A stretch of DNA of 64,000 nucleotides from Closterium sp. NIES-65 (taxonomy: Eukaryota; Streptophyta; Zygnematophyceae; Desmidiales; Closteriaceae): contig CANXME010001991.1 in the NCBI GenBank assembly GCA_948144175.1, positions 521,001 through 585,000 of the forward strand. Reading direction: 5' to 3'. Under the pieces are notes generated by a model, which saw only the letters and a list, made by a program, of their open reading frames with translations, had not been told where the DNA came from and made no database searches. This document shows, piece by piece, positions 1 to 64,000 of this stretch. The translations under genes were made by a program, and so were the position numbers. Each line of letters opens with the position of its first letter. Position 1 is the stretch's first letter.

Positions 1-318
1 CAATTCTCACTGACTGAATCTGCACAAATACCGTCAGCCCCTGGATAGAAGCGCCCCTGGGGGTATAAAAAAACACTGTTTTTTAGGGGGTGGGCTATAA
101 ATTGAGGATTTTTATAAGCGCTGGCACTTATATAATGTCTTCTATGAAACGCGTCTTTTTTACACCAAACTGTAATCTCGTTCTTGGATTTTGAATCGAG
201 TCGAAACTATACAGGGTGGTGATTGGGAATCTCGCGCAAGTTGGCAAGGAATGATTCCGTGCCGTATCTCTCAACGGAATCAGGGGGTGACGCTCCGTTT
301 TGCCAGGGATGACGCTCG

Positions 319-390
319 GGATGGCATGCACCATTCGGGAGCCTAAACCCTAAAATTTTAGGGTTGAGGCTCCCGAATGACATGCCATCC
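319..390. repeat. Long hairpin inside MITE-A
   Basis: A nearly perfect palindrome: ggatggcatg at 319-328 pairs with catgccatcc at 381-390, cattcgggagcct at 332-344 pairs with its complement at 367-379, and the centre is a self-complementary A/T-rich core near 345-365. Transcribed, it would form a stem of about 33 bp. Confidence 0.85.
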
Positions 391-498
391 ATCTGGGGTT
401 TATTTTTTTTTGCCCCATGCAGTTTGTCGTTTTGTGGTTTCTTCTTTGTCGTTAGCGCGCCTGCTACATCCCGTTGAGATATACCAGGCTAACACACT

Positions 499-544
499 CA
501 GTCAGAATGTGTCAACTTGCGCCCCTGACACGTCATTCTGACTG
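499..544. repeat. Second hairpin inside MITE-A
   Basis: cagtcagaatg at 499-509 is the exact reverse complement of cattctgactg at 534-544, with an additional inner tgtca/tgaca pairing. No gene overlaps it. Confidence 0.75.
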
Positions 545-808
545 GACGCGCTGGCAATGAGCCGAGCGAGGGTGAAGGGTATCGAGATTCAAAATGTGGG
601 AATGGAAATGTCAGTTTCGTTACAACGATTTCAGTAAAATTGTAGAATCAACAAACGAGGGTGGCGCTTATAATCCGCAAGCCTTCAGGGGTGCGCTTAT
701 AATCGAGGACCGGATATAAGTGCCCTCATCCTTTTATAAGCGCCGGCGCTTATCCGGGGCCTGCGCTTCTATCCGGGGGCTTACGGTAGGGCTAGTTTAC
801 ATACATGG

Positions 809-946
809 TGTCAAACATACTTGTATGATTATAATTGGGTAGGCTGTAGTGGGGATAGCCTTAAAGGGTACAAAAACAACCTCGACACTCTAGCCTTGTA
901 CCCTAATCTCTACCTAATCCACTCACTCTTGCCTTAGTTCTTAATA
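809..946 (+). repeat. CopA 5' LTR
   Basis: It begins TGTCAAAC and carries the family core taggctgtagtgggg plus the GGGTACAA...TTGTACCC stem seen in the other copia LTRs here. It ends at 946, immediately before a PBS-like tggtaactagagcagg. The usual terminal CA has mutated to TA. No matching 3' LTR is present. Confidence 0.7.
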
Positions 947-1045
947 TGGTAACTAGAGCAGGAGGTCTCTAGGACCTAAGAATCGGGCCCACCTAACTGC
1001 CTGCCTTGCCTACTGCCCGCGCGCGCCTTGGCTGCAGCGCGCGTC

Positions 1046-1047
<2 letters not shown>

Positions 1048-1102
<55 letters not shown>
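1048..1102 (+). repeat. 55-base poly(T) run
   Basis: An uninterrupted T run between gcgcgtcac and cgcgcgcgcc in the CopA leader. Other copia leaders here have 7-9 T (or A on the minus strand) at the equivalent place, so this looks like an expansion of a normal leader feature. Length may be affected by sequencing. Confidence 0.8.
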
Positions 1103-1493
1103 CGCGCGCGCCTCGCCTACTAGCACGCGCGCCACTGCTGTAGCGCCGCCCGCCGGCCCGCGTCGCCCGCGCAGCCCGCGTAGAGCCCGTGCAGCCCGAC
1201 GCCGCACGCAGCCCGCCGTCGTGTGCAGCCCGCCGTCGCCCCGCGCGCCGCGTCTGTCGCCAATGCGGCCCACCGCTGCGCCGCGCGTCGCGTCGGCCGC
1301 CTGCGCGGCCCGCAACTGCTTAGCGCGCTGCCTTAGGAGCTCGCGTGCGGCCGCTCCTGCCTGCTGCCTGCCGCCTGCTGTCTCCTGCCTGCTGCCTGCT
1401 GTCTCCTGCCTGCTGCCTGCTACCTCGGTCTTTGCTTGTGTCCTGGTGCCTGCTGCCTCTTTTCTGTTGCCTCCTGCCTCTTTCCTGCACCCC

Positions 1494-1744
1494 TGGCCGG
1501 CAGCGTGTGGCGATTTGCACGTGCTTCGAGACCGGCCGCCACCTGGCCACGTTCACTCGTGCGCCAGGGTCCAATCTGTACACCCTCACCACTGCGTCAC
1601 GCTCCGCCCTTTTGTCTCCCCAGTTACACGCGTCTGCTCAGGTAACTACCCAGTGTGAGTGTCGCCGGCTGTCGCACGACACTCTCCTGTGGCACCACCG
1701 CCTTGGTCACCCCTCCCTACCTCGCCTGCGTAGCATGCACTCTC
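1494..1744 (+). pseudogene. CopA pre-integrase domain fragment
   Basis: The frame reads through a segment like the end of copia protease and the HHCC integrase N-domain: TGRHLATFTRAPGSNLYTLT, later LLWHHRLGHPSLPRLRSMHS. The paired histidines of the zinc site are present. The two cysteines that should follow lie beyond the CopB junction at 1744 and are lost. It is closest in wording to CopH. It is non-functional as it stands. Confidence 0.7.
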
Positions 1745-1872
1745 TGTGAAGTAAGGAAAACAGGAATGAAATGACTATGGAAGATTGGGTACAAATGCAA
1801 CCCTAGAAACTCTGTACCCCATATGTGCTACCCCACTATAGCCTACAGAAACTATGTCATATAAATCTGACA
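1745..1872 (-). repeat. CopB 3' LTR (CopD type)
   Basis: 128 bp from tgtgaagt to atctgaca, with the shared core ccccactatagcctac. The 3' untranslated block and purine tract (minus-strand CTATGGGGGTG) adjoin it at 1873. Confidence 0.85.
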
Positions 1873-2083
1873 CACCCCCATAGGCAAAGTGGGGGAGAAC
1901 AAGGGGTCACAAGACCAGTCAGGTAAAGCAACGTAGAATAAGCTCAGGGTGGATCACAACGTCACCACACAGTCCGAGCACAAGAGCAGGGCCAGAGGCC
2001 AGTTCACATGCAGAAGTACAGACATATATATAAAACTAGACAAGCAAGAGCAGGTATATATATATGTCACAGTACAAGTGAAG

Positions 2084-5000
2084 TCAAGAGGAGAGCAAGT
2101 GAGGCAAGACAGGCACAAGACCCAGCTGGGTGCAAAAGCGCTGATGGTCACAAGGCGCGAGTGCCTTGGTGAACACATCAGCAGTGTTGGCCTCAGAGGC
2201 CACGTACGCAAGTCGCAACTGACCACGCTGCTGCAGCTCACGAGCAAGGAAGTAGCGGAGAGCAATGTGCTTCGTTCTGTGCTCCAAGCGCTGCTCTCGA
2301 CACAAGGCCAGCATGGCCTTGTTGTCTACGTACAGCACTGGAGGAGAACGAGGCGGCTCTCCAAGGTCAGTCAGCAGGTAGGTGAGCCAGCGAAGCTCCT
2401 GTGCATCCATGGCCCCGGCGTAGATCTCAGCCTCACAACTGGAGCCGAGAACCGAAGACGAGCGAGTAGACCGCCACGAGACAGAGCCGGAACCAAGGCT
2501 GAAGGTGTAACCCTGTGACGACCGCTGCGTAGCCTGGTCGTCAGCCCAAGAAGCGTCCGCGTGGCCGGTAAGGACCACTGGACTCCGCCCTCCAAGCACT
2601 AGCCCCATGCCCGACGTACTGCACAGGTAGCGCAATACCCTCTTCGCTGCAGCCATGTGCTCTGGTCGGTGTCTCCCAGGAGCAACATAGCGTGCAAGAA
2701 TGCTCAGAGGGTATGCAAGGTCAGGTCGTGTGCAGGTCATCAGGTACATGAGGCAGCCAACAAGCTCTGCATACGGACCACTCGACTCTACGAACTCATC
2801 CGAAGGCAGAGCTGAGAGTGAGTGGCGAGTAGGCAGAGGAGTGGCCTGAGGCGAGGAGTACGTGAAGCCGAAGCGCTGAAGGACCTGCTGCACCATGTGT
2901 GACTGAGTCAAGGTAATGGTGCGGCGTGCTCTGTCCTGAGTGATCTGCAAGCCAAGGTAGCTGCGCAGTTCACCCAGGTCTGTGCACGTGTGTCTCTTCA
3001 GCAGCTCGGACTTCACGTAGGCGAGTCCAGCAGTGTCCGCTGTGGCAAAGACCAAGTCGTCAACGTACACGAGGATGTAGAACGGCGGCAGCGAAGTGTC
3101 GGTGCGAAGAAACAGCGACGGGTCAGCAGTAGAAGGAGCAAACCCAAGAGCCGCAAGCGTAGTCCTCAGTGTGTCGTGCCACTCACGCGGTGCCTGGCGG
3201 AGACCGTAGACTGGCCGTCGGAGGCTCCACTGGGTGCCAGGAGGGAAAGTCCCAGTGAAGCCAGGTGGACGGCGAAGCCAGATCTCCTCGTGCAGGCTAC
3301 CCTGCAAGAACGCAGTGTTGAAGTCGAGAGAGTGAAGCTCGTAGTCACGCTGAGCGGCTATGTGCAGCAGCACCCGAAGAGTAGTCATCTTCGGGGTGGG
3401 AGAGAAGGTCTGAAAGTAGTCAACTCCCTGCCGCTGACTGAAGCCACGAGCAACGTACCGTGCCTTGAAGACAGGTGGAGAGCCCGGCGGCCGCTTCACC
3501 CTGAAGATCCACATGCCACTGACGATGTTCGCCCCAGGAGGGGGAACCGCGTCAACGTAGGTGCCTGTGGACTTCCAAGAAGCCATCTCTGCATCCATAG
3601 CTGCCTGCCACTGAGAGGAGTAGGGACCCTCTACGGCCTCCGCGTAAGAACGCGGAGTCGGGATGTCTAGTGCATCCGGGTCTCCCTCAGGGGCAAGCAG
3701 TACAGACGCGAGATGAGGTGAAGCAGCCGCTAGACACTGTAACTCCTCCTGCCTGTCCTCTAGGACGTCCGTGCCAAGAGCACACTCACCCCCGACGGAC
3801 GGAGGACAGACAGACGCAGACTCAGCAACAAGACTAGCAGCGTAGTCGAGACGACAGCGAGCAGCAAAGTCGACGAGCTCAGCGACTAGAGCAGACGCAG
3901 CAGTGGATTCAAAAGAGGGGTCAGTGACGACAGTAGCAAGCAGACGCGTGACAGTAGGACTGGCAGCACGAAGAGAGTCCGACTCAGGGTCGGCAAGCGC
4001 AGGAAGAGAGGACTCAGGAGGAGAAGACAAAGGGGCACGCAGAGGAGCAGTGGACGGACGCAAAGACATCCGGTGCGTGCCAGGGACAGGAGGAGGACGC
4101 TGACGCGAACTGCGACCACTAGCGCGAGCAGCACGAACAGGCGACGCGGGACGAGACGCAGGCTCACGACGCTCAGCAAGACCTCCAGTAGGACCAGTGT
4201 AAGGAGAGGGAGCAGGCAGTGGAGAGGAAGGCTCCAGCAAGGACTGCGACTGGACAGGCGGTGGACCCTCTACTGGAGGAGAAAGACCAAGAACCTGCTG
4301 CAGGAGCGGAACGAAGTACGGCCGAGGCCGCGCGGCAGCTCCAGACGCAGCAGGGACAGCACCAGCACCCTCAGCGACAGCACCAGCGCCACCCACACCT
4401 CCAGCGGCAGGACCAATAGAAGTAGGCTCAGCACCAGCGCCAGCAGCAGCTCCAGCGCCAGGAGGACCCGCAGGTCCAGCAGCTCCGGGACCGGCAGCAC
4501 CCCCACCCTCGACGGTCGAAGAAGCTCCAGCTCCAGCTCCAGCAGCACCTCCAGACTCAGCAGCACGCCTCCAGCGGCGAGCGAACCACTCGCGCAGCTC
4601 CTGTGGAGAGAGGGGCTCCCGGCGAGACGCAGCAGCAGGAGAAACCCCAGGCTCAGCAGCTCCAGACGCAGCACCCCCAGGCTCAGCAGCTCCCAGCTCA
4701 GCACCCCCAGGCTCAGCAGCTCCCGACCCAGCACCCCCAGACCCAGCAACTCCAGGTACAGCACCCCCCGGCTCAGCACCCCCAGGCTCCGCACCCTCCG
4801 CAGTAGCACCCTCAGGCCCAGCACCCCCAGCAGTAGCACCCCCAGGCTCAGCACCCCCGCGCACAGCACCCCCAGAGTCAGCACCCCCAGGCTCAGCACC
4901 CGCAGCAGCACCAGAGTCACCAGTAACCTCGACCGGGTCAGCGGCGTCTACCTGGGATACACCTGAGGGGGCAGGAACCTGAGGGGGGAGGGGGTCTACC

Positions 5001-6163
5001 GGGGGGGGAACCGGCACAAGGAAGTCCGGGGGAGGGGGGAGGGAAGGAGTGGGGTAGGGGAAGAGACGGTAGAAGGGGACTGACTCGTCGAACGTGACGT
5101 CCTGGGAGGACAGAACACGACGAGAGGAGGGGTGGTAAAACTGCCACCCTGGGGCGTCAGTGGGGAAGCCAAGGAAGACACAGGGAGCAGCACGAGGGGA
5201 CAGCTTGTCCGCAGACAAGTCGCGGACAAACGCCCGAGATCCCCAGACACGGAACACAGACGCATCGCCAACCTTCCCCGTCCACAGCAAGGCTGGGGAC
5301 ATCGCAGGCCGAGAGACCCGGGGGTGAAGGTTGAGCTGATGCGCCGCGTACCTCACCGCAAACGGCCACAGAAAATGAGGGGCAGCCGCATGCATCATGG
5401 ACGTACGAGCAACATCCATGACCATGCCAATGCGGCGCTCAGCAATCCCATTTTGCTGTGGTGAGTCCGGAAGCGTGAAGGTCTGGCGGATCCCCCGTGC
5501 ACGACAGTAGTCCCGCAGAAGGCGAGAAGAGAACTCTCCGCCTCTGTCAGAGTGCAGACGCAGAACAGGAAAGTCCGAGCCGAAGCTCTGCCTGAGCTGG
5601 AGACGAGCCTCGCGGATCCAGTCGATCAGCACCTCAGTGACCGCACCCTTGCTGCGCAAGGGGAGGACTGTGGTGTAACGCGAGTAGTCGTCAACCACCA
5701 ACAGGAAGTAGCGCTCGTAACCCTGCCCACGGACGGGGGCTGGGCCCCACACATCCATGTGAAGCGTCTGCAGGGGAGCCTCTGTCGGGGGGAAGTGGGA
5801 GGAGTGAGGAGTAGCCCGGAGGCAACCCTCGACACAGGGGACACAGGAAGGTCCTGGCCCGGAGGGGAGAGGAGGGAGAGACTGGGGAAGACCAGAGACA
5901 AGGACACGGGAAGCCATGCTCCGAAGACGGGGCAAGGAGGGGTGGCCAAGACGGTGGTGCCACAGGAGAGTCTCGTGAGACAGGAGGCGACAAGAACAGG
6001 GGGCAGACTCAGGACCTGACCGGGACGCAGCAGCAAGTGCCTGACCAGACGCAGCCACCTGACCAGACGCAGGGACAGGAGGAGACTCAACGGTCAGGGT
6101 GTAGAGACTCGACCCCGGGGCAGGGTCGAGGCAGGGCCGAAAGGGGCGGCGACGGGGCCGCAA
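2084..6163 (-). CDS. CopB pol: integrase, reverse transcriptase, RNase H (gag and protease lost)
   Basis: One open frame of up to 1359 codons that begins inside the pre-integrase domain, so the true start is unknown. Domains in order are the HHCC zinc region (LLWHHRLGHPS, then CVPC), the integrase core with all three acids (HMDVWGP, HSDRGGEF, NGIAERRIG), an Ala/Gly/Glu/Pro repeat linker, reverse transcriptase with YVDD, and RNase H with HADASWADD, CEAEIYAG and YVDNKAM. The family makes a cDNA copy in a cytoplasmic particle and inserts it into the genome. Here all visible catalytic residues are intact, but there is no Gag, no protease and no matched LTR pair, so it could act only in trans. The TGA stop is the same as in CopC, CopD and the others. 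Confidence 0.85.
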   Translation of the reverse strand: MRPRRRPFRPCLDPAPGSSLYTLTVESPPVPASGQVAASGQALAAASRSGPESAPCSCRLLSHETLLWHHRLGHPSLPRLRSMASRVLVSGLPQSLPPLPSGPGPSCVPCVEGCLRATPHSSHFPPTEAPLQTLHMDVWGPAPVRGQGYERYFLLVVDDYSRYTTVLPLRSKGAVTEVLIDWIREARLQLRQSFGSDFPVLRLHSDRGGEFSSRLLRDYCRARGIRQTFTLPDSPQQNGIAERRIGMVMDVARTSMMHAAAPHFLWPFAVRYAAHQLNLHPRVSRPAMSPALLWTGKVGDASVFRVWGSRAFVRDLSADKLSPRAAPCVFLGFPTDAPGWQFYHPSSRRVLSSQDVTFDESVPFYRLFPYPTPSLPPPPDFLVPVPPPVDPLPPQVPAPSGVSQVDAADPVEVTGDSGAAAGAEPGGADSGGAVRGGAEPGGATAGGAGPEGATAEGAEPGGAEPGGAVPGVAGSGGAGSGAAEPGGAELGAAEPGGAASGAAEPGVSPAAASRREPLSPQELREWFARRWRRAAESGGAAGAGAGASSTVEGGGAAGPGAAGPAGPPGAGAAAGAGAEPTSIGPAAGGVGGAGAVAEGAGAVPAASGAAARPRPYFVPLLQQVLGLSPPVEGPPPVQSQSLLEPSSPLPAPSPYTGPTGGLAERREPASRPASPVRAARASGRSSRQRPPPVPGTHRMSLRPSTAPLRAPLSSPPESSLPALADPESDSLRAASPTVTRLLATVVTDPSFESTAASALVAELVDFAARCRLDYAASLVAESASVCPPSVGGECALGTDVLEDRQEELQCLAAASPHLASVLLAPEGDPDALDIPTPRSYAEAVEGPYSSQWQAAMDAEMASWKSTGTYVDAVPPPGANIVSGMWIFRVKRPPGSPPVFKARYVARGFSQRQGVDYFQTFSPTPKMTTLRVLLHIAAQRDYELHSLDFNTAFLQGSLHEEIWLRRPPGFTGTFPPGTQWSLRRPVYGLRQAPREWHDTLRTTLAALGFAPSTADPSLFLRTDTSLPPFYILVYVDDLVFATADTAGLAYVKSELLKRHTCTDLGELRSYLGLQITQDRARRTITLTQSHMVQQVLQRFGFTYSSPQATPLPTRHSLSALPSDEFVESSGPYAELVGCLMYLMTCTRPDLAYPLSILARYVAPGRHRPEHMAAAKRVLRYLCSTSGMGLVLGGRSPVVLTGHADASWADDQATQRSSQGYTFSLGSGSVSWRSTRSSSVLGSSCEAEIYAGAMDAQELRWLTYLLTDLGEPPRSPPVLYVDNKAMLALCREQRLEHRTKHIALRYFLARELQQRGQLRLAYVASEANTADVFTKALAPCDHQRFCTQLGLVPVLPHLLSS

Positions 6164-6600
6164 GTGGCGGCGACGGGGCCGCTGGAGGCGGCGACGGGGC
6201 CGATAGGGGCGGCGACGGGGCCGCTAGTGGCGGCGACGGGGCCGCTCGTGGCGGCGACGGGGCTGATAGGGGCGGCGACGGGGCCGCGAAGGGGCCGCGA
6301 GGGGCCTGGAAGGGCGGCGACGGGCCGCTAGGGGCGGCGACGGGGCCGCGAAGGGGCCGCGAGGGGCCTGAAAGGTCGGCGACGGGGCCGCTAGGGGCGG
6401 CGACGGGGCCGCGAAGGGGCCGCGAGGCTCCTGGAAGGGCGGCAACGGGGCCGCTAGGGGCGGCGACGGGGCCGCTAAGGGTCGCGCGAGGGGCCGTGAG
6501 AGGGGCGTCTAGGAGGGGAAGAAAAAAGTGCGTCGCACGCCACAGGGCGTGCAACACACAGAGTAGCAGCGGAAGCAGTTAGGTGGGCCCACAGGCCAGG
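6119..6600 (-). repeat. CopB GC-rich tandem leader
   Basis: About 20 imperfect copies of a roughly 21 bp unit of the form ggggccgctaggggcggcgac. It lies between the pol junction and the PBS. The leader motif ggtgggccc is at 6581-6590. Open frames on both strands here are side effects of the repeat and GC content. Confidence 0.8.
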
Positions 6601-6621
6601 AGCGTAGATGCTCTGATAGCA

Positions 6622-6752
6622 TGTGAAAAAATGAGGAATGAAGAAGAGGGGGTTGCACTAGCAGCAGTTGGCATACATATAGGAAACCCTAATTGGGTTG
6701 TACTTGCTATAGAGTACCCCACTGCAGGCTAGACAATTGTAACATTCTGACA
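6622..6752 (-). repeat. CopB 5' LTR (TRIM-B type)
   Basis: 131 bp from tgtgaaaa to attctgaca, with the core caccccactgcaggctag variant and a stem-loop resembling the TRIM-B LTRs. The adjoining PBS on the minus strand is TGCTATCAGAGC. Confidence 0.8.
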
Positions 6753-6767
6753 GCTCACTGCCCTGCT

Positions 6768-7150
6768 TGTGAGGGTACGACGGCTTATGCCAGCTATGCT
6801 TGCTTGCCTTTACTTTATCATGCTATTTCTAGCATAGGATAATTATATGCATGCATGAATTGCTTGATTTCCTAGGCTAGGTGCTTTCCTATATTTTATT
6901 ATAGTTATAGCACCGAGCTAGGTTGCGTGCACCGAATTCAGGCTTTTCGGTTGCCACCGAATTGCCTTCTACCGAATTTGGTAAGGATCTGTTCGGGACG
7001 CTTCACGACCCGCGGAACCTTCGCGTAACACCTGGTTACGGGGCCTTGTGTCGAGCCTATATATAGCCTCGTGTTGTACCCAGGTGGACATTCAATTCAA
7101 TTCAATTCAATTTGAATCATCTTTTCTGAGCTCGATCCCAGATCCTCACA
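6768..7150 (+). repeat. GypS LTR (gypsy-like, 383 bp)
   Basis: It starts TGTGAGG and ends CCTCACA, a 7 bp inverted terminus. A TATATATA box is at 7058-7065. It is followed by cttggtatttgagc, a primer-binding site one base off the end, as usual in Ty3/gypsy elements. A microsatellite of caatt repeats is at 7089-7108. No second copy is in the window. Confidence 0.65.
7058..7065 (+). promoter_or_regulatory. TATA box of GypS LTR
   Basis: TATATATA, 85 bp before the LTR end. This position suits a retroelement U3/R promoter. Confidence 0.5.
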
Positions 7151-7344
7151 CTTGGTATTTGAGCGGGTTTACATGCGAGGTCTTCAACCGCTTAGTTCCG
7201 GCCTTTAAAATCCGCGGGGGCGACGACGAAAGCGCCGATACGGGTATGTAAAACCAGTTCCGCGCAATTTTTCTAAGTCCCCCTCGATTCGGTTTTCGAA
7301 CACCCCTCAGATTTACTGGTGGAAAGGTTGGAGTTTCGACCGTT
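7151..7344 (+). mobile_element. GypS leader fragment
   Basis: About 190 bp after the LTR: PBS-like ttggtatttgagcggg, then leader sequence with no domain I recognise. It stops near 7345, where copia pol sequence begins abruptly. The junction is a truncation, not an LTR insertion. Confidence 0.5.
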
Positions 7345-9015
7345 CGATCAGGAGGAGTTACAGTGTCTAGCGGCTGCTTCACCTCATCTCGCGTCTGTAC
7401 TGCTTGCCCCTGAGGGAGACCCGGATGCACTAGACATCCCGACTCCGCGTTCTTACGCGGAGGCTGTAGAGGGCCTTACTCCTCTCAGTGGCAGGCAGCT
7501 ATGGATGCAGAGATGGCTTCCTGGAAGTCCACGGGCACCTACGTTGACGCAGTTCCCCCTCCTGGGGCGAACATCGTCAGTGGCATGTGGATCTTCAGGG
7601 TGAAGCGGCCGCCGGGCTCTCCGCCTGTCTTCAAGGCGCGTTACGTCGCTCGTGGCTTCAGTCAGCGGCAGGGAGTTGACTACTTTCAGACCTTCTCTCC
7701 CACTCCGAAGATGACTACTCTTCGGGTGCTGCTGCACGTTGCCGCTCAGCGCGACTACGAGCTTCACTCTCTCGACTTCAGCACTGCGTTCCTGCAGGGT
7801 AGCCTGCACGAGGAGATCTGGCTGCGCCGTCCGCCTGGCTTCACTGGGACTTTCCCTCCTGGCACCCAGTGGAGCCTCCGACGGCCAGTCTACGGTCTCC
7901 GCCAGGCACCGCGTGAGTGGCACGACACACTGAGGACTACGCTTGCGGCTCTTGGGTTTGCTCCTTCCACTGCTGACCCGTCGCTGTTTCTTCGCACCGA
8001 CACTTCCTTGCCGCCGTTCTACATCCTCGTGTACGTCGAGGACTTGGTCTTTGCCACAGCGGACACTGCTGGACTCGCCTACGTGAAGTCCGAGCTGCTG
8101 AAGAGACACACGTGCACAGACCTGGGTGAACTGCGCAGCTACCTTGGCTTGCAGATCACTTGGGACAGAGCACGCCGCACCATTACCCTGACTCAGTCAC
8201 ACATGGTGCAGCAGGTCCTTCAGCGCTTCGGCTTCACGTACTCCTCGCCTCAGGCCACTCCTCTGCCTACTCGCCACTCGCTCTCAGCTCTGCCTTCGGA
8301 TGAGTCCGTAGAGTCGAGTGGCCCGTATGCAGAGCTTGTTGGCTGCCTCATGTACCTGATGACCTGCACACGACCTGACCTTGCATACCCTCTGAGCATC
8401 CTTGCACGCTATGTTGCTCCTGGGAGACACCGACCTGAGCACATGGCTGCAGCGAAGAGGGTATTGCGCTACCTGTGCAGTACGTCGGGCATGGGGCTAG
8501 TGCTTGGAGGGCGGAGTCCAGTGGTCCTTACGGGCCACGCGGACGCTTCTTGGGCTGACGACCAGGCTACGCAGCGGTCGTCACAGGGTTACACCTTCAG
8601 CCTTGGTTCCGGCTCTGTCTCGTGGCGGTCTACTCGCTCGTCTTCGGTTCTCGGCTCCAGTTGTGAGGCTGAGATCTACGCCGGGGCCATGGCTGCACAG
8701 GAGCTTCGCTGGCTCACCTACCTGCTGACTGACCTTGGAGAGCCGCCTCGTTCTCCTCCAGTGCTGTACGTAGACAACAAGGCCATGCTGGCCTTGTGTC
8801 CAGAGCAGCGTCTGGAGCACAGAACGAAGCACATTGCTCTTTGCTACTTCCTTGCTCGTGAGCTGCAGCAGCGTGGTCAGCTGCGACTTGCGTACGTGGC
8901 CTCTGAGGCCAACACTGCTGATGTGTTCACCAAGGCACTCGCGCCTTGTGACCATCAGCGCTTCTGTACCCAGCTGGGTCTTGTGCCTGTCTTGCCTCAC
9001 TTGCTCTCTTCCTGA
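7345..9015 (+). pseudogene. CopC reverse transcriptase and RNase H
   Basis: The frame covers the RT fingers and palm (MWIFRVKRPPGSPPVFKARY, LDFSTAFLQG) and RNase H (HADASWADD, CEAEIYAG, YVDNKAM), ending in TGA with the family C-terminus. An ATG-initiated stretch starts at 7501; 7345-7500 is in another frame, so a frameshift sits near 7480. The catalytic motif reads YVED instead of YVDD, replacing the first aspartate of the pair. This alone should abolish polymerisation. With the missing upstream half, it is a dead fragment. Confidence 0.85.
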
Positions 9016-9221
9016 CTTCACTTGTACTGTGACATATATATATACCTGCTCTTGCTTGTCTAGTATTATATATATGTCTGTACTCCTGCATGTGAACTGG
9101 CCTCTGGCCCTGCTCTTGTGCTCGGACTGTGTGGTGACTTTGTGATCCACCCTGAGCTTGCTTTGCTTTGCTTGACTGGTCTTGTGACCCCTTGTTCTCC
9201 CCCACTTTGCCTATGGGGGTG
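9016..9221 (+). other. CopC 3' untranslated block and polypurine tract
   Basis: Includes an AT-rich tatatatata stretch near 9033, then the conserved words gtgtggtgac, gtgatccaccctgagcttg and cccactttgcctatgggggtg directly before the LTR. The same block precedes the 3' LTR of seven other elements here. Confidence 0.75.
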
Positions 9222-9354
9222 TGTCAGAACATTATAGCTGATACATGTTTGTAGGCTATAGTGGGGTAGCACATATGGGGTACAGATTCCTAGGGTTGGT
9301 TATTTGTACCAATTTGTGACTTAGTCATTTCATTCCTCTTCTCATTGTTTCACA
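9222..9354 (+). repeat. CopC 3' LTR
   Basis: 133 bp, TGTCAGAACATT to TTTCACA, same type as the CopD LTR, with GGGTACA...TTTGTACC stem arms. Confidence 0.85.
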
Positions 9355-9483
9355 TCTGCAGCTAGATCAGGAGACGCATGAGGATCTTCCTTGTGGATAC
9401 TACTGATGGAGAATGGCGTAGTTGCCATCGATCCTGCGATACAACAAGTCTTTAAGTCTTTATCGGCGTTTATGACATCAGCA
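9355..9483 (+). other. Short non-coding stretch, possibly CopY 5' part
   Basis: 129 bp between the CopC LTR and the GypG LTR. It ends in the GypG target duplication cagca (9479-9483), so it is continuous with 29235 onward in the pre-insertion sequence. No domain is visible. Confidence 0.5.
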
Positions 9484-9809
9484 TGTAAGGAATTTAATCC
9501 ACATTCCTCACCGCAACCTGCAACATCGCGTACAGCAGCAGCCGTTGTTCGTCCGTTACTGCTAATGGGGCTTCGCCAACTTTGCACGCCCAATTCACCA
9601 AACCATGCACCGCTGGCCCGGCCGTATTGGCCTATGCTTTGGGACTAGCCCGAGCCTCGATGCTAGCCTAGCACTAGCTAGCTCGCACGCACCGCGTTAC
9701 CGTTTGCATGTTTCGCGTATAAATGTTCGCTCATGCCTTCGCTCACATTTTGTACTCGTTTGACAACTTAGCGCAATCCTCGCTACCTCGATTCATTGCA
9801 CCCGTAACA
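9484..9809 (+). repeat. GypG 5' LTR
   Basis: 326 bp, TGTAAGG to CGTAACA. TATAAAT at 9718-9724 is a likely TATA box. The PBS-like cttggttatcatagcc starts at 9810. Confidence 0.85.
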
Positions 9810-9995
9810 CTTGGTTATCATAGCCACTTTCTTTTCGGACCGCGCATCTCCGCACCCCAGGAAATCAACTATTGATTTTTTCACTCTAAAGAGACTCACG
9901 CACCTTAGCCCTTAGGAGCCGTTGTGCTCGCGTTCTCTCGTAAACGTGTTCAACCAAGACTACGCCTAGACTAAGTCGAGTCGACGCCCTTCGTA

Positions 9996-10528
9996 ATGGC
10001 TGAACATATCAACGTCACGACACTCACGCATGACCTCCTGAACAAACTGCTACGCCAGCTGCATGAAAATTCAGAAGAAATCGCGGCGTTGATGGCGGAA
10101 CGTACGTCCCTGCGAAACGACGTTGCACGAGCACAACAAGCACAGTCACAAGTACCTGGCACTCCTGTACAGCCTGCACCACAAGCATCGCAATACGAAA
10201 GTGTGGGGCAACCCGCGAGCGCCGCCAGTGATGGCGACGTCCGCTATGACGGAGACGACGACCATGGCACGACACACCCCGAAGCTACGAATGCGGCCAG
10301 GAACCAGCCTCTCGTCACGATTTCGACACCGATCAACGATTCGGCACTGCCGTCACCGATGCCGCTGAAGCCGCAGCGTCCGCCATGTTTTGACCCGAGT
10401 CAACGGGGTGGTCCAACCATTCAGGCGTGGTTGTTTACGATGAACGTGTTTTTTTACGCCAACTACGTCTCGGAGGATACGCCGAAAATTCGCTACGTCG
10501 TGTCGTTCCTGCGAGGACCCACCATGGA
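9996..10528 (+). pseudogene. GypG gag, N-terminal part
   Basis: The open frame starts with ATG at 9996, about 190 bp after the LTR. It encodes a polar, Gln-rich N-terminus with a coiled-coil-like stretch (LLNKLLRQLHENSEEIAALM), then the beginning of a retrotransposon gag domain (GPTIQAWLFTMNVFF, RYVVSFLRGPTMDW). CopD inserted at codon TGG-C of this domain (duplication ttggc), and the frame resumes at 17790. Gag would form the particle shell. Confidence 0.75.
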
Positions 10529-10533
10529 TTGGC

Positions 10534-10664
10534 TGTGAGAATCAATGAACAGGAATGAAATGACTAAGTCAGAGTTGGGTACAAATACAACCCTAGAAAG
10601 CTGTACCCCATATGTGCTACCCCACTATAGCCTACAAACATGCATCAGCTATGATAATCTGACA
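10534..10664 (-). repeat. CopD 3' LTR
   Basis: 131 bp, no difference seen from the 5' LTR. The minus-strand end next to the interior reads CTATGGGGGTG|TGTCAG. Confidence 0.95.
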
Positions 10665-10875
10665 CACCCCCATAGGCACAGTGGGGGAGAACAAGGGGTC
10701 ACAAGACCAGTCAAGCAAAGCAAAGCAAAGCAAGCTCAGGGTGGATCACAAAGTCACCACACAGTCCGAGCACAAGAGCAGGGCCAGAGGCCAGTTCACA
10801 TGCAGGAGTACAGACATATATATAAAACTAGACACACAAGAGCAGGTATATATATATGTCACAGTACAAGTGAAG

Positions 10876-13800
10876 TCAAGAGGAGAGCAAGTGAGGCAAG
10901 ACAGGCACAAGACCCAGCTGGGTGCAAAAGCGTTGATGGTCACAAGGCGCGAGTGCCTTGGTGAACACATCAGCAGTGTTGGCCTCAGAGGCCATGTACG
11001 CAAGTCGCAACTGACCACGCTGCTGCAGCTCACGAGCAAGGAAGTAGCGGAGAGCAATGTGCTTCGTTCTGTGCTCCAAGCGCTGCTCTCGACACAAGGC
11101 CAGCATGGCCTTGTTGTCTACGTACAGCACTGGAGGAGAACGAGGCGGCTCTCCAAGGTCAGTCAGCAGGTAGGTGAGCCAGCGAAGCTCCTGTGCAGCC
11201 ATGGCCCCGGCGTAGATCTCAGCCTCACAACTGGAGCCGAGAACCGAAGACGAGCGAGTAGACCGCCACGAGACAGAGCCGGAACCAAGGCTGAAGGTGT
11301 AACCCTGTGACGACCGCTGCGTAGCCTGGTCGTCAGCCCAAGAAGCGTCCGCGTGGCCGGTAAGGACCACTGGACTCCGCCCTCCAAGCACTAGCCCCAT
11401 GCCCAACGTACTGCACAGGTAGCGCAATACCCTCTTCGCTGCAGCCATGTGCTCTGGTCTGTGTCTCCAAGGAGCAACATAGCGAGCAAGAATGCTCAGA
11501 GGGTATGCAAGGTCAGGTCGTGTGCAGGTCATCAGGTACATGAGGCAGCCAACAAGCTCTGCATACGGACCACTCGACTCTACGGACTCATCCGAAGGCA
11601 GAGCTGAGAGTGAGTGGCGAGTAGGCAGAGGAGTGGCCTGAGGCGAGGAGTACGTGAAGCCGAAGCGCTGAAGGACCTGCTGCACCATGTGTGACTGAGT
11701 CAAGGTAATGGTGCGGCGTGCTCTGTCCCGAGTGATCTGCAAGCCAAGGTAGCTGCGCAGTTCACCCAGGTCTGTGCACGTGTGTCTCTTCAGCAGCTCG
11801 GACTTCACGTAGGCGAGTCCAGCAGTGTCCGCTGTGGCAAAGACCAAGTCGTCGACGTACACGAGGATGTAGAACGGCGGCAGGGAAGTGTCGGTGCGAA
11901 GAAACAGCGACGGGTCAGCAGTAGAAGGAGCAAACCCAAGGGCCGCAAGCGTAGTCCTCAGTGTGTCGTGCCACTCACGCGGTGCCTGGCGGAGACCGTA
12001 GACTGGCCGTCGGAGGCTCCACTGGGTGCCAGGAGGGAAAGTCCCAGTGAAGCCAGGTGGACGGCGAAGCCAGATCTCCTCGTGCAGGCTACCCTGCAAG
12101 AACGCAGTGCTGAAGTCGAGAGAGTGAAGCTCGTAGTCACGCTGAGCGGCTATGTGCAGCAGCACCCGAAGAGTGGTCATCTTCGGGGTGGGAGAGAAGG
12201 TCTGAAAGTAGTCAACTCCCTGCCGCTGACTGAAGCCACGAGCGACGTACCGCGCCTTGAAGACAGGTGGAGAGCCCGGCGGCCGCTTCACCCTGAAGAT
12301 CCACATGCCACTGACGATGTTCGCCCCAGGAGGGGGAACCGCGTCAACGTAGGTGCCTGTGGACTTCCAGGAAGCCATCTCTGCATCCATAGCTGCCTGC
12401 CACTGAGAGGAGTAGGGACCCTCTACGGCCTCCGCGTAAGAACGCGGAGTCGGGATGTCTAGTGCATCCGGGTCTCCCTCAGGGGCAAGCAGTACAGACG
12501 CGAGATGAGGTGAAGCAGCCGCTAGACACTGTAACTCCTCCTGCCTGTCCTCAAGGACGTCCGTGCCAAGAGCACACTCACCCCCGACGGACGGAGGACA
12601 CACAGACGCAGACTCAGCAACAAGACTAGCAGCGTAGTCGAGACGACAGCGAGCAGCAAAGTCGACGAGCTTAGTGACTAGAGCAGACGCAGCAGTGGAC
12701 TCAAAAGAGGGGTCAGTGACGACAGTAGCAAGCAGACGCGTGACAGTAGGACTGGCAGCACAAAGAGAGTCCGACTCAGGGTCGGCAACCGCAGGAAGAG
12801 AGGACTCAGGAGGAGAAGGCAAAGGGGCACGCAGAGGAGCAGTGGACGGACGCAAAGACATCCGGTGCGTGCCAGGGACAGGAGGAGGACGCTGACGCGA
12901 ACCGCGACCACTAGCGCGAGCAGCACGAACAGGCGACGCGGGACGAGACGCAGGCTCACGACGCTCAGCCAGACCTCCAGTAGGACCAGTGTAAGGAGAG
13001 GGAGCAAGCAGTGGAGAGGAAGGCTCCAGCAGGGACTGCGACTGGACAGGCGGTGGACCCTCTACAGGAGGAGAAAGACCAAGAACCTGCTGCAGGAGCG
13101 GAACGAAGTACGGCCGAGGCCGCGCGGCAGCTCCAGACTCAGCAGGGACAGCACCAGCACCCTCAGCGACAGCACCAGCGCCACCCACACCTCCAGCGGC
13201 AGGACCAACAGCAGTAGGCTCAGCACCAACTCCCTCAGCAGCTCCAGCTCCAGGAGGACCCGCAGGTCCCGCAGCTCCGGGACCGGCAGCACCCGCACCC
13301 TCGACGGTCGAAGAAGCTCCAGCTCCAGCTCCAGCAGCACCTCCAGACTCAGCAGCACGCCTCCAGCGGCGAGCGAACCACTCGCGCAGCTCCTGTGGAG
13401 AGAGGGGCTCCCGGCGAGACGCAGCAGTAGGAGAAACCCCAGGCTCAACAGCTCCAGACGCAGCACCCCCAGGCTCAGCAGCTCCCAGCTCAGCACCCCC
13501 AGGCTCAGCAGCTCCCGACCCAGCACCCCCAGACCCAGCACCTCCAGGCACAGCACCCCCCGGCTCAGCACCCCCAGGCTCCGCACCCTCCGCAGTAGCA
13601 CCCTCAGGCCCAGCACCCCCAGCAGTAGCACCCCCACGCTCAGCACCCCCAGAGTCAGCACCCCCAGGCTCAGCACCCGCAGCAGCACCAAAGTCACCAG
13701 TAACCTCGACCGGGTCAACGGCGTCTACCTGGGACACACCTGAGGGGGCAGGAACCTGAGGGGGGAGGGGGTCTACCGGGGGGGGAACCGGCACAAGGAA

Positions 13801-16767
13801 GTCCGGGGGAGGGGGGAGGGAAGGAGTGCGGTAGGGGAAGAGACGGTAGAAGGGGACTGACTCGTCGAACGTGACGTCCTGGGAGGACAGAACACGACGA
13901 GAGGAGGGGTGGTAAAACTGCCACCCTGGGGCGTCAGTGGGGAAGCCAAGGAAGACACAGGGAGCGGCACGAGGGGACAGCTTGTCCGCAGACAAGTCGC
14001 GGACAAACGCCCGAGATCCCCAGACACGGAACACAGACGCATCGCCAACCTTCCCCGTCCACAGCAAGGCTGGGGACATCGCAGGCCGAGAGACCCGGGG
14101 GTGAAGGTTGAGCTGATGCGCCGCGTACCTCACCGCAAACGGCCACAGAAAATGGGGGGCAGCCGCATGCATCATGGACGTACGAGCGACATCCATGACC
14201 ATGCCAATGCGGCGCTCAGCAATCCCATTTTGCTGTGGTGAGTCCGGAAGCGTGAAGGTCTGGCGGATCCCCCATGCACGACAGTAGTCTCGCAGAAGGC
14301 GAGAAGAGAACTCTCCGCCTCTGTCCGAGTGCAGACGCAGAACAGGGAAGTCCGAGCCGAAGCTCTTCCTGAGCTGGAGACGAGCCTCGCGGATCCATTC
14401 GATCAGCACCTCAGTGACCGCACCCTTGCTGCGCAAGGGGAGGACTGTGGTGTAACGCGAGTAGTCGTCAACCACCAACAGGAAGTAGCGCTCGTGACCC
14501 TGCCCACGGACGGGGGCTGGGCCCCACACATCCATGTGAAGCGTCTGCAGAGGAGCCTCTGTGGGGGGGAAGTCGGAGGAGTGAGGAGTAGCCCGGAGGC
14601 GACCCTCGACACAGGGGACACATGAAGGTCCTGGCCCGGAGGGGAGAGGAGGGAGAGACTGGGGAAGACCAGAGACAAGGACACGGGAAGCCATGCACCG
14701 AAGACGGGGCAAGGAGGGGTGGCCAAGACGGTGGTGCCACAGGAGAGTCTCGTGAGACAGGAGGCGACAAGAACAAGGGGCAGACTCAGGACCTGACCGG
14801 GACGCAGCAGCAAGCACCTGACCTGACGCAGCCACCTGACCAGACGCAGGGACAGGAGGAGACTCAACGGTCAGGGTGTAGAGACTCGACCCCGGCCGAC
14901 GCGAGAACGTGGCCAGGTGTCGGCCTGTGCGTGCCTCCGTGCAGTGGGTCACCCGCTGACTCGCAGGAGTGAACTGGTGAACCCCCACATCCTGCAGGTC
15001 CGCGCCACTCACCAAGTTCGTAGAGAACGAGGGAAGGTACAGACCAGACAGGGTGCCCGAAGGGGCAGCCGGACACGGGAGGACAGTGGAGAAGTGAGAC
15101 AGGACAGGACCCCCAGAGGGGTCAGCAAGGGAGACTGCAACCGACCGGTCGAGCGGCGTAAGGGTAGTGCGGTCTCGAAAGAAGGAGCGAGAAGCCCCGG
15201 AGTCAAGTGTGAAAGTGAGGGAGGACGAGGACGACGCAGTACCTGAGAGCGCAGTCTCACCAGTACCTGAGAGCGCAGACGCACTGGCACCTAGAGCAGC
15301 AGCCTCACAAGCACCTAGCGCAGCAGTACCAATGCCCGGGTCGGGCTGGAAACACCGGTAACCCTCATTCTCCTCACTATAAGTCACAGCATACATGGCA
15401 GCAAGGATAGCATCAAAATCAAGATCAAAGATCGCTACACCAGCCCTAAGAAGCTCATCCCAGCGAGGGATCTCAGTAGCCCCAGGGAACTGCTGACGCC
15501 AAGCGTCCGTCAGGCGGCCAAAGCAGCGCTGGGCAGCGTGGGCACCCCCACACTGCTCACCCGCGCGGTCGCCGGAACGAAGAACGTAGGTGCAGGGACC
15601 AGTACCCCCACCCCTCTGACGCCCAGCGTACCACTCACGAAGCTGCTGAGGCGGAGGGATGTCCCGCGAGCGCTGCTGCTGCTGCCGCTGCGAGCGCTGG
15701 CCACCACCACCGCCGCTACGCTGCTGGGTACCACCCCGACCAGCTCCACCTCCTCCACCACCACCGCCTCCTCCGCTGCCGCCTCCACCGCCTCCACCTC
15801 CGCCGCCTCCACCTCCGCTGCTGCCTCCACCACCACCGCTGGCACCACCACCACCGTCTCCGCCGCTGCTGCCACCACCACCACCACCACCCCCGCCACT
15901 AGTCCCGCCGCCACCCCCACTCCCTCCGCCGCCACCGCCGCCACCGCCACCGCCCCCTCCAGCTCCACCCGCGCCCTTGCCCCCCTTGCCCTTGCTGGAG
16001 CGACGTCTCCCACTAGGGGCAGACGCCGCGCCGACCGACTCAAGACCAAGCAGGTCGGCAGCAGCAGCAGAGGCAACAGAGGGCAGCAAGGGGGAAGGAG
16101 AGCACCCCTCAAAGATGGGGGTGCGAGGGTCACCACGAGAAGCACCTACAGCGACTATGCTCTTCTCCGCTGCGAGGAGGGCCTTCTCGAGGAGGTCGAC
16201 GGTGAGGGTGGTGGGACAGACTGCGAGAAAGTGGTCCCTGACGACGCGAAGGGAGTCAGGGAGGCGCGCGACTACGTAGTAGAGAGCGATGTACATGGGG
16301 GGGGGGTTCTTAGCGCAGAACTCAGCAGGAAGGGCGGCGCGGTAGCGAGTGTCACTAGTGCGGAGGTGCGTAATGAGGTCAGCGACAGTGGGAAAGGCAG
16401 AGAGGTCAGGAAAGAGGTAGGGAAGCATGAGACGGCTCAGTGCAGCAGTGGCAGGGGAGGAGTAGCGCGCAACTACAGCGTCGTACAAGGTCTGAGCACT
16501 CTTGTACTGACTAAAGTGCGCACGCTCAGAGGTAGGGAGGTGGCGACGCACAGCAAGACGTGCAGCAGCATCGCGGGTGGCCCACTGAGAGCGGACAGTG
16601 GGATCAGCATCAGCAGCAGGAGCAGGAGAGGCGCCAGAGGTGAGGTCAAAGAGAGAAAGGCCGTCAGCCCTGTCGCACTGTAAGAACAGCTGCAGGTCGT
16701 CTAACCAGACCTCAAAATCAATGGCGCGACCCTCAGCGTCAAAAGCTAGGACACTAGGGGTAGCCAT
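10876..16767 (-). CDS. CopD gag-pol polyprotein (1963 aa), Ty1/copia
   Basis: The start is the ATG of MATPSVLAFDAEGR at 16767; an upstream in-frame ATG at 16809 would add 14 residues not shared with CopF, CopE or CopG. Domains (approximate residues): gag 1-215; Gly-rich linker 265-370; atypical zinc knuckle C-x13-C-x3-H-x4-C near 390-414; protease with DSGAS at 522; HHCC integrase N-domain near 690-730; integrase core D746, D815, E851 with the D-35-E spacing of the family; Ala/Gly/Pro/Glu linker about 1000-1290; reverse transcriptase YVDD at 1637-1640; RNase H acids near 1807, 1849 and 1884. Ends in TGA. Family role: particle formation, maturation, cDNA synthesis in the cytoplasm and integration in the nucleus. 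No frameshift or stop is seen between gag and pol, so how the Gag excess is made is unclear. Confidence 0.95.
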   Translation of the reverse strand: MATPSVLAFDAEGRAIDFEVWLDDLQLFLQCDRADGLSLFDLTSGASPAPAADADPTVRSQWATRDAAARLAVRRHLPTSERAHFSQYKSAQTLYDAVVARYSSPATAALSRLMLPYLFPDLSAFPTVADLITHLRTSDTRYRAALPAEFCAKNPPPMYIALYYVVARLPDSLRVVRDHFLAVCPTTLTVDLLEKALLAAEKSIVAVGASRGDPRTPIFEGCSPSPLLPSVASAAAADLLGLESVGAASAPSGRRRSSKGKGGKGAGGAGGGGGGGGGGGGGSGGGGGTSGGGGGGGGGSSGGDGGGGASGGGGGSSGGGGGGGGGGGGGSGGGGGGGGGGAGRGGTQQRSGGGGGQRSQRQQQQRSRDIPPPQQLREWYAGRQRGGGTGPCTYVLRSGDRAGEQCGGAHAAQRCFGRLTDAWRQQFPGATEIPRWDELLRAGVAIFDLDFDAILAAMYAVTYSEENEGYRCFQPDPGIGTAALGACEAAALGASASALSGTGETALSGTASSSSSLTFTLDSGASRSFFRDRTTLTPLDRSVAVSLADPSGGPVLSHFSTVLPCPAAPSGTLSGLYLPSFSTNLVSGADLQDVGVHQFTPASQRVTHCTEARTGRHLATFSRRPGSSLYTLTVESPPVPASGQVAASGQVLAAASRSGPESAPCSCRLLSHETLLWHHRLGHPSLPRLRCMASRVLVSGLPQSLPPLPSGPGPSCVPCVEGRLRATPHSSDFPPTEAPLQTLHMDVWGPAPVRGQGHERYFLLVVDDYSRYTTVLPLRSKGAVTEVLIEWIREARLQLRKSFGSDFPVLRLHSDRGGEFSSRLLRDYCRAWGIRQTFTLPDSPQQNGIAERRIGMVMDVARTSMMHAAAPHFLWPFAVRYAAHQLNLHPRVSRPAMSPALLWTGKVGDASVFRVWGSRAFVRDLSADKLSPRAAPCVFLGFPTDAPGWQFYHPSSRRVLSSQDVTFDESVPFYRLFPYRTPSLPPPPDFLVPVPPPVDPLPPQVPAPSGVSQVDAVDPVEVTGDFGAAAGAEPGGADSGGAERGGATAGGAGPEGATAEGAEPGGAEPGGAVPGGAGSGGAGSGAAEPGGAELGAAEPGGAASGAVEPGVSPTAASRREPLSPQELREWFARRWRRAAESGGAAGAGAGASSTVEGAGAAGPGAAGPAGPPGAGAAEGVGAEPTAVGPAAGGVGGAGAVAEGAGAVPAESGAAARPRPYFVPLLQQVLGLSPPVEGPPPVQSQSLLEPSSPLLAPSPYTGPTGGLAERREPASRPASPVRAARASGRGSRQRPPPVPGTHRMSLRPSTAPLRAPLPSPPESSLPAVADPESDSLCAASPTVTRLLATVVTDPSFESTAASALVTKLVDFAARCRLDYAASLVAESASVCPPSVGGECALGTDVLEDRQEELQCLAAASPHLASVLLAPEGDPDALDIPTPRSYAEAVEGPYSSQWQAAMDAEMASWKSTGTYVDAVPPPGANIVSGMWIFRVKRPPGSPPVFKARYVARGFSQRQGVDYFQTFSPTPKMTTLRVLLHIAAQRDYELHSLDFSTAFLQGSLHEEIWLRRPPGFTGTFPPGTQWSLRRPVYGLRQAPREWHDTLRTTLAALGFAPSTADPSLFLRTDTSLPPFYILVYVDDLVFATADTAGLAYVKSELLKRHTCTDLGELRSYLGLQITRDRARRTITLTQSHMVQQVLQRFGFTYSSPQATPLPTRHSLSALPSDESVESSGPYAELVGCLMYLMTCTRPDLAYPLSILARYVAPWRHRPEHMAAAKRVLRYLCSTLGMGLVLGGRSPVVLTGHADASWADDQATQRSSQGYTFSLGSGSVSWRSTRSSSVLGSSCEAEIYAGAMAAQELRWLTYLLTDLGEPPRSPPVLYVDNKAMLALCREQRLEHRTKHIALRYFLARELQQRGQLRLAYMASEANTADVFTKALAPCDHQRFCTQLGLVPVLPHLLSS
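15655..15975 (-). repeat. Gly-codon repeat in CopD gag
   Basis: About 320 bp of near-uniform GGN codons (mixed GGT/GGC/GGA with AGY serines). The equivalent regions of CopE (20850-21000), CopF (38050-38260) and CopG (45170-45380) differ in length and codon order, so the protein composition is kept while the DNA slips. Confidence 0.85.
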
Positions 16768-17658
16768 GACGACGACAGCGAAGCAGTGCAAGCAGTAGGG
16801 GAGGAGCACGCAGTGACAGTGCGACTGTGCTCACCAGGCAGGGCAGGCCGGGCAACTCTGCAGAAGGGCGGCTCGGCGACTCAGTGACTCGGCTGCTGGG
16901 CGGCTCGGCTCCCGGGCGGCTCGGCGGCAGGGCGGCTCGGGTGCAGGGCGGCTCGGCGCCCGGGCGGCTCGGCGGCAGGGCGGCTCGGGTGTAGGGCGGC
17001 TCGGCTCCCGGGCGGCTCGGCGGCAGGGCGGCTCGGGTGCAGGGCGGCTCGGCTCCCGGGCGGCTCGGCGGCAGGGCGGCTCGGGTGCAGGACGGGGCCG
17101 GGACAGGGGACGGCGGGGCCGACTGGTGCAGTGGCGGGGCCGTCAGGGTGCAGCGGCGGGGCCGTGACAGGGGACGGCGGGGCCGTCAGGGTGCAGCGGC
17201 GGAGCCGGCAGGGTGCAGCGGCGGGGCCGGGATAGGGGACGGCGGGGCCGTCAGGGTGCAGCGGCGGGGCCGACTGGTGCAGTGGCGGGGCCGTCAGGTT
17301 GCAACGGCGGGGCCGAGAGTAGGGGACGGCGGGGCCGTCAAAAGAGGACGGCGGGGCCGTCAGGTGACGGGGCCCGCTGCAGCGACGAAGAGGCCGCGCG
17401 GCCGGCGTGAGGGCGGCGCGGCGCGGCAGAGCCGAGAGGGCGGCGCGGCGCGGCCGTAAGGCCAGCGCGACGTGGGGCCCGGGTCGCGCGCGCGAAAAAA
17501 AAGGAGTCGCGCGCGCGACTCGCGGGGCGCCACAAGGGCAGCGCGACAAGCACTAGGGGGGAGCGCGCCTCGGGGAGAATAGGGCGCGCTCCGGGCAGGA
17601 AAAAAAATCGTGGGTGGGCCCTTAAAAAAGGTCCTTAGGAGGGACCCGCTCTATACCA
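16768..17658 (-). repeat. CopD leader with GC-rich tandem repeats
   Basis: No gene. From the gag start outward it holds tandem cggctcggcggcagggcgg units (about 16880-17095), then ggggccgtcagggtgcagcgg units (17095-17380), a gcgcgcgcgaaaaaaaaggag stretch, gggccc at 17616-17621 and the PBS at 17649-17658. Open frames through it are composition effects. Confidence 0.8.
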
Positions 17659-17789
17659 TGTGAGAATCAATGAACAGGAATGAAATGACTAAGTCAGAGT
17701 TGGGTACAAATACAACCCTAGAAAGCTGTACCCCATATGTGCTACCCCACTATAGCCTACAAACATGCATCAGCTATGATAATCTGACA
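17659..17789 (-). repeat. CopD 5' LTR
   Basis: 131 bp, looks identical to 10534-10664. Followed by target duplication ttggc at 17790. Confidence 0.95.
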
Positions 17790-18400
17790 TTGGCGGCGTG
17801 TCATCGTCACGAAGCCGAACGACTATGCGACTCTACCGACACGGGAAGGACAAACCGGACCTTGGGCGCCGTCGTATGTCAAGGAGGTGCCCCAATATCG
17901 CACGTGGGACAAGGTCTGCGCACTCGATTTGAGCCAATTACGGCTTCGATTGCGGCGCGTCAGAAGCTCCGCACTTGGCGCCAACTCGGTTCCGTCCAAG
18001 ATTATTCTAGCGGGTTTCTGGCGCTGTGTGAGCGAGTGGGATATATGCACAAGGGCGAGCGTATCGACCGCTACATCGGCGGCCTGAAGCACGACATCGC
18101 TCAAGAAATTCAGCTCCGCTGCGTGACCAACTTTCAGGAAATTCTTGCCATGGCGGAGAAACTCGATTTCTTTCGCCGACTGAGACTGGGGTCCTACGGA
18201 AGCAACAGCACCTGGGGACATTGATCTCGTGGGACGAACGAGGGCGCCACGATACGTGCCGTCGCTGCGAAAGCCGCTGTTGCACTGTTTAAAGGGCACT
18301 GGTTCGCGTGCCATCGGTCGGGACACCGCAAGAGCGAATGCTCGGAAAACGCCAAGGGAAAGGGGGAAGCCGAGCAGTAGAAACAGACCAAGCAGCAAGG
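17790..18400 (+). pseudogene. GypG gag, C-terminal part and CCHC knuckle
   Basis: Resumes the gag domain after CopD. The best stretch (frame changes near 17900) reads KLRTWRQLGSVQDYSSGFLA, then RVGYMHKGERIDRYIGGL and EIQLRCVTNFQEILAMAEKL, a clear Retrotrans_gag domain. Near 18280-18345, in another frame, HWFACHRSGHRKSEC gives most of a CCHC zinc knuckle for RNA binding. Frameshifts and a stop at 18224 break it. Confidence 0.8.
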
Positions 18401-18559
18401 AAACGCTGAGAGTCAGTAGCAGATGTGCCCTCTACTGTCAGGTCACGCCGCTCGCCCGACCCATCCGACCCTCACCGAGTGATTGTGCCGGTTCATGCAA
18501 TCAATTACACCCGGCCGAAAAAGGAGGGTATTACGGTAGACAGCCCCATACTGCTTAGT

Positions 18560-19205
18560 GGGAAAATTGGGACAGATTAACTTAAAATATTCGTAGACGA
18601 GGGAGCCAGCCATAGCCTGATCAACGCCGCCACTGCACGGAAATTGAGACTGCCACTGGACAGATGTTTACCTGAGATCGATGCAAGACTGGTTGTCGGC
18701 ACGCCACTGGCGATACGGGAACGCATAGACCGGGTTCGGATTCGCTGCGGGGGTAACTTCATGTTTATTCAAGAAACACTCGCGACAACCCTCGACAGAA
18801 CCGACATTTTACTCGGCTGTGATTGGTTGCGACGACACAATCCGCGAATTAACTCGATGACGGGTGACTGCACCGTGCGAGTGAACGGTAACAACATCGC
18901 CTTACCTCGCTGGGGCTCCCCTGAGTCTTCGTCGGTGCTTGTCAATGCAATCACGATGAAACGCGTCGTCGCGGCAGGAGCTGACGTGTACGCGGTCGAC
19001 ATTCGGGAAGCCGAGGCAGCAGAGAAAGGGGGGGATTTACAGAAACTGCTAGCCGACATACCGGATGACTTGGCAGCATTACTGAAGCAGTACAGTGGGA
19101 TTTTCCCATATGATTTGTCAACAGGAATGCCACCTCAGCGACCGCACAACCATGGGATAAAATTAGAACTGGGGGCACAGCCGACAGTACAGCAACAGTT
19201 CTGAT
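18560..19205 (+). pseudogene. GypG protease and RT N-terminus
   Basis: An aspartic protease region with active-site wording FVDEGASHSLINAATARKL, then DILLGCDWLRRHNPRINSM, typical of gypsy proteases. The usual residue after the catalytic D is S or T, but here it is E. It continues to the linker before the RT (LLKQYSGIFPYDL). A stop lies at 19202-19204, just before CopE inserted at 19206-19210 (duplication tgacc). Confidence 0.8.
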
Positions 19206-19210
19206 TGACC

Positions 19211-19333
19211 TGTCAGAACTATATTGTAGGCTGTAGTGGGGCACTCCTTATGGGGTACAGTATTGTTAGGCTTTGCCTATACAAACCTTGTACTGTCCTG
19301 TTTCTAGTCATTCTCGTTTCCTAATTTGTGACA
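19211..19333 (+). repeat. CopE 5' LTR
   Basis: 123 bp, TGTCAGAAC to TTGTGACA, followed directly by the PBS. Confidence 0.9.
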
Positions 19334-20052
19334 TGGTTTCAGAGCAGGTTCCCTAGTAGGAACGTTCTTTTTTAGGGCCCACCGTGTTAGTTACCTTTTT
19401 TTTTACTGCCCTGCCCGAAGCGCGCATCGCGCCTGCCTCGCCTGCGCCGTCGCGCACTCTGCCTTACTGCCGCCATAAGTGGCCCTGCCCTTACAGCCCG
19501 TCGCGCCCCTTTCCCTTAACGGCCCGTCCAGGCCCGATTCCGCCGTCGACGCAGTCGCCGCCCTTAGCGGCTCGCCCTCGTCGTCGCCGCCCTTAGCGGC
19601 CCGCCCGCACCGTAGGCGCGGCCGTGCCCTACCCGCCTGCTGCGGCTTGCTTTCGCAGCTCGCACGGCCCTGCCCTGCCGTAGCCCTGCTTTGCCGCGGC
19701 CCCAGCGCCGCCCTACCTTGCAGCAGCCGTGACGCGGCCCTGCCCTGCAGCCGCCCAGTCGCAGCCCGGCCCTGTCGTCTCGTCGCGGCCCCTGCCCTGC
19801 CGCCTTGTCGCGGCCCTGACCCTGCAGCCGCGTCACGGCCCTGTCCTACTGCCTCGTCGCAGCCCTACTTGTCGCGGCCCCTGCCCTGCCGGCATGCCAC
19901 GGCCCTGCCCCACCATTCGCGGCCCTACCCCCTCCCGCCCCTGGTAAGCGCACCGCCGCACCCGCGCCGCCCTGCCGAGCCGCGCCGCCCTGCCGAGTCG
20001 CGCTGCTAATGCTGCTGCTGCTGCTACGGCTACTGCTGCTACTCTTGCCGCC
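19334..20052 (+). other. CopE leader
   Basis: PBS, then hairpin gttcc-ctagta-ggaac, gggcccacc, a T run, and C-rich sequence with gccctgcc and cgcggccc words. No gene. The ORFs across it have no domain. Confidence 0.75.
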
Positions 20053-21300
20053 ATGGCTAACCCTAATGTACTTACCTTCAATGCTGAGGGTCGAGCAGTT
20101 GATTTCGAGGTCTAGGTCGATGATCTACAGCTTTTTCTGCAATGCGACTCTAGGGACGGAGTTTCACTATTCGATCACACGTCCGGCGTCTCTGTTGCAC
20201 CTGCTGCTGATCCTGACAATGCAGTTCGCTCGCAGTGAACCACGCACGATGCTGCTGCTCGTCTTGCTGTCTATAGTCACCTGTCGTCTGCTGAGCGCGC
20301 ACACTTTAACCATTACAAGACTACTAAGACTCTGAGTGACGCTGTTGTTGCGCGCTACTCCTCCCCTGCCACTGCTGCCCTTAGCCGCCTCATGCTGCCG
20401 TACCTGTTCCCTGACCTAGCCACTTTTGCCACAGTAGCTGACCTCATTACGCACCTCCGCACTAATGATACCCGCTACCGCGCTGCGCTTCCTTCCGATT
20501 TCTGCGCCAAGAACCCCCCCCCTATGTACATCACTCTCTACTACCTCGTCACTCGGCTCCCTGACTCCCTTCGCTCGGTCATGGACCACTTCCTCTCCCT
20601 TTGCCCCACCACGCTCACTATTGGCCTCCTCGAGGAGCGCCTCCTTGCAGCTGAGAAAAGTATAGTCGCTGTAGGAGCCTCTCGTGGTGACCCTCGTGCC
20701 CCTTTCTTTGAGGGGTGCTCCCCCATCCCCCTTTTGCCCTCTATTGCCTCTGCTGCTACTGTCGACCTCGTTGGCACTGAGTCGGTCGGCGCTGCGTCTG
20801 CTCCTAGTGGGAGGCGCCGCAGTGGCAGGAGCAAGGGGGACAAGGGTGCTGGAGGAGACGGCGGGGGCGGCGGTGGTGGCGGTGGGGGCGGCGGAGGGGG
20901 TGGGGGTGGAGGTGGGGGTGGTGGCGGGAGTGGGGGCTTCGGTGGCGGTGGTGGAGGTGGAGGCGGCGGCGGCAGCGGCAGTGGGGGTGGCAGCGGCGGT
21001 GGTGCTGGTCAGGGTGGCGCTGTGCAGCGGGGAGGCTTTGGTGGTGGCCAGCGCCAGCAGCAGCAGCGTTCTCGTGAGACCCTGTCGCCCCAGCAGCTTC
21101 GTGAGTGGTACGTTGGGCGTGGGAGGTCTGGGGGTGCTGGTCCCTGCGCTTACGTTCTCCGCACCAGCGAGCGCAGTGGGGAGATGTGCGGAGGGCCGCA
21201 CGCCACGCACCGCTAATTCGGTCGCCTGAATGACGCCTGGCGTACACAGTTTCTTGACGCCACTGAGCTCCCTCGCTGGGATGATCTGCTTAGGTTGGGG
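20053..21300 (+). pseudogene. CopE gag
   Basis: ATG at 20053 gives the same opening as CopD, but TAG at 20113-20115 replaces the Trp codon of the DFEV-W motif, and a frameshift follows. From about 20340 the gag domain is readable (LMLPYLFPDLATFATVADLI, DFCAKNPPPMYITLYYLV), then a Gly-rich linker of about 60 residues and the knuckle region CAYVLRTSERSGEMCGGPH. A stop at 21214 removes the last knuckle cysteine. It cannot make full Gag. Confidence 0.85.
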
Positions 21301-22262
21301 GTTGCTATCTTTGATCTTGATTATGATTCTATCCTTGCTGCTATGTATGCTGTGACTATTAGTGCTGAGGGTGACTATTACCTGTGTGTTCCGCCCGACC
21401 CAGACATTGAGGCTGATGCTCTAGGTGCTAGTGAGTTTGCTGCTCCAGGTGCTGGTGAGTCTGCTCTCTCAGGTACCGCATCGGCTCAGGTCTTGCACAC
21501 TTTCACCCTTGACTCGGGTGCTTCCCGCTCCTTCTTTCGCGACTGCACCACACTCTCACCGCTTTGTCGGCCAGTGGCAGTCTCTCTGGCTGACCCCTCT
21601 GGGGGTCCGGTCCTTGCACACTCCTCCACGGTTCTGCCGTGTCCGGCGGTCCCGTCTAGCTCTTTGTTTGACCTCCACCTCCCCTCGTTCTCTACGAACT
21701 GGGTGAGTGGGGCTGACCTTCAGGACGCGTGGGTTGGCCAGTTCACTCCTGGAGGTCAGCGCGTGACCCACTGTTCGTGTACTCGGACAGGCCGGCACCT
21801 GGCCACATTCACCCGTCAGCCAGGGTCGAGCCTGTACACCCTGACTACCGTGTCTCCTCCGGTCGCTGAGTCTGGTCAGGTAGCCGCGTCTGGTCAGGTG
21901 TTTGCTGCAACGTCCCGGTCTGGTCCTGAGTCTGCCCCCTGCTCGTGTCGCCTCCTGTCTCACCAGACTCTCCTCTGGCACCACCGCTTTGGTCACCCCT
22001 CCTTGCCTCGTATCCGAGGCATGGCCTCTCGTGTCCTTGTCACTGGTCTTCCCCGGTCTCTCCCTCCCCTTCCCCCGAGGCCTGCCCCAACCCGCATTCC
22101 TTGCATCGAGGGGCGGCAGCGCGCCGCTCCTCACTCCTCCGAGTTCCCTCGGACGGAGGCTCCACTGTAGACTCTTCTCATGGACGTGTGGGGCCCAGCC
22201 CGCGTCCGTGGACAGGGTCACGAGCGCTACTTTCTGCTGGTCGTTGACGACTACTCGCGTTA
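21300..22262 (+). pseudogene. CopE protease and integrase N-part
   Basis: Protease with FTLDSGASRSFFRDCTTL, the HHCC zinc region (LLWHHRFGHPSLPR, then IPCIEG) and the first integrase Asp (MDVWGPARV). TAG at 22168-22170 replaces a Gln codon. Frame is otherwise open to the arginine-tyrosine-threonine of YSRYT, where normal order ends and the inverted piece begins. Confidence 0.85.
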
Positions 22263-22267
22263 CACCC

Positions 22268-22353
22268 GCAAGGGTGAGGTCCGAGCCGAAACTCTCGCTG
22301 AGCTGACGACGGGCAGCACGGATCTAGTCGATCACCACCTCAGTAACGCTGTT
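22268..22353 (-). pseudogene. Inverted integrase fragment in CopE
   Basis: Reading the minus strand gives the integrase stretch that should follow YSRYT on the plus strand (words like VTEVVID, IRAARRQL, SFGSD). About 80 bp is therefore flipped in place. Everything between it and the RT approach (second Asp, Glu, linker) is deleted. Confidence 0.8.
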
Positions 22354-23341
22354 GCTTTACCTCATCTCGTGTCCATGCTGCTTGCCCCTGAGGGAGACCC
22401 GGATGCACCAGACATCCCGACCCCGCGCTCCTCCGCAGAGGCGATAGAGGGTCTCTACTCCTCTCATTGGCAGACAGCCATAGACGCAGAGATGGCTTCC
22501 TAGAAGTCCACTGGCACCTACGTCAACGAGGTTCCCCCACCTGGGGCGAACATTGTCGATGGCATGTGGATTTTCAGGGCAAAGCGGCCGCCGGGTTCTC
22601 CGCCTGTCTTCAAGGCGTGTTACGTGGCTCGAGGCTTCACTCAGCGGCAGGGAGTTGACTACTTTCATACCTTCTCTCCCACCTCGAAGATGACCTTCTC
22701 TTCGTCGCTTAGCGTGACTACGAGCTTCACTCTCTTGACTTCAGCACAACCTTCCCACAGGGCAGCCTGCATGAGGAGATCTGGCTGCGCCGCCCACGTG
22801 GCTCACTGGGTCGTTTCCTCCTGGTGGTACCCAGTGGAGCCTCCGGCAGCCAGTCTATGGTCTCTGCCAGGCCACGCGTGAGTGGCACGACACACTGAGG
22901 ACTACGCTTGCGGCTCTTGGGTTTGCTCCTTCCACTGTTGACCAGTGGCTGTTTCTCCACACCGACACTACCCTGCCGCCGTTCTACATCCCCGTGTACG
23001 TCGACGACTTGGTTTTTGCTACTGCTGACACTGCAGGACTGGCCCACGTAAAGTCGGAGCTGAAGACGAGACACACGTGCACAGACCTGGGTGAGCTGCG
23101 TAGCTATCTTGGCTTGCAGATCACTCGGAAAAGAGCACGGCGCACCATTACATTGACTCAGTCACACATGGTGGAGCAGGTCCTTCAGCGCTTCAAGTTC
23201 ACGTACTCCTCGCCTCAGGCCACTCCTCTGTCTACTCGCCACTCGCTCTCAGCTCTGCCTTTGGATGAGTCTATAGAGCCGAGTGGCTTGTACCCAGAGC
23301 TTGTGAGCTGCCTCATGTACTTGATGACCTGCACTCGACCT

Positions 23342-23716
23342 TGTCAGAATCCCAACCACTAGACCATTGGGATAAAAGGGCTTGTTTCAGTAGCGGGTCT
23401 GTGCGCCCATAACCCCCCAGGCGAACGCGCCTGTAACCCTCTCCAGGATCAATCGGGCATCCACAGTGCAGATCTACTGACACCCCCCCACACTGGGAGG
23501 TCCAGGACTAAGCACAACGTCAACGGCCTACATGTGCATACACCGGGAATCGAACCCGAGACCGCCCTGATACCATGTCAGAATCCCAACCACTAGACCA
23601 TTGGGATAAAAGGGCTTGTTTCAGTAGCGGGTCAGTGCGCCCATAACCCCCCAAGCGAACGCGCCTGTAACCCTCTCCAGGATCAATCGGGCATCCACAG
23701 TGCAGATCTACTGACA
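23342..23716 (-). mobile_element. trTRIM-1, 375 bp LTR element with tRNA-like promoter
   Basis: Two 141 bp LTRs (23342-23482 and 23576-23716, 139 of 141 identical) flank a 93 bp interior. Exact target duplication gacct at 23337-23341 and 23717-23721. On the minus strand the interior opens with PBS TGGTATCAGGGCGG and closes with purine tract GTGTGGGGGGG. Box A TGGTCTAGTGG lies in the LTR end (23590-23600) and box B GGTTCGATTCC in the interior (23546-23556). They span 55 nt, the distance found in real tRNA genes. No protein can be encoded. Its enzymes must come from elsewhere. Confidence 0.9.
23546..23606 (-). promoter_or_regulatory. tRNA-like Pol III promoter across LTR/PBS junction
   Basis: Minus strand: a D-arm-like TGGTCTAGTGGTTGGGA, an anticodon-like stem TCTGA/TCAGG closing a 7 nt loop CATGGTA, and a T-arm TCGGG-TTCGATT-CCCGG. 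The LTR ends after the CA of that loop and the PBS begins at its TGG. No matching 3' acceptor strand exists, so it is a promoter relic or mimic and not a tRNA gene. Confidence 0.7.
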
Positions 23717-24578
23717 GACCTGACCTGGCATACCCTCTTAGCATCCTGGCACGCTATGTTGCTCCTGGGAGACACCGACCAGAGCACATGGATGCAGCTA
23801 AGAGGGTGTTGCGCTACCTGTGGAGTACGTCGGGCATGGGGCTCGTACTTGGAGGGTGGGCTCGAGTTGTCCTCACTGGTCACGCAGACGCTTCTTCGGT
23901 TGACGACTTGGCTACGCAGCGGTCGTCACAGGGTTACACCTTCAGCCTTGGCTCCGGCTCTTTTTCGTGGCGGTCTACCTGCTCGTCTTCTATTCTCAGC
24001 TTTAGTTGTGAGGCTGAGATCTACGCTGGGGCCATGGCTGCACAGGAGTTACGATGGCTCCCCTACCTGCTGACCGACTTGGGAGAGGCGCCTCGTTCTC
24101 CTTCAGTTCTGTACGTCAACAACAAGGCCATGCTTGCCTTGTGTCCGGAGCACAGACTGGAGCAAAGAACGAAGCACATTGCTCTGCGCTACTTCCTTGC
24201 TCGAGAGTTGCAGCAGCGTGGTCAGCTTCGTCTTGCTTACGTGGCCACTCGGGCCAACACTGCTGATATCTTTACCAAGGCACTTCAGCCTTGTGATCAT
24301 CAGCGTTTTTGTACTATGTTAGGTCTTGTGCCTACCTGGCCTCACTTGCTGACCTCTTGACTTTGCTTGTTCTGTGGTCTATATATACCTGCACCTGAAT
24401 GCTTACCCTTGCTAGGTTGAGATCACTGTCTTGCTTGTTCACCTTGATTTATGACCCTGCATGTGAACTGGCCTTGTGGCCTTGTACTTGTGCTCACAAT
24501 GCGTGGTGACGTTGTGATCCACCTTGAGCTTGACCTTGCCTTGTTCTCTTGCTTGACCCCACTTTGCCTATGGGGGTG

Positions 24579-24701
24579 TGTCAGAACTATATTGTAGGCT
24601 GTAGTGGGGCACTCCTAATGGGGTACAGTATTGTTAGGTTTTGCCTATACAAACCTTGTACTGTCCTGTTTCTAGTCATTCTCGTTTCCTACTTTGTGAC
24701 A
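24579..24701 (+). repeat. CopE 3' LTR
   Basis: 123 bp, preceded by cctatgggggtg. Followed by target duplication tgacc. Confidence 0.9.
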
Positions 24702-24706
24702 TGACC

Positions 24707-25350
24707 TCGCCCGAACTGGACAAACTAAGGAAGCAACTGGATTACCTGCTCGAGAAGGAGTTCATTCGCCCGAGTTCGTCACCTTTCGCAGCACCAATAC
24801 TGTTCACACCGAATAAGGATGAGGGTTTTCGCATGTGCATCGACTACCGCACACTGAACAGGGTTTTTATCATGTCCCGTTACCCCATCCCACGAGCCGA
24901 CGAACTGATCGACCAACTGCGCATAGCCAAGGTTTTCTCGAAAATCGACCTTCGAGGAGGCTACCACCAAATCTGAGTCAACCCACCCGACTGCCCAAAT
25001 ACAGCCTTCTGAACACACTACGGATCCTTCGAATAAACCGTCATGCCGTTCGGACTGACCAACGCCCCGCCACTTTTCGAATGACCATGAATGAAGCCTT
25101 CCGCTAGCTTTTAGATAAGTGCGTCATCGTGTATCTCATCGACATACTGATATACAGCCCAGACAGAGCACAGCACCTGCAGGACATTGTAGCAGTTTTT
25201 AAAATACTGAGTGAGAACCGCCTATTATCAAAAGCCTCTAAGTGTGAGTTTTTACAGGACAAACTGGAGTTTTTGGGACACATTTTTTCAGGTGAAGGAG
25301 TGGAAATAGACCCGAAGAAGTTCGCGACAATTCAAGTGCGGCACGCGCCG
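24707..25350 (+). pseudogene. GypG reverse transcriptase
   Basis: Continues the GypG RT after Cop[46 protein letters not shown], then MPFGLTNAP (frame shifted), ILSENRLLSKASKCEF and LEFLGHIFSGEGV. The catalytic YLDD-type motif reads YLID, losing its first Asp. Several stops (for example at 24974-24976) look like CGA to TGA changes. The family role would be cDNA synthesis; this copy is dead. Confidence 0.85.
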
Positions 25351-25814
25351 ACAAACTTAACCGAGTTGCAGAGCTTTTGGGGGTTCGTCAACTACGTGCG
25401 CCGGTTCGTCCCTGACATGGCAAAGTTGACTGCTCCGTTGACCGACCTGCTGAGAAAGGGGGTTGAGTACACGTGGGGGGAGAAAGAACGTGCTGCATTC
25501 TCGGCCCTCAAACAAATTTTGTGCTTGCCGCCCGTGCTTCACATCGCAGATCCGCCCTGTCCGTTCGAGCTCGTCACCGACGCTAGCGACATCGCCGTGG
25601 GAGCAGTACTGTTGCAGGACTTTGAGAACGGCCTCTAGCCAATCGCATACGAGTCCCGTAAGCTTCACCCACCCGAACACAACTATCCAATATACGACTG
25701 CGAGACACTGGCGATCTTGCACACGTTCAAGATGTGGCGATGTTACCTCACGAGAGCACACGTGACAATACGGACAGACCACCAATCACTAAAGTATCTA
25801 CGTGCCCAACCGAA
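25350..25814 (+). pseudogene. GypG RT connection and RNase H, first part
   Basis: Reads LTELQSFWGFVNYVRRFVPD, LLRKGVEYTWGEKERAAF, then FELVTDASDIAVGAVLLQD, the start of gypsy RNase H with its first Asp. TAG at 25636-25638 interrupts it. The frame then leads to the trTRIM array inserted at 25815-25819 (duplication tctca). Confidence 0.8.
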
Positions 25815-25819
25815 TCTCA

Positions 25820-26373
25820 TGTCAGAATCCCAACCTCTAGACCATTGGGATAAAAGGGCTTGTTTGTATAGCGGGTGAGTGCGCCCATAACCCCCCAGGC
25901 CGACGTGCCTGTAACCCTTCCCTAGGATCAATCGGGGATCACCAGTGGACTTTTGACACCCCCCCGCACTGGGATGCCAGAAGTGCACACACCGGGTTTC
26001 GAGCCCGAGACCTTCGCTCTGATACAGTGTCAGAATCCCAACCACTAGACCATTGGGATAAAATGGCTTGTTAAGTAGCGGGTTAGTGCGCCCATAACCC
26101 CCCAGGACAACGAGCCTGTAACCCTTCCCTAGGATCAATTGGGGATCACCAGTGGACCTCCGACACCCCCCCGCAATGGGATGCCCGAAGTGCACACACT
26201 GGGATTCGAACCCGTGACCTTCGCTCTGATACCATGTCAGAATCCCAATCACTAGACCATTGGGATAAAAGGGCTTGTTTGTATAGCGGGTGAGTGCGCC
26301 CATAACCCGCCAGGCTGACGTGCCTGTAACCCTTCCCTAGGATCAAGCGAGGATCACCAGTGGACTTCTGACA
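25820..26373 (-). mobile_element. trTRIM tandem array (three LTRs, two interiors)
   Basis: LTRs at 25820-25958, 26028-26165 and 26235-26373 separated by interiors of about 70 bp. A single exact target duplication tctca (25815-25819, 26374-26378) encloses all, so it is one locus that grew by LTR-LTR recombination or arrived as a dimer. The interior next to the third LTR has PBS TGGTATCAGAGCGAAGG and box B GGTTCGAATCC (26202-26212). The anticodon-like stem there is TCTGA/TCAGA, fully paired. The other interior has decayed PBS and box B. Confidence 0.9.
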
Positions 26374-26378
26374 TCTCA

Positions 26379-26665
26379 ACCTGCGACAGATCCGCTGGTT
26401 GGACTATCTGGAGTCCAACTTTCACTACACAGTCACGTACAAAAAAGGCGCATCAAATATCGCCGACGCACTCATACGCCCCACCGCCCAACCTTCATGC
26501 CATCCTACTCGCCCAAAACGACTCACTACTAACAGGCCTATTCACCCACGGATACCGCACCGACCCATTTTTCACGACCTGAAATTCACAGCAACTGAAA
26601 GGGAATCTGTTACGTAAAAATAGGCACCAACCGCATCTGGGTACGCGCGTACTCACTACTCAGGG
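26379..26665 (+). pseudogene. GypG RNase H end and integrase approach
   Basis: Reads IRWLDYLESNFHYTVTYKKG and SNIADAL, the end of gypsy RNase H (the D of ADAL is present). The following 150 bp is the spacer toward the integrase zinc domain. TRIM-B3 inserted at 26666-26670 (duplication agtta). Confidence 0.75.
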
Positions 26666-26670
26666 AGTTA

Positions 26671-26833
26671 TGACAAAATTAGAAGAAGAAAGAGGATTGA
26701 ACTAGCAGGAATGAGGATACAAATAGCAAAACCCTAGAAGGGTTGTACTCGCTATAGAGCACCCCACTACAGGCTAGAACATAAGATAATGGCCCCCTCA
26801 GGTCGCCTCGACGGACGACGGGAAATGGCAGGG

Positions 26834-26864
<31 letters not shown>

Positions 26865-27591
26865 AGGCGGGGTGGTGAAAGGGACCCACCACGGGCCTGG
26901 TTGGAGGGCGGGGCCGCGAAAAGGGGCGGGGCCGCGACGAGGGGCGGGGCCGCGACGAGGGGCGGGGCCGCGAAGTAGGGCGGGGCCGCTTCGAGGGGCG
27001 GGGCCGCTTCGAGGGGCGGGGCCGCGACACAGGGCGGGGCCGCGACGTAGGGCAGGGCCGCGACGGTCGGGCGGGGCCGCGACGTAGGGCGGGGCCGTGA
27101 CGGTCGGGACGGGGCCGCGACGTAGGGCGGGGCCGCGACTGTAGGGCGGGGCCGCGACGGTCGGGGCGGGGCCGCGACGTAGGGCAGGGCCGCTTCGAGG
27201 GGCGGGGCCGCGACGCAGGGCGGGGCCGCGATGGTAGGGCAGACGCCCGCCGCGCGCCTCGGGGCGCACAGCGGGCAAAGAACCGCCGCGCGCCCCGGGG
27301 CGCACGGCGGGCAGAAAACCGCCGCGCGCCTCGGGGCGCACGGCGGGAAGGAAAACCGCCGCGCGCCTCGGGGCGCACGGCGGGAAGGAAAGGTAGCAGC
27401 GGAAGCGAGGTGGAAACCCACCCACAGGATCGATCCAAGGGGATTGACCTGCTCTGATAGCATGACAAAATTAGAAGAAGAAAGAGGATTGAACTAGCAG
27501 GAATGAGGATACAAATAGCAAAACCCTAGAAGGGTTGTACTCGCTATAGAGCACCCCACTACAGGCTAGAACATAAGATAATATTCTGACA
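26671..27591 (-). mobile_element. TRIM-B3, non-coding LTR element
   Basis: 921 bp, exact target duplication agtta at 26666-26670 and 27592-27596. 5' LTR 27463-27591 (129 bp). The 3' LTR 26671-26790 has lost its last bases together with the purine tract and 3' block. PBS TGCTATCAGAGC. The interior holds a long G run (about 26828-26866), some 20 copies of a ggcggggccgcgac-type unit, and gcgcctcggggcgcacggcgg units shared with TRIM-B1 and B2. Overlapping Pro/Arg/Ala ORFs here are repeat artefacts. Confidence 0.9.
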
Positions 27592-27596
27592 AGTTA

Positions 27597-28790
27597 CTGC
27601 AGGAGGCACACGACGGAACTACCTCGGGACATTTTGGGGTAGAAAAAACGCGACAGCAACTGCAGCGGTATTACTACTTGCCAGAGCTGTTGACCAACGT
27701 ACAGTACCACGTGGGATCGTATCCTACGTGTTAGGTGATGAAGAGTTCGCGAAAAAGAAAGGCGGGTCAGTTGCAGCCGATTCCTCTGCCCGAGCGCTCC
27801 AGGCAGCAGGTTACCATGGATTTCGTCACAGGGTTACCTTCGAACCCTGGGGGTAACGACGCAGTTATGGTCGTCGTTGACAGACTCACGAAAATGGCTC
27901 ACTTCGCTGCGTGCAAGAAATCGATCTCAGCCGAAGAAAGCGCTCGTCTGTTCATCGCAACCGTCGTTCGACTGCATGGGATACCAGCCGCGATAATCAG
28001 CGACCGCGACACGAAGTTCACAAGCAACTTCTGGAAGAACCTCTAGGAGCAGTTCGGGATCATGCTACAATTCAGTTCATCGTACCACCCCGAGACCGAC
28101 GGCCAAACGGAGCGGACCAATCAGACGATGGAGCGGTTGATCCGGGCCACGTGCGATGACCCGAAGACTTGGGAGCAGCAGTTGCCGCTGATCGAGTTCG
28201 CCTACAACAACGCTACGTCAGAAACAATGCAGCAGTCCCCGTTCTACCTGAACTATGGGCAAAACCCAACAGTGCTCATGACGTTGAGTCCGGACAACCC
28301 AACGCCACACGCATAGCAATTCGCCAAGATTCTGCAAGCTGCCCGCACAAGAGCCGTAGAAGCAATAAAAAAAGCCAACGTCATTGCAAAGCGCAACGCT
28401 GACCGCCACTGCCGCCCAATCACGTACAAGTCAGGAGATTACGTACTGCTCGACATACAGAATGTAAGACTGCCCGTCGTGCCGAAATTACGACCGCGCT
28501 ACTGTGGACCATTCCAAATCAGCCACATGATCACCCTGGTTACTGCCCACTTAGTGTTGCCAAGAGACTGGTACATCAGCCCATTATTCCACGTCAGCCT
28601 GCTTCGTCCGTACATCCCAACCACAAGCCAACTGCCCTGTCACCGCCCACCATCCATGACTCGCCTTGCATCGGAGCCGATCATGGAGCCCGAAAAAATC
28701 CTGAGCCATCGGATTCGACACCCCACACGCATCAAGAGGATCGAGTTCCTCGTTCGCTGGAAGCACCGTGCGCCAATAGAGGATAGCTAG
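27597..28790 (+). pseudogene. GypG integrase and chromodomain-like C-terminus
   Basis: Zinc-binding start with TSGHFGVEKTRQQLQRYYYL, then the catalytic core VTMDFVTGLPSNPGGNDAVM, IPAAIISDRDTKFTSNFW and SSYHPETDGQTERTNQTMER, which supply D, D and E. Then LIEFAYNNATSETMQQSPFY, LRPRYCGPFQI and a last segment EPEKILSHRIRHPTRIKRIE followed by FLVRWKHR. That last segment resembles the chromodomain of chromoviruses, which bind histone marks and steer insertion. TAG/TAG stops at 28045 and 28314 and a stop at 28788 break it. Confidence 0.85.
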
Positions 28791-28911
28791 GTGCCCTGGC
28801 CAATATTGAAAACCACCCTGCCCTGCAAGTGTACCTGAGGAGCCGGGGTCTTCACGATATAACGCACTCGCGTAGCAGAGGGGGGCTTCTTGAGGGGGGG
28901 GGGGGGGTAAG
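28791..28911 (+). other. GypG 3' region and polypurine tract
   Basis: About 120 bp ending with gaggggggcttcttgagg and a 14 base G run, the expected plus-strand primer site, just before the 3' LTR. Confidence 0.7.
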
Positions 28912-29229
28912 TGTAAGAAATTTTCTCGACATTCCTTACCGCGACCTGCAACATCGCGTACAGTAGAAGCAGTTGTTCGCCCGTTACTGCTAACAGGGCT
29001 TCACCAACTTTGCGCGCACTGTTTCACCAAACCATGCCCGGCCGTGTCGGCCTACGCTTCGGGACTAGCCCGAGCCTCGATGCCGGCCTAGCACTAGCTA
29101 GCTCGCACGCACAGCATTACCGTTTGCATGTTTCGTGCATAAATGTTCGCTCATGCCTTTGCTGACATTTTGTACGCGTTTGACAACTTAGTGCAATCCT
29201 CGCTACCTTGATTCATTGCACCTGTAACA
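28912..29229 (+). repeat. GypG 3' LTR
   Basis: 318 bp, TGTAAGA to TGTAACA, clearly related to 9484-9809 but with many substitutions and small indels. Followed by target duplication cagca. Confidence 0.85.
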
Positions 29230-29234
29230 CAGCA

Positions 29235-29950
29235 CCACAAGTATAGCAAATACCACAAACATCAACATTGGTGAACATAGGGATGGCACCTATCAGTATC
29301 GATGGAACATCTTATATCTTATACGCAACAACAACAGCATCCAGTTTCTTACCGTGTTCCGCCTAGACAGCAGTCGCCGACCACTTTCGCGTTTGTACCC
29401 TTGGGTATACCTGCGCAACAGCAACAGCAACAACAATAGGATGGAGATGGTATGAGAGTTAAAGACAAAACAAACTATCAAGCATAGATGCTCAACATCT
29501 TGAAGTTTCAAACTTCAAACCCGTTCGATGGGAAGGATTTTGTCGCTTGGAGTTATAAACTTGAACAAATGATGGAAGTTTTTTGGAAGTATTCCACAGG
29601 AGAGGCAGAGTTTCCCGTTCATGGCACGCTTAAATAGCAACGTGGTTTTGGTTCTCGGTCAATGATGGCGTTTACGATTCTTCTTCGTAACCTATCACCC
29701 ACAAAACAGCAAGGCATTCAATCATACATGGAGTTTGGAAACTCTGCAGAGTTAGCCTGACAAAAATTGAAGTGGATTTATCAAGCAACAGACGACGTTA
29801 CACAGAGCATGCTCAACTCGCAACTAAACAATGTGGAGCCAGGAGGAAAGACCTTACAATACATTAACAGGTGCAAAGAAATGTGAGACCAATTCAGGTG
29901 AAGTGAAGGCAACTTCCCTGACTCTATGTTCCTGACAGTTGTGATTGCTA
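29235..29950 (+). pseudogene. CopY gag (old, decayed copia)
   Basis: Conceptual reading with stops gives Gln-rich sequence, then NPFDGKDFVAWSYKLEQMME, FGSRSMMAFTILLRNLSPTK, LKWIYQATDDVTQSMLNSQL and GGKTLQYINRCKEM, the pattern of a copia gag (UBN2-like). It belongs to a different lineage from CopA to CopH: AT-richer, no Gly linker. Stop codons at several places show it is inactive. Confidence 0.75.
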
Positions 29951-30229
29951 GACCCGGACCGTAGTGGTGTCAGACGCTCTTGCTTCTTCGAACCCAATGC
30001 AACGTTTTGCAGATGCACCTCTGTGCAACTCTTCTGGCTGAATAGCAAGATATGGACCTGTACGACAGCAAAAACAAAAAGAAGGCAAATCAACACCATT
30101 TTGCTTTTCTGATACAGAGTCAAGTGGAGTCGCAGAAACAACACTGCCAGAAACACTTTCAGCAGTAGAAGAATTATAGACTGTAGCAGCCACAACAACG
30201 GCGCCACTCTCATGATCACTGCAACTGCA

Positions 30230-30560
30230 AAATATTCCGAGCACTCTCATTAGCACTGCTCACAACGACAATAGTCAACACCCCAACACGCAGTTGCTAC
30301 TCCAGCACTCTCATGATCACTGCTCACAACGACAACACGCACTTGCTACTCCGAGTACTCTCATGATCACTGCTCACAACAACAACAGTCAACACCTCAA
30401 GACAAAGTTGATACTCAAGCGCCGCTGTCACTTCTTGGCTACATACCTCCCTTCTGTCACAACAGCAAAAATTTCCGAGCACTCTCATTATCACTGCTCA
30501 CAACGACAACAGTCAACACCTCAATACGCAATTGCTACTCCACCACAGGTTGCTGCCGCT
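30230..30560 (+). repeat. Tandem repeat in CopY gag-protease region
   Basis: Imperfect units of about 55-65 bp built from gcactctcatgatcactgct and cacaacgacaacagtcaaca, at least five copies. If translated they give His/Ser/Gln-rich repeats. 29951-30850 otherwise holds no domain I recognise. Confidence 0.75.
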
Positions 30561-30849
30561 ACTGCTTCAGCTGCACAGGCACTGATCAAACCATAGATTG
30601 CATCAGCACTAACAAAAGGGTGAAACATGCCAGCATGGATAGCACGTACAAATTCTTGCATCACAGGCTCACCTCCATGGGGAAGCAGCAAAACAGATAC
30701 AACATCCATCCTTACCTTCAACTTCTTCTCACTTAACTAGTCCTCTTGTCATCGATACTTCAGCTACTCGGCGTGGAACGATTAAAACATAATCACATAG
30801 GAGTCATGCAAATTTCAACGCATACTATGTGAGCTCCAAACTTTATCGC

Positions 30850-31960
30850 CGAACTGCAGGACACCTAATATCAGAGGACGTTTGGCACAAACTGTTGGAC
30901 ATCCCACCGGCTCAACGACGTATAATACAACTCGAGCAGAAGTGCTAGATAAAAACGCGTTATTACTCACCGGTGGACAGGAGCTTCGCCGACCTTGTCA
31001 CATCTGCACGATATGTCCAGAAGCATATCTTCCTCGGCAACCGTTTCCGTCTCATCACAATTCCAATGCACCTACATATAAGCCATTCGAGAGAATATAC
31101 AGTGATATTTTGGTGATTCCACGGCAAGTAAGGCGATCAGATTCAACTACGTTACCTTCATCGACGCAGTGACACGCTATGACTGGCACGCGCTTTTCTT
31201 GCCGCGCAATCTTGCCTATGATGCTTTTGTGGAATGGCTTTCAGCAGCCGAATAAGAGAGCGATCTGAAACTCAAGAGTTTTCCGACCGGCGGCGCTCTC
31301 GAGTACCTCTGACGGCGTTTCAAGGACTACCTAGCTGAAAGGAGAATCAACAACCTGCAATCGCTGCCTTACCACCATCAACAGTAGGGTGTAGAAGAAC
31401 AGATGGACAGGGCGTTGCAGACCATCACTCGTAAGCTTCTCATGGAAGTACACCTGCCAGAAGGGCAGCGGCCATTTGCAATGGACCATGCCGTGCTGCT
31501 CCACAACCTCGTCTCATCCACGTCCCTGCCAAACAATTCCTCACTGCTCAATGAGTGGACATGAAAATTGGGCAGTGCAAAAACGTTACGGGTTTTCAGG
31601 TGTATGGTACAATATCAGCCACTGAATACACCTGCAGGACGTTGTTCACAACGAAAAAAGAGGGGAATTCATCTTCGGATTGAGAAGCAGTTTGCTGCGT
31701 GGAAAATCTGGGACGTGAAGGATCGAGTAACAGTATCGGCACGTGATCTCCTTTCCTACGAAAGGCCCATATACAACACATGGCAGCATCAACGCGCTAA
31801 AAACAAATATTTGTCAGCTGGATTTACAACAGAAGCCGACGAAGCTGACGCGGTGGAGGAAGCTGTCTCGGTTGCGTCAGTACCAGCTATTGGCGCCCCT
31901 TTCTGCTCAGTTCTTATCAAGATCAACGAGAAGGATCCAACAATGATGTGAACGCCGAAG
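30850..31960 (+). pseudogene. CopY integrase
   Basis: Pieces in changing frames: SEDVWHKLLDIPPAQRRIIQ, then PFERIYSDILVIPR (first Asp region), VTFIDAVTRYDWHALFLPRN, FKDYLAERRIN, QTITRKLLMEVHLP and, near the end, a C-terminal stretch AAWKIWDVKDRVTVSARDLL. The order and wording match a copia integrase. The second Asp and the Glu are not readable. Many stops. Confidence 0.7.
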
Positions 31961-32744
31961 TGCACAATGAGTTTGCTGACAATGGGGCAATTACACCCAT
32001 CCCCGTCTCTTCTAACAAAAGCGAACGTCTAGGTCCGGGATTCAACTTTGGACCTGAATCTGCTGACGAAGCTACTACTGTCAAGACAGAGGAACAGCCT
32101 CGCTATTATCAGACTAGTCTATAGATACTTGGGTTAGCCTTCGTTGTACACAACTCTACAATCATTTATGAACCAAAGACTCTTGAGAAAGCTCTCTTGG
32201 GCCTCATCCTAAAAAGTGGCGCAAAGTCATGGACAGGGAGCTGAAGGTGCTGCATGTTAACAACGCGTGGGACTTCATTCCAACTTTGACCGTTCCTAAC
32301 CAAAACGTGCTCTATGGGAAGTGGGTCTTCCATATTAAAACCAATGCAAACAAGACAGTCGAGTGATTTTAAGGCGCGATGGGTAGTTCTCGGTTTCGAT
32401 CAAAAGCAAGGAGTTGATTATGGTGAGACATTTGCTTCTATCAACCGTCACACATGGCTCCGCATTCTAGTCACTTTCGCAACCGCATTCGGCTAAAAAC
32501 CCTGACAGATTGATATGGAGACTGCATTCTTCTCCTCCCTATTGTTCTACCTCATCGGTAGACACCGAGGTCTTATCAGCTGTCGAAATCACACGCTCTC
32601 AGCAGTTGCTCGGCAGTCTCTTATACGCGGTTGCCTAGTTCGCTACCTTAAGCGACCTGAAGGGTAGCATCTACGGGAGCTCGAAGCAGCAGTCGCCTAC
32701 TTTGTATTTACGACTTCAATCGACCTAACTTATCACAAGTTGCC
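31961..32744 (+). pseudogene. CopY linker and reverse transcriptase start
   Basis: From 32220 reads VMDRELKVLHVNNAWDFIPT, YGKWVFHIKTNANKTVE, FKARWVVLGFDQKQGVDYGE and WLRILVTFATAFG, the N-half of a copia RT. The palm with the catalytic aspartates is deleted. 32570-32744 continues with weakly readable C-terminal RT (LLGSLLYAVA). CopF inserted at 32745-32749. Confidence 0.75.
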
Positions 32745-32749
32745 CAAGT

Positions 32750-32876
32750 TGAGAAGAAACGAGAATGGATGAACTATGAATGAACTGAGTACAAGTACTA
32801 ACCCTAATTGGGTTGTACCCCTTATGGGCTACCCCACTATAGCCTACACAATAAGCACAAGCTATATGTTCTGACA
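32750..32876 (-). repeat. CopF 3' LTR
   Basis: 127 bp, tgagaagaaacg to gttctgaca. Shared 3' block and purine tract adjoin at 32877-32990. Confidence 0.9.
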
Positions 32877-33086
32877 CACCCCCATAGGCAAAGTGGGGGA
32901 GAACAAGGGGTCACAAGACCAGTCAAGCAAAGCAAAGCAAAGCAAGCTCAGGGTGGATCACAAAGTCACCACACATTCACAGCACAAGTTCAAGGCCACA
33001 AGGCAAGTTCACATGCAGGAGTACATATATATAAAGGACTAGACACGCAAGAGCAGGTGTATATATATGCAATAGTACAAGCAAGG

Positions 33087-35290
33087 TCAAGAGGTGAGCA
33101 AGTGAGGCAAGACAGGCACAAGACCCAGCTGCGTGCAGAAGCGCGGATGATCACAAGGCGCAAGTGCCTTAGTGAAGACATCAGCAGTGTTGGCCTCAGA
33201 GGCCACGTACGCAAGCCGCAACTGACCACGCTGCCGTAGCTCACGAGCAAGGAAGTAGTGAAGAGCAATGTGCTTTGTTCTGTGCTCCAGTCTCTGCTCT
33301 CGACACAAGGCCAGCATGGCCTTGTTGTCTACGTACAGGACTGGAGGAGAACGAGGCGACTCTCCAAGGCCGGTCAGCAGGTAGGTGAGCCAGCGAAGCT
33401 CCTGTGCAGCCATGGCCCCGGCGTAGATCTCAGCCTCACAACTAGAGCCGAGAACAGAAGACGAGCGAGTAGCCCGCCACGAAACAGAGCCGGAACCAAG
33501 GCTGAAGGTGTAACCCTGTGACGACCGCTGCGTAGCCTAGTCGTCAACCCAAGAAGCGTCCGCGTGCCTAGTGAGGACTACTGGACTCCGCCCTCCAAGC
33601 ACTAGCCCCATGCCCGACGTACTGCACAAGTAGCGCAACACCCTCTTCGTTGCAGCCATGTGCTCTGGTCGGTGTCTCCCAGGAGCAACATAGCGTGCGA
33701 GAATGCTAAGAGGGTATGCAAGGTCAGGTCGTGTGCAGGTCATCAGGTACATGAGGCAGCCAACAAGCTCTGCATACGGGCCAATCGACTCTACGGACTC
33801 ATCCGAAGGCAGAGCTGAGAGCGAGTGGCGAGTAGGCAGAGGAGTGGCCTGAGGCGAGGAGTACGTGAAGCCGAAGCGCTGAAGGACCTGCTGCACCATG
33901 TGTGACTGAGTCAGGGTAATGGTGCGGCGTGCTCTGTACCGGGTCATCTGCAAGCCAAGGTAGCTGCGCAGTTCACCCAGGTCTGTGCACGTATGTCTCT
34001 TCTGCAGCTCGGACTTCACGTGGGCGAGTCCACCAGTGTCAGCTATGGCAAAGACCAAGTCGTCGACGTACACGAGGATGTAGAACGGCGGCAGAGAAGT
34101 GTCGGTGCGCAGAAACAGCGACGGGTCGGCAGCTGAAGGAGCAAAGCCAAGAGCCGCAAGCGTAGTCCTCAGTGTGTCGTGCCACTCACGTGGCGCCTGG
34201 CGGAGACCGTAGACTGGACGCCAGAGACTCCACTGGGTACCAGGAGGGAAAGACCCAGTGAAGCCAGGTGGGCGGCGCAGCCAGATCTCCTCGTGCAGGC
34301 TGCCCTGCAAGAAAGTTGTGCTGAAGTCGAGAGAGTGCAGCTCGTAGTCATGGTGAGCAGCAACGTGCAGCAGTACCCGAAGAGTGGTCATCTTCGGGGT
34401 GGGAGAGAAGGTCTGAAAGTAGTCAACTCCCTGCCGCTGACTGAAGCCACGAGCCACGTAACGCGCCTTGAAGACAGGCGGAGAACCCGGCGGCCGCTTC
34501 ACCCTGAAGATCCACATGCCACTGACGATGTTCGCCCCAGGAGGGGGGACAACGTCAACGTAGGTGCCTGTGGACTTCCAGGAAGCAATCTCTGCATCCA
34601 TAGCTGCCTGCCACTGAGAGGAGTAGGGACCCTCTATCGCCTCCGCGTAAGAGCGCGGAGTCGGGATGTCAAGTGCATCCGGGTCTCCCTTAGGGGTAAG
34701 CAGTATGGACACGAGATGAGGTGAAGCAGCGGCCAAGCACTGGAACTCCTCCTGCCTGTCCTCAAGGACGTCCGTGCCAAGGGCACACTCACCCCCGACG
34801 GACGGAGGACAGACAGACTCAGACTCAGCGACAAGACTAGCAGCATAGTCTAGGCGACAGCGAGCAGCAAAGTCGACGAGCTCACCAACTAGGGCAGACG
34901 CAGTAGTGGACTCGAAAGAAGGGTCAGTGACGACAGTAGCCAGGAGACGCGTGACAGTAGGACTGGCAGCACGAAGAGAGTCCGACTCCGGGTCGGCAAA
35001 AGCAGGAAGAGAGGACTCAGGAGGAGAAGGCAAAGGGGCACGCAGAGGAGCAGTGGACGGACGCAGAGACATCCTGTGCGTGCCAGGGACAGGAGGAGGA
35101 CGGTGACGCGAACCACGACCACTAGCGCGAGCAGCACGGACAGGCGACGCCGCGCGAGACGCAGGCTCACGATGCTTAGCAAGACCTCCAGTAGGAGCAG
35201 TGTAGGGAGAAGGAGCAGGCAAAGGGGAGGTAGGCTGCAACTGTAACTATGACGGGACTTGCTGTGGACACCCTAAAGAAGGAGGAGGAC
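33087..35290 (-). pseudogene. CopF reverse transcriptase and RNase H
   Basis: RT is complete, with LDFSTTFLQG, YVDD and SQATPLPTRHSLSALPSDE, up to the RNase H start HADASWVDD. TAG (minus strand, plus positions 33537-33539) replaces a Gln codon right after it. RNase H resumes with CEAEIYAG and YVDNKAM and ends in TGA at 33087. Apart from the amber codon the RT-RNase H block looks functional. Confidence 0.85.
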
Positions 35291-36875
35291 CAGTAGAAGG
35301 CGGAAGACCAAGAACCTGCTGTAGGAGTGGAACGAAGTACGGTCGAAGCCGCGCGGCGACGCCAGACACAGCAGGTACAGCACCAGAACCCCCAGCAGGA
35401 GCACCCGCTCAAGCTGCACCTCCAGCAGCGCCAGAACCTCCAGCAGTACCAGGAGTACCCGCAGCAGGACCGCCAGTAGTAGTCTCAGCTCCAACACCCT
35501 CAGCTGCACCAGCTCCAGTCGAACCCGCAGGCCCAGCAGCTCCAGTACTCCCAGTACGAGCACCTCCGGGACCCGCGACAGCAGCACCCTCAGTAGCCGA
35601 AGAACCTCCAGCACCAGCAGCACGCCTCCAGCGCCGGGCAAACCACTCGCGCAGCTCCCGTGGAGAGAGTGGCTCCCGGCGAGACGAAGCACCCGGAGAA
35701 CCTCCAGGCGGAGCACCTCCAAGCTCAGCACCCCCAGGCTCAGCACACCTAAGCTCAGCACCCCCAGGCTCAGCACCCCCAGGCTCAGCACCCCCCGGCG
35801 CAGCACCCCCAGACTCAGCACCCCCAGGCTCAGCACCCCTAGTCTCAGCACACCCAGGCTCAGCACCCCCAGGCTCAGCACCCCCAGGCGCAGCACCCCC
35901 AGGCTCAGCACCCCCAGGCTCAGCACCCCCAGTCTCAGCACCCCCAGGCTTAGCACCCACAGGCTCAGCACCCCCAGAGTCAGCTCCCCCAGGCTAAGCA
36001 CCCTCAGCAGCACCAGAGTCACCAGTGACCTCGACACGCTCGACTGCGTCTACCTGGGACACACCTAAAGGGGACGGACCCTGAGGGGGGAGGGGGTCTA
36101 CCGGAGGGGGACGTGGTACAAGGAAGAGCGGCGACGGGGGGAGGGACGGAGTGCGGTAGGGGAAGAGGTGGTAGTAGGGGACCGACTCGTCAAAGGTGAC
36201 GTCCTGGGAGGACAGAACACGGCGAGAGGTGGGGTGGTAGAACTGCCACCCAGGCGCGTCAGGGGGGAACCCCAGGAAGACGCAAGGAGCAGCATGAGTG
36301 GACAGCTTGTCCGCAGACAAGTCGCGGACAAACGCCCGAGATCCCCAGACCCGGAACGCCGACGCATCGCCGACCTTCCCCGTCCACAGCAAGGCTGGGG
36401 AGGTCTCCGGCCTGGAGACCCTGGGGTGTAGGTTGATCTGATGCGCCGCGTACCTCACCGCAAACGGCCACAGAAAATGGGGAGCAGCCGCATGCATCAT
36501 AGACGTACGAGCGACGTCCATGACCATGCCAATGCGGCGCTCAGCAATCTCATTTTGCTGCGGGGAGTCCGTAAGCGTGAAGGTCTGACGGATTCCTCGT
36601 GCGCGACAGTAGGCTCTCAGAAGGCCAGAAGAAAACTCTCCGCCTCTGTTCGAGTGCAGACGCTGAACAGGAAAGTCCGAGCCAAAGCTCTGCCTGAGCT
36701 GGAGACGAGCTGCGCGGATCCAGACGATCAGCACCTCAGTGACATCACCCTTGTTGCGCAAGGGGAAGACTGCGGTGTAACGCGAGTAGTCGTCAACAAC
36801 GAGCAGGAAGTAGCGCTCGTGACCCTGTCCTCGGACGCGGGCTGGGCCCCACACGTCCATGTGAAGCGTCTGCAA
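35291..36875 (-). pseudogene. CopF integrase and repeat linker
   Basis: The integrase has HMDVWGPARV and NEIAERRIG, but the second catalytic residue reads HSNRGGEF, Asp to Asn, which should kill strand transfer. The linker is about 40 copies of a five-residue Gly-Gly-Ala-Glu-Pro type unit (35700-36000). A stop near 36001 and another at 35409 interrupt it. Confidence 0.85.
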
Positions 36876-36887
36876 CGTGGCAGCCCG

Positions 36888-39059
36888 CTAACGCCCCTCG
36901 ACACAGGGGACACAGGTAGGGCCAGGGCCCTGAAGAAGGGGAGGGAGGGACCGAGGGAGACCAGAAACAAGAAGACGGGAGGCCATGCCTCTGAGCCGAA
37001 GCAGAGAGGGGTGACCAAGGCGGTGGTGCCAGAGGAGAGTCTCGTGAGACAAGAGACGACATGAACAGGGGGCAGACTCAGGACCAGACCTGGACGCTGC
37101 AGCAAACGCCTGACCCGATGCAGCGACCCTACCAGACTCAACAACTGGCGGAGATGCAGTGGTCAGTGTGTACAGGCTCGACCCCGGCTGACGGGTAAAC
37201 GTAGCCAGGTGTCGGCCTGTGCTAGCCTCTGTGCAGTGCATCACCCGCTGACGCGCAGGAGTGAACTGGTGTACTCCCCCATCCTGTAGGTCAGCACCAC
37301 TCACCAGGTTCGTAGAGAACGAGGGGAGGTAGAGACCAGACAGGGTGCCAGAGGGAGCCGCCGGACACGGGAGGACTGTGGAGAAGTGAGACAGGACAGG
37401 ACCCCCAGAGGGGTCAGCGAGAGACACCGCAACCGGCCGACTAAGCGGCGTGAGTGTGGTGCGTTCCCGAAAGAAGGAGCGAGAAGCCCCAGAGTCAAGG
37501 GTGAAGGTGAGGGAGGCCGAAGCCGACGTAGTACTTGAGAGCGCAGACTCAATAGCCGCCGAAGCCGCAATACCTGAGGACGCAGACGCACTAGCACCTA
37601 GAGCAGCAACGTCGCAAGCACCTAGGGTAGCCGCCTCACCAGTACCTAGAGCAGCAGTCTCAATGCCCGGATCGGGCGGGAAACACCGGTAACAGCCACC
37701 CTCATCACTAATAGACACAGCATACATGGCAGAAAGAATAGCATCAAAATCAAGATCACAGATGGCAACACCCGCCCTAGACAGCTCGTCCCAGCGAGGG
37801 ATCTCTGTGGCCTCCGGGAATTGGTGACGCCACGCGTCCGTCAGGCGGCCAAAGCATCGCTGGGTGGGGTGCGCACCCCCACACTGCTCACCCGCACGGT
37901 TGCCGGTGCGCAGGACGTAGGTGCACGGACCAAAACCCCCACCCCGCTGGCGTGCAGTGTACCACTCACGGAGCTGCTGAGGGGACAGGGTCTCACGACC
38001 GCACTGCTGCTGCTGGCGCGGACCACCACCGGAGCCACTCCTCTGCGTAGACCCGCGACCAGCTCCACTGCCACCCCCGCCGCCTCCGCCGCCTCCGCCG
38101 CCGCCGCTACTACCGCCGCCTCCGCCGCCTCCTCCACCGCCGCCGCCGCCTCCGCCTCCACTGCCGCCACCGGCACCTCCACCCCCACCACCACTCCCAC
38201 CGCCACCCCCACTCCCCCCGCCGCCTCCACCTCCACTTCCACCGCCCCCGCTCGCCCCTCCAGTGCCCCTGCCCCCCTTGCCCTTGCCAGAGCGGCGTCT
38301 CCCGCTAGGGGCAGACGCCGTACCGACCGACTCAAGACCAAGGAGGTCGGCCGCAGCAGCAGAGGCAACAGAGGGCAGAAGGGGGGAGGGGGAACACCCC
38401 TCAAAGATGGGGGTGCGCGGGTCACCACGAGAGGCCCCTACAGCGACTATGCTCTTCTCGGCCGCTAGGAGGGACTTCTCGAGGAGGTCAACAGTGAGAG
38501 TGGTGGGAGAGACTGAGAGGAAGTGGTCCCTGACTACGCGAAGGGAGTCAGGGAGGCGAGTGACTATGTAGTAGAGAGTGATGTACATGGGGGGGGGGCT
38601 CTTGGCGCAGAAGTCAGCAGGAAGCGCAGCGCGGTAGCGAGTGTCACTAGTGCGGAGGTGCGTAATGAGGTCAGCGACTGTGGGAAAGGCAGCAAGGTCA
38701 GGGAAGAGGTACGGTAGCATGAGACGGCTCAGTGCAGCAGTGGCAGGGGAGGAGTAGCGCGCAACTACAGCGTCGTACAAGGTCTGCGCACTCTTGTACT
38801 GACTAAAGTGCGCACGCTCGGAGGTAGGGAGGTGGCGACGCACAGCAAGACGTGCAGCAGCGTCGCGCGTGGTCCACTGGGAGCGAACAGTGGCGTCGGC
38901 ATCAGCAGCAGGGGCAGGAGAGGCGCCAGAGGTGAGGTCAAAGAGTGAGAGACCATCTGCCCTATCACAGTTTAAAAACAGCTGCAGGTCATCTACCCAG
39001 ACGTCAAAGTCAATGGCTCGACCCTCAGCGTCAAAAGCGAGGACACTAGGGGTAGCCAT
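36888..39059 (-). CDS. CopF gag-protease (open frame, 723 aa)
   Basis: Starts at MATPSVLAFDAEGR (39059; the ORF itself opens two codons earlier). Contains the gag domain, a Gly-rich linker of about 75 residues, knuckle CTYVLRTGNRAGEQC followed by GGAHPTQRC (same C-x13-C-x3-H-x4-C spacing as CopD), protease with FTLDSGASRSFFRE and the HHCC zinc region up to CVPCVEG. The frame ends at a TAG (36888-36890) where related copies have Gln. As it stands it could supply Gag and protease without integrase, RT or RNase H. That is speculation from the open frame. Confidence 0.8.
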   Translation of the reverse strand: MATPSVLAFDAEGRAIDFDVWVDDLQLFLNCDRADGLSLFDLTSGASPAPAADADATVRSQWTTRDAAARLAVRRHLPTSERAHFSQYKSAQTLYDAVVARYSSPATAALSRLMLPYLFPDLAAFPTVADLITHLRTSDTRYRAALPADFCAKSPPPMYITLYYIVTRLPDSLRVVRDHFLSVSPTTLTVDLLEKSLLAAEKSIVAVGASRGDPRTPIFEGCSPSPLLPSVASAAAADLLGLESVGTASAPSGRRRSGKGKGGRGTGGASGGGGSGGGGGGGSGGGGGSGGGGGGAGGGSGGGGGGGGGGGGGGGGSSGGGGGGGGGGGGSGAGRGSTQRSGSGGGPRQQQQCGRETLSPQQLREWYTARQRGGGFGPCTYVLRTGNRAGEQCGGAHPTQRCFGRLTDAWRHQFPEATEIPRWDELSRAGVAICDLDFDAILSAMYAVSISDEGGCYRCFPPDPGIETAALGTGEAATLGACDVAALGASASASSGIAASAAIESALSSTTSASASLTFTLDSGASRSFFRERTTLTPLSRPVAVSLADPSGGPVLSHFSTVLPCPAAPSGTLSGLYLPSFSTNLVSGADLQDGGVHQFTPARQRVMHCTEASTGRHLATFTRQPGSSLYTLTTASPPVVESGRVAASGQAFAAASRSGPESAPCSCRLLSHETLLWHHRLGHPSLLRLRGMASRLLVSGLPRSLPPLLQGPGPTCVPCVEGR

Positions 39060-40062
39060 GACCACAGTAGACTAGCAGTGCAACAGTAGGGTGAGGGCAG
39101 TGCAAGAAAAGAGGCATTGTGCTCACCGGACGGGGCTGCTCGGGCGGCTCGGAGGTAGGGCGGCTCGGCGGCTCGGCTGCACGGCGGCTCGGCTGCTGGG
39201 CGGCTCGGCTGCAGGGCGGCTCGGCTACAGGGCGGCTCGGCTGCTGGGCGGCTCGGCTGTAGGGCGGCTCGGCTGCTCGGTTGCTGGGCGGCTCGGCTGC
39301 TCGGCTGCTCAGCTGCTGGGCGGCTCGGCCGTGCTGCTGCAGGGCGGCGCGGCGGTCGGCTGTTCGGCGAGGTGAGGCGGCCCGGGCGGGCGGCGCTGCA
39401 GCAAGTGACGGGGCCGCAGGGAAGGCGGCTGGGCCGCAGGTAAGGGCGGCGAGGCCGCAGTTGAGGGCGGCGGGGACCGCAGGTGAGGGCGGTGAGGCCG
39501 CAGGTAAGGGCGGCGAGGCCGCAGTTTAGGGCGGCGGGGACCGCAGGTGAGGGCGGTGAGGCCGCAGGTAAGGGCGGCGAGGCCGCAGTTGAGGGCGGCG
39601 GGGACCGCAGGTAAGGGCGGCGGGGACCGCAGGTGAGGGCGGCGGGGCTGCAGGTAAGGGCGGCGAGGCCGCAAGGGCGGCACGCGGGGTCGACGGGTGG
39701 CGTAAGGCGCCACTAGGGCGGCGCGCGGGGTCGACGGGCGGCGCAGGGGGGGGGGCCGCTAGGGCGGCGCGCGGGGTCGACGGGTGGCGCAGGGGGCCGC
39801 TAGGGCGGCGCGTGGGGTCGACGGGCTGCGCAGGGAGCCGCTAAGGCGACGCGCGGGGTCGACGGGTGGCGCAAGGAGGGGCCGCTAGGGCGGCGCGTGG
39901 GGTCGACGGGAAGCGCAAGGGGCCACAAAGGGCGGCGCGACGGTAGGGAGGGCACACGGGGCGCGCACGACTCGGTCTAGTCTAAGGCGCGCTCCGGGCA
40001 GGAAAAAAAAATCGTGGTGGGCCCTAGGTAGCGTTCCCACTAGGGAACCTGCTCTGAAACCA
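39060..40062 (-). repeat. CopF leader with three tandem repeat blocks
   Basis: No gene. Blocks: ggcggctcggctgctgggcg units (about 39130-39340), gccgcaggtaagggcggcgag units (39400-39670), and units of about 50 bp holding gcgcggggtcgacggg (39690-39910). Then aaaaaaaaa, gggccc (40019-40024), hairpin gttccc-acta-gggaac and the PBS. Confidence 0.8.
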
Positions 40063-40189
40063 TGAGAAGAAACGAGAATGGATGAACTATGAATGAACTG
40101 AGTACAAGTACTAACCCTAATTGGGTTGTACCCCTTATGGGCTACCCCACTATAGCCTACACAATAAGCACAAGCTATATGTTCTGACA
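40063..40189 (-). repeat. CopF 5' LTR
   Basis: 127 bp, looks identical to 32750-32876. Confidence 0.9.
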
Positions 40190-40665
40190 CAAGCACCGCT
40201 GTCACTACTTGGCTAGGTAGATGCAGATCACATGGATACAGCAAACAGGCGCTCACAATCTCCTTGCAGTTGTGCAAGTAGGAATCGATTGCACTTTTAT
40301 CAGCTGAGGCCGAGTTCATCGCTTCATGGACTGCAACGAAGGAAGGAATTTACCTTCATGAGTTACTCAATGAAGCTAAGCATTCTCACTCTTTTGCGAC
40401 AATCAGTCCATGATCTGCATTGCGAACAAGTCAGTTTTCGCCAATCCAACCAAACACATCTCGCTACGCTACTTATCTGTCAAGGACGAAATCAAACAAG
40501 GCAAGTTACACCTCGCCTACTGCTCTACTAGTGAAATGGCTGCGAAGTACTGGACCAGGCAACTTCCTCGACTGAAGTTCCAGTACTGCGTGTTGCTGAC
40601 TGTACTTGGCCACGTTAGAGATAATACCAACAACATCGAACTCCAGAATTGAAGCGGAGGGTTGA
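40190..40665 (+). pseudogene. CopY RNase H
   Basis: Continues CopY after CopF: a stretch reading SAEAEFIASWTATKEGIYLH and ELLNEA (the RNase H Glu), then, in other frames, words matching the N-terminal half of the copia KHIALRY motif and LTKxLPRL-type end (QLPRLKFQYCVL). Frameshifts and stops throughout. Confidence 0.7.
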
Positions 40666-40806
40666 AGTAAAATTAAAGGACTTATGGAATTCAGTAGCTA
40701 GATCACTACAGTAGTATCGTACTATATATGTGCATGTCTATAGCAGGTGACCATTCGCATAAGTTACAGGCAGTATTGCGAACAGTCTCGTGACTACACC
40801 CACTTA
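40666..40806 (+). other. CopY 3' end, non-coding
   Basis: 140 bp with no domain. It ends in the TRIM-B1 target duplication actta (40802-40806). No CopY LTR could be identified. Confidence 0.5.
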
Positions 40807-42355
40807 TGTCAGAATGTTATCTTATGCTCTAGCCTGTAGTGGGGTGCTCTATAGCGAGTACAACCCTTCTAGGGTTTGCTATTTGTATCCTCATTCTTGC
40901 TAGTGCAGTCCTCTTCTCTCTTCTATTTTTCACATGCTATCAGAGCAGGTCGATCCCCTTGGATCGATCCTGTGGGTGGGCTTACCACCTCCTTGCTTCC
41001 GCTGCAACTACTACCACTACTCTCTGAGCCGCACGCCACGGGGCGTGCGGCAGTTTTTTTTTTTTCTTCCCGCCGTGCGCCTTGAGGCGCGCGGCGGTTT
41101 TCTGCTCGCCGTGCGCCCCGAGGCGTGCGGCGGTTCTCTGCCCGCTGTGCGCCCCGAGGCGCGCGGCGGGCTTCTGCCCCGTCGTTCGGCGCGTCGCCCT
41201 CTGGAGGCGCCGCGACGGGCGACGGGGACCCGCGCGTCGCCCCCCGTCGCCCGTCGTGGCCAGTGCGCGGCCCGTACGGGCTGCGCCAGGCCCGAGCGCG
41301 GCCCGTACGGGCTGCGCCAGGCCCGCGCGCGGCCCGTACGGGCTGCGCCAGGCCCGCGCGCGGCCCGTACGGGCTGCGCCAGGCCCGCGCGTGACCCGTA
41401 CGGGCGGCGCCAGGCCCGCGCGCGGCCCGTACGGGCGGCGCCAGGCCCGCGCGCGGCTCGGGCCGCCTGCGCGCGGCTCGGGCGTCTCTACCAGGCCCGT
41501 GGTGGGCCCGTTCCTCGCTGCCCCTGCCCTCCCCGCTGTCCCCCAGTGCTTCTACTGGCGCCCCACCCCTCCTACTCCCCATTCTCCTGAATTAGGGTTT
41601 GGGGGTGAGGGGTATGGGGGTGACTTCACTCTGTACCGTTCCCTGCTCCTCCTCCTCCTCCGTCTCCTTGTGCTGCAGCTGCCGCTGAGGGGGGGTGGAC
41701 GTGTTGGAGCCGGTGGAGTGGTACTAAGGGGGGGTGAAGGGGGAGTGGAGCTAGCGGTGTAGTAGCGGGTGTGTGCCAGGGGGAGTGGGATCGTTTGGGG
41801 AAGCTGAATGGAGGTTGCCGTCGTGTCGCCAGCAGCACCTGTATTCCGGGGACTTCGTCTGGTAGCCCAGTCGTAGCCAACTGTGCCAGCCGCCCGTGGG
41901 TCCGTTGCTCGTCTGCCGCTACTTTAGCCGCGGGGCCAGTTACTCCAGTATTCCGGAGCGTTGTTCCGGTAGCCGCTGTGCCAGTGTGCCTCCTGTTGCC
42001 CGTGTGTCTGCAGCTTCATCCGTCGCCTCCTATCTCCTCTCCTCTCACTCTCTCTCCTCCTCCTCACTTGCCCGTTGTGACTACCACTAGCTTTGCTCAT
42101 AATTGTGAACTTTAAACTATTGCTTCTTGAACTTGTGCTCAGAATGTGTGGTGACATTGTGATCCACCCTGAGCTTGTACTGCTTTGCTTGCTCTACTGA
42201 TTACACCCCACTTTGGCTATGGGGGTGTGTCAAAATGTTATCTTATGCTCTAGCCTGTAGTGGGGTGCTCTATAGCGAGTACAACCCTTCTAGGGTTTGC
42301 TATTTGTATCCTCATTCTTGCTAGTGCAGTCCTCTTCTCTCTTCTATTTTTCACA
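40807..42355 (+). mobile_element. TRIM-B1, non-coding LTR element (1549 bp)
   Basis: LTRs 40807-40934 and 42228-42355 (128 bp each, very similar), exact target duplication actta (40802-40806, 42356-42360), PBS tgctatcagagc at 40935. The interior has gatcgatcc palindromes, self-complementary gtgcgccccgaggcgcgcgg units (41070-41170), tandem cgtacgggctgcgccaggcc units (41260-41470), then 600 bp less repetitive and the conserved 3' block ending ggctatgggggtg. No gag or pol. Confidence 0.9.
41260..41470 (+). repeat. Tandem repeat in TRIM-B1
   Basis: About seven copies of a roughly 30 bp unit, gcgcggcccgtacgggctgc followed by gccaggcccg, each containing the palindrome gcccgtacgggc. TRIM-B2 has three or four diverged copies at 52270-52410. 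Confidence 0.85.
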
Positions 42356-42360
42356 ACTTA

Positions 42361-42810
42361 TTCGTTTGATGCACCTGCAATTGTGCCACCGGCTCGGTAC
42401 GTTCACATAGAAGGTTGGGAGCGATGCGTTTATGTCACATAGAATCGATTCACACGCGTGATCAGTTCAGCATTGAATTGCTAAACGTCAAAGAAAATTG
42501 GTGGCAGAACACTACAGTTACACGCATTCGCGCTAAAGACAAGGCCAAATTTATTAGTCATGATTAGGTCAGGCTGGCCTACAGTTGCAAAAACGTATTT
42601 ATAGCCACATTTTGGGAGCAAGGGACGGCAATATGCAGGGAAATGTGACTCGAATACGTTAAAAGCACCTGGCGAAAAGGACAAGCACCTCCGACCGAAA
42701 CGCGCTTGGTGAGATAAACGAATAACTTGGTGTATTCGCGTGACACAGAAAAGCATCGCTTCAGGTGTCAACTCGATAAATGGCCCAGTTCATGAATAGG
42801 TATACAATAT
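42361..42810. other. 450 bp without recognisable genes
   Basis: Between TRIM-B1 and the CopX LTR. AT-richer than the elements. ORFs are short and lack domains. It may be the 3' end of CopY or host sequence. Confidence 0.5.
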
Positions 42811-43041
42811 TGTTAGAAATGGCTAAGCTACTAGCGGAAGCTATAGTAGTCTTAAAACCTCCTTCTAAAGCCTAGGAATCTTAGGAGCCAACTTGGGCAT
42901 GAACCATGCTAGATTCAAGAGTGTTTCCAAGTGAAGTTCCAACAAGAGAGAACCCTAACCTATAGAGTTTGGGAGGTGGTCCACTCTAAAGAATGTACAC
43001 CACAAGCTCTCCCTACCCAACAAATGTATTCTACACTACTA
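42811..43041 (-). repeat. CopX 3' LTR, first part
   Basis: Matches 53817 onward at most positions. Interrupted by CopG at tacta (43037-43041); continues at 50460-50521. Confidence 0.8.
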
Positions 43042-43167
43042 TGTCAGGCATATATGCTATAGTCTGTGTAGGCTGTAGTGGGGCAGTTCATATGGGGTAC
43101 AACACTTTAGGGTTTACTACTTGTACTCCTCATTCTGCTCAATGCATTCATTCCGCGTTTCTTATCA
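43042..43167 (+). repeat. CopG 5' LTR
   Basis: 126 bp. The conserved stem arms ggggtacaa and ttgtactcc are at about 43097-43132. Confidence 0.9.
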
Positions 43168-44361
43168 TGGTATCGAGCAGGTTCCCTAGTGGGAACGATT
43201 CCTAGGGCCCACCACGATATATTTTTTTTTCCTGCCCGGAGCGCGCTTCGCTCCTGCCCGAGTCGCGCTCTGCCTGCCCTCCCTACCGTCGCGCCCTCTC
43301 ACGGCCCCTTCGCGTCGCCTTTAGCGGCCCCTCTCACGGCCCCTTACGCCGCCCTTACGGCCCCTCGCGCTGCCCGTTACGGCCCCTCGTGCCGCCCTCT
43401 ACGGCCCCTCGCGCCGCCCTTACGGCCCCTTACGGCCCCTCGCGACTCCCGTCGGCCCCCCCTCGCGACGCCCGTCGGCCCCCCCTCGCGGCGCCCTTAC
43501 GGCCCCTTACGGCCTCATCGCCGCCCCGTCTAGGCCCCTTACGACCTCGTCGCCGCCCCGTCTAGGCCCCTTACGGCCCCGTCGCCGCCCCGTCTACGCC
43601 CCTTACGGCCCCTTACGCCGCCCCATCTAGGCCCCTTGCAGCCCCCTCTGCGGCCCCGTCTAGGCCCCGTGCGGCCCCTCTACGGCCCCGTCTAGGCCCC
43701 TTAAGGCCCCCTCTGCGGCCCCTCTGAGGCCCCGTCGCCGTCACCTGCGGCCCCGTCGCCGCCACCTGCGGCCACCCCGCCGCCACCTGCGGCCCCGTCG
43801 CCGTCACCTGCGACCACCCCGCCGCCACCTGCGGCCCCGTCGCCGCCACCTGCGGCCTCGTCGCCGCCAACTGCGGCCACGCAGCCGCTACCTGCGGCCT
43901 CGCCGCCACCTGTGGCCTCGCTGCCACGTGCGGCCTCACCGCCACCTGCGGCCCCGTTGCCGTCACCTGCGGCCCCGTCACCCTCCCCTAGCGGCCACGT
44001 CGCCGCCTCTACCGGCCCTGTCACCGCTCAGCCGCCCAGCGACCGAGCCGCCGAGCAGCCCAGTAGCCGAGCCACCCAGCAGCCGCGCCGCCCAGCAGCC
44101 GAGCCGCCCACCTGCCGAGCAGCCAAGCCGCCCAGCAGCCGAGCCACCCACCTGCCGAGCAGCCGAGCCGCCCAGCAGCCGAGCCACCCAGCAGACGAGC
44201 CGCCGAGCAGCCGAGCCGCCCACCAGCCGAGCCGCCGAGCCGCCCAGCAGCCGAGCCGCCCAGCAGCCGAGCCGCCCAGCCGCCGAGCCGCCGAGCCGCC
44301 CTACTGTCGAGTCGCTGCTGTTCCTACTGGTGAGCTCACTCCCAACTAGGCCGCTGCAGTC
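43168..44361 (+). repeat. CopG leader, 1.2 kb of tandem repeats
   Basis: PBS, hairpin gttccc-tagt-gggaac, gggcccacc, T run, cctgcccggagcgcgc, then two repeat blocks: ggcccc-ttacggcccc-type units merging into gccgccacctgcggccccgt units (43300-43990), and gccgcccagcagccgagcc units (44030-44310). No gene; the open frames across it are repeat artefacts. Confidence 0.85.
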
Positions 44362-45660
44362 ATGGCTACCCCCAGTGTCCTTACTTTTGATGCTGAGGGC
44401 CGTGCCGTTGACTTTGAGGTCTGGGTCGATGACCTCCAGCTGTTCCTCTAGTGCGATAGGGCAGACGGACTCTCTCTATTCGATCTCACCTCTGGTGTCT
44501 CTCCCACCCCGCCTGCTACTGCTGACAGCACTGTTCGCTCACAGTGGGCCACACGCGATGCTGCTGCTCGCCTTGCTGTGCGTCGCCACTTACCGACCGC
44601 TGAGCGTGCGCACTTTAGCCAGTACAAGAGTGCTAAGACCTTGTACGACGCTGTAGTTGCACGCTACTCCTCCCCTGCCACTGCTGCTCTTAGCCGCCTC
44701 ATGCTGCCGTACCTCTTCCCTGACCTTGCTGCTTTTCCCACAGTCGCTGACCTTATCACTCACCTTCGCACTAGTGACATTCGCTACCGTGCTGCGCTTC
44801 CTGCTGAGTTCTGTGCCAAGACCCCCCCCCCCCCATATACATCACCCTCTACTACATAGTCACCCGCCTCCCTGACTCCCTTCGCTTAGTCCGGGACCAC
44901 TTCCTCTTAGTGTGCCCCACCACACTCACCGTTGACCTCCTCGAGGAGCGCCTCCTAGCAGCAGAGAAGAGCATAGTCGCTGTAGGAGCCTCTCGTGGTG
45001 ACCCTCGCACCCCCGTGTTTGAGGGGTGTTCCCCCTCCCCCCTCTAGCCCTCTGTTGCTTCTGTTGCTGCGGCCGACCTCGTTGGTTTCAAGTCGGTCGG
45101 CGCTGTGTCTGCCCCGAGCGGGAGACGCCGCACCGGCAAGGGCAAGGGGGGCAAGGGCGCTGGAGGGGCTAGCGGGGGCGGTGGAGGTGGTGGTGGAGGC
45201 AGTGGAGGGGGTGGGGGTGGTGGTGGTAGTGGTGGCGGGGGTGGAGGTGTCGGTGGCAGCAGTGGAGGCGGAGGAGGCGGCAGCGGTGGCGGAGGGAGCG
45301 GAGGCGGTGGAGGCGGTGGAGGCAGCGGAGGTGGCGGAGGCGGCGGAGGTGGCGGAGGCGGCGGCGGCAGCAGTGGACCTGGTTGCAGCTGTGCGCAGAG
45401 GAGTGGCTCCGGTGGTGGTTCGCGCCAGCAGCAGCAGCGCAGCTGCGAGACCTTGTCCTCTCAGCAGCTTCATGAGTGGTACACTGCGCGTCAGCGCGGT
45501 GGGGGTACTGGTCTCTGCACCTACGTTCTCCGTACCGTCGACCGCGCTGGTGAGCTGTGCGGGGCCCGCACTCCACCGAGCGCTGCTTCGGCCGCCTGAC
45601 GGACGCGTGGCGGCACCAGTTCCCAGAGGCCTCTGAGATCCCTCGCTCGAGAGAGCTGTC
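44362..45660 (+). pseudogene. CopG gag
   Basis: The ATG at 44362 opens MATPSVLTFDAEGRAVDFEV, but TAG at 44449-44451 replaces the Gln of LQLFLQCD. The frame continues after it to a C run at 44822-44834 (13 C, where CopD has 10), which shifts the frame. TAG at 45044-45046 replaces Leu. The Gly-rich linker (about 85 residues) and knuckle region CTYVLRTVDRAGELCG follow; a further frameshift removes the knuckle His and last Cys. Confidence 0.85.
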
Positions 45661-47630
45661 TAGGGCGGGGGTTGCTATCTTTGATCTTGACTATGATGCT
45701 ATTCTTGCTGCCATGTATGCTGTTGCTGATAGGGTTGAGGGTGACTGTTACCTGTATGTTCCGCCTGATTCGGGCATTGAGACTGCTGCTCTAGGTGCTG
45801 GTGAGGCTGCTGCTCTAGGTGCTAGCGCGTCTGCTGCCCCAGGTGCTAGTGAGTCTACCCTCTCAAGTACCACGTCGGCTCAGGCCTTACACACCTTCAC
45901 CCTTGACTCGGGTGCTTCCTGCTCCTAATTTCGAGACTTCACCACGCTTACGCCGCTTAGTCGGCCAGTTGCGGTCTCCCTTGCGGACCCCTCTGGGGGT
46001 CCTGTCCTTGCTCGCTTCTCCACTGTCTTACCGTGTCCGGCAGCCCCCTCTGGCACCCTGTCAGGTCTCTACCTCCCCTCGTTCTCTACGAACTTGGTGA
46101 GTGGAGCTGATCTACAGGATAGGGGGGTTGACCAGTTCACTCCTGCGAGACAGCGGGTGACCCACTGCACGTGTGCTTGGACAGGCCGACACTTGGCCAC
46201 GTTCACCCGTCGGCCAGGGTCGAGCCTGTACACCCTCACTACTGAGTCTCCTTCGGCTGCTGAGCCTGGTCGGGTCGCTGCGTCGAGTCAGGTGTTTGCT
46301 ACAGCGTCCAGGTCTAGTCCTAAGTCTGCTCCCTGCTCGTGTCGTCTCCTGTCTCACCAGACTCTCCTTTGGCACCACCGCCTTGGTCACCCCTCTCTGC
46401 CTCGTCTCCGAGGCATGGCCTCCCGTGTCCTTGTCTCTGGTCTCCCCCGGTCTCTTCCTCCCCTACCTCCGGGGCCTGCCCCTACCCGCGTCCACTGCGT
46501 CGAGGGGCGACAGCGCGCCGCCCCTCACTCCTCCGAGTTTCCTCCGACAGAGGCTCCGTTGCAGACTCTTCACATGGACGTGTGGGGCCCCGCACGCGTC
46601 CGTGGCCAGGGGCACGAGCGTTACTTCCTGTGGTTGACGACTACTCGCGTTACACCACGGTCTTCCCCTTGCACAGCAAGGGTGACGTCCCTGGGGTGTT
46701 GATCGACTGGATCCGCGCAGCTCGTCTCCAGCTCAGAGAGAGCTTCGGCTCGGACTTTCCTGTTCTGTGTCTGCACTCTGACAGAGGCGGGGAGTTTTCC
46801 TCTGCCCGTCTGGGAGCCTTCTGTCGTGCACAGGGCATCCGCCAGACCTTCACACTTCCGGCCTCTCCATAGCAAAATTGGATTGCTGAGCGCCGCATTG
46901 GTATGGTCATGGACGTCGCTCGTACGTCCATGATCCATGCGGCTGCCCCCCATTTTCTATGGCCGTTTGCGGTTCAGTACGCGGCGCATCAGCTCAACCT
47001 TCAGCCCCGGGTCTCCTTGCCAGAGACCTCCCCCACCTTGCGGTGGACGGGGAAGGTTGGCGATGCGTCTGCGTTTCGGGTCTGGGGATCTCGGGCGTTT
47101 GTCCGCGACTTGTCTACGGACAAGCTGTCTCCCCGTGCTGTTCCCTGCGTCTTCCTTGGCTTCCCCCTTAACGCGCCTGGTTGGCAGTTTTACCACCCCA
47201 CCTCGCGCCGTGTTCTGTCGTCCCAGGACGTCACCTTTGATGAGTCGGTGCCTTACTACCGTCTCTTCCCCTACCGCGCTGCGCCCCTTCCCTCGCCACC
47301 GCTCTTCCTTGTGCCAGGTCCTCCCCGGGTAGACCCCCTCCCCCCTCAGGGTCCTGCCCCGTCAGGTGTGTCCCAGGTAGACGCAGTCGAGCCTGTCGAG
47401 GTAGCTGTTGACTCTGGTGCTACTAGAGGTGCTGAGCCTAAGGGTGCCGGGTCTGGAGGTGCTGAGCCTGCGGGTGCTGAGTCTGGGGGTGCTCAGTCAG
47501 GGGGTGCGGAGCCTGGGGGTGCGGAGCCTGGGGGTGCGGAGGCTGGGGGCGCTGCGTCTGCTTGTGTGGCCGCCCGCGGTGCTTCGTCGAGGCGGGAGCC
47601 ACTCTCTCTGCAGGAGCTACGCGAGTAGTT
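45661..47630 (+). pseudogene. CopG protease and integrase
   Basis: Protease motif FTLDSGASCS at about 45895, stop right after it. The pre-integrase zinc region LLWHHRLGHPSLPRLRGMAS is readable from 46094. Integrase acids are present (HMDVWGPARV, HSDRGGEF, WIAERRIG) but split: a frameshift near 46630 and TAG at 46870-46872 in place of Gln. TAG at 47626-47628 replaces the Trp of the LREWFAR motif after the linker. Confidence 0.85.
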
Positions 47631-48144
47631 TGCCCGGTGCTGGAGCCGTGCTGCTGGAGCTGGAGGCACTACTGTTGCTACTGGTTCCGGCGGTGCTCGT
47701 ACTGGCAGTACTAGAGCTGCTGGGACTGGGGGTGCTGCTGGAGCTGCTGGAGTTGGTCCTGCTGGAGCTGCCGGTCCTGCTGGAGTTGGTGTTGCTGGAG
47801 CTGCTGGCGCTGGTGCTGCTGCTGGGGGTACTCGTGCAGTCCCTGCTGGTTCTGGAGGCGCTGCGCGGCCGAGGCCGTACTTTGTTCCGCTCCTTGAGCA
47901 GGTTCTTGGTCTCCCGCCCTCTACAGGTCCTGCTCCTCCCTTAGAGTGTCCACTGCCCGTCAAGTCGCAGTCACAGTTACAGCCCGCCTCCCCTCTTCCT
48001 GCTCCTTCTCCCTACACTGGTCCTACTGGAGGTCTTGCTGAGCGTCGTGAGCCTGCGTCTCGTCCTACGTCGCCTGTTCGTGCTGCTCGCACTAGTCGTC
48101 GTGCTCCGCGTCCGCGTCCTCCTGCGGTCCCAGGCACACACCAG

Positions 48145-50130
48145 ATGGCACTGCGTCCTTCCACTACTCGTCTACGTGTCCCGTTGCCGTCTCCTCCAGA
48201 GTCCTCTCTTCCTGTCCTTCCTGACCCTGAGTTTGACTCTCTTCGTGCTGCCAGTCCTACTGTCACGCGTCTCTTGGCTACTGTTGTCACTTACCCTTCC
48301 TTTGAGTCCACTGCTGCGTCTTCCTTAGTGGCTGAGCTTGTCGACTTCGATGCTCACTGTCGTCTAGACTACGCCACTAGTCTTGTTGCTGAGTCCGAGT
48401 CTGTCGGTCCTGCGTCCGTCGGGGGAGGGTGTGCTCTTAGCACGGACGTCCTTGAGGACAGGCAGGAGGAGTTCCAGTGTTTTGCGGCTGCTTTGCCTCA
48501 TCTCGTGTCCACACTAATTGCCCCTGAGGGAGACCCGGATGCACCAGACATCCCGACTCCTCGATCATACGCTGAGGCGATCGAGGGTCCCTACTCCTCG
48601 CAGTGGCGGTCAGCCATGGACGCAGAGATGGCTTCCTGGAAGTTTACAGGCACCTACGTCGACGAGGTTCCCCCACCTAGGGCGAACATTGTCAGTGGCA
48701 TGTGGATTTTCAGGGTGAAGCGGCCACCGGGTTCTCCGCCTGTCTTCAAGGCGCGTTACGTGGCTCGAGGCTTCAGTCAGCGGCAGGGAGTTGACTACTT
48801 TCAGACCTTCTCTCCCACCCCGAAGATGACCACTCTTCGGGTGTTGCTGCACATAGCCGCTCAGCGCGACTACGAGCTTCACTTTCTTGACTTCAGCACA
48901 GCTTTCGTACAGGGCAGCCTGCACGAGGAGATCTGGCTGCGCCGCCCTCCTGGCTTCACTGGGTCGTTTCCTCCTGGTACCAAGTGGAGCCTCCGGCGGC
49001 CAGTCTACAGTCTCCGCCAGGCTCCCCGTGAGTGGCACGATACACTGAGGACTACACTTGCGGCTCTTGGGTTTGCTCCTTCTACAGCCGACCCGTCGCT
49101 GTTTCTGCACACCGACACCTCTTTGCCGCCGTTCTACATCCTCGTGTACGTCGACGACTTGGTCTTTGCCACTTCTGACACTGCTGGACTCGCCCACGTG
49201 AAGTCCGAGCTGCAGAAGAGACACACGTGCTCAGACCTGGGTGAACTGCGCAGCTACCTTGGCTTGCAGATCACCCGGGACAGAGCACGCCGCACCATTA
49301 CCCTGACTCAGTCACACATGGTGCAGCAGGTCCTTCAGCGCTTCGGCTTCACGTACTCCTCGCCTCAGGCCACTCCTCTGTCTACTCGCCACTCGCTCTT
49401 AGCTCTGCCTTCGGATGAGTCCGTAGAGCCGAGTGGCCCGTACCCAGAGCTTGTTGGCTGCCTCATGTACCTGATGACCTGCACACGACCTGACCTTGCA
49501 TACCCACTTAGCATCTTGGCACGCTATGTTGCTCCTGGGAGACACCGACCAGAGCACATGGCTGCAGCGAAGAGGGTGTTGCGCTACGTGTGCAGTACGT
49601 TGGGCATGGGGCTAGTGCTTGGAGGGCGACATCGAGTGGTTCTCACAGGTCACGCAGAAGCTTCTTGGGCTGACGACCAGGCTCTGCAGCGGTCGTCACA
49701 GGGTTACACCTTCAGCCTTGGCTCCGGCTCTGCTTCGTGGCGGTCTACCCGCTCGTCTTCTATTCTCACCTCCAGCTGTGAGGCTGAGATCTACGCGGGG
49801 GCCATGGGTGCACAAGAGCTACGCTGGCTCACCTACCTGCTGACTGACCTAGGAGAGCCGCCTCGTTCTCCTCCATTTCTGTACGTAGACAACAAGGCCA
49901 TGCTGGCCTTGTGTCGGGAGCACAGACTGGAGCACAGAACGAAGCATATTGCTCTTCGCTATTTCCTGGCTCGTGAGCTGCAGCAGCGTGGTCAGCTCCG
50001 CCTCACCTACGTGGCCTCTGAGGCCAACACTGCTGATATATTTACCAAGGCCCTTCCGCCTTGTGATCATCAGCGCTTCTGTGCTATGCTAGGTCTTGTG
50101 CCTACTTGGCCTCACTTGCTCACTTCTTGA
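48145..50130 (+). CDS. CopG reverse transcriptase and RNase H
   Basis: Open for 661 codons; the ATG at 48145 lies in the linker, so the natural protein would start upstream. RT has LDFSTAFVQGSLHEEIWLRR and YVDD; RNase H has HAEASWADD (the usual D of HADAS is E), CEAEIYAG and YVDNKAM; ends in TGA with the family C-terminus. It is a part of a polyprotein, so it would not be made alone unless read from an internal start. I list it because the frame is intact. Confidence 0.8.
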   Translation: MALRPSTTRLRVPLPSPPESSLPVLPDPEFDSLRAASPTVTRLLATVVTYPSFESTAASSLVAELVDFDAHCRLDYATSLVAESESVGPASVGGGCALSTDVLEDRQEEFQCFAAALPHLVSTLIAPEGDPDAPDIPTPRSYAEAIEGPYSSQWRSAMDAEMASWKFTGTYVDEVPPPRANIVSGMWIFRVKRPPGSPPVFKARYVARGFSQRQGVDYFQTFSPTPKMTTLRVLLHIAAQRDYELHFLDFSTAFVQGSLHEEIWLRRPPGFTGSFPPGTKWSLRRPVYSLRQAPREWHDTLRTTLAALGFAPSTADPSLFLHTDTSLPPFYILVYVDDLVFATSDTAGLAHVKSELQKRHTCSDLGELRSYLGLQITRDRARRTITLTQSHMVQQVLQRFGFTYSSPQATPLSTRHSLLALPSDESVEPSGPYPELVGCLMYLMTCTRPDLAYPLSILARYVAPGRHRPEHMAAAKRVLRYVCSTLGMGLVLGGRHRVVLTGHAEASWADDQALQRSSQGYTFSLGSGSASWRSTRSSSILTSSCEAEIYAGAMGAQELRWLTYLLTDLGEPPRSPPFLYVDNKAMLALCREHRLEHRTKHIALRYFLARELQQRGQLRLTYVASEANTADIFTKALPPCDHQRFCAMLGLVPTWPHLLTS

Positions 50131-50328
50131 CCTTGTTTGTACTGTACTCTTTCTATACCTGCACTTGCTTGTTTACCTTTATATATATGATCTTGCATGG
50201 AACTGGCCTTGTGGCCTTGCTCTTCTGCTCGGACTGTGTGGTGACACTGTGATCCACCCTGAGCTTGCTTTGCTTTGGTTGACTGATCTTGTGACCCCTT
50301 GTTCTCCCCCACTTTGCCTATGGGGGTG
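50131..50328 (+). other. CopG 3' untranslated block and polypurine tract
   Basis: Holds gtgtggtgacactgtgatcc, accctgagcttgctttgc and cccactttgcctatgggggtg, the block shared by copia and TRIM-B elements. Confidence 0.75.
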
Positions 50329-50454
50329 TGTCAGGCATATATGCTATAGTCTGTGTAGGCTGTAGTGGGGCAGTTCATATGGGGTACAACACTTTAGGGT
50401 TTACTACTTGTACTCCTCATTCTGCTCAATGCATTCATTCCTCGTTTCTTATCA
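50329..50454 (+). repeat. CopG 3' LTR
   Basis: 126 bp, one difference from the 5' LTR (cctcgttt against ccgcgttt). Confidence 0.9.
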
Positions 50455-50459
50455 TACTA

Positions 50460-50521
50460 TAGTGTAAATCTAGCACTACATATGTTTATTGGAGCAACCC
50501 GAATTAACCATGATTCCAACA
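50460..50521 (-). repeat. CopX 3' LTR, second part
   Basis: 62 bp completing the LTR split by CopG; ends ttccaaca next to the purine tract. Confidence 0.8.
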
Positions 50522-50561
50522 CCCCCCCTTGCTCCAATAAGCATTAAAGTTCACCCATTAA

Positions 50562-51560
50562 TCAAGACACAGCTCCTTTAGCGAATGAAGCCTTGGCCTT
50601 TGAAGTCATCTCTCGAATGCCAATGCACTTAAGATTTTCATGCAACTGCAACCTTGGGAGAGCTTTGGTGAGCATGTCGGCATCCTGGAGGTGGGAGCGT
50701 ACTGAGCGCATCTCGACCTCGTACTGGCGCACCGTATCCCGTACAAACTGCCAAGCCACCTTAATGTGCTTGGTGCGCTGATAGAGAATGAGATTGTGGG
50801 CAAAGGGAGACAGCAGCCTCATTATCACATAACAATGGAATAGCCCCCCATCATTCATATGCATCTCTGCCAACAAACTCCTCAACCAAATGGCCTCCTT
50901 GGCCCCCTCCGATAGAGCATTATATTCAACTTCAGAATTGCTTGCTGCAACACTGCCTTGCCTTTTGCTATACCTGCTGATAGCTCCTCCTCCCAACTTA
51001 AAGATGTAGGCAGAGCGACTCTTGCCATCAGTCTCACCACCCCAATCCGAGTCAGTGTACCCAACAACCTGCTCACCACCTTGGCGTTCATACCTGATAA
51101 CACGATCAGCTGTGTTGACCAAGTACCTGAGTGCTCTCAGTGCAGCGCGTATGCGAATGCGTCTTGGTTCCACGCAGGACTGTGGAAGGGTGTTGACAGT
51201 GAAGGACATGTCAGGACGGGTAGTCACAGCAGCTTATATCAAGCTGCCAATGAGTTTCTGATACACCTTAACATCAGCTGCAACACCTTCTTCACTCGAC
51301 CAAGTACCTTTCCTGAACTTAGAGATAGCATTAGGTGACATGAGAGTACGCACCCTGTGTGTCTCCTTCAGTAGACCACCAAACCTTCCTTGAAGACCAC
51401 GAACATAATTCTCCTAGCCATACTCCAACCACCCATCCTTGACCGACCTGCGAACCTCCACACCAAGGTACGTTGATACCTCACCTAGATCCTTCATCTG
51501 GTACCTCTGAGCAAGCACCTCCTTGACCTGACCGTTCCAATAGTGTATCTCTTTCCTGAA
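50562..51560 (-). pseudogene. CopX RT C-terminus and RNase H
   Basis: RNase H is open from 51227 down: TTRPDMSFTVNTLPQSC, GYTDSDWGGETDGKSRSAYI, SNSEVEYNALSEGAKEAIWL, RTKHIKVAWQFVRD and LQDADMLTKALPRL, i.e. a D, E, D set in the plant copia style. Upstream (to about 51560), with stops, is the RT thumb (YQMKDLGEVSTYLGVEV). Gag, protease, integrase and the RT palm are missing. It is a different lineage from CopA to CopH and closer to common plant copia wording. Confidence 0.8.
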
Positions 51561-51809
51561 TCCCGCGTCCGGGTTGTCCGCTTAAACTCGTCGAAATTGG
51601 CCAATTTTCCGTCGACGAGGACTCGACCATTCCTCCCGATTTTTTGCCATTTTTACGCACCCTGGCCTCTTCTCTTGGCGTTCGCTCTCCAATCCTTTTT
51701 TTGCGCTTTAAATCTTCCCCAGTTCGCGATTTTCGATTCGTCGACCGACTTTATTTCGCGAATTGTGCCTGATCCGCTGGTTAATTGGTGACAAGCCCGA
51801 GGCAACTGT
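51561..51809. other. CopX interior of unknown content
   Basis: 250 bp with no readable domain, up to the TRIM-B2 target duplication tgtat at 51810-51814. Confidence 0.5.
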
Positions 51810-51814
51810 TGTAT

Positions 51815-53374
51815 TGTCATAATGTTATCTTATGTTCTAGCCTGTAGTGGGGTGCTCTATAGCGAGTACAACCCTTCTAGGGTTTCCTATTTGTATCCCC
51901 ATTCTTGCTAGTGCAACCCTCTTCTTTCTTCTAAAAGTTCACATGGTATCAGAGCAGGTCGATCCCCGTGGATCGATCCTGTGGGTGGACTGACCACCTC
52001 GTTGCTTCCGCTGCAACTCCTACTGCTACTGCTATCACTACTCTCTGTGCCGCACGCCCCGTGGCGTGCGGCAGTTTTTCATCCCGCCGTGCGCCCCGAG
52101 GCGCGCGGCGGTTTTCTGCCCGCCGTGCGCCCCGAGGCGCGCGGCGGTTCTCTTCCCGCCGTGCGCCCGGAGGCGCGCGGCGGGTTACTGCCCCGTCACG
52201 CCGCGCGCCGCTCCCGGGAGGCGTTGCGACGGGCGACGGGGACCTCCGCGTCGCCCCCCGTCGCCCGTCGTGGCCTGCGCGCGGCCCGTACAGCCTGCGC
52301 GCGGCACGTACGGGCCGCGCCAGACCCGTCCGCGGCCCGTACGGGCCGCGCTAGGCCTACGCGCGACCCGTACGGGCGGCGCCAGGCCCGCGCGCGGCTC
52401 GGGCCGCCTGCGCGTGGCTCGGGCGACCCTACCTGCGGCCCTGGCCCCGGCCCCGCCACCCTACCTGCGACCCCGTCGTCCCGTCGCCCTACCTACGGCC
52501 CGGCTCCGTCGCCCTACCTACGGCACCGCCCCCCCCCCCCCCCCCCCCCCCCTTTTCCCGTCGCCCGTCGCGGCTCGTTCGGGGGCCGCACGCGGCCCCC
52601 CCTCAGGTCGCCTCGACAGGCGACGGGAGGGGCGACCTGGGGGGTGGCGGGTGTGTAGTCTCCCCTGCTCCTCCTCCTCCTCTGTCTCCCACTGCTGCAG
52701 CTACCGTTGAGGGGGGTGGGTGTGTGGGATTCGACGGAGTGGTGCTAGGGGGTGGGGTGAGAGTGGAGCTAGGGGTGTAGCAGCGGGTGTGTGTCAGGGG
52801 GAGTGGAATCGTTTGGGGAAGCTGAATGGAGGTTGCCGTCGTGTCGCCAGCAGCACCTGTATTCTGGGGACTTCGTCCGGTAGCCCAGTCGTAGCCAGCT
52901 GTGCCAGCCGCCCGCGGGTCCGTTGCTCGTCTGCCGCTACTTTAGCCGCGGGGCCAGTTACTCCAGTATTCCGGAGCGTTGTTCCGGTAGCCGCTGTGCC
53001 AGTGTGCCTCCTGTTGCCTGTGTGTCTGCAGCTTCATCCGTCGCCTCCTATCTCCTCTCCTCTCACTCTTTCTCCTCCTCCTCACTTGCCCGTTGTGACT
53101 ACCACTAGCTTTGCTCATAATTGTGAACTTTAAACTATTGCTTCTTGAACTTGTGCTCAGAATGTGTGGTGACATTGTGATCCACCCTGAGCTTGTACTG
53201 CTTTGCTTGCTCTGCTGATTACACCCCACTTTGGCTATGGGGGTGTGTCAGAATGTTATCTTATGTTCTAGCCTGTAGTGGGGTGCTCTATAGCGAGTAC
53301 AACCCTTCTAGTGTTTCCTATTTGTATCCCCATTCTTGCTAGTGCAGCCCTCTTCTTTCTTCTAAAATTTCACA
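51815..53374 (+). mobile_element. TRIM-B2, non-coding LTR element (1560 bp)
   Basis: LTRs 51815-51943 and 53246-53374 (129 bp), exact target duplication tgtat (51810-51814, 53375-53379), PBS tggtatcagagc at 51944. The interior parallels TRIM-B1: gatcgatcc, cgcacgccccgtggcgtgcg palindromes, cgtacgggccgcgccag repeats, a run of about 24 C (52529-52552), then a 3' half nearly identical to TRIM-B1 (52780-53245) and the conserved 3' block. No gag or pol. Confidence 0.9.
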
Positions 53375-53379
53375 TGTAT

Positions 53380-53816
53380 ATCGTGTCGCGACCTTTCTAG
53401 CAATATGCTGCACGCCTTTATCGGCCAACGTTGACCGAGCCTCTCCGTTAATGGATGTCGCTCATCTCTGTCAGTAGATCTGCACTGTGGATGCCCGATT
53501 GATCCTGGAGAGGGTTACAGGCGCGTTCGCCTGGGGGGTTATGGGCGCACTGACCCGCTACTGAAACAAGCCCTTTTATCCCAATGGTCTAGTGGTTGGG
53601 ATTCTGACAATCTCCTCCTCCCGAATATATCCACACGGTTTTTAGCGTGTTTCTTCTCTCCTCCTACCCTCCCACGTTAAGTGTCCGCTACGGTGCAATT
53701 TCGGCAGCCCTTCGGGAGGGATGGAAGCTATTTAGCTTCCACCAAGGTATTATGGTCCAATCCCTTTAGTAGCTCCTATTCCAACCGTTTGCTAGGCTTT
53801 CCTTGCACTGACACCA
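53380..53816 (-). other. CopX leader with embedded solo micro-LTR
   Basis: Leader between PBS and the lost gag. Contains the trTRIM solo LTR at 53469-53609. No gene. Confidence 0.55.
53469..53609 (+). mobile_element. trTRIM solo LTR 1
   Basis: 141 bp, TGTCAGTAGATC to GGATTCTGACA, exact target duplication atctc (53464-53468, 53610-53614). It carries the box A half (tggtctagtgg) but no box B, as expected after LTR-LTR recombination. Nearly identical to the trTRIM-1 LTR. Confidence 0.9.
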
Positions 53817-54111
53817 TGTTAGAATGGTCTAAGATACTAGCGGAAGCTATAGTAGTCTTACAATTTCCTCCTAAAGCTTAGGAATCTTATGAGCCAACTT
53901 GGGCATGAACCATGATAAAACCAAGAGTGTTTCCAAGAAGTGAAGTTCCAACACGAGAAAACTCTGACCTATAGGGTTTGGGAGGTTGTACACTCTAAAG
54001 AGTGTACACCACAAGTTCTCCCAACCCAACCATGTATTCTACACTACTACAGTGGAGATCTAGCACTACATATGTTTATTGGAGCAACCAGAATTAACCA
54101 TCATTCCAACA
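53817..54111 (-). repeat. CopX 5' LTR
   Basis: 295 bp, intact counterpart of the LTR split by CopG. Confidence 0.8.
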
Positions 54112-54439
54112 TGTATATCTCTTGTACCATCTCATTATTATCAATGTTTGTTCTCACATTCGTCTAGCACAGGAATTCATGGACTTCCGTTGCAACAATT
54201 ATCAAGACTGAACTCTAAAAGGTCCTAAGGCTATTTTTTCAGCCCAACAGGGGGGAGGGGTATAAGAAGAGTGTTGAGAGAGTAATTATGTATCACGATA
54301 GACAAGCTATCTAAAACTACATACGGTAACATAGTTTGACAGAAAACTACACATTCTTCATTATGTTAATAAATCAAATGCACAAAAAAGATATGGGTAA
54401 CTGCCAAAATGCGGCCGATAGCAAAGATAATCAGGGTAT
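54112..54439. other. Gene-free stretch
   Basis: 330 bp, AT-rich, no domain or repeat recognised. It ends in the target duplication ggtat of the next solo LTR. Confidence 0.6.
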
Positions 54440-54581
54440 TGTCACTAGATCTGCACTGTAGATGCCCGATTGATCATAGGGGGGGTTACAGGCGAGTTCG
54501 TCTGGGGGGTTATGGGCGCACAAACCCGCAACACAAACACGCCCTTTTATCCCAATAGTTTAAGTGGTTGGGATTCTGACA
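54440..54581 (+). mobile_element. trTRIM solo LTR 2
   Basis: 142 bp, exact target duplication ggtat (54435-54439, 54582-54586). More diverged: the box A region reads tagtttaagtgg. Confidence 0.9.
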
Positions 54582-54589
54582 GGTATTTA

Positions 54590-55018
54590 GGGAACATTCA
54601 TGTGGGAGCACAAGTGTCTCAATGCCATTTTTCCCGAGTCGCGTCAAAACATTTTGCTAGCCTCGCGTCACAAAAATTGAATACATCGCAACACTAGGCG
54701 AGGCGACCAGGCGAGAATGCACAGTTATGCACAGTTGATTGGGTGACACAAATGACTATACACCCATTTTTTCAACAGAACGGTAGGGGTGTGGTTTCGA
54801 TGCACGGGATTTTTCCCTTGCGAAATTGGCATTGTCGGGTGTCCATGTGCATGTGGTCATGTCAGGCATTTCGAGCCGCGAGCAATTTTTTTACAATGTC
54901 GGGTTGATTCGCAATTCGTCGACGACGTTAGCGCGTTTCACAATGAACAATTAAAAAAACGGTAATGGTCGCTGAAAGGCGGCTCACATTTCAGACACAA
55001 TACAATTTTTGTCATTTT
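54590..55018. other. Gene-free stretch with one arm of a distant inverted repeat
   Basis: ggaacattcatgtgggagca and the following 15 bases match the reverse complement of 61575-61612 at roughly 30 of 35 positions. With CopH removed the two arms would be about 500 bp apart, as in a foldback DNA element split by CopH. No protein. Confidence 0.5.
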
Positions 55019-55148
55019 TGTCAAACTATATGTTTGTGTTCTCTCTAGGCTATAGTGGGTTAGCCTATAAGGGGTACAACACTTTAGGGTTAGTACTTGT
55101 ACCCAACTCATTCATAGTTCATTCATTCCTACACAGTTGATTCTGACA
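55019..55148 (+). repeat. CopH 5' LTR
   Basis: 130 bp, stem arms ggggtacaa and ttgtaccc present. Confidence 0.85.
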
Positions 55149-55980
55149 TGGTATTTAGAGCACAGAACATGTTAGGTTTTTTGGGCCCACCAATCGTTCC
55201 GCTAGTTCCTGCCCGAAGCGCCCTTGCGTTGTTCGGCCCTCTCGCACAGTGTCACGCTACCCTGCAGCTACTTGCACTGCTGCCCGCGGGCAGCCCGTGC
55301 CCCGCGCGCCCCTGCTGCCCGCGATCAGGCCCTGCCCTGCCCGCCCCTTCTGCCCGCAAGCAGCCCCATAGCCCAGCGCGCCCCGCAGCCCTAAACGCGC
55401 CAGCACGCCCCGCAGCCCAGCGCACCAGCGTGCCCCGCTGCTAAGCGCACCAGCGCGCCCCACAGCTAAGCGCGCCAGTGCGCCCCGCAGCCCAACGCGC
55501 CAGCGCGCCCCACTACGAAGCGCGCCAGCGCGCCCCGCTGCTAAGCGTGCCAGTGCGCCCCGCTGCTAAGCGCGCCAGCGCGCCCTGCTGCTAAGCGCGC
55601 CAGCACTCCCCACAACCCTAAAAGCGCCAACGTGCCCTACTGCCCAGCCCGCTGCTGCTGCACACGCTGCAACTGCTGCAGTGTGCCCTACCGAGCAGCG
55701 CTGCCCAGCCCCACCCGCGCCGCTCTGCCCGAGCCGCGCTGCTCTGCCCCGACTGAGCCGCACTGTCCTACTGTTACTCCTACTACTATTGCTACGGCCG
55801 CTGCTACTACTGCTGCTGTTGCTCGTGCTGCCACTGCTGGCACTACTGCTGTTACTGCACTAGCCTGTGCCTTGCTGACCACAAACTCTACTGGCCTCCA
55901 CAGTCACTTCAACAGTCGCTACTACTGCCCTTGTGCCGGTGCTACTAACTGCCACTGCCTGTCATGGCCACTATCACGGT
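55149..55980 (+). repeat. CopH leader with tandem repeats
   Basis: PBS, gggcccacc, then about eight copies of a unit of roughly 30 bp (gccagcgcgccccgctgcta followed by agcgc) at 55380-55625, then C/T-rich triplet-like sequence. No gene. Confidence 0.8.
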
Positions 55981-56608
55981 AGTCGCAGCGGCTAAGGGTG
56001 GACAGCAGCAGCCACTGCCTCTCCCGAACACGCTGTCCCCGCAGTAGCTTCGCGAGTGGGTTATTCAGCGAGCCCGTCTAGGTGGTGGAGGCTTTGGCTT
56101 TCTGCGTACTGCACAGCGGCGGCAGCAGAGTCAGCAGGAGACCTTCTCCCCGCAGCTGCTTAGTGAGTTGGTTTCCCAGCGATGTGTCCCTGGTTTTATA
56201 GAGGCTGCTACTCTAGGTGCTAGTGAGTCTGCTGCCGCACTAGGTGCTAGTGAGTCTGCTGCCGCTACAGGTGCTAGTGAGTGTGCTGCAGCTTTAGGTG
56301 CTCGTGCGTCTACCGCCACAGGTCCTGCCTCAACTGAGGCCTTGCACACTTTCACACTTGACTCGGGCGCGTCAAGTTGCTTCTTTCGTGGCTGCACCAT
56401 ACTCACACCACTTGCTGCACCAATACCGGTCTCATTGGCTGACCCCACTGGGGGCCCAGTAGTTGCACGAGCCTCCATTGTCCTCCCCTGTCCAGCAGTC
56501 CCCTCCGATTCTCTGTCAGGTCTCCACCTCCCTACGTTCTCGACGAACTTTATGAGCAATGCTGCCATTCAGGATGTCTGGGTTGATAGCTTTATTCCTG
56601 GAGGGTAG
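55981..56608 (+). pseudogene. CopH gag remnant and protease
   Basis: Only the end of gag remains (LSPQ-stop-LREW at 56045, where TAG replaces Gln). Then GASESAA-type repeats and the protease FTLDSGASSCFFRGCTILTP at about 56350. The frame ends at TAG 56606-56608 in place of Gln. No zinc knuckle is visible. Confidence 0.8.
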
Positions 56609-57780
56609 CGTATGGCAATCTGTACGTGCTCTCGGACTGGCCGTCACCTTGCTACATTCACTCGACGACCTGGGTCTAGTCTGTAGACACTGAACACTGC
56701 GTCTGCACAGGTGGTTGAGGCAGGTTAGGTGGCTACGTTGAGTCAGGTGTCTGCGCCTGGTCAGCTTGCACCGTCTTGCTCGTGTCGGGTACTCTCCCAC
56801 TAGACTCTCCTCTGGCACCACCGCCTCGGTCACCCCTCACTGCCGCGTCTCCGCAGCATGCACTCCCGTCTCCTTGTCTCTGGCCTTCCCAGGTCCGTGC
56901 CCTCCCTCCCACGCTCGCCTACACCGCCGTGCCTTCCCTGCGTTGAGGGGCGGCAGCGCGCCGCCCCCCACTTTTCCAAGTTTCGTCCGACCACTGCTCC
57001 TCTGCAGACTTTCCACATGGACGTGTGGGGCCCGGCCCCCATCAGTAGAACGAACCAGGAGCGCTACTTCCTGCTGGTTGTTGACGACTACACACGCTAT
57101 ACCACTATCTTCCCCTTGCGGTGCAAGGCGGACGTCAGCGGTGTTTTGATCCCTTGGATCCATGCTACTCGTCGCGAGCTGCGCGAGCAGTTTCGTCGGG
57201 ACTTGCCAGTCCTGCGTCTACACTCTGACAGGGGCGGTGAATTCTCTTCTGGCCTCCTTGAGGAGTTCTATTGAGACGGAGGCACCTGCCAGACATTCGC
57301 GCTTCCGGCCTCTCCTCAGCCGAATGGGATTGCTAAGCGTCGCATTAGCTTGATCATGGAAGTTGCTTGTACCTCCATGATCCATGCAGCTGCTCCCCAT
57401 TTTTTGTGGCCGTTTGCGGTCCGATACGCTGCGCATCAGCTCAACCTCTGAGCCAGAGACCTCGCCCACACTCCGGTGGACGGGGAAGGTTGGCGATGCG
57501 TCGGTGTTTTGGGCCTGGGGCACGCTCTCCCTTGTTCGTGATGCCAAAGCTAGCAAAATCTCCTCTCGCACTCTCCGCTGCGTCTGCCTTGGCTTCCCCA
57601 CCGACACCCCGCCGTGGGAGTTCTACCACCACCCGCGCGAGCGTCGAGTCTTCTCCTCCCAGGACGTCACCTTTGACGAGTCTATCTGTTTCTACAGACT
57701 ACACCCGCACGTGTCCCACCCAGTCCCCCTAGCGCCTCTCTTCCTGGTACCAGCCCCCCCCCCCCCCCCCCCCGGTAGAC
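56609..57780 (+). pseudogene. CopH integrase
   Basis: The zinc region LLWHHRLGHPSLPRLRSMHS is broken by TAG codons at 56684, 56726 and 56801 (the last two at Gln sites). The core keeps HMDVWGPAPI and HSDRGGEF, but the catalytic Glu reads NGIAKRRI, Glu to Lys. Frameshifts follow near 57275 and 57450. Ends in a C run (about 57757-57774). Confidence 0.85.
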
Positions 57781-59100
57781 CCCCTCCCCCCACAGGGCCC
57801 TGCTCCCTCAGGTGTGTCTCAGGTAGACCCACCCCCCTTAGTTGAGCCTTTAAAGATCTCTTTGGACTCCTCTGGCCTAGTTGAGGGGGGTGACCCCGCC
57901 GCTGACGACACGGCGGCCACTCGTCGCTCTCCACGCTTGGAGACCCCCCCTGGTTTTCCGCCTCGACCGTCTTCGCCGCCTCCGCAGCCTGGTGCTGTGG
58001 ACTCTAGAGCTGAGATTGCTGGTGCTGAGCCTGGGGGTGGTGAGACAGAGGGTGGGGGTTCTGGGGGCGCTGCGCCTGGGGGTGCTGGTTCAGGGGGTGC
58101 TGGTTCAGGGGGTGCTGGTAATGGGGGTGCTCCGACTGGGGGTGCTGCGACTGGGGGTGCTGCAACTGGGGGTGCTGGTTCTGGGGGTGCTGCGACTGAG
58201 GGTGTTGCGAGTCCTAGTGGCGGTGGAGCTGTGGGTGACCCTACTGGAGGTCTTGGAGCTCGACAGCTACCGCAGCCTGATCTACTTGAGACGCTCTCGC
58301 CGCAGGCGATTCGTGCGTGGATCGTTCGGCGAGGCAATCCTAGTGATGGAGGGTACGGTCCTGCTGGTGCTGGAGTTACTAGTACTGGATGTACTGCTGG
58401 AGGTGCTAGAGGTGCTGCTGGTGCTGGAGGTACTAGAGGTGCTGCTGGTGCTGGAGGTACTAGAGCTGCTAGTTCTGGAGGTGCTGCTCGTGCTGGAGGT
58501 GCCAGAACTACTAGTCCTGGAGGTACTACTGGTGCTGGAGGTGCTGGAGCTGCTAGTCCTGGAGGTCCAGCTAGTGTTGGAGGTGCTGGAGCTGCTGGCA
58601 CTGGAGGTGCTGGTGCTGCCGGTGCTGGAGGCGCTGGAGCTGGAGGTACTGGAGGTACTGGAGCTGCTAGTCCTGGAGGTGCTCGTACTGGAGGTGTTGG
58701 AGCTGCCGGAGCTGGTGGTGTTGCTGGTGCTGGAGGTGCTGCTGGCTGCTGGCACTGGAGGTGCCAAAGGTACTGCTGGTGCTAGAGGTGCTGGCGCTGC
58801 TAGAGCTCGTGGTGCTGCTGGTGCTGGAGGTGCTACTAGAGCTGCTGGTGCTGGAGGTGCTGGTGCTGCTGGTGCTGGAGGAGATGGAGCTGCTGGTACT
58901 GCCCCACGCCAACCGTTTTTGTACCCGCAGCTGCAGTCGTCCCTGCCACCGCCTGACTGGGTCCTTCGCCAGGTTCTTAGTCTCCCGTCTTCCACTGACC
59001 TCACTCCACCTCTCCTGTGCCCACCGACAGACCTGTCTCAGCCATAGCTACTGCCTGGCTCCCCGCTGCCTGATCCTGCTCCTCTCACTGAGGTAACTGA
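57780..59100 (+). pseudogene. CopH repeat linker between integrase and RT
   Basis: In the gag-pol frame (57814-58785) this encodes Gly/Ala/Pro/Glu repeats (GGAGSGGAGSGGAGNGGA), then Gly-Ala-Gly-Gly units. The other frame gives LeuValLeuGlu-type repeats only because the unit is ggtgctggag; that is not a separate protein. Confidence 0.75.
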
Positions 59101-61174
59101 GTCATTGACTGAGCGTCGTGAGCCTGAGACTCGTGCTTCCACACCTGTTCGTGCTCGTCGTGTCGCCCGTCCTTGTCCTCCTGCTGTCCCAGGCACTCAC
59201 AGTATGGCACTTCGTACTTCCTCTGTTCCACAGCGTGTTGTCCTGCCTGAGCCTTCCGCGTCCTCTCTTTCGCACGTTCCTGACCTTGAGTCCAACCTTG
59301 CTCGTGCTGCCAGTCCTACTGTCACTCATCTCCTCGCTATTGTCGTTACTGACCTTGAATTTGAGTCTACTGCTGCATTTGCCCTAGTCATTGAGCTACT
59401 CCACTTTGCAGCTATGAGTCGTCTCAACTACGTCTATGAGTCTTGTTACTGAGTCTGAGTCTGTCTGTCCTTCGTCCGTCGGGGGTGAACCTGCCCTTAG
59501 CAGTGACGTCCTTGAGGACAGGCAATTTGAGCTTGAGTCTCTTGCGGCCGCTTTACCTCGTTTCGCATCCATGCTGCTTTGCCCTAAGGGAGACCCGGAT
59601 GCGCTTGACATCCCTACACTGCGCTCTTACGATGAGGCGATCGCGGGTGAGTACTCCTCTCAGTGGCAGACAGCCATGGACGCAGAGATGGCTTCCTGGA
59701 AGTCCACAGGCACGAGGTTCCTCCTCCTGAGGCGAACATAGTCGATGGCATGTGAATCTTGGGAGTGAATCGGCCGCCGGGTTCTCTGCCTATCTTCAAG
59801 GCGCGTTACGTTGCTCGAGGCTTCAGCCAGCGACAGGGGGTCAACTTCTTCCAGACCTTCTCCCCCACCCCGAAAATGACTGCTCTTCGGATGTTGCTGC
59901 ACGTTGCTGCACAGCGTGAGTACGAGCTGCACTCCCTCGACTTCTCCACAGCTTTAATGCAGGGCAGCCTTCACGAGGAGATCTGGCTGCGCCGCCCACC
60001 TGGCTTCACTGGGTCGTTTCCTACGAGTACCTAGTGGAGCCTCCGACGGCCAGTCTACGGTCTCCGCCAGGCGCCTCGCGAGTGGCACGACACGCTGAGG
60101 ACGACACTTGCGGCTCTTGGGTTGGCTCCTTTCTCTGTTGACCCGTCGCTGTTTCTACGCACTGACACTACCCTACCGCCGTTCTACGTTCTCGTCTACG
60201 TTGACGAATTGGTTTTTGCTACGGCTGATTCGGAGGCGTTGGCCCTATGAAGGCGGAGCTGCAGGAGAGACACACCTGCACTGACCTGGGCGAGCTGCGG
60301 AGCTATCTTGGCTTGAAGATCACACGGGACAGAGCATGGTGCACCATCACCCTGACTCAGTCACACATGGTGCACTAGGTCTTTCAGCGCTTCGGCTTCC
60401 AGTTCTCCTCGCCACAGCCCACTCCTCTGTCTACCGGCCACTCGCTCTCAGCTCCACCTTCGGACGAGTCCGTAGAGCCGAGTGGTCCATACCCAGAGCT
60501 TGTAGGTTGCCTCATGTATCTGATGACGCGCACACGACCTGACCTCGCGTACCCTCTCAGCCTCTTGGCTCGCTACTTGGCTCCCGGACACCGAAAGGTG
60601 CACTGGGATGCTGTGAAGAGGGTACAGCGTTACTTGAGCAGTACATCGGGCTTGGGGCTCGTCCTTGGAGGACTTGGTTTAGTGGTATTCACAGGATACT
60701 CCGACGCTTCTTGGGCCGACGACCAGGCGACCCAGCGTTCGTCACAGGGTTACACCTTCAGTCTTGGCTCTGGTTCTGTCTCGTGGAGGTCCACTCGTTC
60801 TTCTTCTGTGCTTGGTTCCAGCTGTGAGGCCGAGATCTACACTGGGGCCATGGCTGCACAGGAGCTACGCTGGCTGACCTACCTGTTGTCTAACCTAGGG
60901 GAGCAACCTCGTTCTCCTCCAGTACTGTACGTCGACATCAAGTCAATGCTTGCCTTGTGTCGCGAGCAGAGGCTGGAGCACAGAACGAAGCACATTGCTC
61001 TTCGCTAATTCCTTGCACGTGAGCTGCAGCAGCGGCATCAGCTCCGCCTTTCCTACGTGGCCTCGCAGGCCAACACTGCTGATGTGTTCCCCAAGGCCCT
61101 TGGGTCTGGTGATCATCAGCGTTTTTGCACTGCTTTTGGGCTTGTGCCCACTCTGCCTCACTTGCTGGTTGCTT
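59100..61174 (+). pseudogene. CopH reverse transcriptase and RNase H
   Basis: RT readable from ASMLLCPKGDPDALDIPTLR to LDFSTALMQGSLHEEIWLRR; TAG at 60032-60034 replaces Gln. The catalytic motif reads YVDE, losing the second Asp. TAG at 60376-60378 again replaces Gln. RNase H has YSDASWADD, CEAEIYTG and YVDIKSM, then stop in LRYF and a final TGA. Several frameshifts. Confidence 0.85.
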
Positions 61175-61430
61175 GACTTGCTCTTGTTGTACACTGATAT
61201 ATATCTTTATACCAGCTTGTTTACTCTTGCTAGGCTATGATCAGTGTACTGCCTTGCTATTATAACTCTGCATGTGAATTGGCCTTGTGGTTGCTTGCTT
61301 GTGTTCAGATTGTGTGGTGTCCTTGAGATCCACTGTGACTGTGAGCTCTGTTTTGCTTGTTCTCTTGCTTGACTGGTCTTGTGACCATCTGTTGTGTTCC
61401 CTGGTCTTTCTCCCATAGCCTATGGGGGTG

Positions 61431-61560
61431 TGTCAAGCTATATGTTTGTGTTCTCTCTAGGCTATAGTGGGTTAGCCTACAAGGGATATAACACTTTACG
61501 GTTAGTACTTGTACCCAGCTCATTCATAGTTCATTCATTCTTGCATGGTTGATTATGACA
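61431..61560 (+). repeat. CopH 3' LTR
   Basis: 130 bp, preceded by cctatgggggtg. Confidence 0.85.
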
Positions 61561-61796
61561 GTTTTTGGGTGTCACAAAGTGATTGAGACACTTGTGTCCC
61601 CACAGGAATGTTTCCTTCAGCCTGTCAAAAGAGGGCCCTGAAAGAAATGCGGTACTTGGTGAATGTCCTCCATACAGTGGGGGAATGGTTGCAGTTTGTT
61701 GCATAGTTACAACGCATGGCACAACATCATCTGAGCCTGCTAGATGCAGTAGCTATTTCTCGTCCTTCAACCATGACTGTTGTTACATTCAAAATA
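61561..61796. other. Gene-free stretch with the second inverted-repeat arm
   Basis: Contains 61575-61612 (see 54590). No gene; ends in the TA of MITE-B. Confidence 0.5.
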
Positions 61797-63436
61797 CCGT
61801 ATTCTCCCGGATAAAACACCCCCCCGTAATTGTACACCCCCGGGTAGCTAATACGGGGTGGGTGTTATATCCGACCCCGTTTGTACTATACCCCCCCTTT
61901 TGGGGTGATTTTCTATAACACCCCCCTTTTCTTATAGATTCATATTATAGCTGTTATCAGGCCCTAAGATATCATGAATTTTACCCTGAAATTCCTGATT
62001 TTCAGGGTTTTTTTTTACCTACCCTGAAAATCCAGTGTTCAGCTTTTCCTAGGGCTGATTTTTCAGCCTTCACATGCCACATGACTCTGAACTTTCAGCA
62101 ATTTTTTTGAAGTGACACTGATGCCTTTACGTTGTAACGAGTTTGACCCTGAAAGCGAATCCTACTAGGAACGAGTGTACTTGACCGGAAGTACTGGGAA
62201 AATCAGATTCCCGCGGTGTCAGCAGGGCCTGTCGTTGACTATCGGACAATTTTGCCCACACTGATGGCCCCTTAGTTGGCGCGCCTGGTCCGTTCATTGG
62301 CCACATTTGCAACATTAAGTGACTTGACCAATTACAAGGTTGCAGCACAGAGATGCTAGCAGGCTGCGCTGCGATGGATTCTGGCGGTCTAGGTCGTGCT
62401 GGCAAGCACTGATGCATCCACGCCTCCCAGCCGTGCTACCTGCCATCCAGCCTCACATCCCGTTCTGCTGTTTGCTTCCTTCCTAGTGTTTTTACTACTA
62501 GTAAAATAAAGACTACCGTACTAGTATCAGCCTTTTTCTGTAGGGAACACTAATGCATCAGACTTTTTTTTTAAGTAACACTGAACTTTCAGGCTTTTTT
62601 TTTAGGCGACCCTGACGATCAGGGTCTAGGGGCAGAGGGACCCTGATACCCTTACGTGCCTAAAAGTGAATCTGAGGGCATGGCTGTTATCGAGTCCGAT
62701 TCCTTACGGGAAGATATCGCGAGAATTGCTCCCTAGGTGAAATTTCGCGTGTACTTTCACTTAGAATCTGCCAAGATTTCCCCCCTCCCACAATCTCGCT
62801 GTCGCCACGTTGGCGAATCTTCCGCTGCAAGTGGCCCAATAGGTGAAAATCAGGGCGTATCTTTGGTTTGGGTCATGGCACTGTTTGGGTCATGCGGAAA
62901 TCGCGCATGACCCAAAGTGGCCTTCTGAAGCGCGGAATACGTGGCGTTTTGTGCTGTTTGGGTCATGCGGAAAACGCGTATGACCCAAAGTAGCCTTATG
63001 ACCCAAACCAAAGATACGCCCTCACCTTCTCACATGAGGCACAGACACGTGACCAAACCAGTCAAGAAGTGACTGGTACAGTAAGAACGCACCACTGTGC
63101 GTGATTCTGGCCTCGGCGGTTGCATAAACCCTCGCCACGCAATTGGCTTTGTTTTCACCCTATCAGGTGCCAGAATTGCCCACTCGAATTTGCCACGTGG
63201 CAGATTCCAGTGGGCGGTCACGCTATCCTCGTATACTCGGTTTTGCGGCACTGGTCAACATTCTTGAAGTGGAGTCAGGCCCCTGATTTTGTTTCACATC
63301 TTTTCTACTTGATAAAAAATATACCATATAATAAGACCCGGGTATTATGTAGGATTTTCCTTTGAGGAGACCCCCCCCCCATTTTTTCCCAGTGGTTTTC
63401 ATAATACCATAGGGTGTTTTATCCGGGAGAATACGG
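61797..63436. mobile_element. MITE-B, 1640 bp foldback DNA element
   Basis: Perfect 25 bp terminal inverted repeats at 61797-61821 and 63412-63436 (starting CCGTATTCTCCCGGATAAAA), flanked by TA at 61795-61796 and 63437-63438. Subterminal C runs and cccgggta/tacccc words. No transposase and no credible protein. The first four bases CCGT and TA flanks match MITE-A, so they may be relatives. Confidence 0.85.
62853..63021. mobile_element. MITE-C, 169 bp foldback nested in MITE-B
   Basis: 24 bp arms: gggcgtatctttggtttggg at 62853 and its complement ending at 63021. Flanked by tca on both sides (62850-62852, 63022-63024), a possible 3 bp target duplication. Inside, gtttgggtcatgcgg with its complement is repeated twice. 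Confidence 0.7.
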
Positions 63437-63873
63437 TACGCTGGTACGGTTCAGAATTTGTAAACTTGGTCCTTGGTGTAGCCGAGAGTTTTCAAGAGGC
63501 CATCCAGCTGCATTGGGAGAGGAATATTGGGAGCAAACGCGGAGAAGAGAACAATCAGATTGCTCCCCTTATCCAGTCAAGAAGCCGCACTTACCGAGCA
63601 TTCACATCACATGCACTACGGACAAGGAAGGTATAGAGCGTAAGGTATCGAATGCGAATTACCTGTGCATCAAAGTTTTTTTTTGTTTAATAAAATCGTG
63701 ATTTTGAAAAGGGGTGAACTTGCTCATTAGTCAAAGCATAAGCGCATGCGCTAAACAACCAGTTACCGGATGCGCGCCTATATGTGGGGGACTACTGTAC
63801 CACAGCATTGCACTGCTCTGGGGCAACCCTCATGAGTAACAGTTTCTGTGTCAGCTGCCCCCCTGCCTGTCCC
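63437..63873. other. Gene-free stretch
   Basis: About 435 bp with no domain, LTR or clear inverted repeat. One 95-codon ORF (63414-63701) overlaps the MITE-B end and looks like chance. Confidence 0.5.
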
Positions 63874-63924
63874 CCACTCACCTCCCCCTGCCACTCACCT
63901 CCCCCTGCCACTCACCTCCCCCTG
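63874..63924 (+). repeat. Three tandem copies of a 17 bp unit
   Basis: ccactcacctccccctg repeated exactly three times. No gene nearby. Confidence 0.9.
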
Positions 63925-64000
63925 CGACTTGTCGGGTGCCTTGTCGCCTGACACGTGGTGCATCATGCCGGGCGGCCCACACACCTGCACACACGGGGTG

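Follow-up and report, generated by a model that had tools for sequence, protein, structure and literature searches.

The window (the whole 64,000-nt stretch of DNA that was analysed) contains a 375-bp element of Closterium sp. NIES-65 that is a genuine TRIM, a short non-autonomous LTR retrotransposon, with the two boxes of a tRNA-type promoter on either side of the border between its 5' LTR and its primer-binding site (PBS). Judging from the sequence, the genomic RNA of this TRIM is probably made by RNA polymerase III (Pol III) from a type-2 (tRNA-type) promoter that is split by the LTR/PBS border. The initial annotation had proposed a promoter pair straddling this border, and as a sequence pair, kept in very many copies, it is supported by the results below.

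The TRIM element and its box pair

The features of the element and of its relatives in the window are as follows.

23342–23716, minus strand: whole TRIM, 375 bp, lying within Copia-like coding sequence (direct repeats and target-site duplication, TSD)
23337–23341, unstranded: left copy of the TSD GACCT (flank comparison)
23717–23721, unstranded: right copy of the TSD GACCT (flank comparison)
23576–23716, minus strand: 5' LTR, 141 bp, TGTCAG...CTGACA (direct repeats)
23615–23618, minus strand: CAAG, candidate transcription start region
23608–23611, minus strand: TTTT, the sole TTTT in the unit and a candidate Pol III terminator, putatively acting in the 3' LTR
23583–23607, minus strand: hairpin ATCCCAA...TTGGGAT with box A in its loop (compensatory changes)
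23590–23600, minus strand: box A TGGTCTAGTGG in the 5' LTR (motif search)
23483–23575, minus strand: interior, 93 bp, between the LTRs and below coding size for the usual proteins
23564–23575, minus strand: PBS TGGTATCAGGGC, complementary to the 3' end of initiator tRNA-Met (iMet), with one mismatch in the window copy
23546–23556, minus strand: box B GGTTCGATTCC in the interior (motif search)
23483–23491, minus strand: PPT GTGGGGGGG, a G-rich polypurine tract at the interior end
23342–23482, minus strand: 3' LTR, with box A and without box B downstream
25820–26373, minus strand: second copy, subfamily B, a tandem LTR-interior-LTR-interior-LTR with TSD TCTCA (plus strand)
53469–53609, plus strand: solo LTR, TSD ATCTC, box A only
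54440–54581, plus strand: older solo LTR, 89% identical, TSD GGTAT, box A altered

The assignment to the TRIMs is based on two LTRs, a total length below 1000 bp (375 bp; LTR and interior of 141 + 93 bp) and the lack of any protein for the element's own movement, together with a PBS and a PPT at the ends of the interior, the PBS pairing with the 3' end of the host's own iMet. Integration is marked by a 5-bp TSD, which was perfect by eye in 25 of the 28 loci L001–L028 (the exceptions were L010, L020, and L025; that of L006 includes the first LTR base). The LTR/PBS border is exact, with CTGACA closing the LTR at 23576 and the PBS occupying 23575–23564. When the surroundings were compared with other Copia-type copies in the window, the Copia similarity stopped at 23341 and started again at 23711. 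Between 1759 and 61541, such Copia-type copies, related to one another and lying in either orientation, make up much of the window, and their open frames contain long stretches rich in Gly and Ala. Among the 120 best of 8000 matches, the protein at 7501–9012 was up to 98% identical to proteins of Closterium sp. NIES-53, NIES-54, NIES-64, NIES-65, Naga37s-1, and Yama58-4. A scan of viral contigs for the LTR end gave 0 matches.

In the window copy, box A and box B are 44 nt apart from start to start and span 55 nt in total. The motif positions thus confirm the earlier description of a minus-strand box A in the LTR and a box B in the interior spanning 55 nt; the range then given, 23546–23606, covers both boxes and extends 6 nt beyond box A. 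The claim that this spacing is that of true tRNA genes also holds, since host tRNA genes showed spacings of 44 (three tRNA-Glu), 43 (one iMet), and 45 (one tRNA-Ile). The 20-nt context of box A occurred at 6 sites in the window with ≤3 mismatches (0.01 expected), and perfect GGTTCGANNCC at two sites only, 23546 and 26202, both within the Closterium TRIM family. Box B by itself was not enriched in the window at ≤1 mismatch (8 found, 14.6 expected).

Copies of the pair and their conservation

A search of the 874-Mb genome for exact box A followed by exact box B with a 20–50-nt gap (spacing 31–61) gave 3293 matches, and its control gave 0. Among the first 100 listed of these, inspected by eye, 99 belonged to the TRIM family and one was a tRNA-Gly-like gene with a spacing of 48. 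Conservation of the spacing in other copies had been chosen beforehand as the test that could refute the promoter pair, and in these 100 the spacing was conserved at 44–48 (44 in 53, 47 in 36, 48 in 8, 45 in 2, and 46 in 1). The tRNA-Gly-like gene (G000:C9:125447-125505) has boxes identical to those of the TRIM and an odd anticodon region. A 25-nt exact match to the LTR end including box A was found at 5855 places in the genome (control, 0).

For a sample picked independently of the boxes, we took the first 60 listed of the 4153 genomic matches to the junction CTGACATGGTATCAG, which joins the LTR end to the PBS (reversed control, 2). Box A was present in 41 of the 60 (36 exact and 5 with one mismatch to TGGTCTAGTGG), and the other 19 differed from TGGTCTAGTGG by 5–7 mismatches, which makes the two classes clear-cut; those 19 had 2–4 mismatches to the general box A consensus. 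The 41 junctions with box A had box B in exact form in 31 cases and with one mismatch in 8, whereas L087 had two mismatches and L116 had no box B there; 39 of the 41 thus carried box B at ≤1 mismatch, at a spacing of 44 (25) or 47 (14). Box B at this threshold was found in none of the 16 non-chimeric junctions without box A, where the best matches had 2 (11), 3 (4), or 4 (1) mismatches. The remaining three, L086, L103, and L114, have an exact box B without box A because a foreign LTR adjoins a TRIM interior. A looser box B criterion of ≤2 mismatches was dropped, because chance alone brings 11 of the 16 unrelated LTR elements to 2 mismatches, mostly at +12.

A second set was chosen by similarity and comprises 57 LTR + interior units, 30 of subfamily A and 27 of subfamily B, taken from the window and from retrieved loci after removal of the one incomplete unit among 58; consisting mostly of top matches to the two window copies, it is skewed to similar copies. 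With TRGYNNARNGG and GGTTCRANNCC as the consensus sequences, box A was exact in 52 of these 57 units and box B in 48, with one mismatch in the other 9. Besides the window copy, 27 more near-identical copies of 374–376 bp were found, and a strict scan for the pair in 291 kb, including loci fetched as TRIM matches, found 10 places, all of them TRIMs and the window copy twice. Full TRIM copies were present in two of twenty arbitrary 10-kb stretches (L034 and L038); in L038, box A is one base short, which counts against the Pol III model. The loci L155–L158 hold a TRIM variant whose LTR ends in TGAGA instead of TGACA; 5-bp TSDs are visible in their flanks, which suggests that LTRs lacking the usual CA terminus can integrate. 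An extra C was seen in the PBS of L155 and of several other listed box-pair matches.

The majority sequences of the two subfamilies, A and B, share an identical 57-nt block that runs from the CAA region across box A, the LTR end, and the PBS. A 3-nt insertion follows, beyond which box B is again the same in both apart from its free N; U3 and the distal interior differ. Leaving aside the LTR end, which was fixed by the search pattern, no LTR segment varied less than box A, whose mean variability across the 41 sampled LTRs was 0.011; 0 of 82 U3 windows of 11 columns were as low (median, 0.073). Within subfamily A, box B was more variable (0.041) than U3 (0.026–0.029), which counts against the Pol III model. 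In 40 copies, the TTC (positions 3–5) and TC (positions 9–10) of box B were invariant and position 8, an N in the consensus, was the freest.

The proposed split promoter and competing explanations

If the promoter is split in this way, TFIIIC would bind a box pair that is complete only where an LTR adjoins the interior. Pol III would start in the 5' LTR close to CAAG, approximately 16–20 nt upstream of box A, read through the PBS, box B, the interior, and the 3' U3, and stop at the TTTT of the 3' LTR, just upstream of that LTR's box A. The stretch from the start to TTTT would give a short R of approximately 10 nt for the first strand transfer, reverse transcription would be primed by iMet, and another iMet-primed LTR element (families X and Y are candidates) would provide the reverse transcriptase and the integrase in trans. 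Neither a solo LTR nor a 3' LTR would possess a complete promoter, and with a split pair only an intact copy should switch itself on. To the full form of this proposal we give slightly less than an even chance: a self-limiting promoter in which TFIIIC would need both the box A of the LTR and the box B of the interior, so that activity is confined to the 5' LTR of intact copies and both 3' and solo LTRs stay silent, with the start and TTTT setting the R of approximately 10 nt and the PBS occupying the place of the tRNA anticodon arm.

CAAG was found 15–18 nt upstream of box A in 34 of the 41 sampled copies, and TTTT 8–11 nt upstream in 39 of the 41 sampled LTRs and just upstream in 56 of the 57 similarity-chosen units. 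Passages of PMC11700998 describe a CAA start triplet as often present upstream of plant tRNA genes and T-runs of at least four downstream. After the host tRNA genes, the first T-run (at least 4, within 60 nt) was exactly T4 in 14 of 20. Several observations count against the proposal: a CAA lay ≤20 nt upstream in just 8 of the 20 host tRNA genes, TTTT was missing in 2 of the 41 sampled LTRs and in both LTRs of L161, and a TTTT 8–11 nt upstream of box A could terminate transcripts early. The absence of any other TTTT is weak evidence because AAAA is also scarce (1 of 57 units).

It is rather unlikely, though far from negligible, that the conserved stretch is instead an RNA structure around the U5–PBS junction of a Pol II transcript (from the LTR or by read-through), folded for primer placement or packaging, with the boxes as by-products. 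The hairpin around box A covaries, with four double-change cells at two pairs; shuffled alignments reached four cells in 0 of 500 and two pairs in 22 of 500, figures that take no account of relatedness, and one double change, common to three copies, may have arisen only once. A structural role, alone or in addition to the promoter, is kept in play mainly by this hairpin. The flanks of the boxes are also as conserved as the boxes themselves, 0 of 35 of these other core columns differing between the subfamilies (p = 0.004), and the foreign-LTR chimeras (3 of 60) show that the same interior exists without box A. On the other hand, box B is conserved in the pattern expected from the TFIIIC consensus, down to the unconstrained N at position 8, and not in that of an RNA stem: the T-arm was paired in 90.8% of cells, without compensatory change. 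The D-stem of a tRNA fold likewise showed no compensatory change. Folding of 74-nt and 79-nt stretches gave z-scores against shuffles of −0.19 and −0.11, which favour neither reading. In addition, 16 of the 60 junctions have the same LTR end and PBS start without box A or box B within one mismatch, and TATAWA was absent from all 41 TRIM LTRs, both of which argue against this reading, although TATAWA was also rare in the same stretch of the other sampled LTRs (2 of 19).

The box pair might also bind TFIIIC without any Pol III transcription, serving as an insulator or in nuclear positioning or integration. We regard this as improbable. It shares the sequence evidence of the promoter reading (39 of 41 junctions and 3293 pairs), but it leaves unexplained, as a matter of argument, both the placement of the pair relative to the candidate start, the candidate terminator, and the PBS, and the origin of the genomic RNA. 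Still less probable is that a single fortuitous sequence has been inherited without function. Because all copies go back to a common ancestor, their number does not in itself count as independent evidence, and the comparison of the subfamilies restricted to the boxes was not significant (1 of 22 box columns differing versus 19 of 111 elsewhere, p = 0.11). However, the wider core is kept between subfamilies that differ elsewhere, and, measured from TTTT to the 3' arm of the hairpin, it shows the lowest variability along the LTR among the 41 LTRs of the junction sample (0.015 versus a U3 window minimum of 0.030).

ARAGORN and Rfam reported no tRNA at the TRIM boxes, which counts against the Pol III model; a tRNA gene is therefore rejected, and the boxes are better described as a promoter-like pair. 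In sense alignments of the window copy to host tRNA-Glu, only 7 of 2000 shuffles were as good for the LTR half and 1 of 2000 for the half following the PBS; the latter half also had some sense likeness to iMet (23 of 2000). Under an extended complementarity to the primer, such as occurs in Ty1 and Ty3, the D and T arms of iMet would be the pairing partners of the box-like stretches, and T arms are quasi-palindromic, so that the complement of a T arm looks like box B; nevertheless, this explanation is hardly credible, as box B differs from the complement of the iMet T arm and neither half was clearly above shuffles when compared with the complement of the host iMet gene (905 and 255 of 2000 shuffles as good; the complement used lacked the discriminator base, which is part of the PBS, and the PBS was excluded from this comparison). 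The likeness to tRNA-Glu in the sense direction and the poor scores against the primer complement indicate that the pair is tRNA-like rather than an extended primer site, and extended pairing is unsupported by the shuffle comparison. An Rfam tRNA search of the host genome gave 63 scored genes, many with identical scores on small contigs, and the host tRNA genes were therefore located with DNA probes. The genes with the same score recur often on G000 contigs such as C113, C155, C241, C1956, and C2210, which suggests that these contigs are organellar or contaminant. ARAGORN found 0 genes in the twenty 10-kb host stretches.

Related elements and chimeras

The initial annotation knew of no described tRNA-type counterpart to Cassandra. 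This was wrong in kind, as Helenus and Ajax are TRIMs with tRNA-like or 5S-like sequences in their LTRs (Kojima 2024, PMC10886601); an excerpt of a 2026 meeting report mentions both. In Helenus, both boxes of the tRNA-like sequence are described inside the LTR, transcription driven by Pol III is proposed, and Selaginella moellendorffii is the sole plant listed (PMC10886601). The Closterium element resembles Helenus in being a short TRIM with tRNA-type boxes A and B, a PBS, and a PPT, in its 5-bp TSD, as in fungal and plant Helenus, and in its tandem arrays, which are reported for one zebrafish family (PMC10886601). As for likeness to a tRNA gene beyond the two boxes, both halves of the window copy resemble tRNA-Glu above shuffles, but ARAGORN and Rfam found no tRNA. 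It differs from Helenus as described in that the Closterium LTR holds box A alone and the interior holds box B (39 of the 41 sampled copies with box A). A split across the LTR/PBS border is undescribed in the main text of Kojima 2024 (PMC10886601) and appears to be a new variant. For a split tRNA-type promoter, or for TRIMs in Closterium or the Zygnematophyceae, nothing relevant was found in the open-licence literature, which does not prove absence from print.

The analogy with Cassandra that had been drawn earlier is supported. Both are TRIMs with a Pol III-type promoter, both form tandem LTR-interior arrays (for Cassandra, in a portion of PMC7215508; such arrays also appear in part of a plant TRIM survey, PMC4717578), and the proposed R of approximately 10 nt is comparable to the short terminal duplication of Cassandra RNA, 18 bp according to PMC10886601. 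The promoter of Cassandra, in contrast, is of the 5S type and lies entirely within the LTR. No Rfam match of any kind, including to 5S rRNA, the sequence that defines Cassandra LTRs, reached the gathering score in the window, and at E values up to 10 the interval 23340–26400 gave one unrelated weak match only. SMART and ordinary TRIMs are alike in size and structure but have no Pol III-type promoter in the accounts found; a further likeness concerns SMART, for which PMC10886601 describes a putative partner with another LTR. How the dependence of TRIMs is maintained is not known, and no partner is indicated for Cassandra (Kojima 2024, PMC10886601).

A tRNA-type internal promoter is likewise found in tRNA-derived SINEs. 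These have no LTR, PBS, or PPT and move by target-primed reverse transcription, and membership in this group is ruled out for the Closterium element by its LTRs, PBS, PPT, and 5-bp TSD. If the split promoter is real, LTR elements driven by Pol III extend to charophyte algae, close relatives of the land plants, and include a promoter that is complete only where LTR meets interior, whereas Cassandra and Helenus are described with a promoter in each LTR.

In the three sampled junctions that combine a foreign LTR with a TRIM interior (L086, L103, and L114), the joins fall at the LTR/PBS border, the PBS being shared with other LTR elements. Such joining exactly at the shared PBS points to copying together with other LTR elements. 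The simplest account would be that a TRIM and a different iMet-primed element shared a particle and underwent second-strand transfer with each other, which would make families X and Y helpers or, at a minimum, co-packaged elements. L129 consists of LTR X, a TRIM interior, and a TRIM LTR, with GTATC flanking both sides as its own TSD, whereas the chimera L130 showed no adjacent TSD. On the reverse strand of L131, at about 509–1200, LTR Y is followed by two TRIM interior-LTR units and then by a Y-type PBS and interior start, which match those following LTR Y in L074 and L122.
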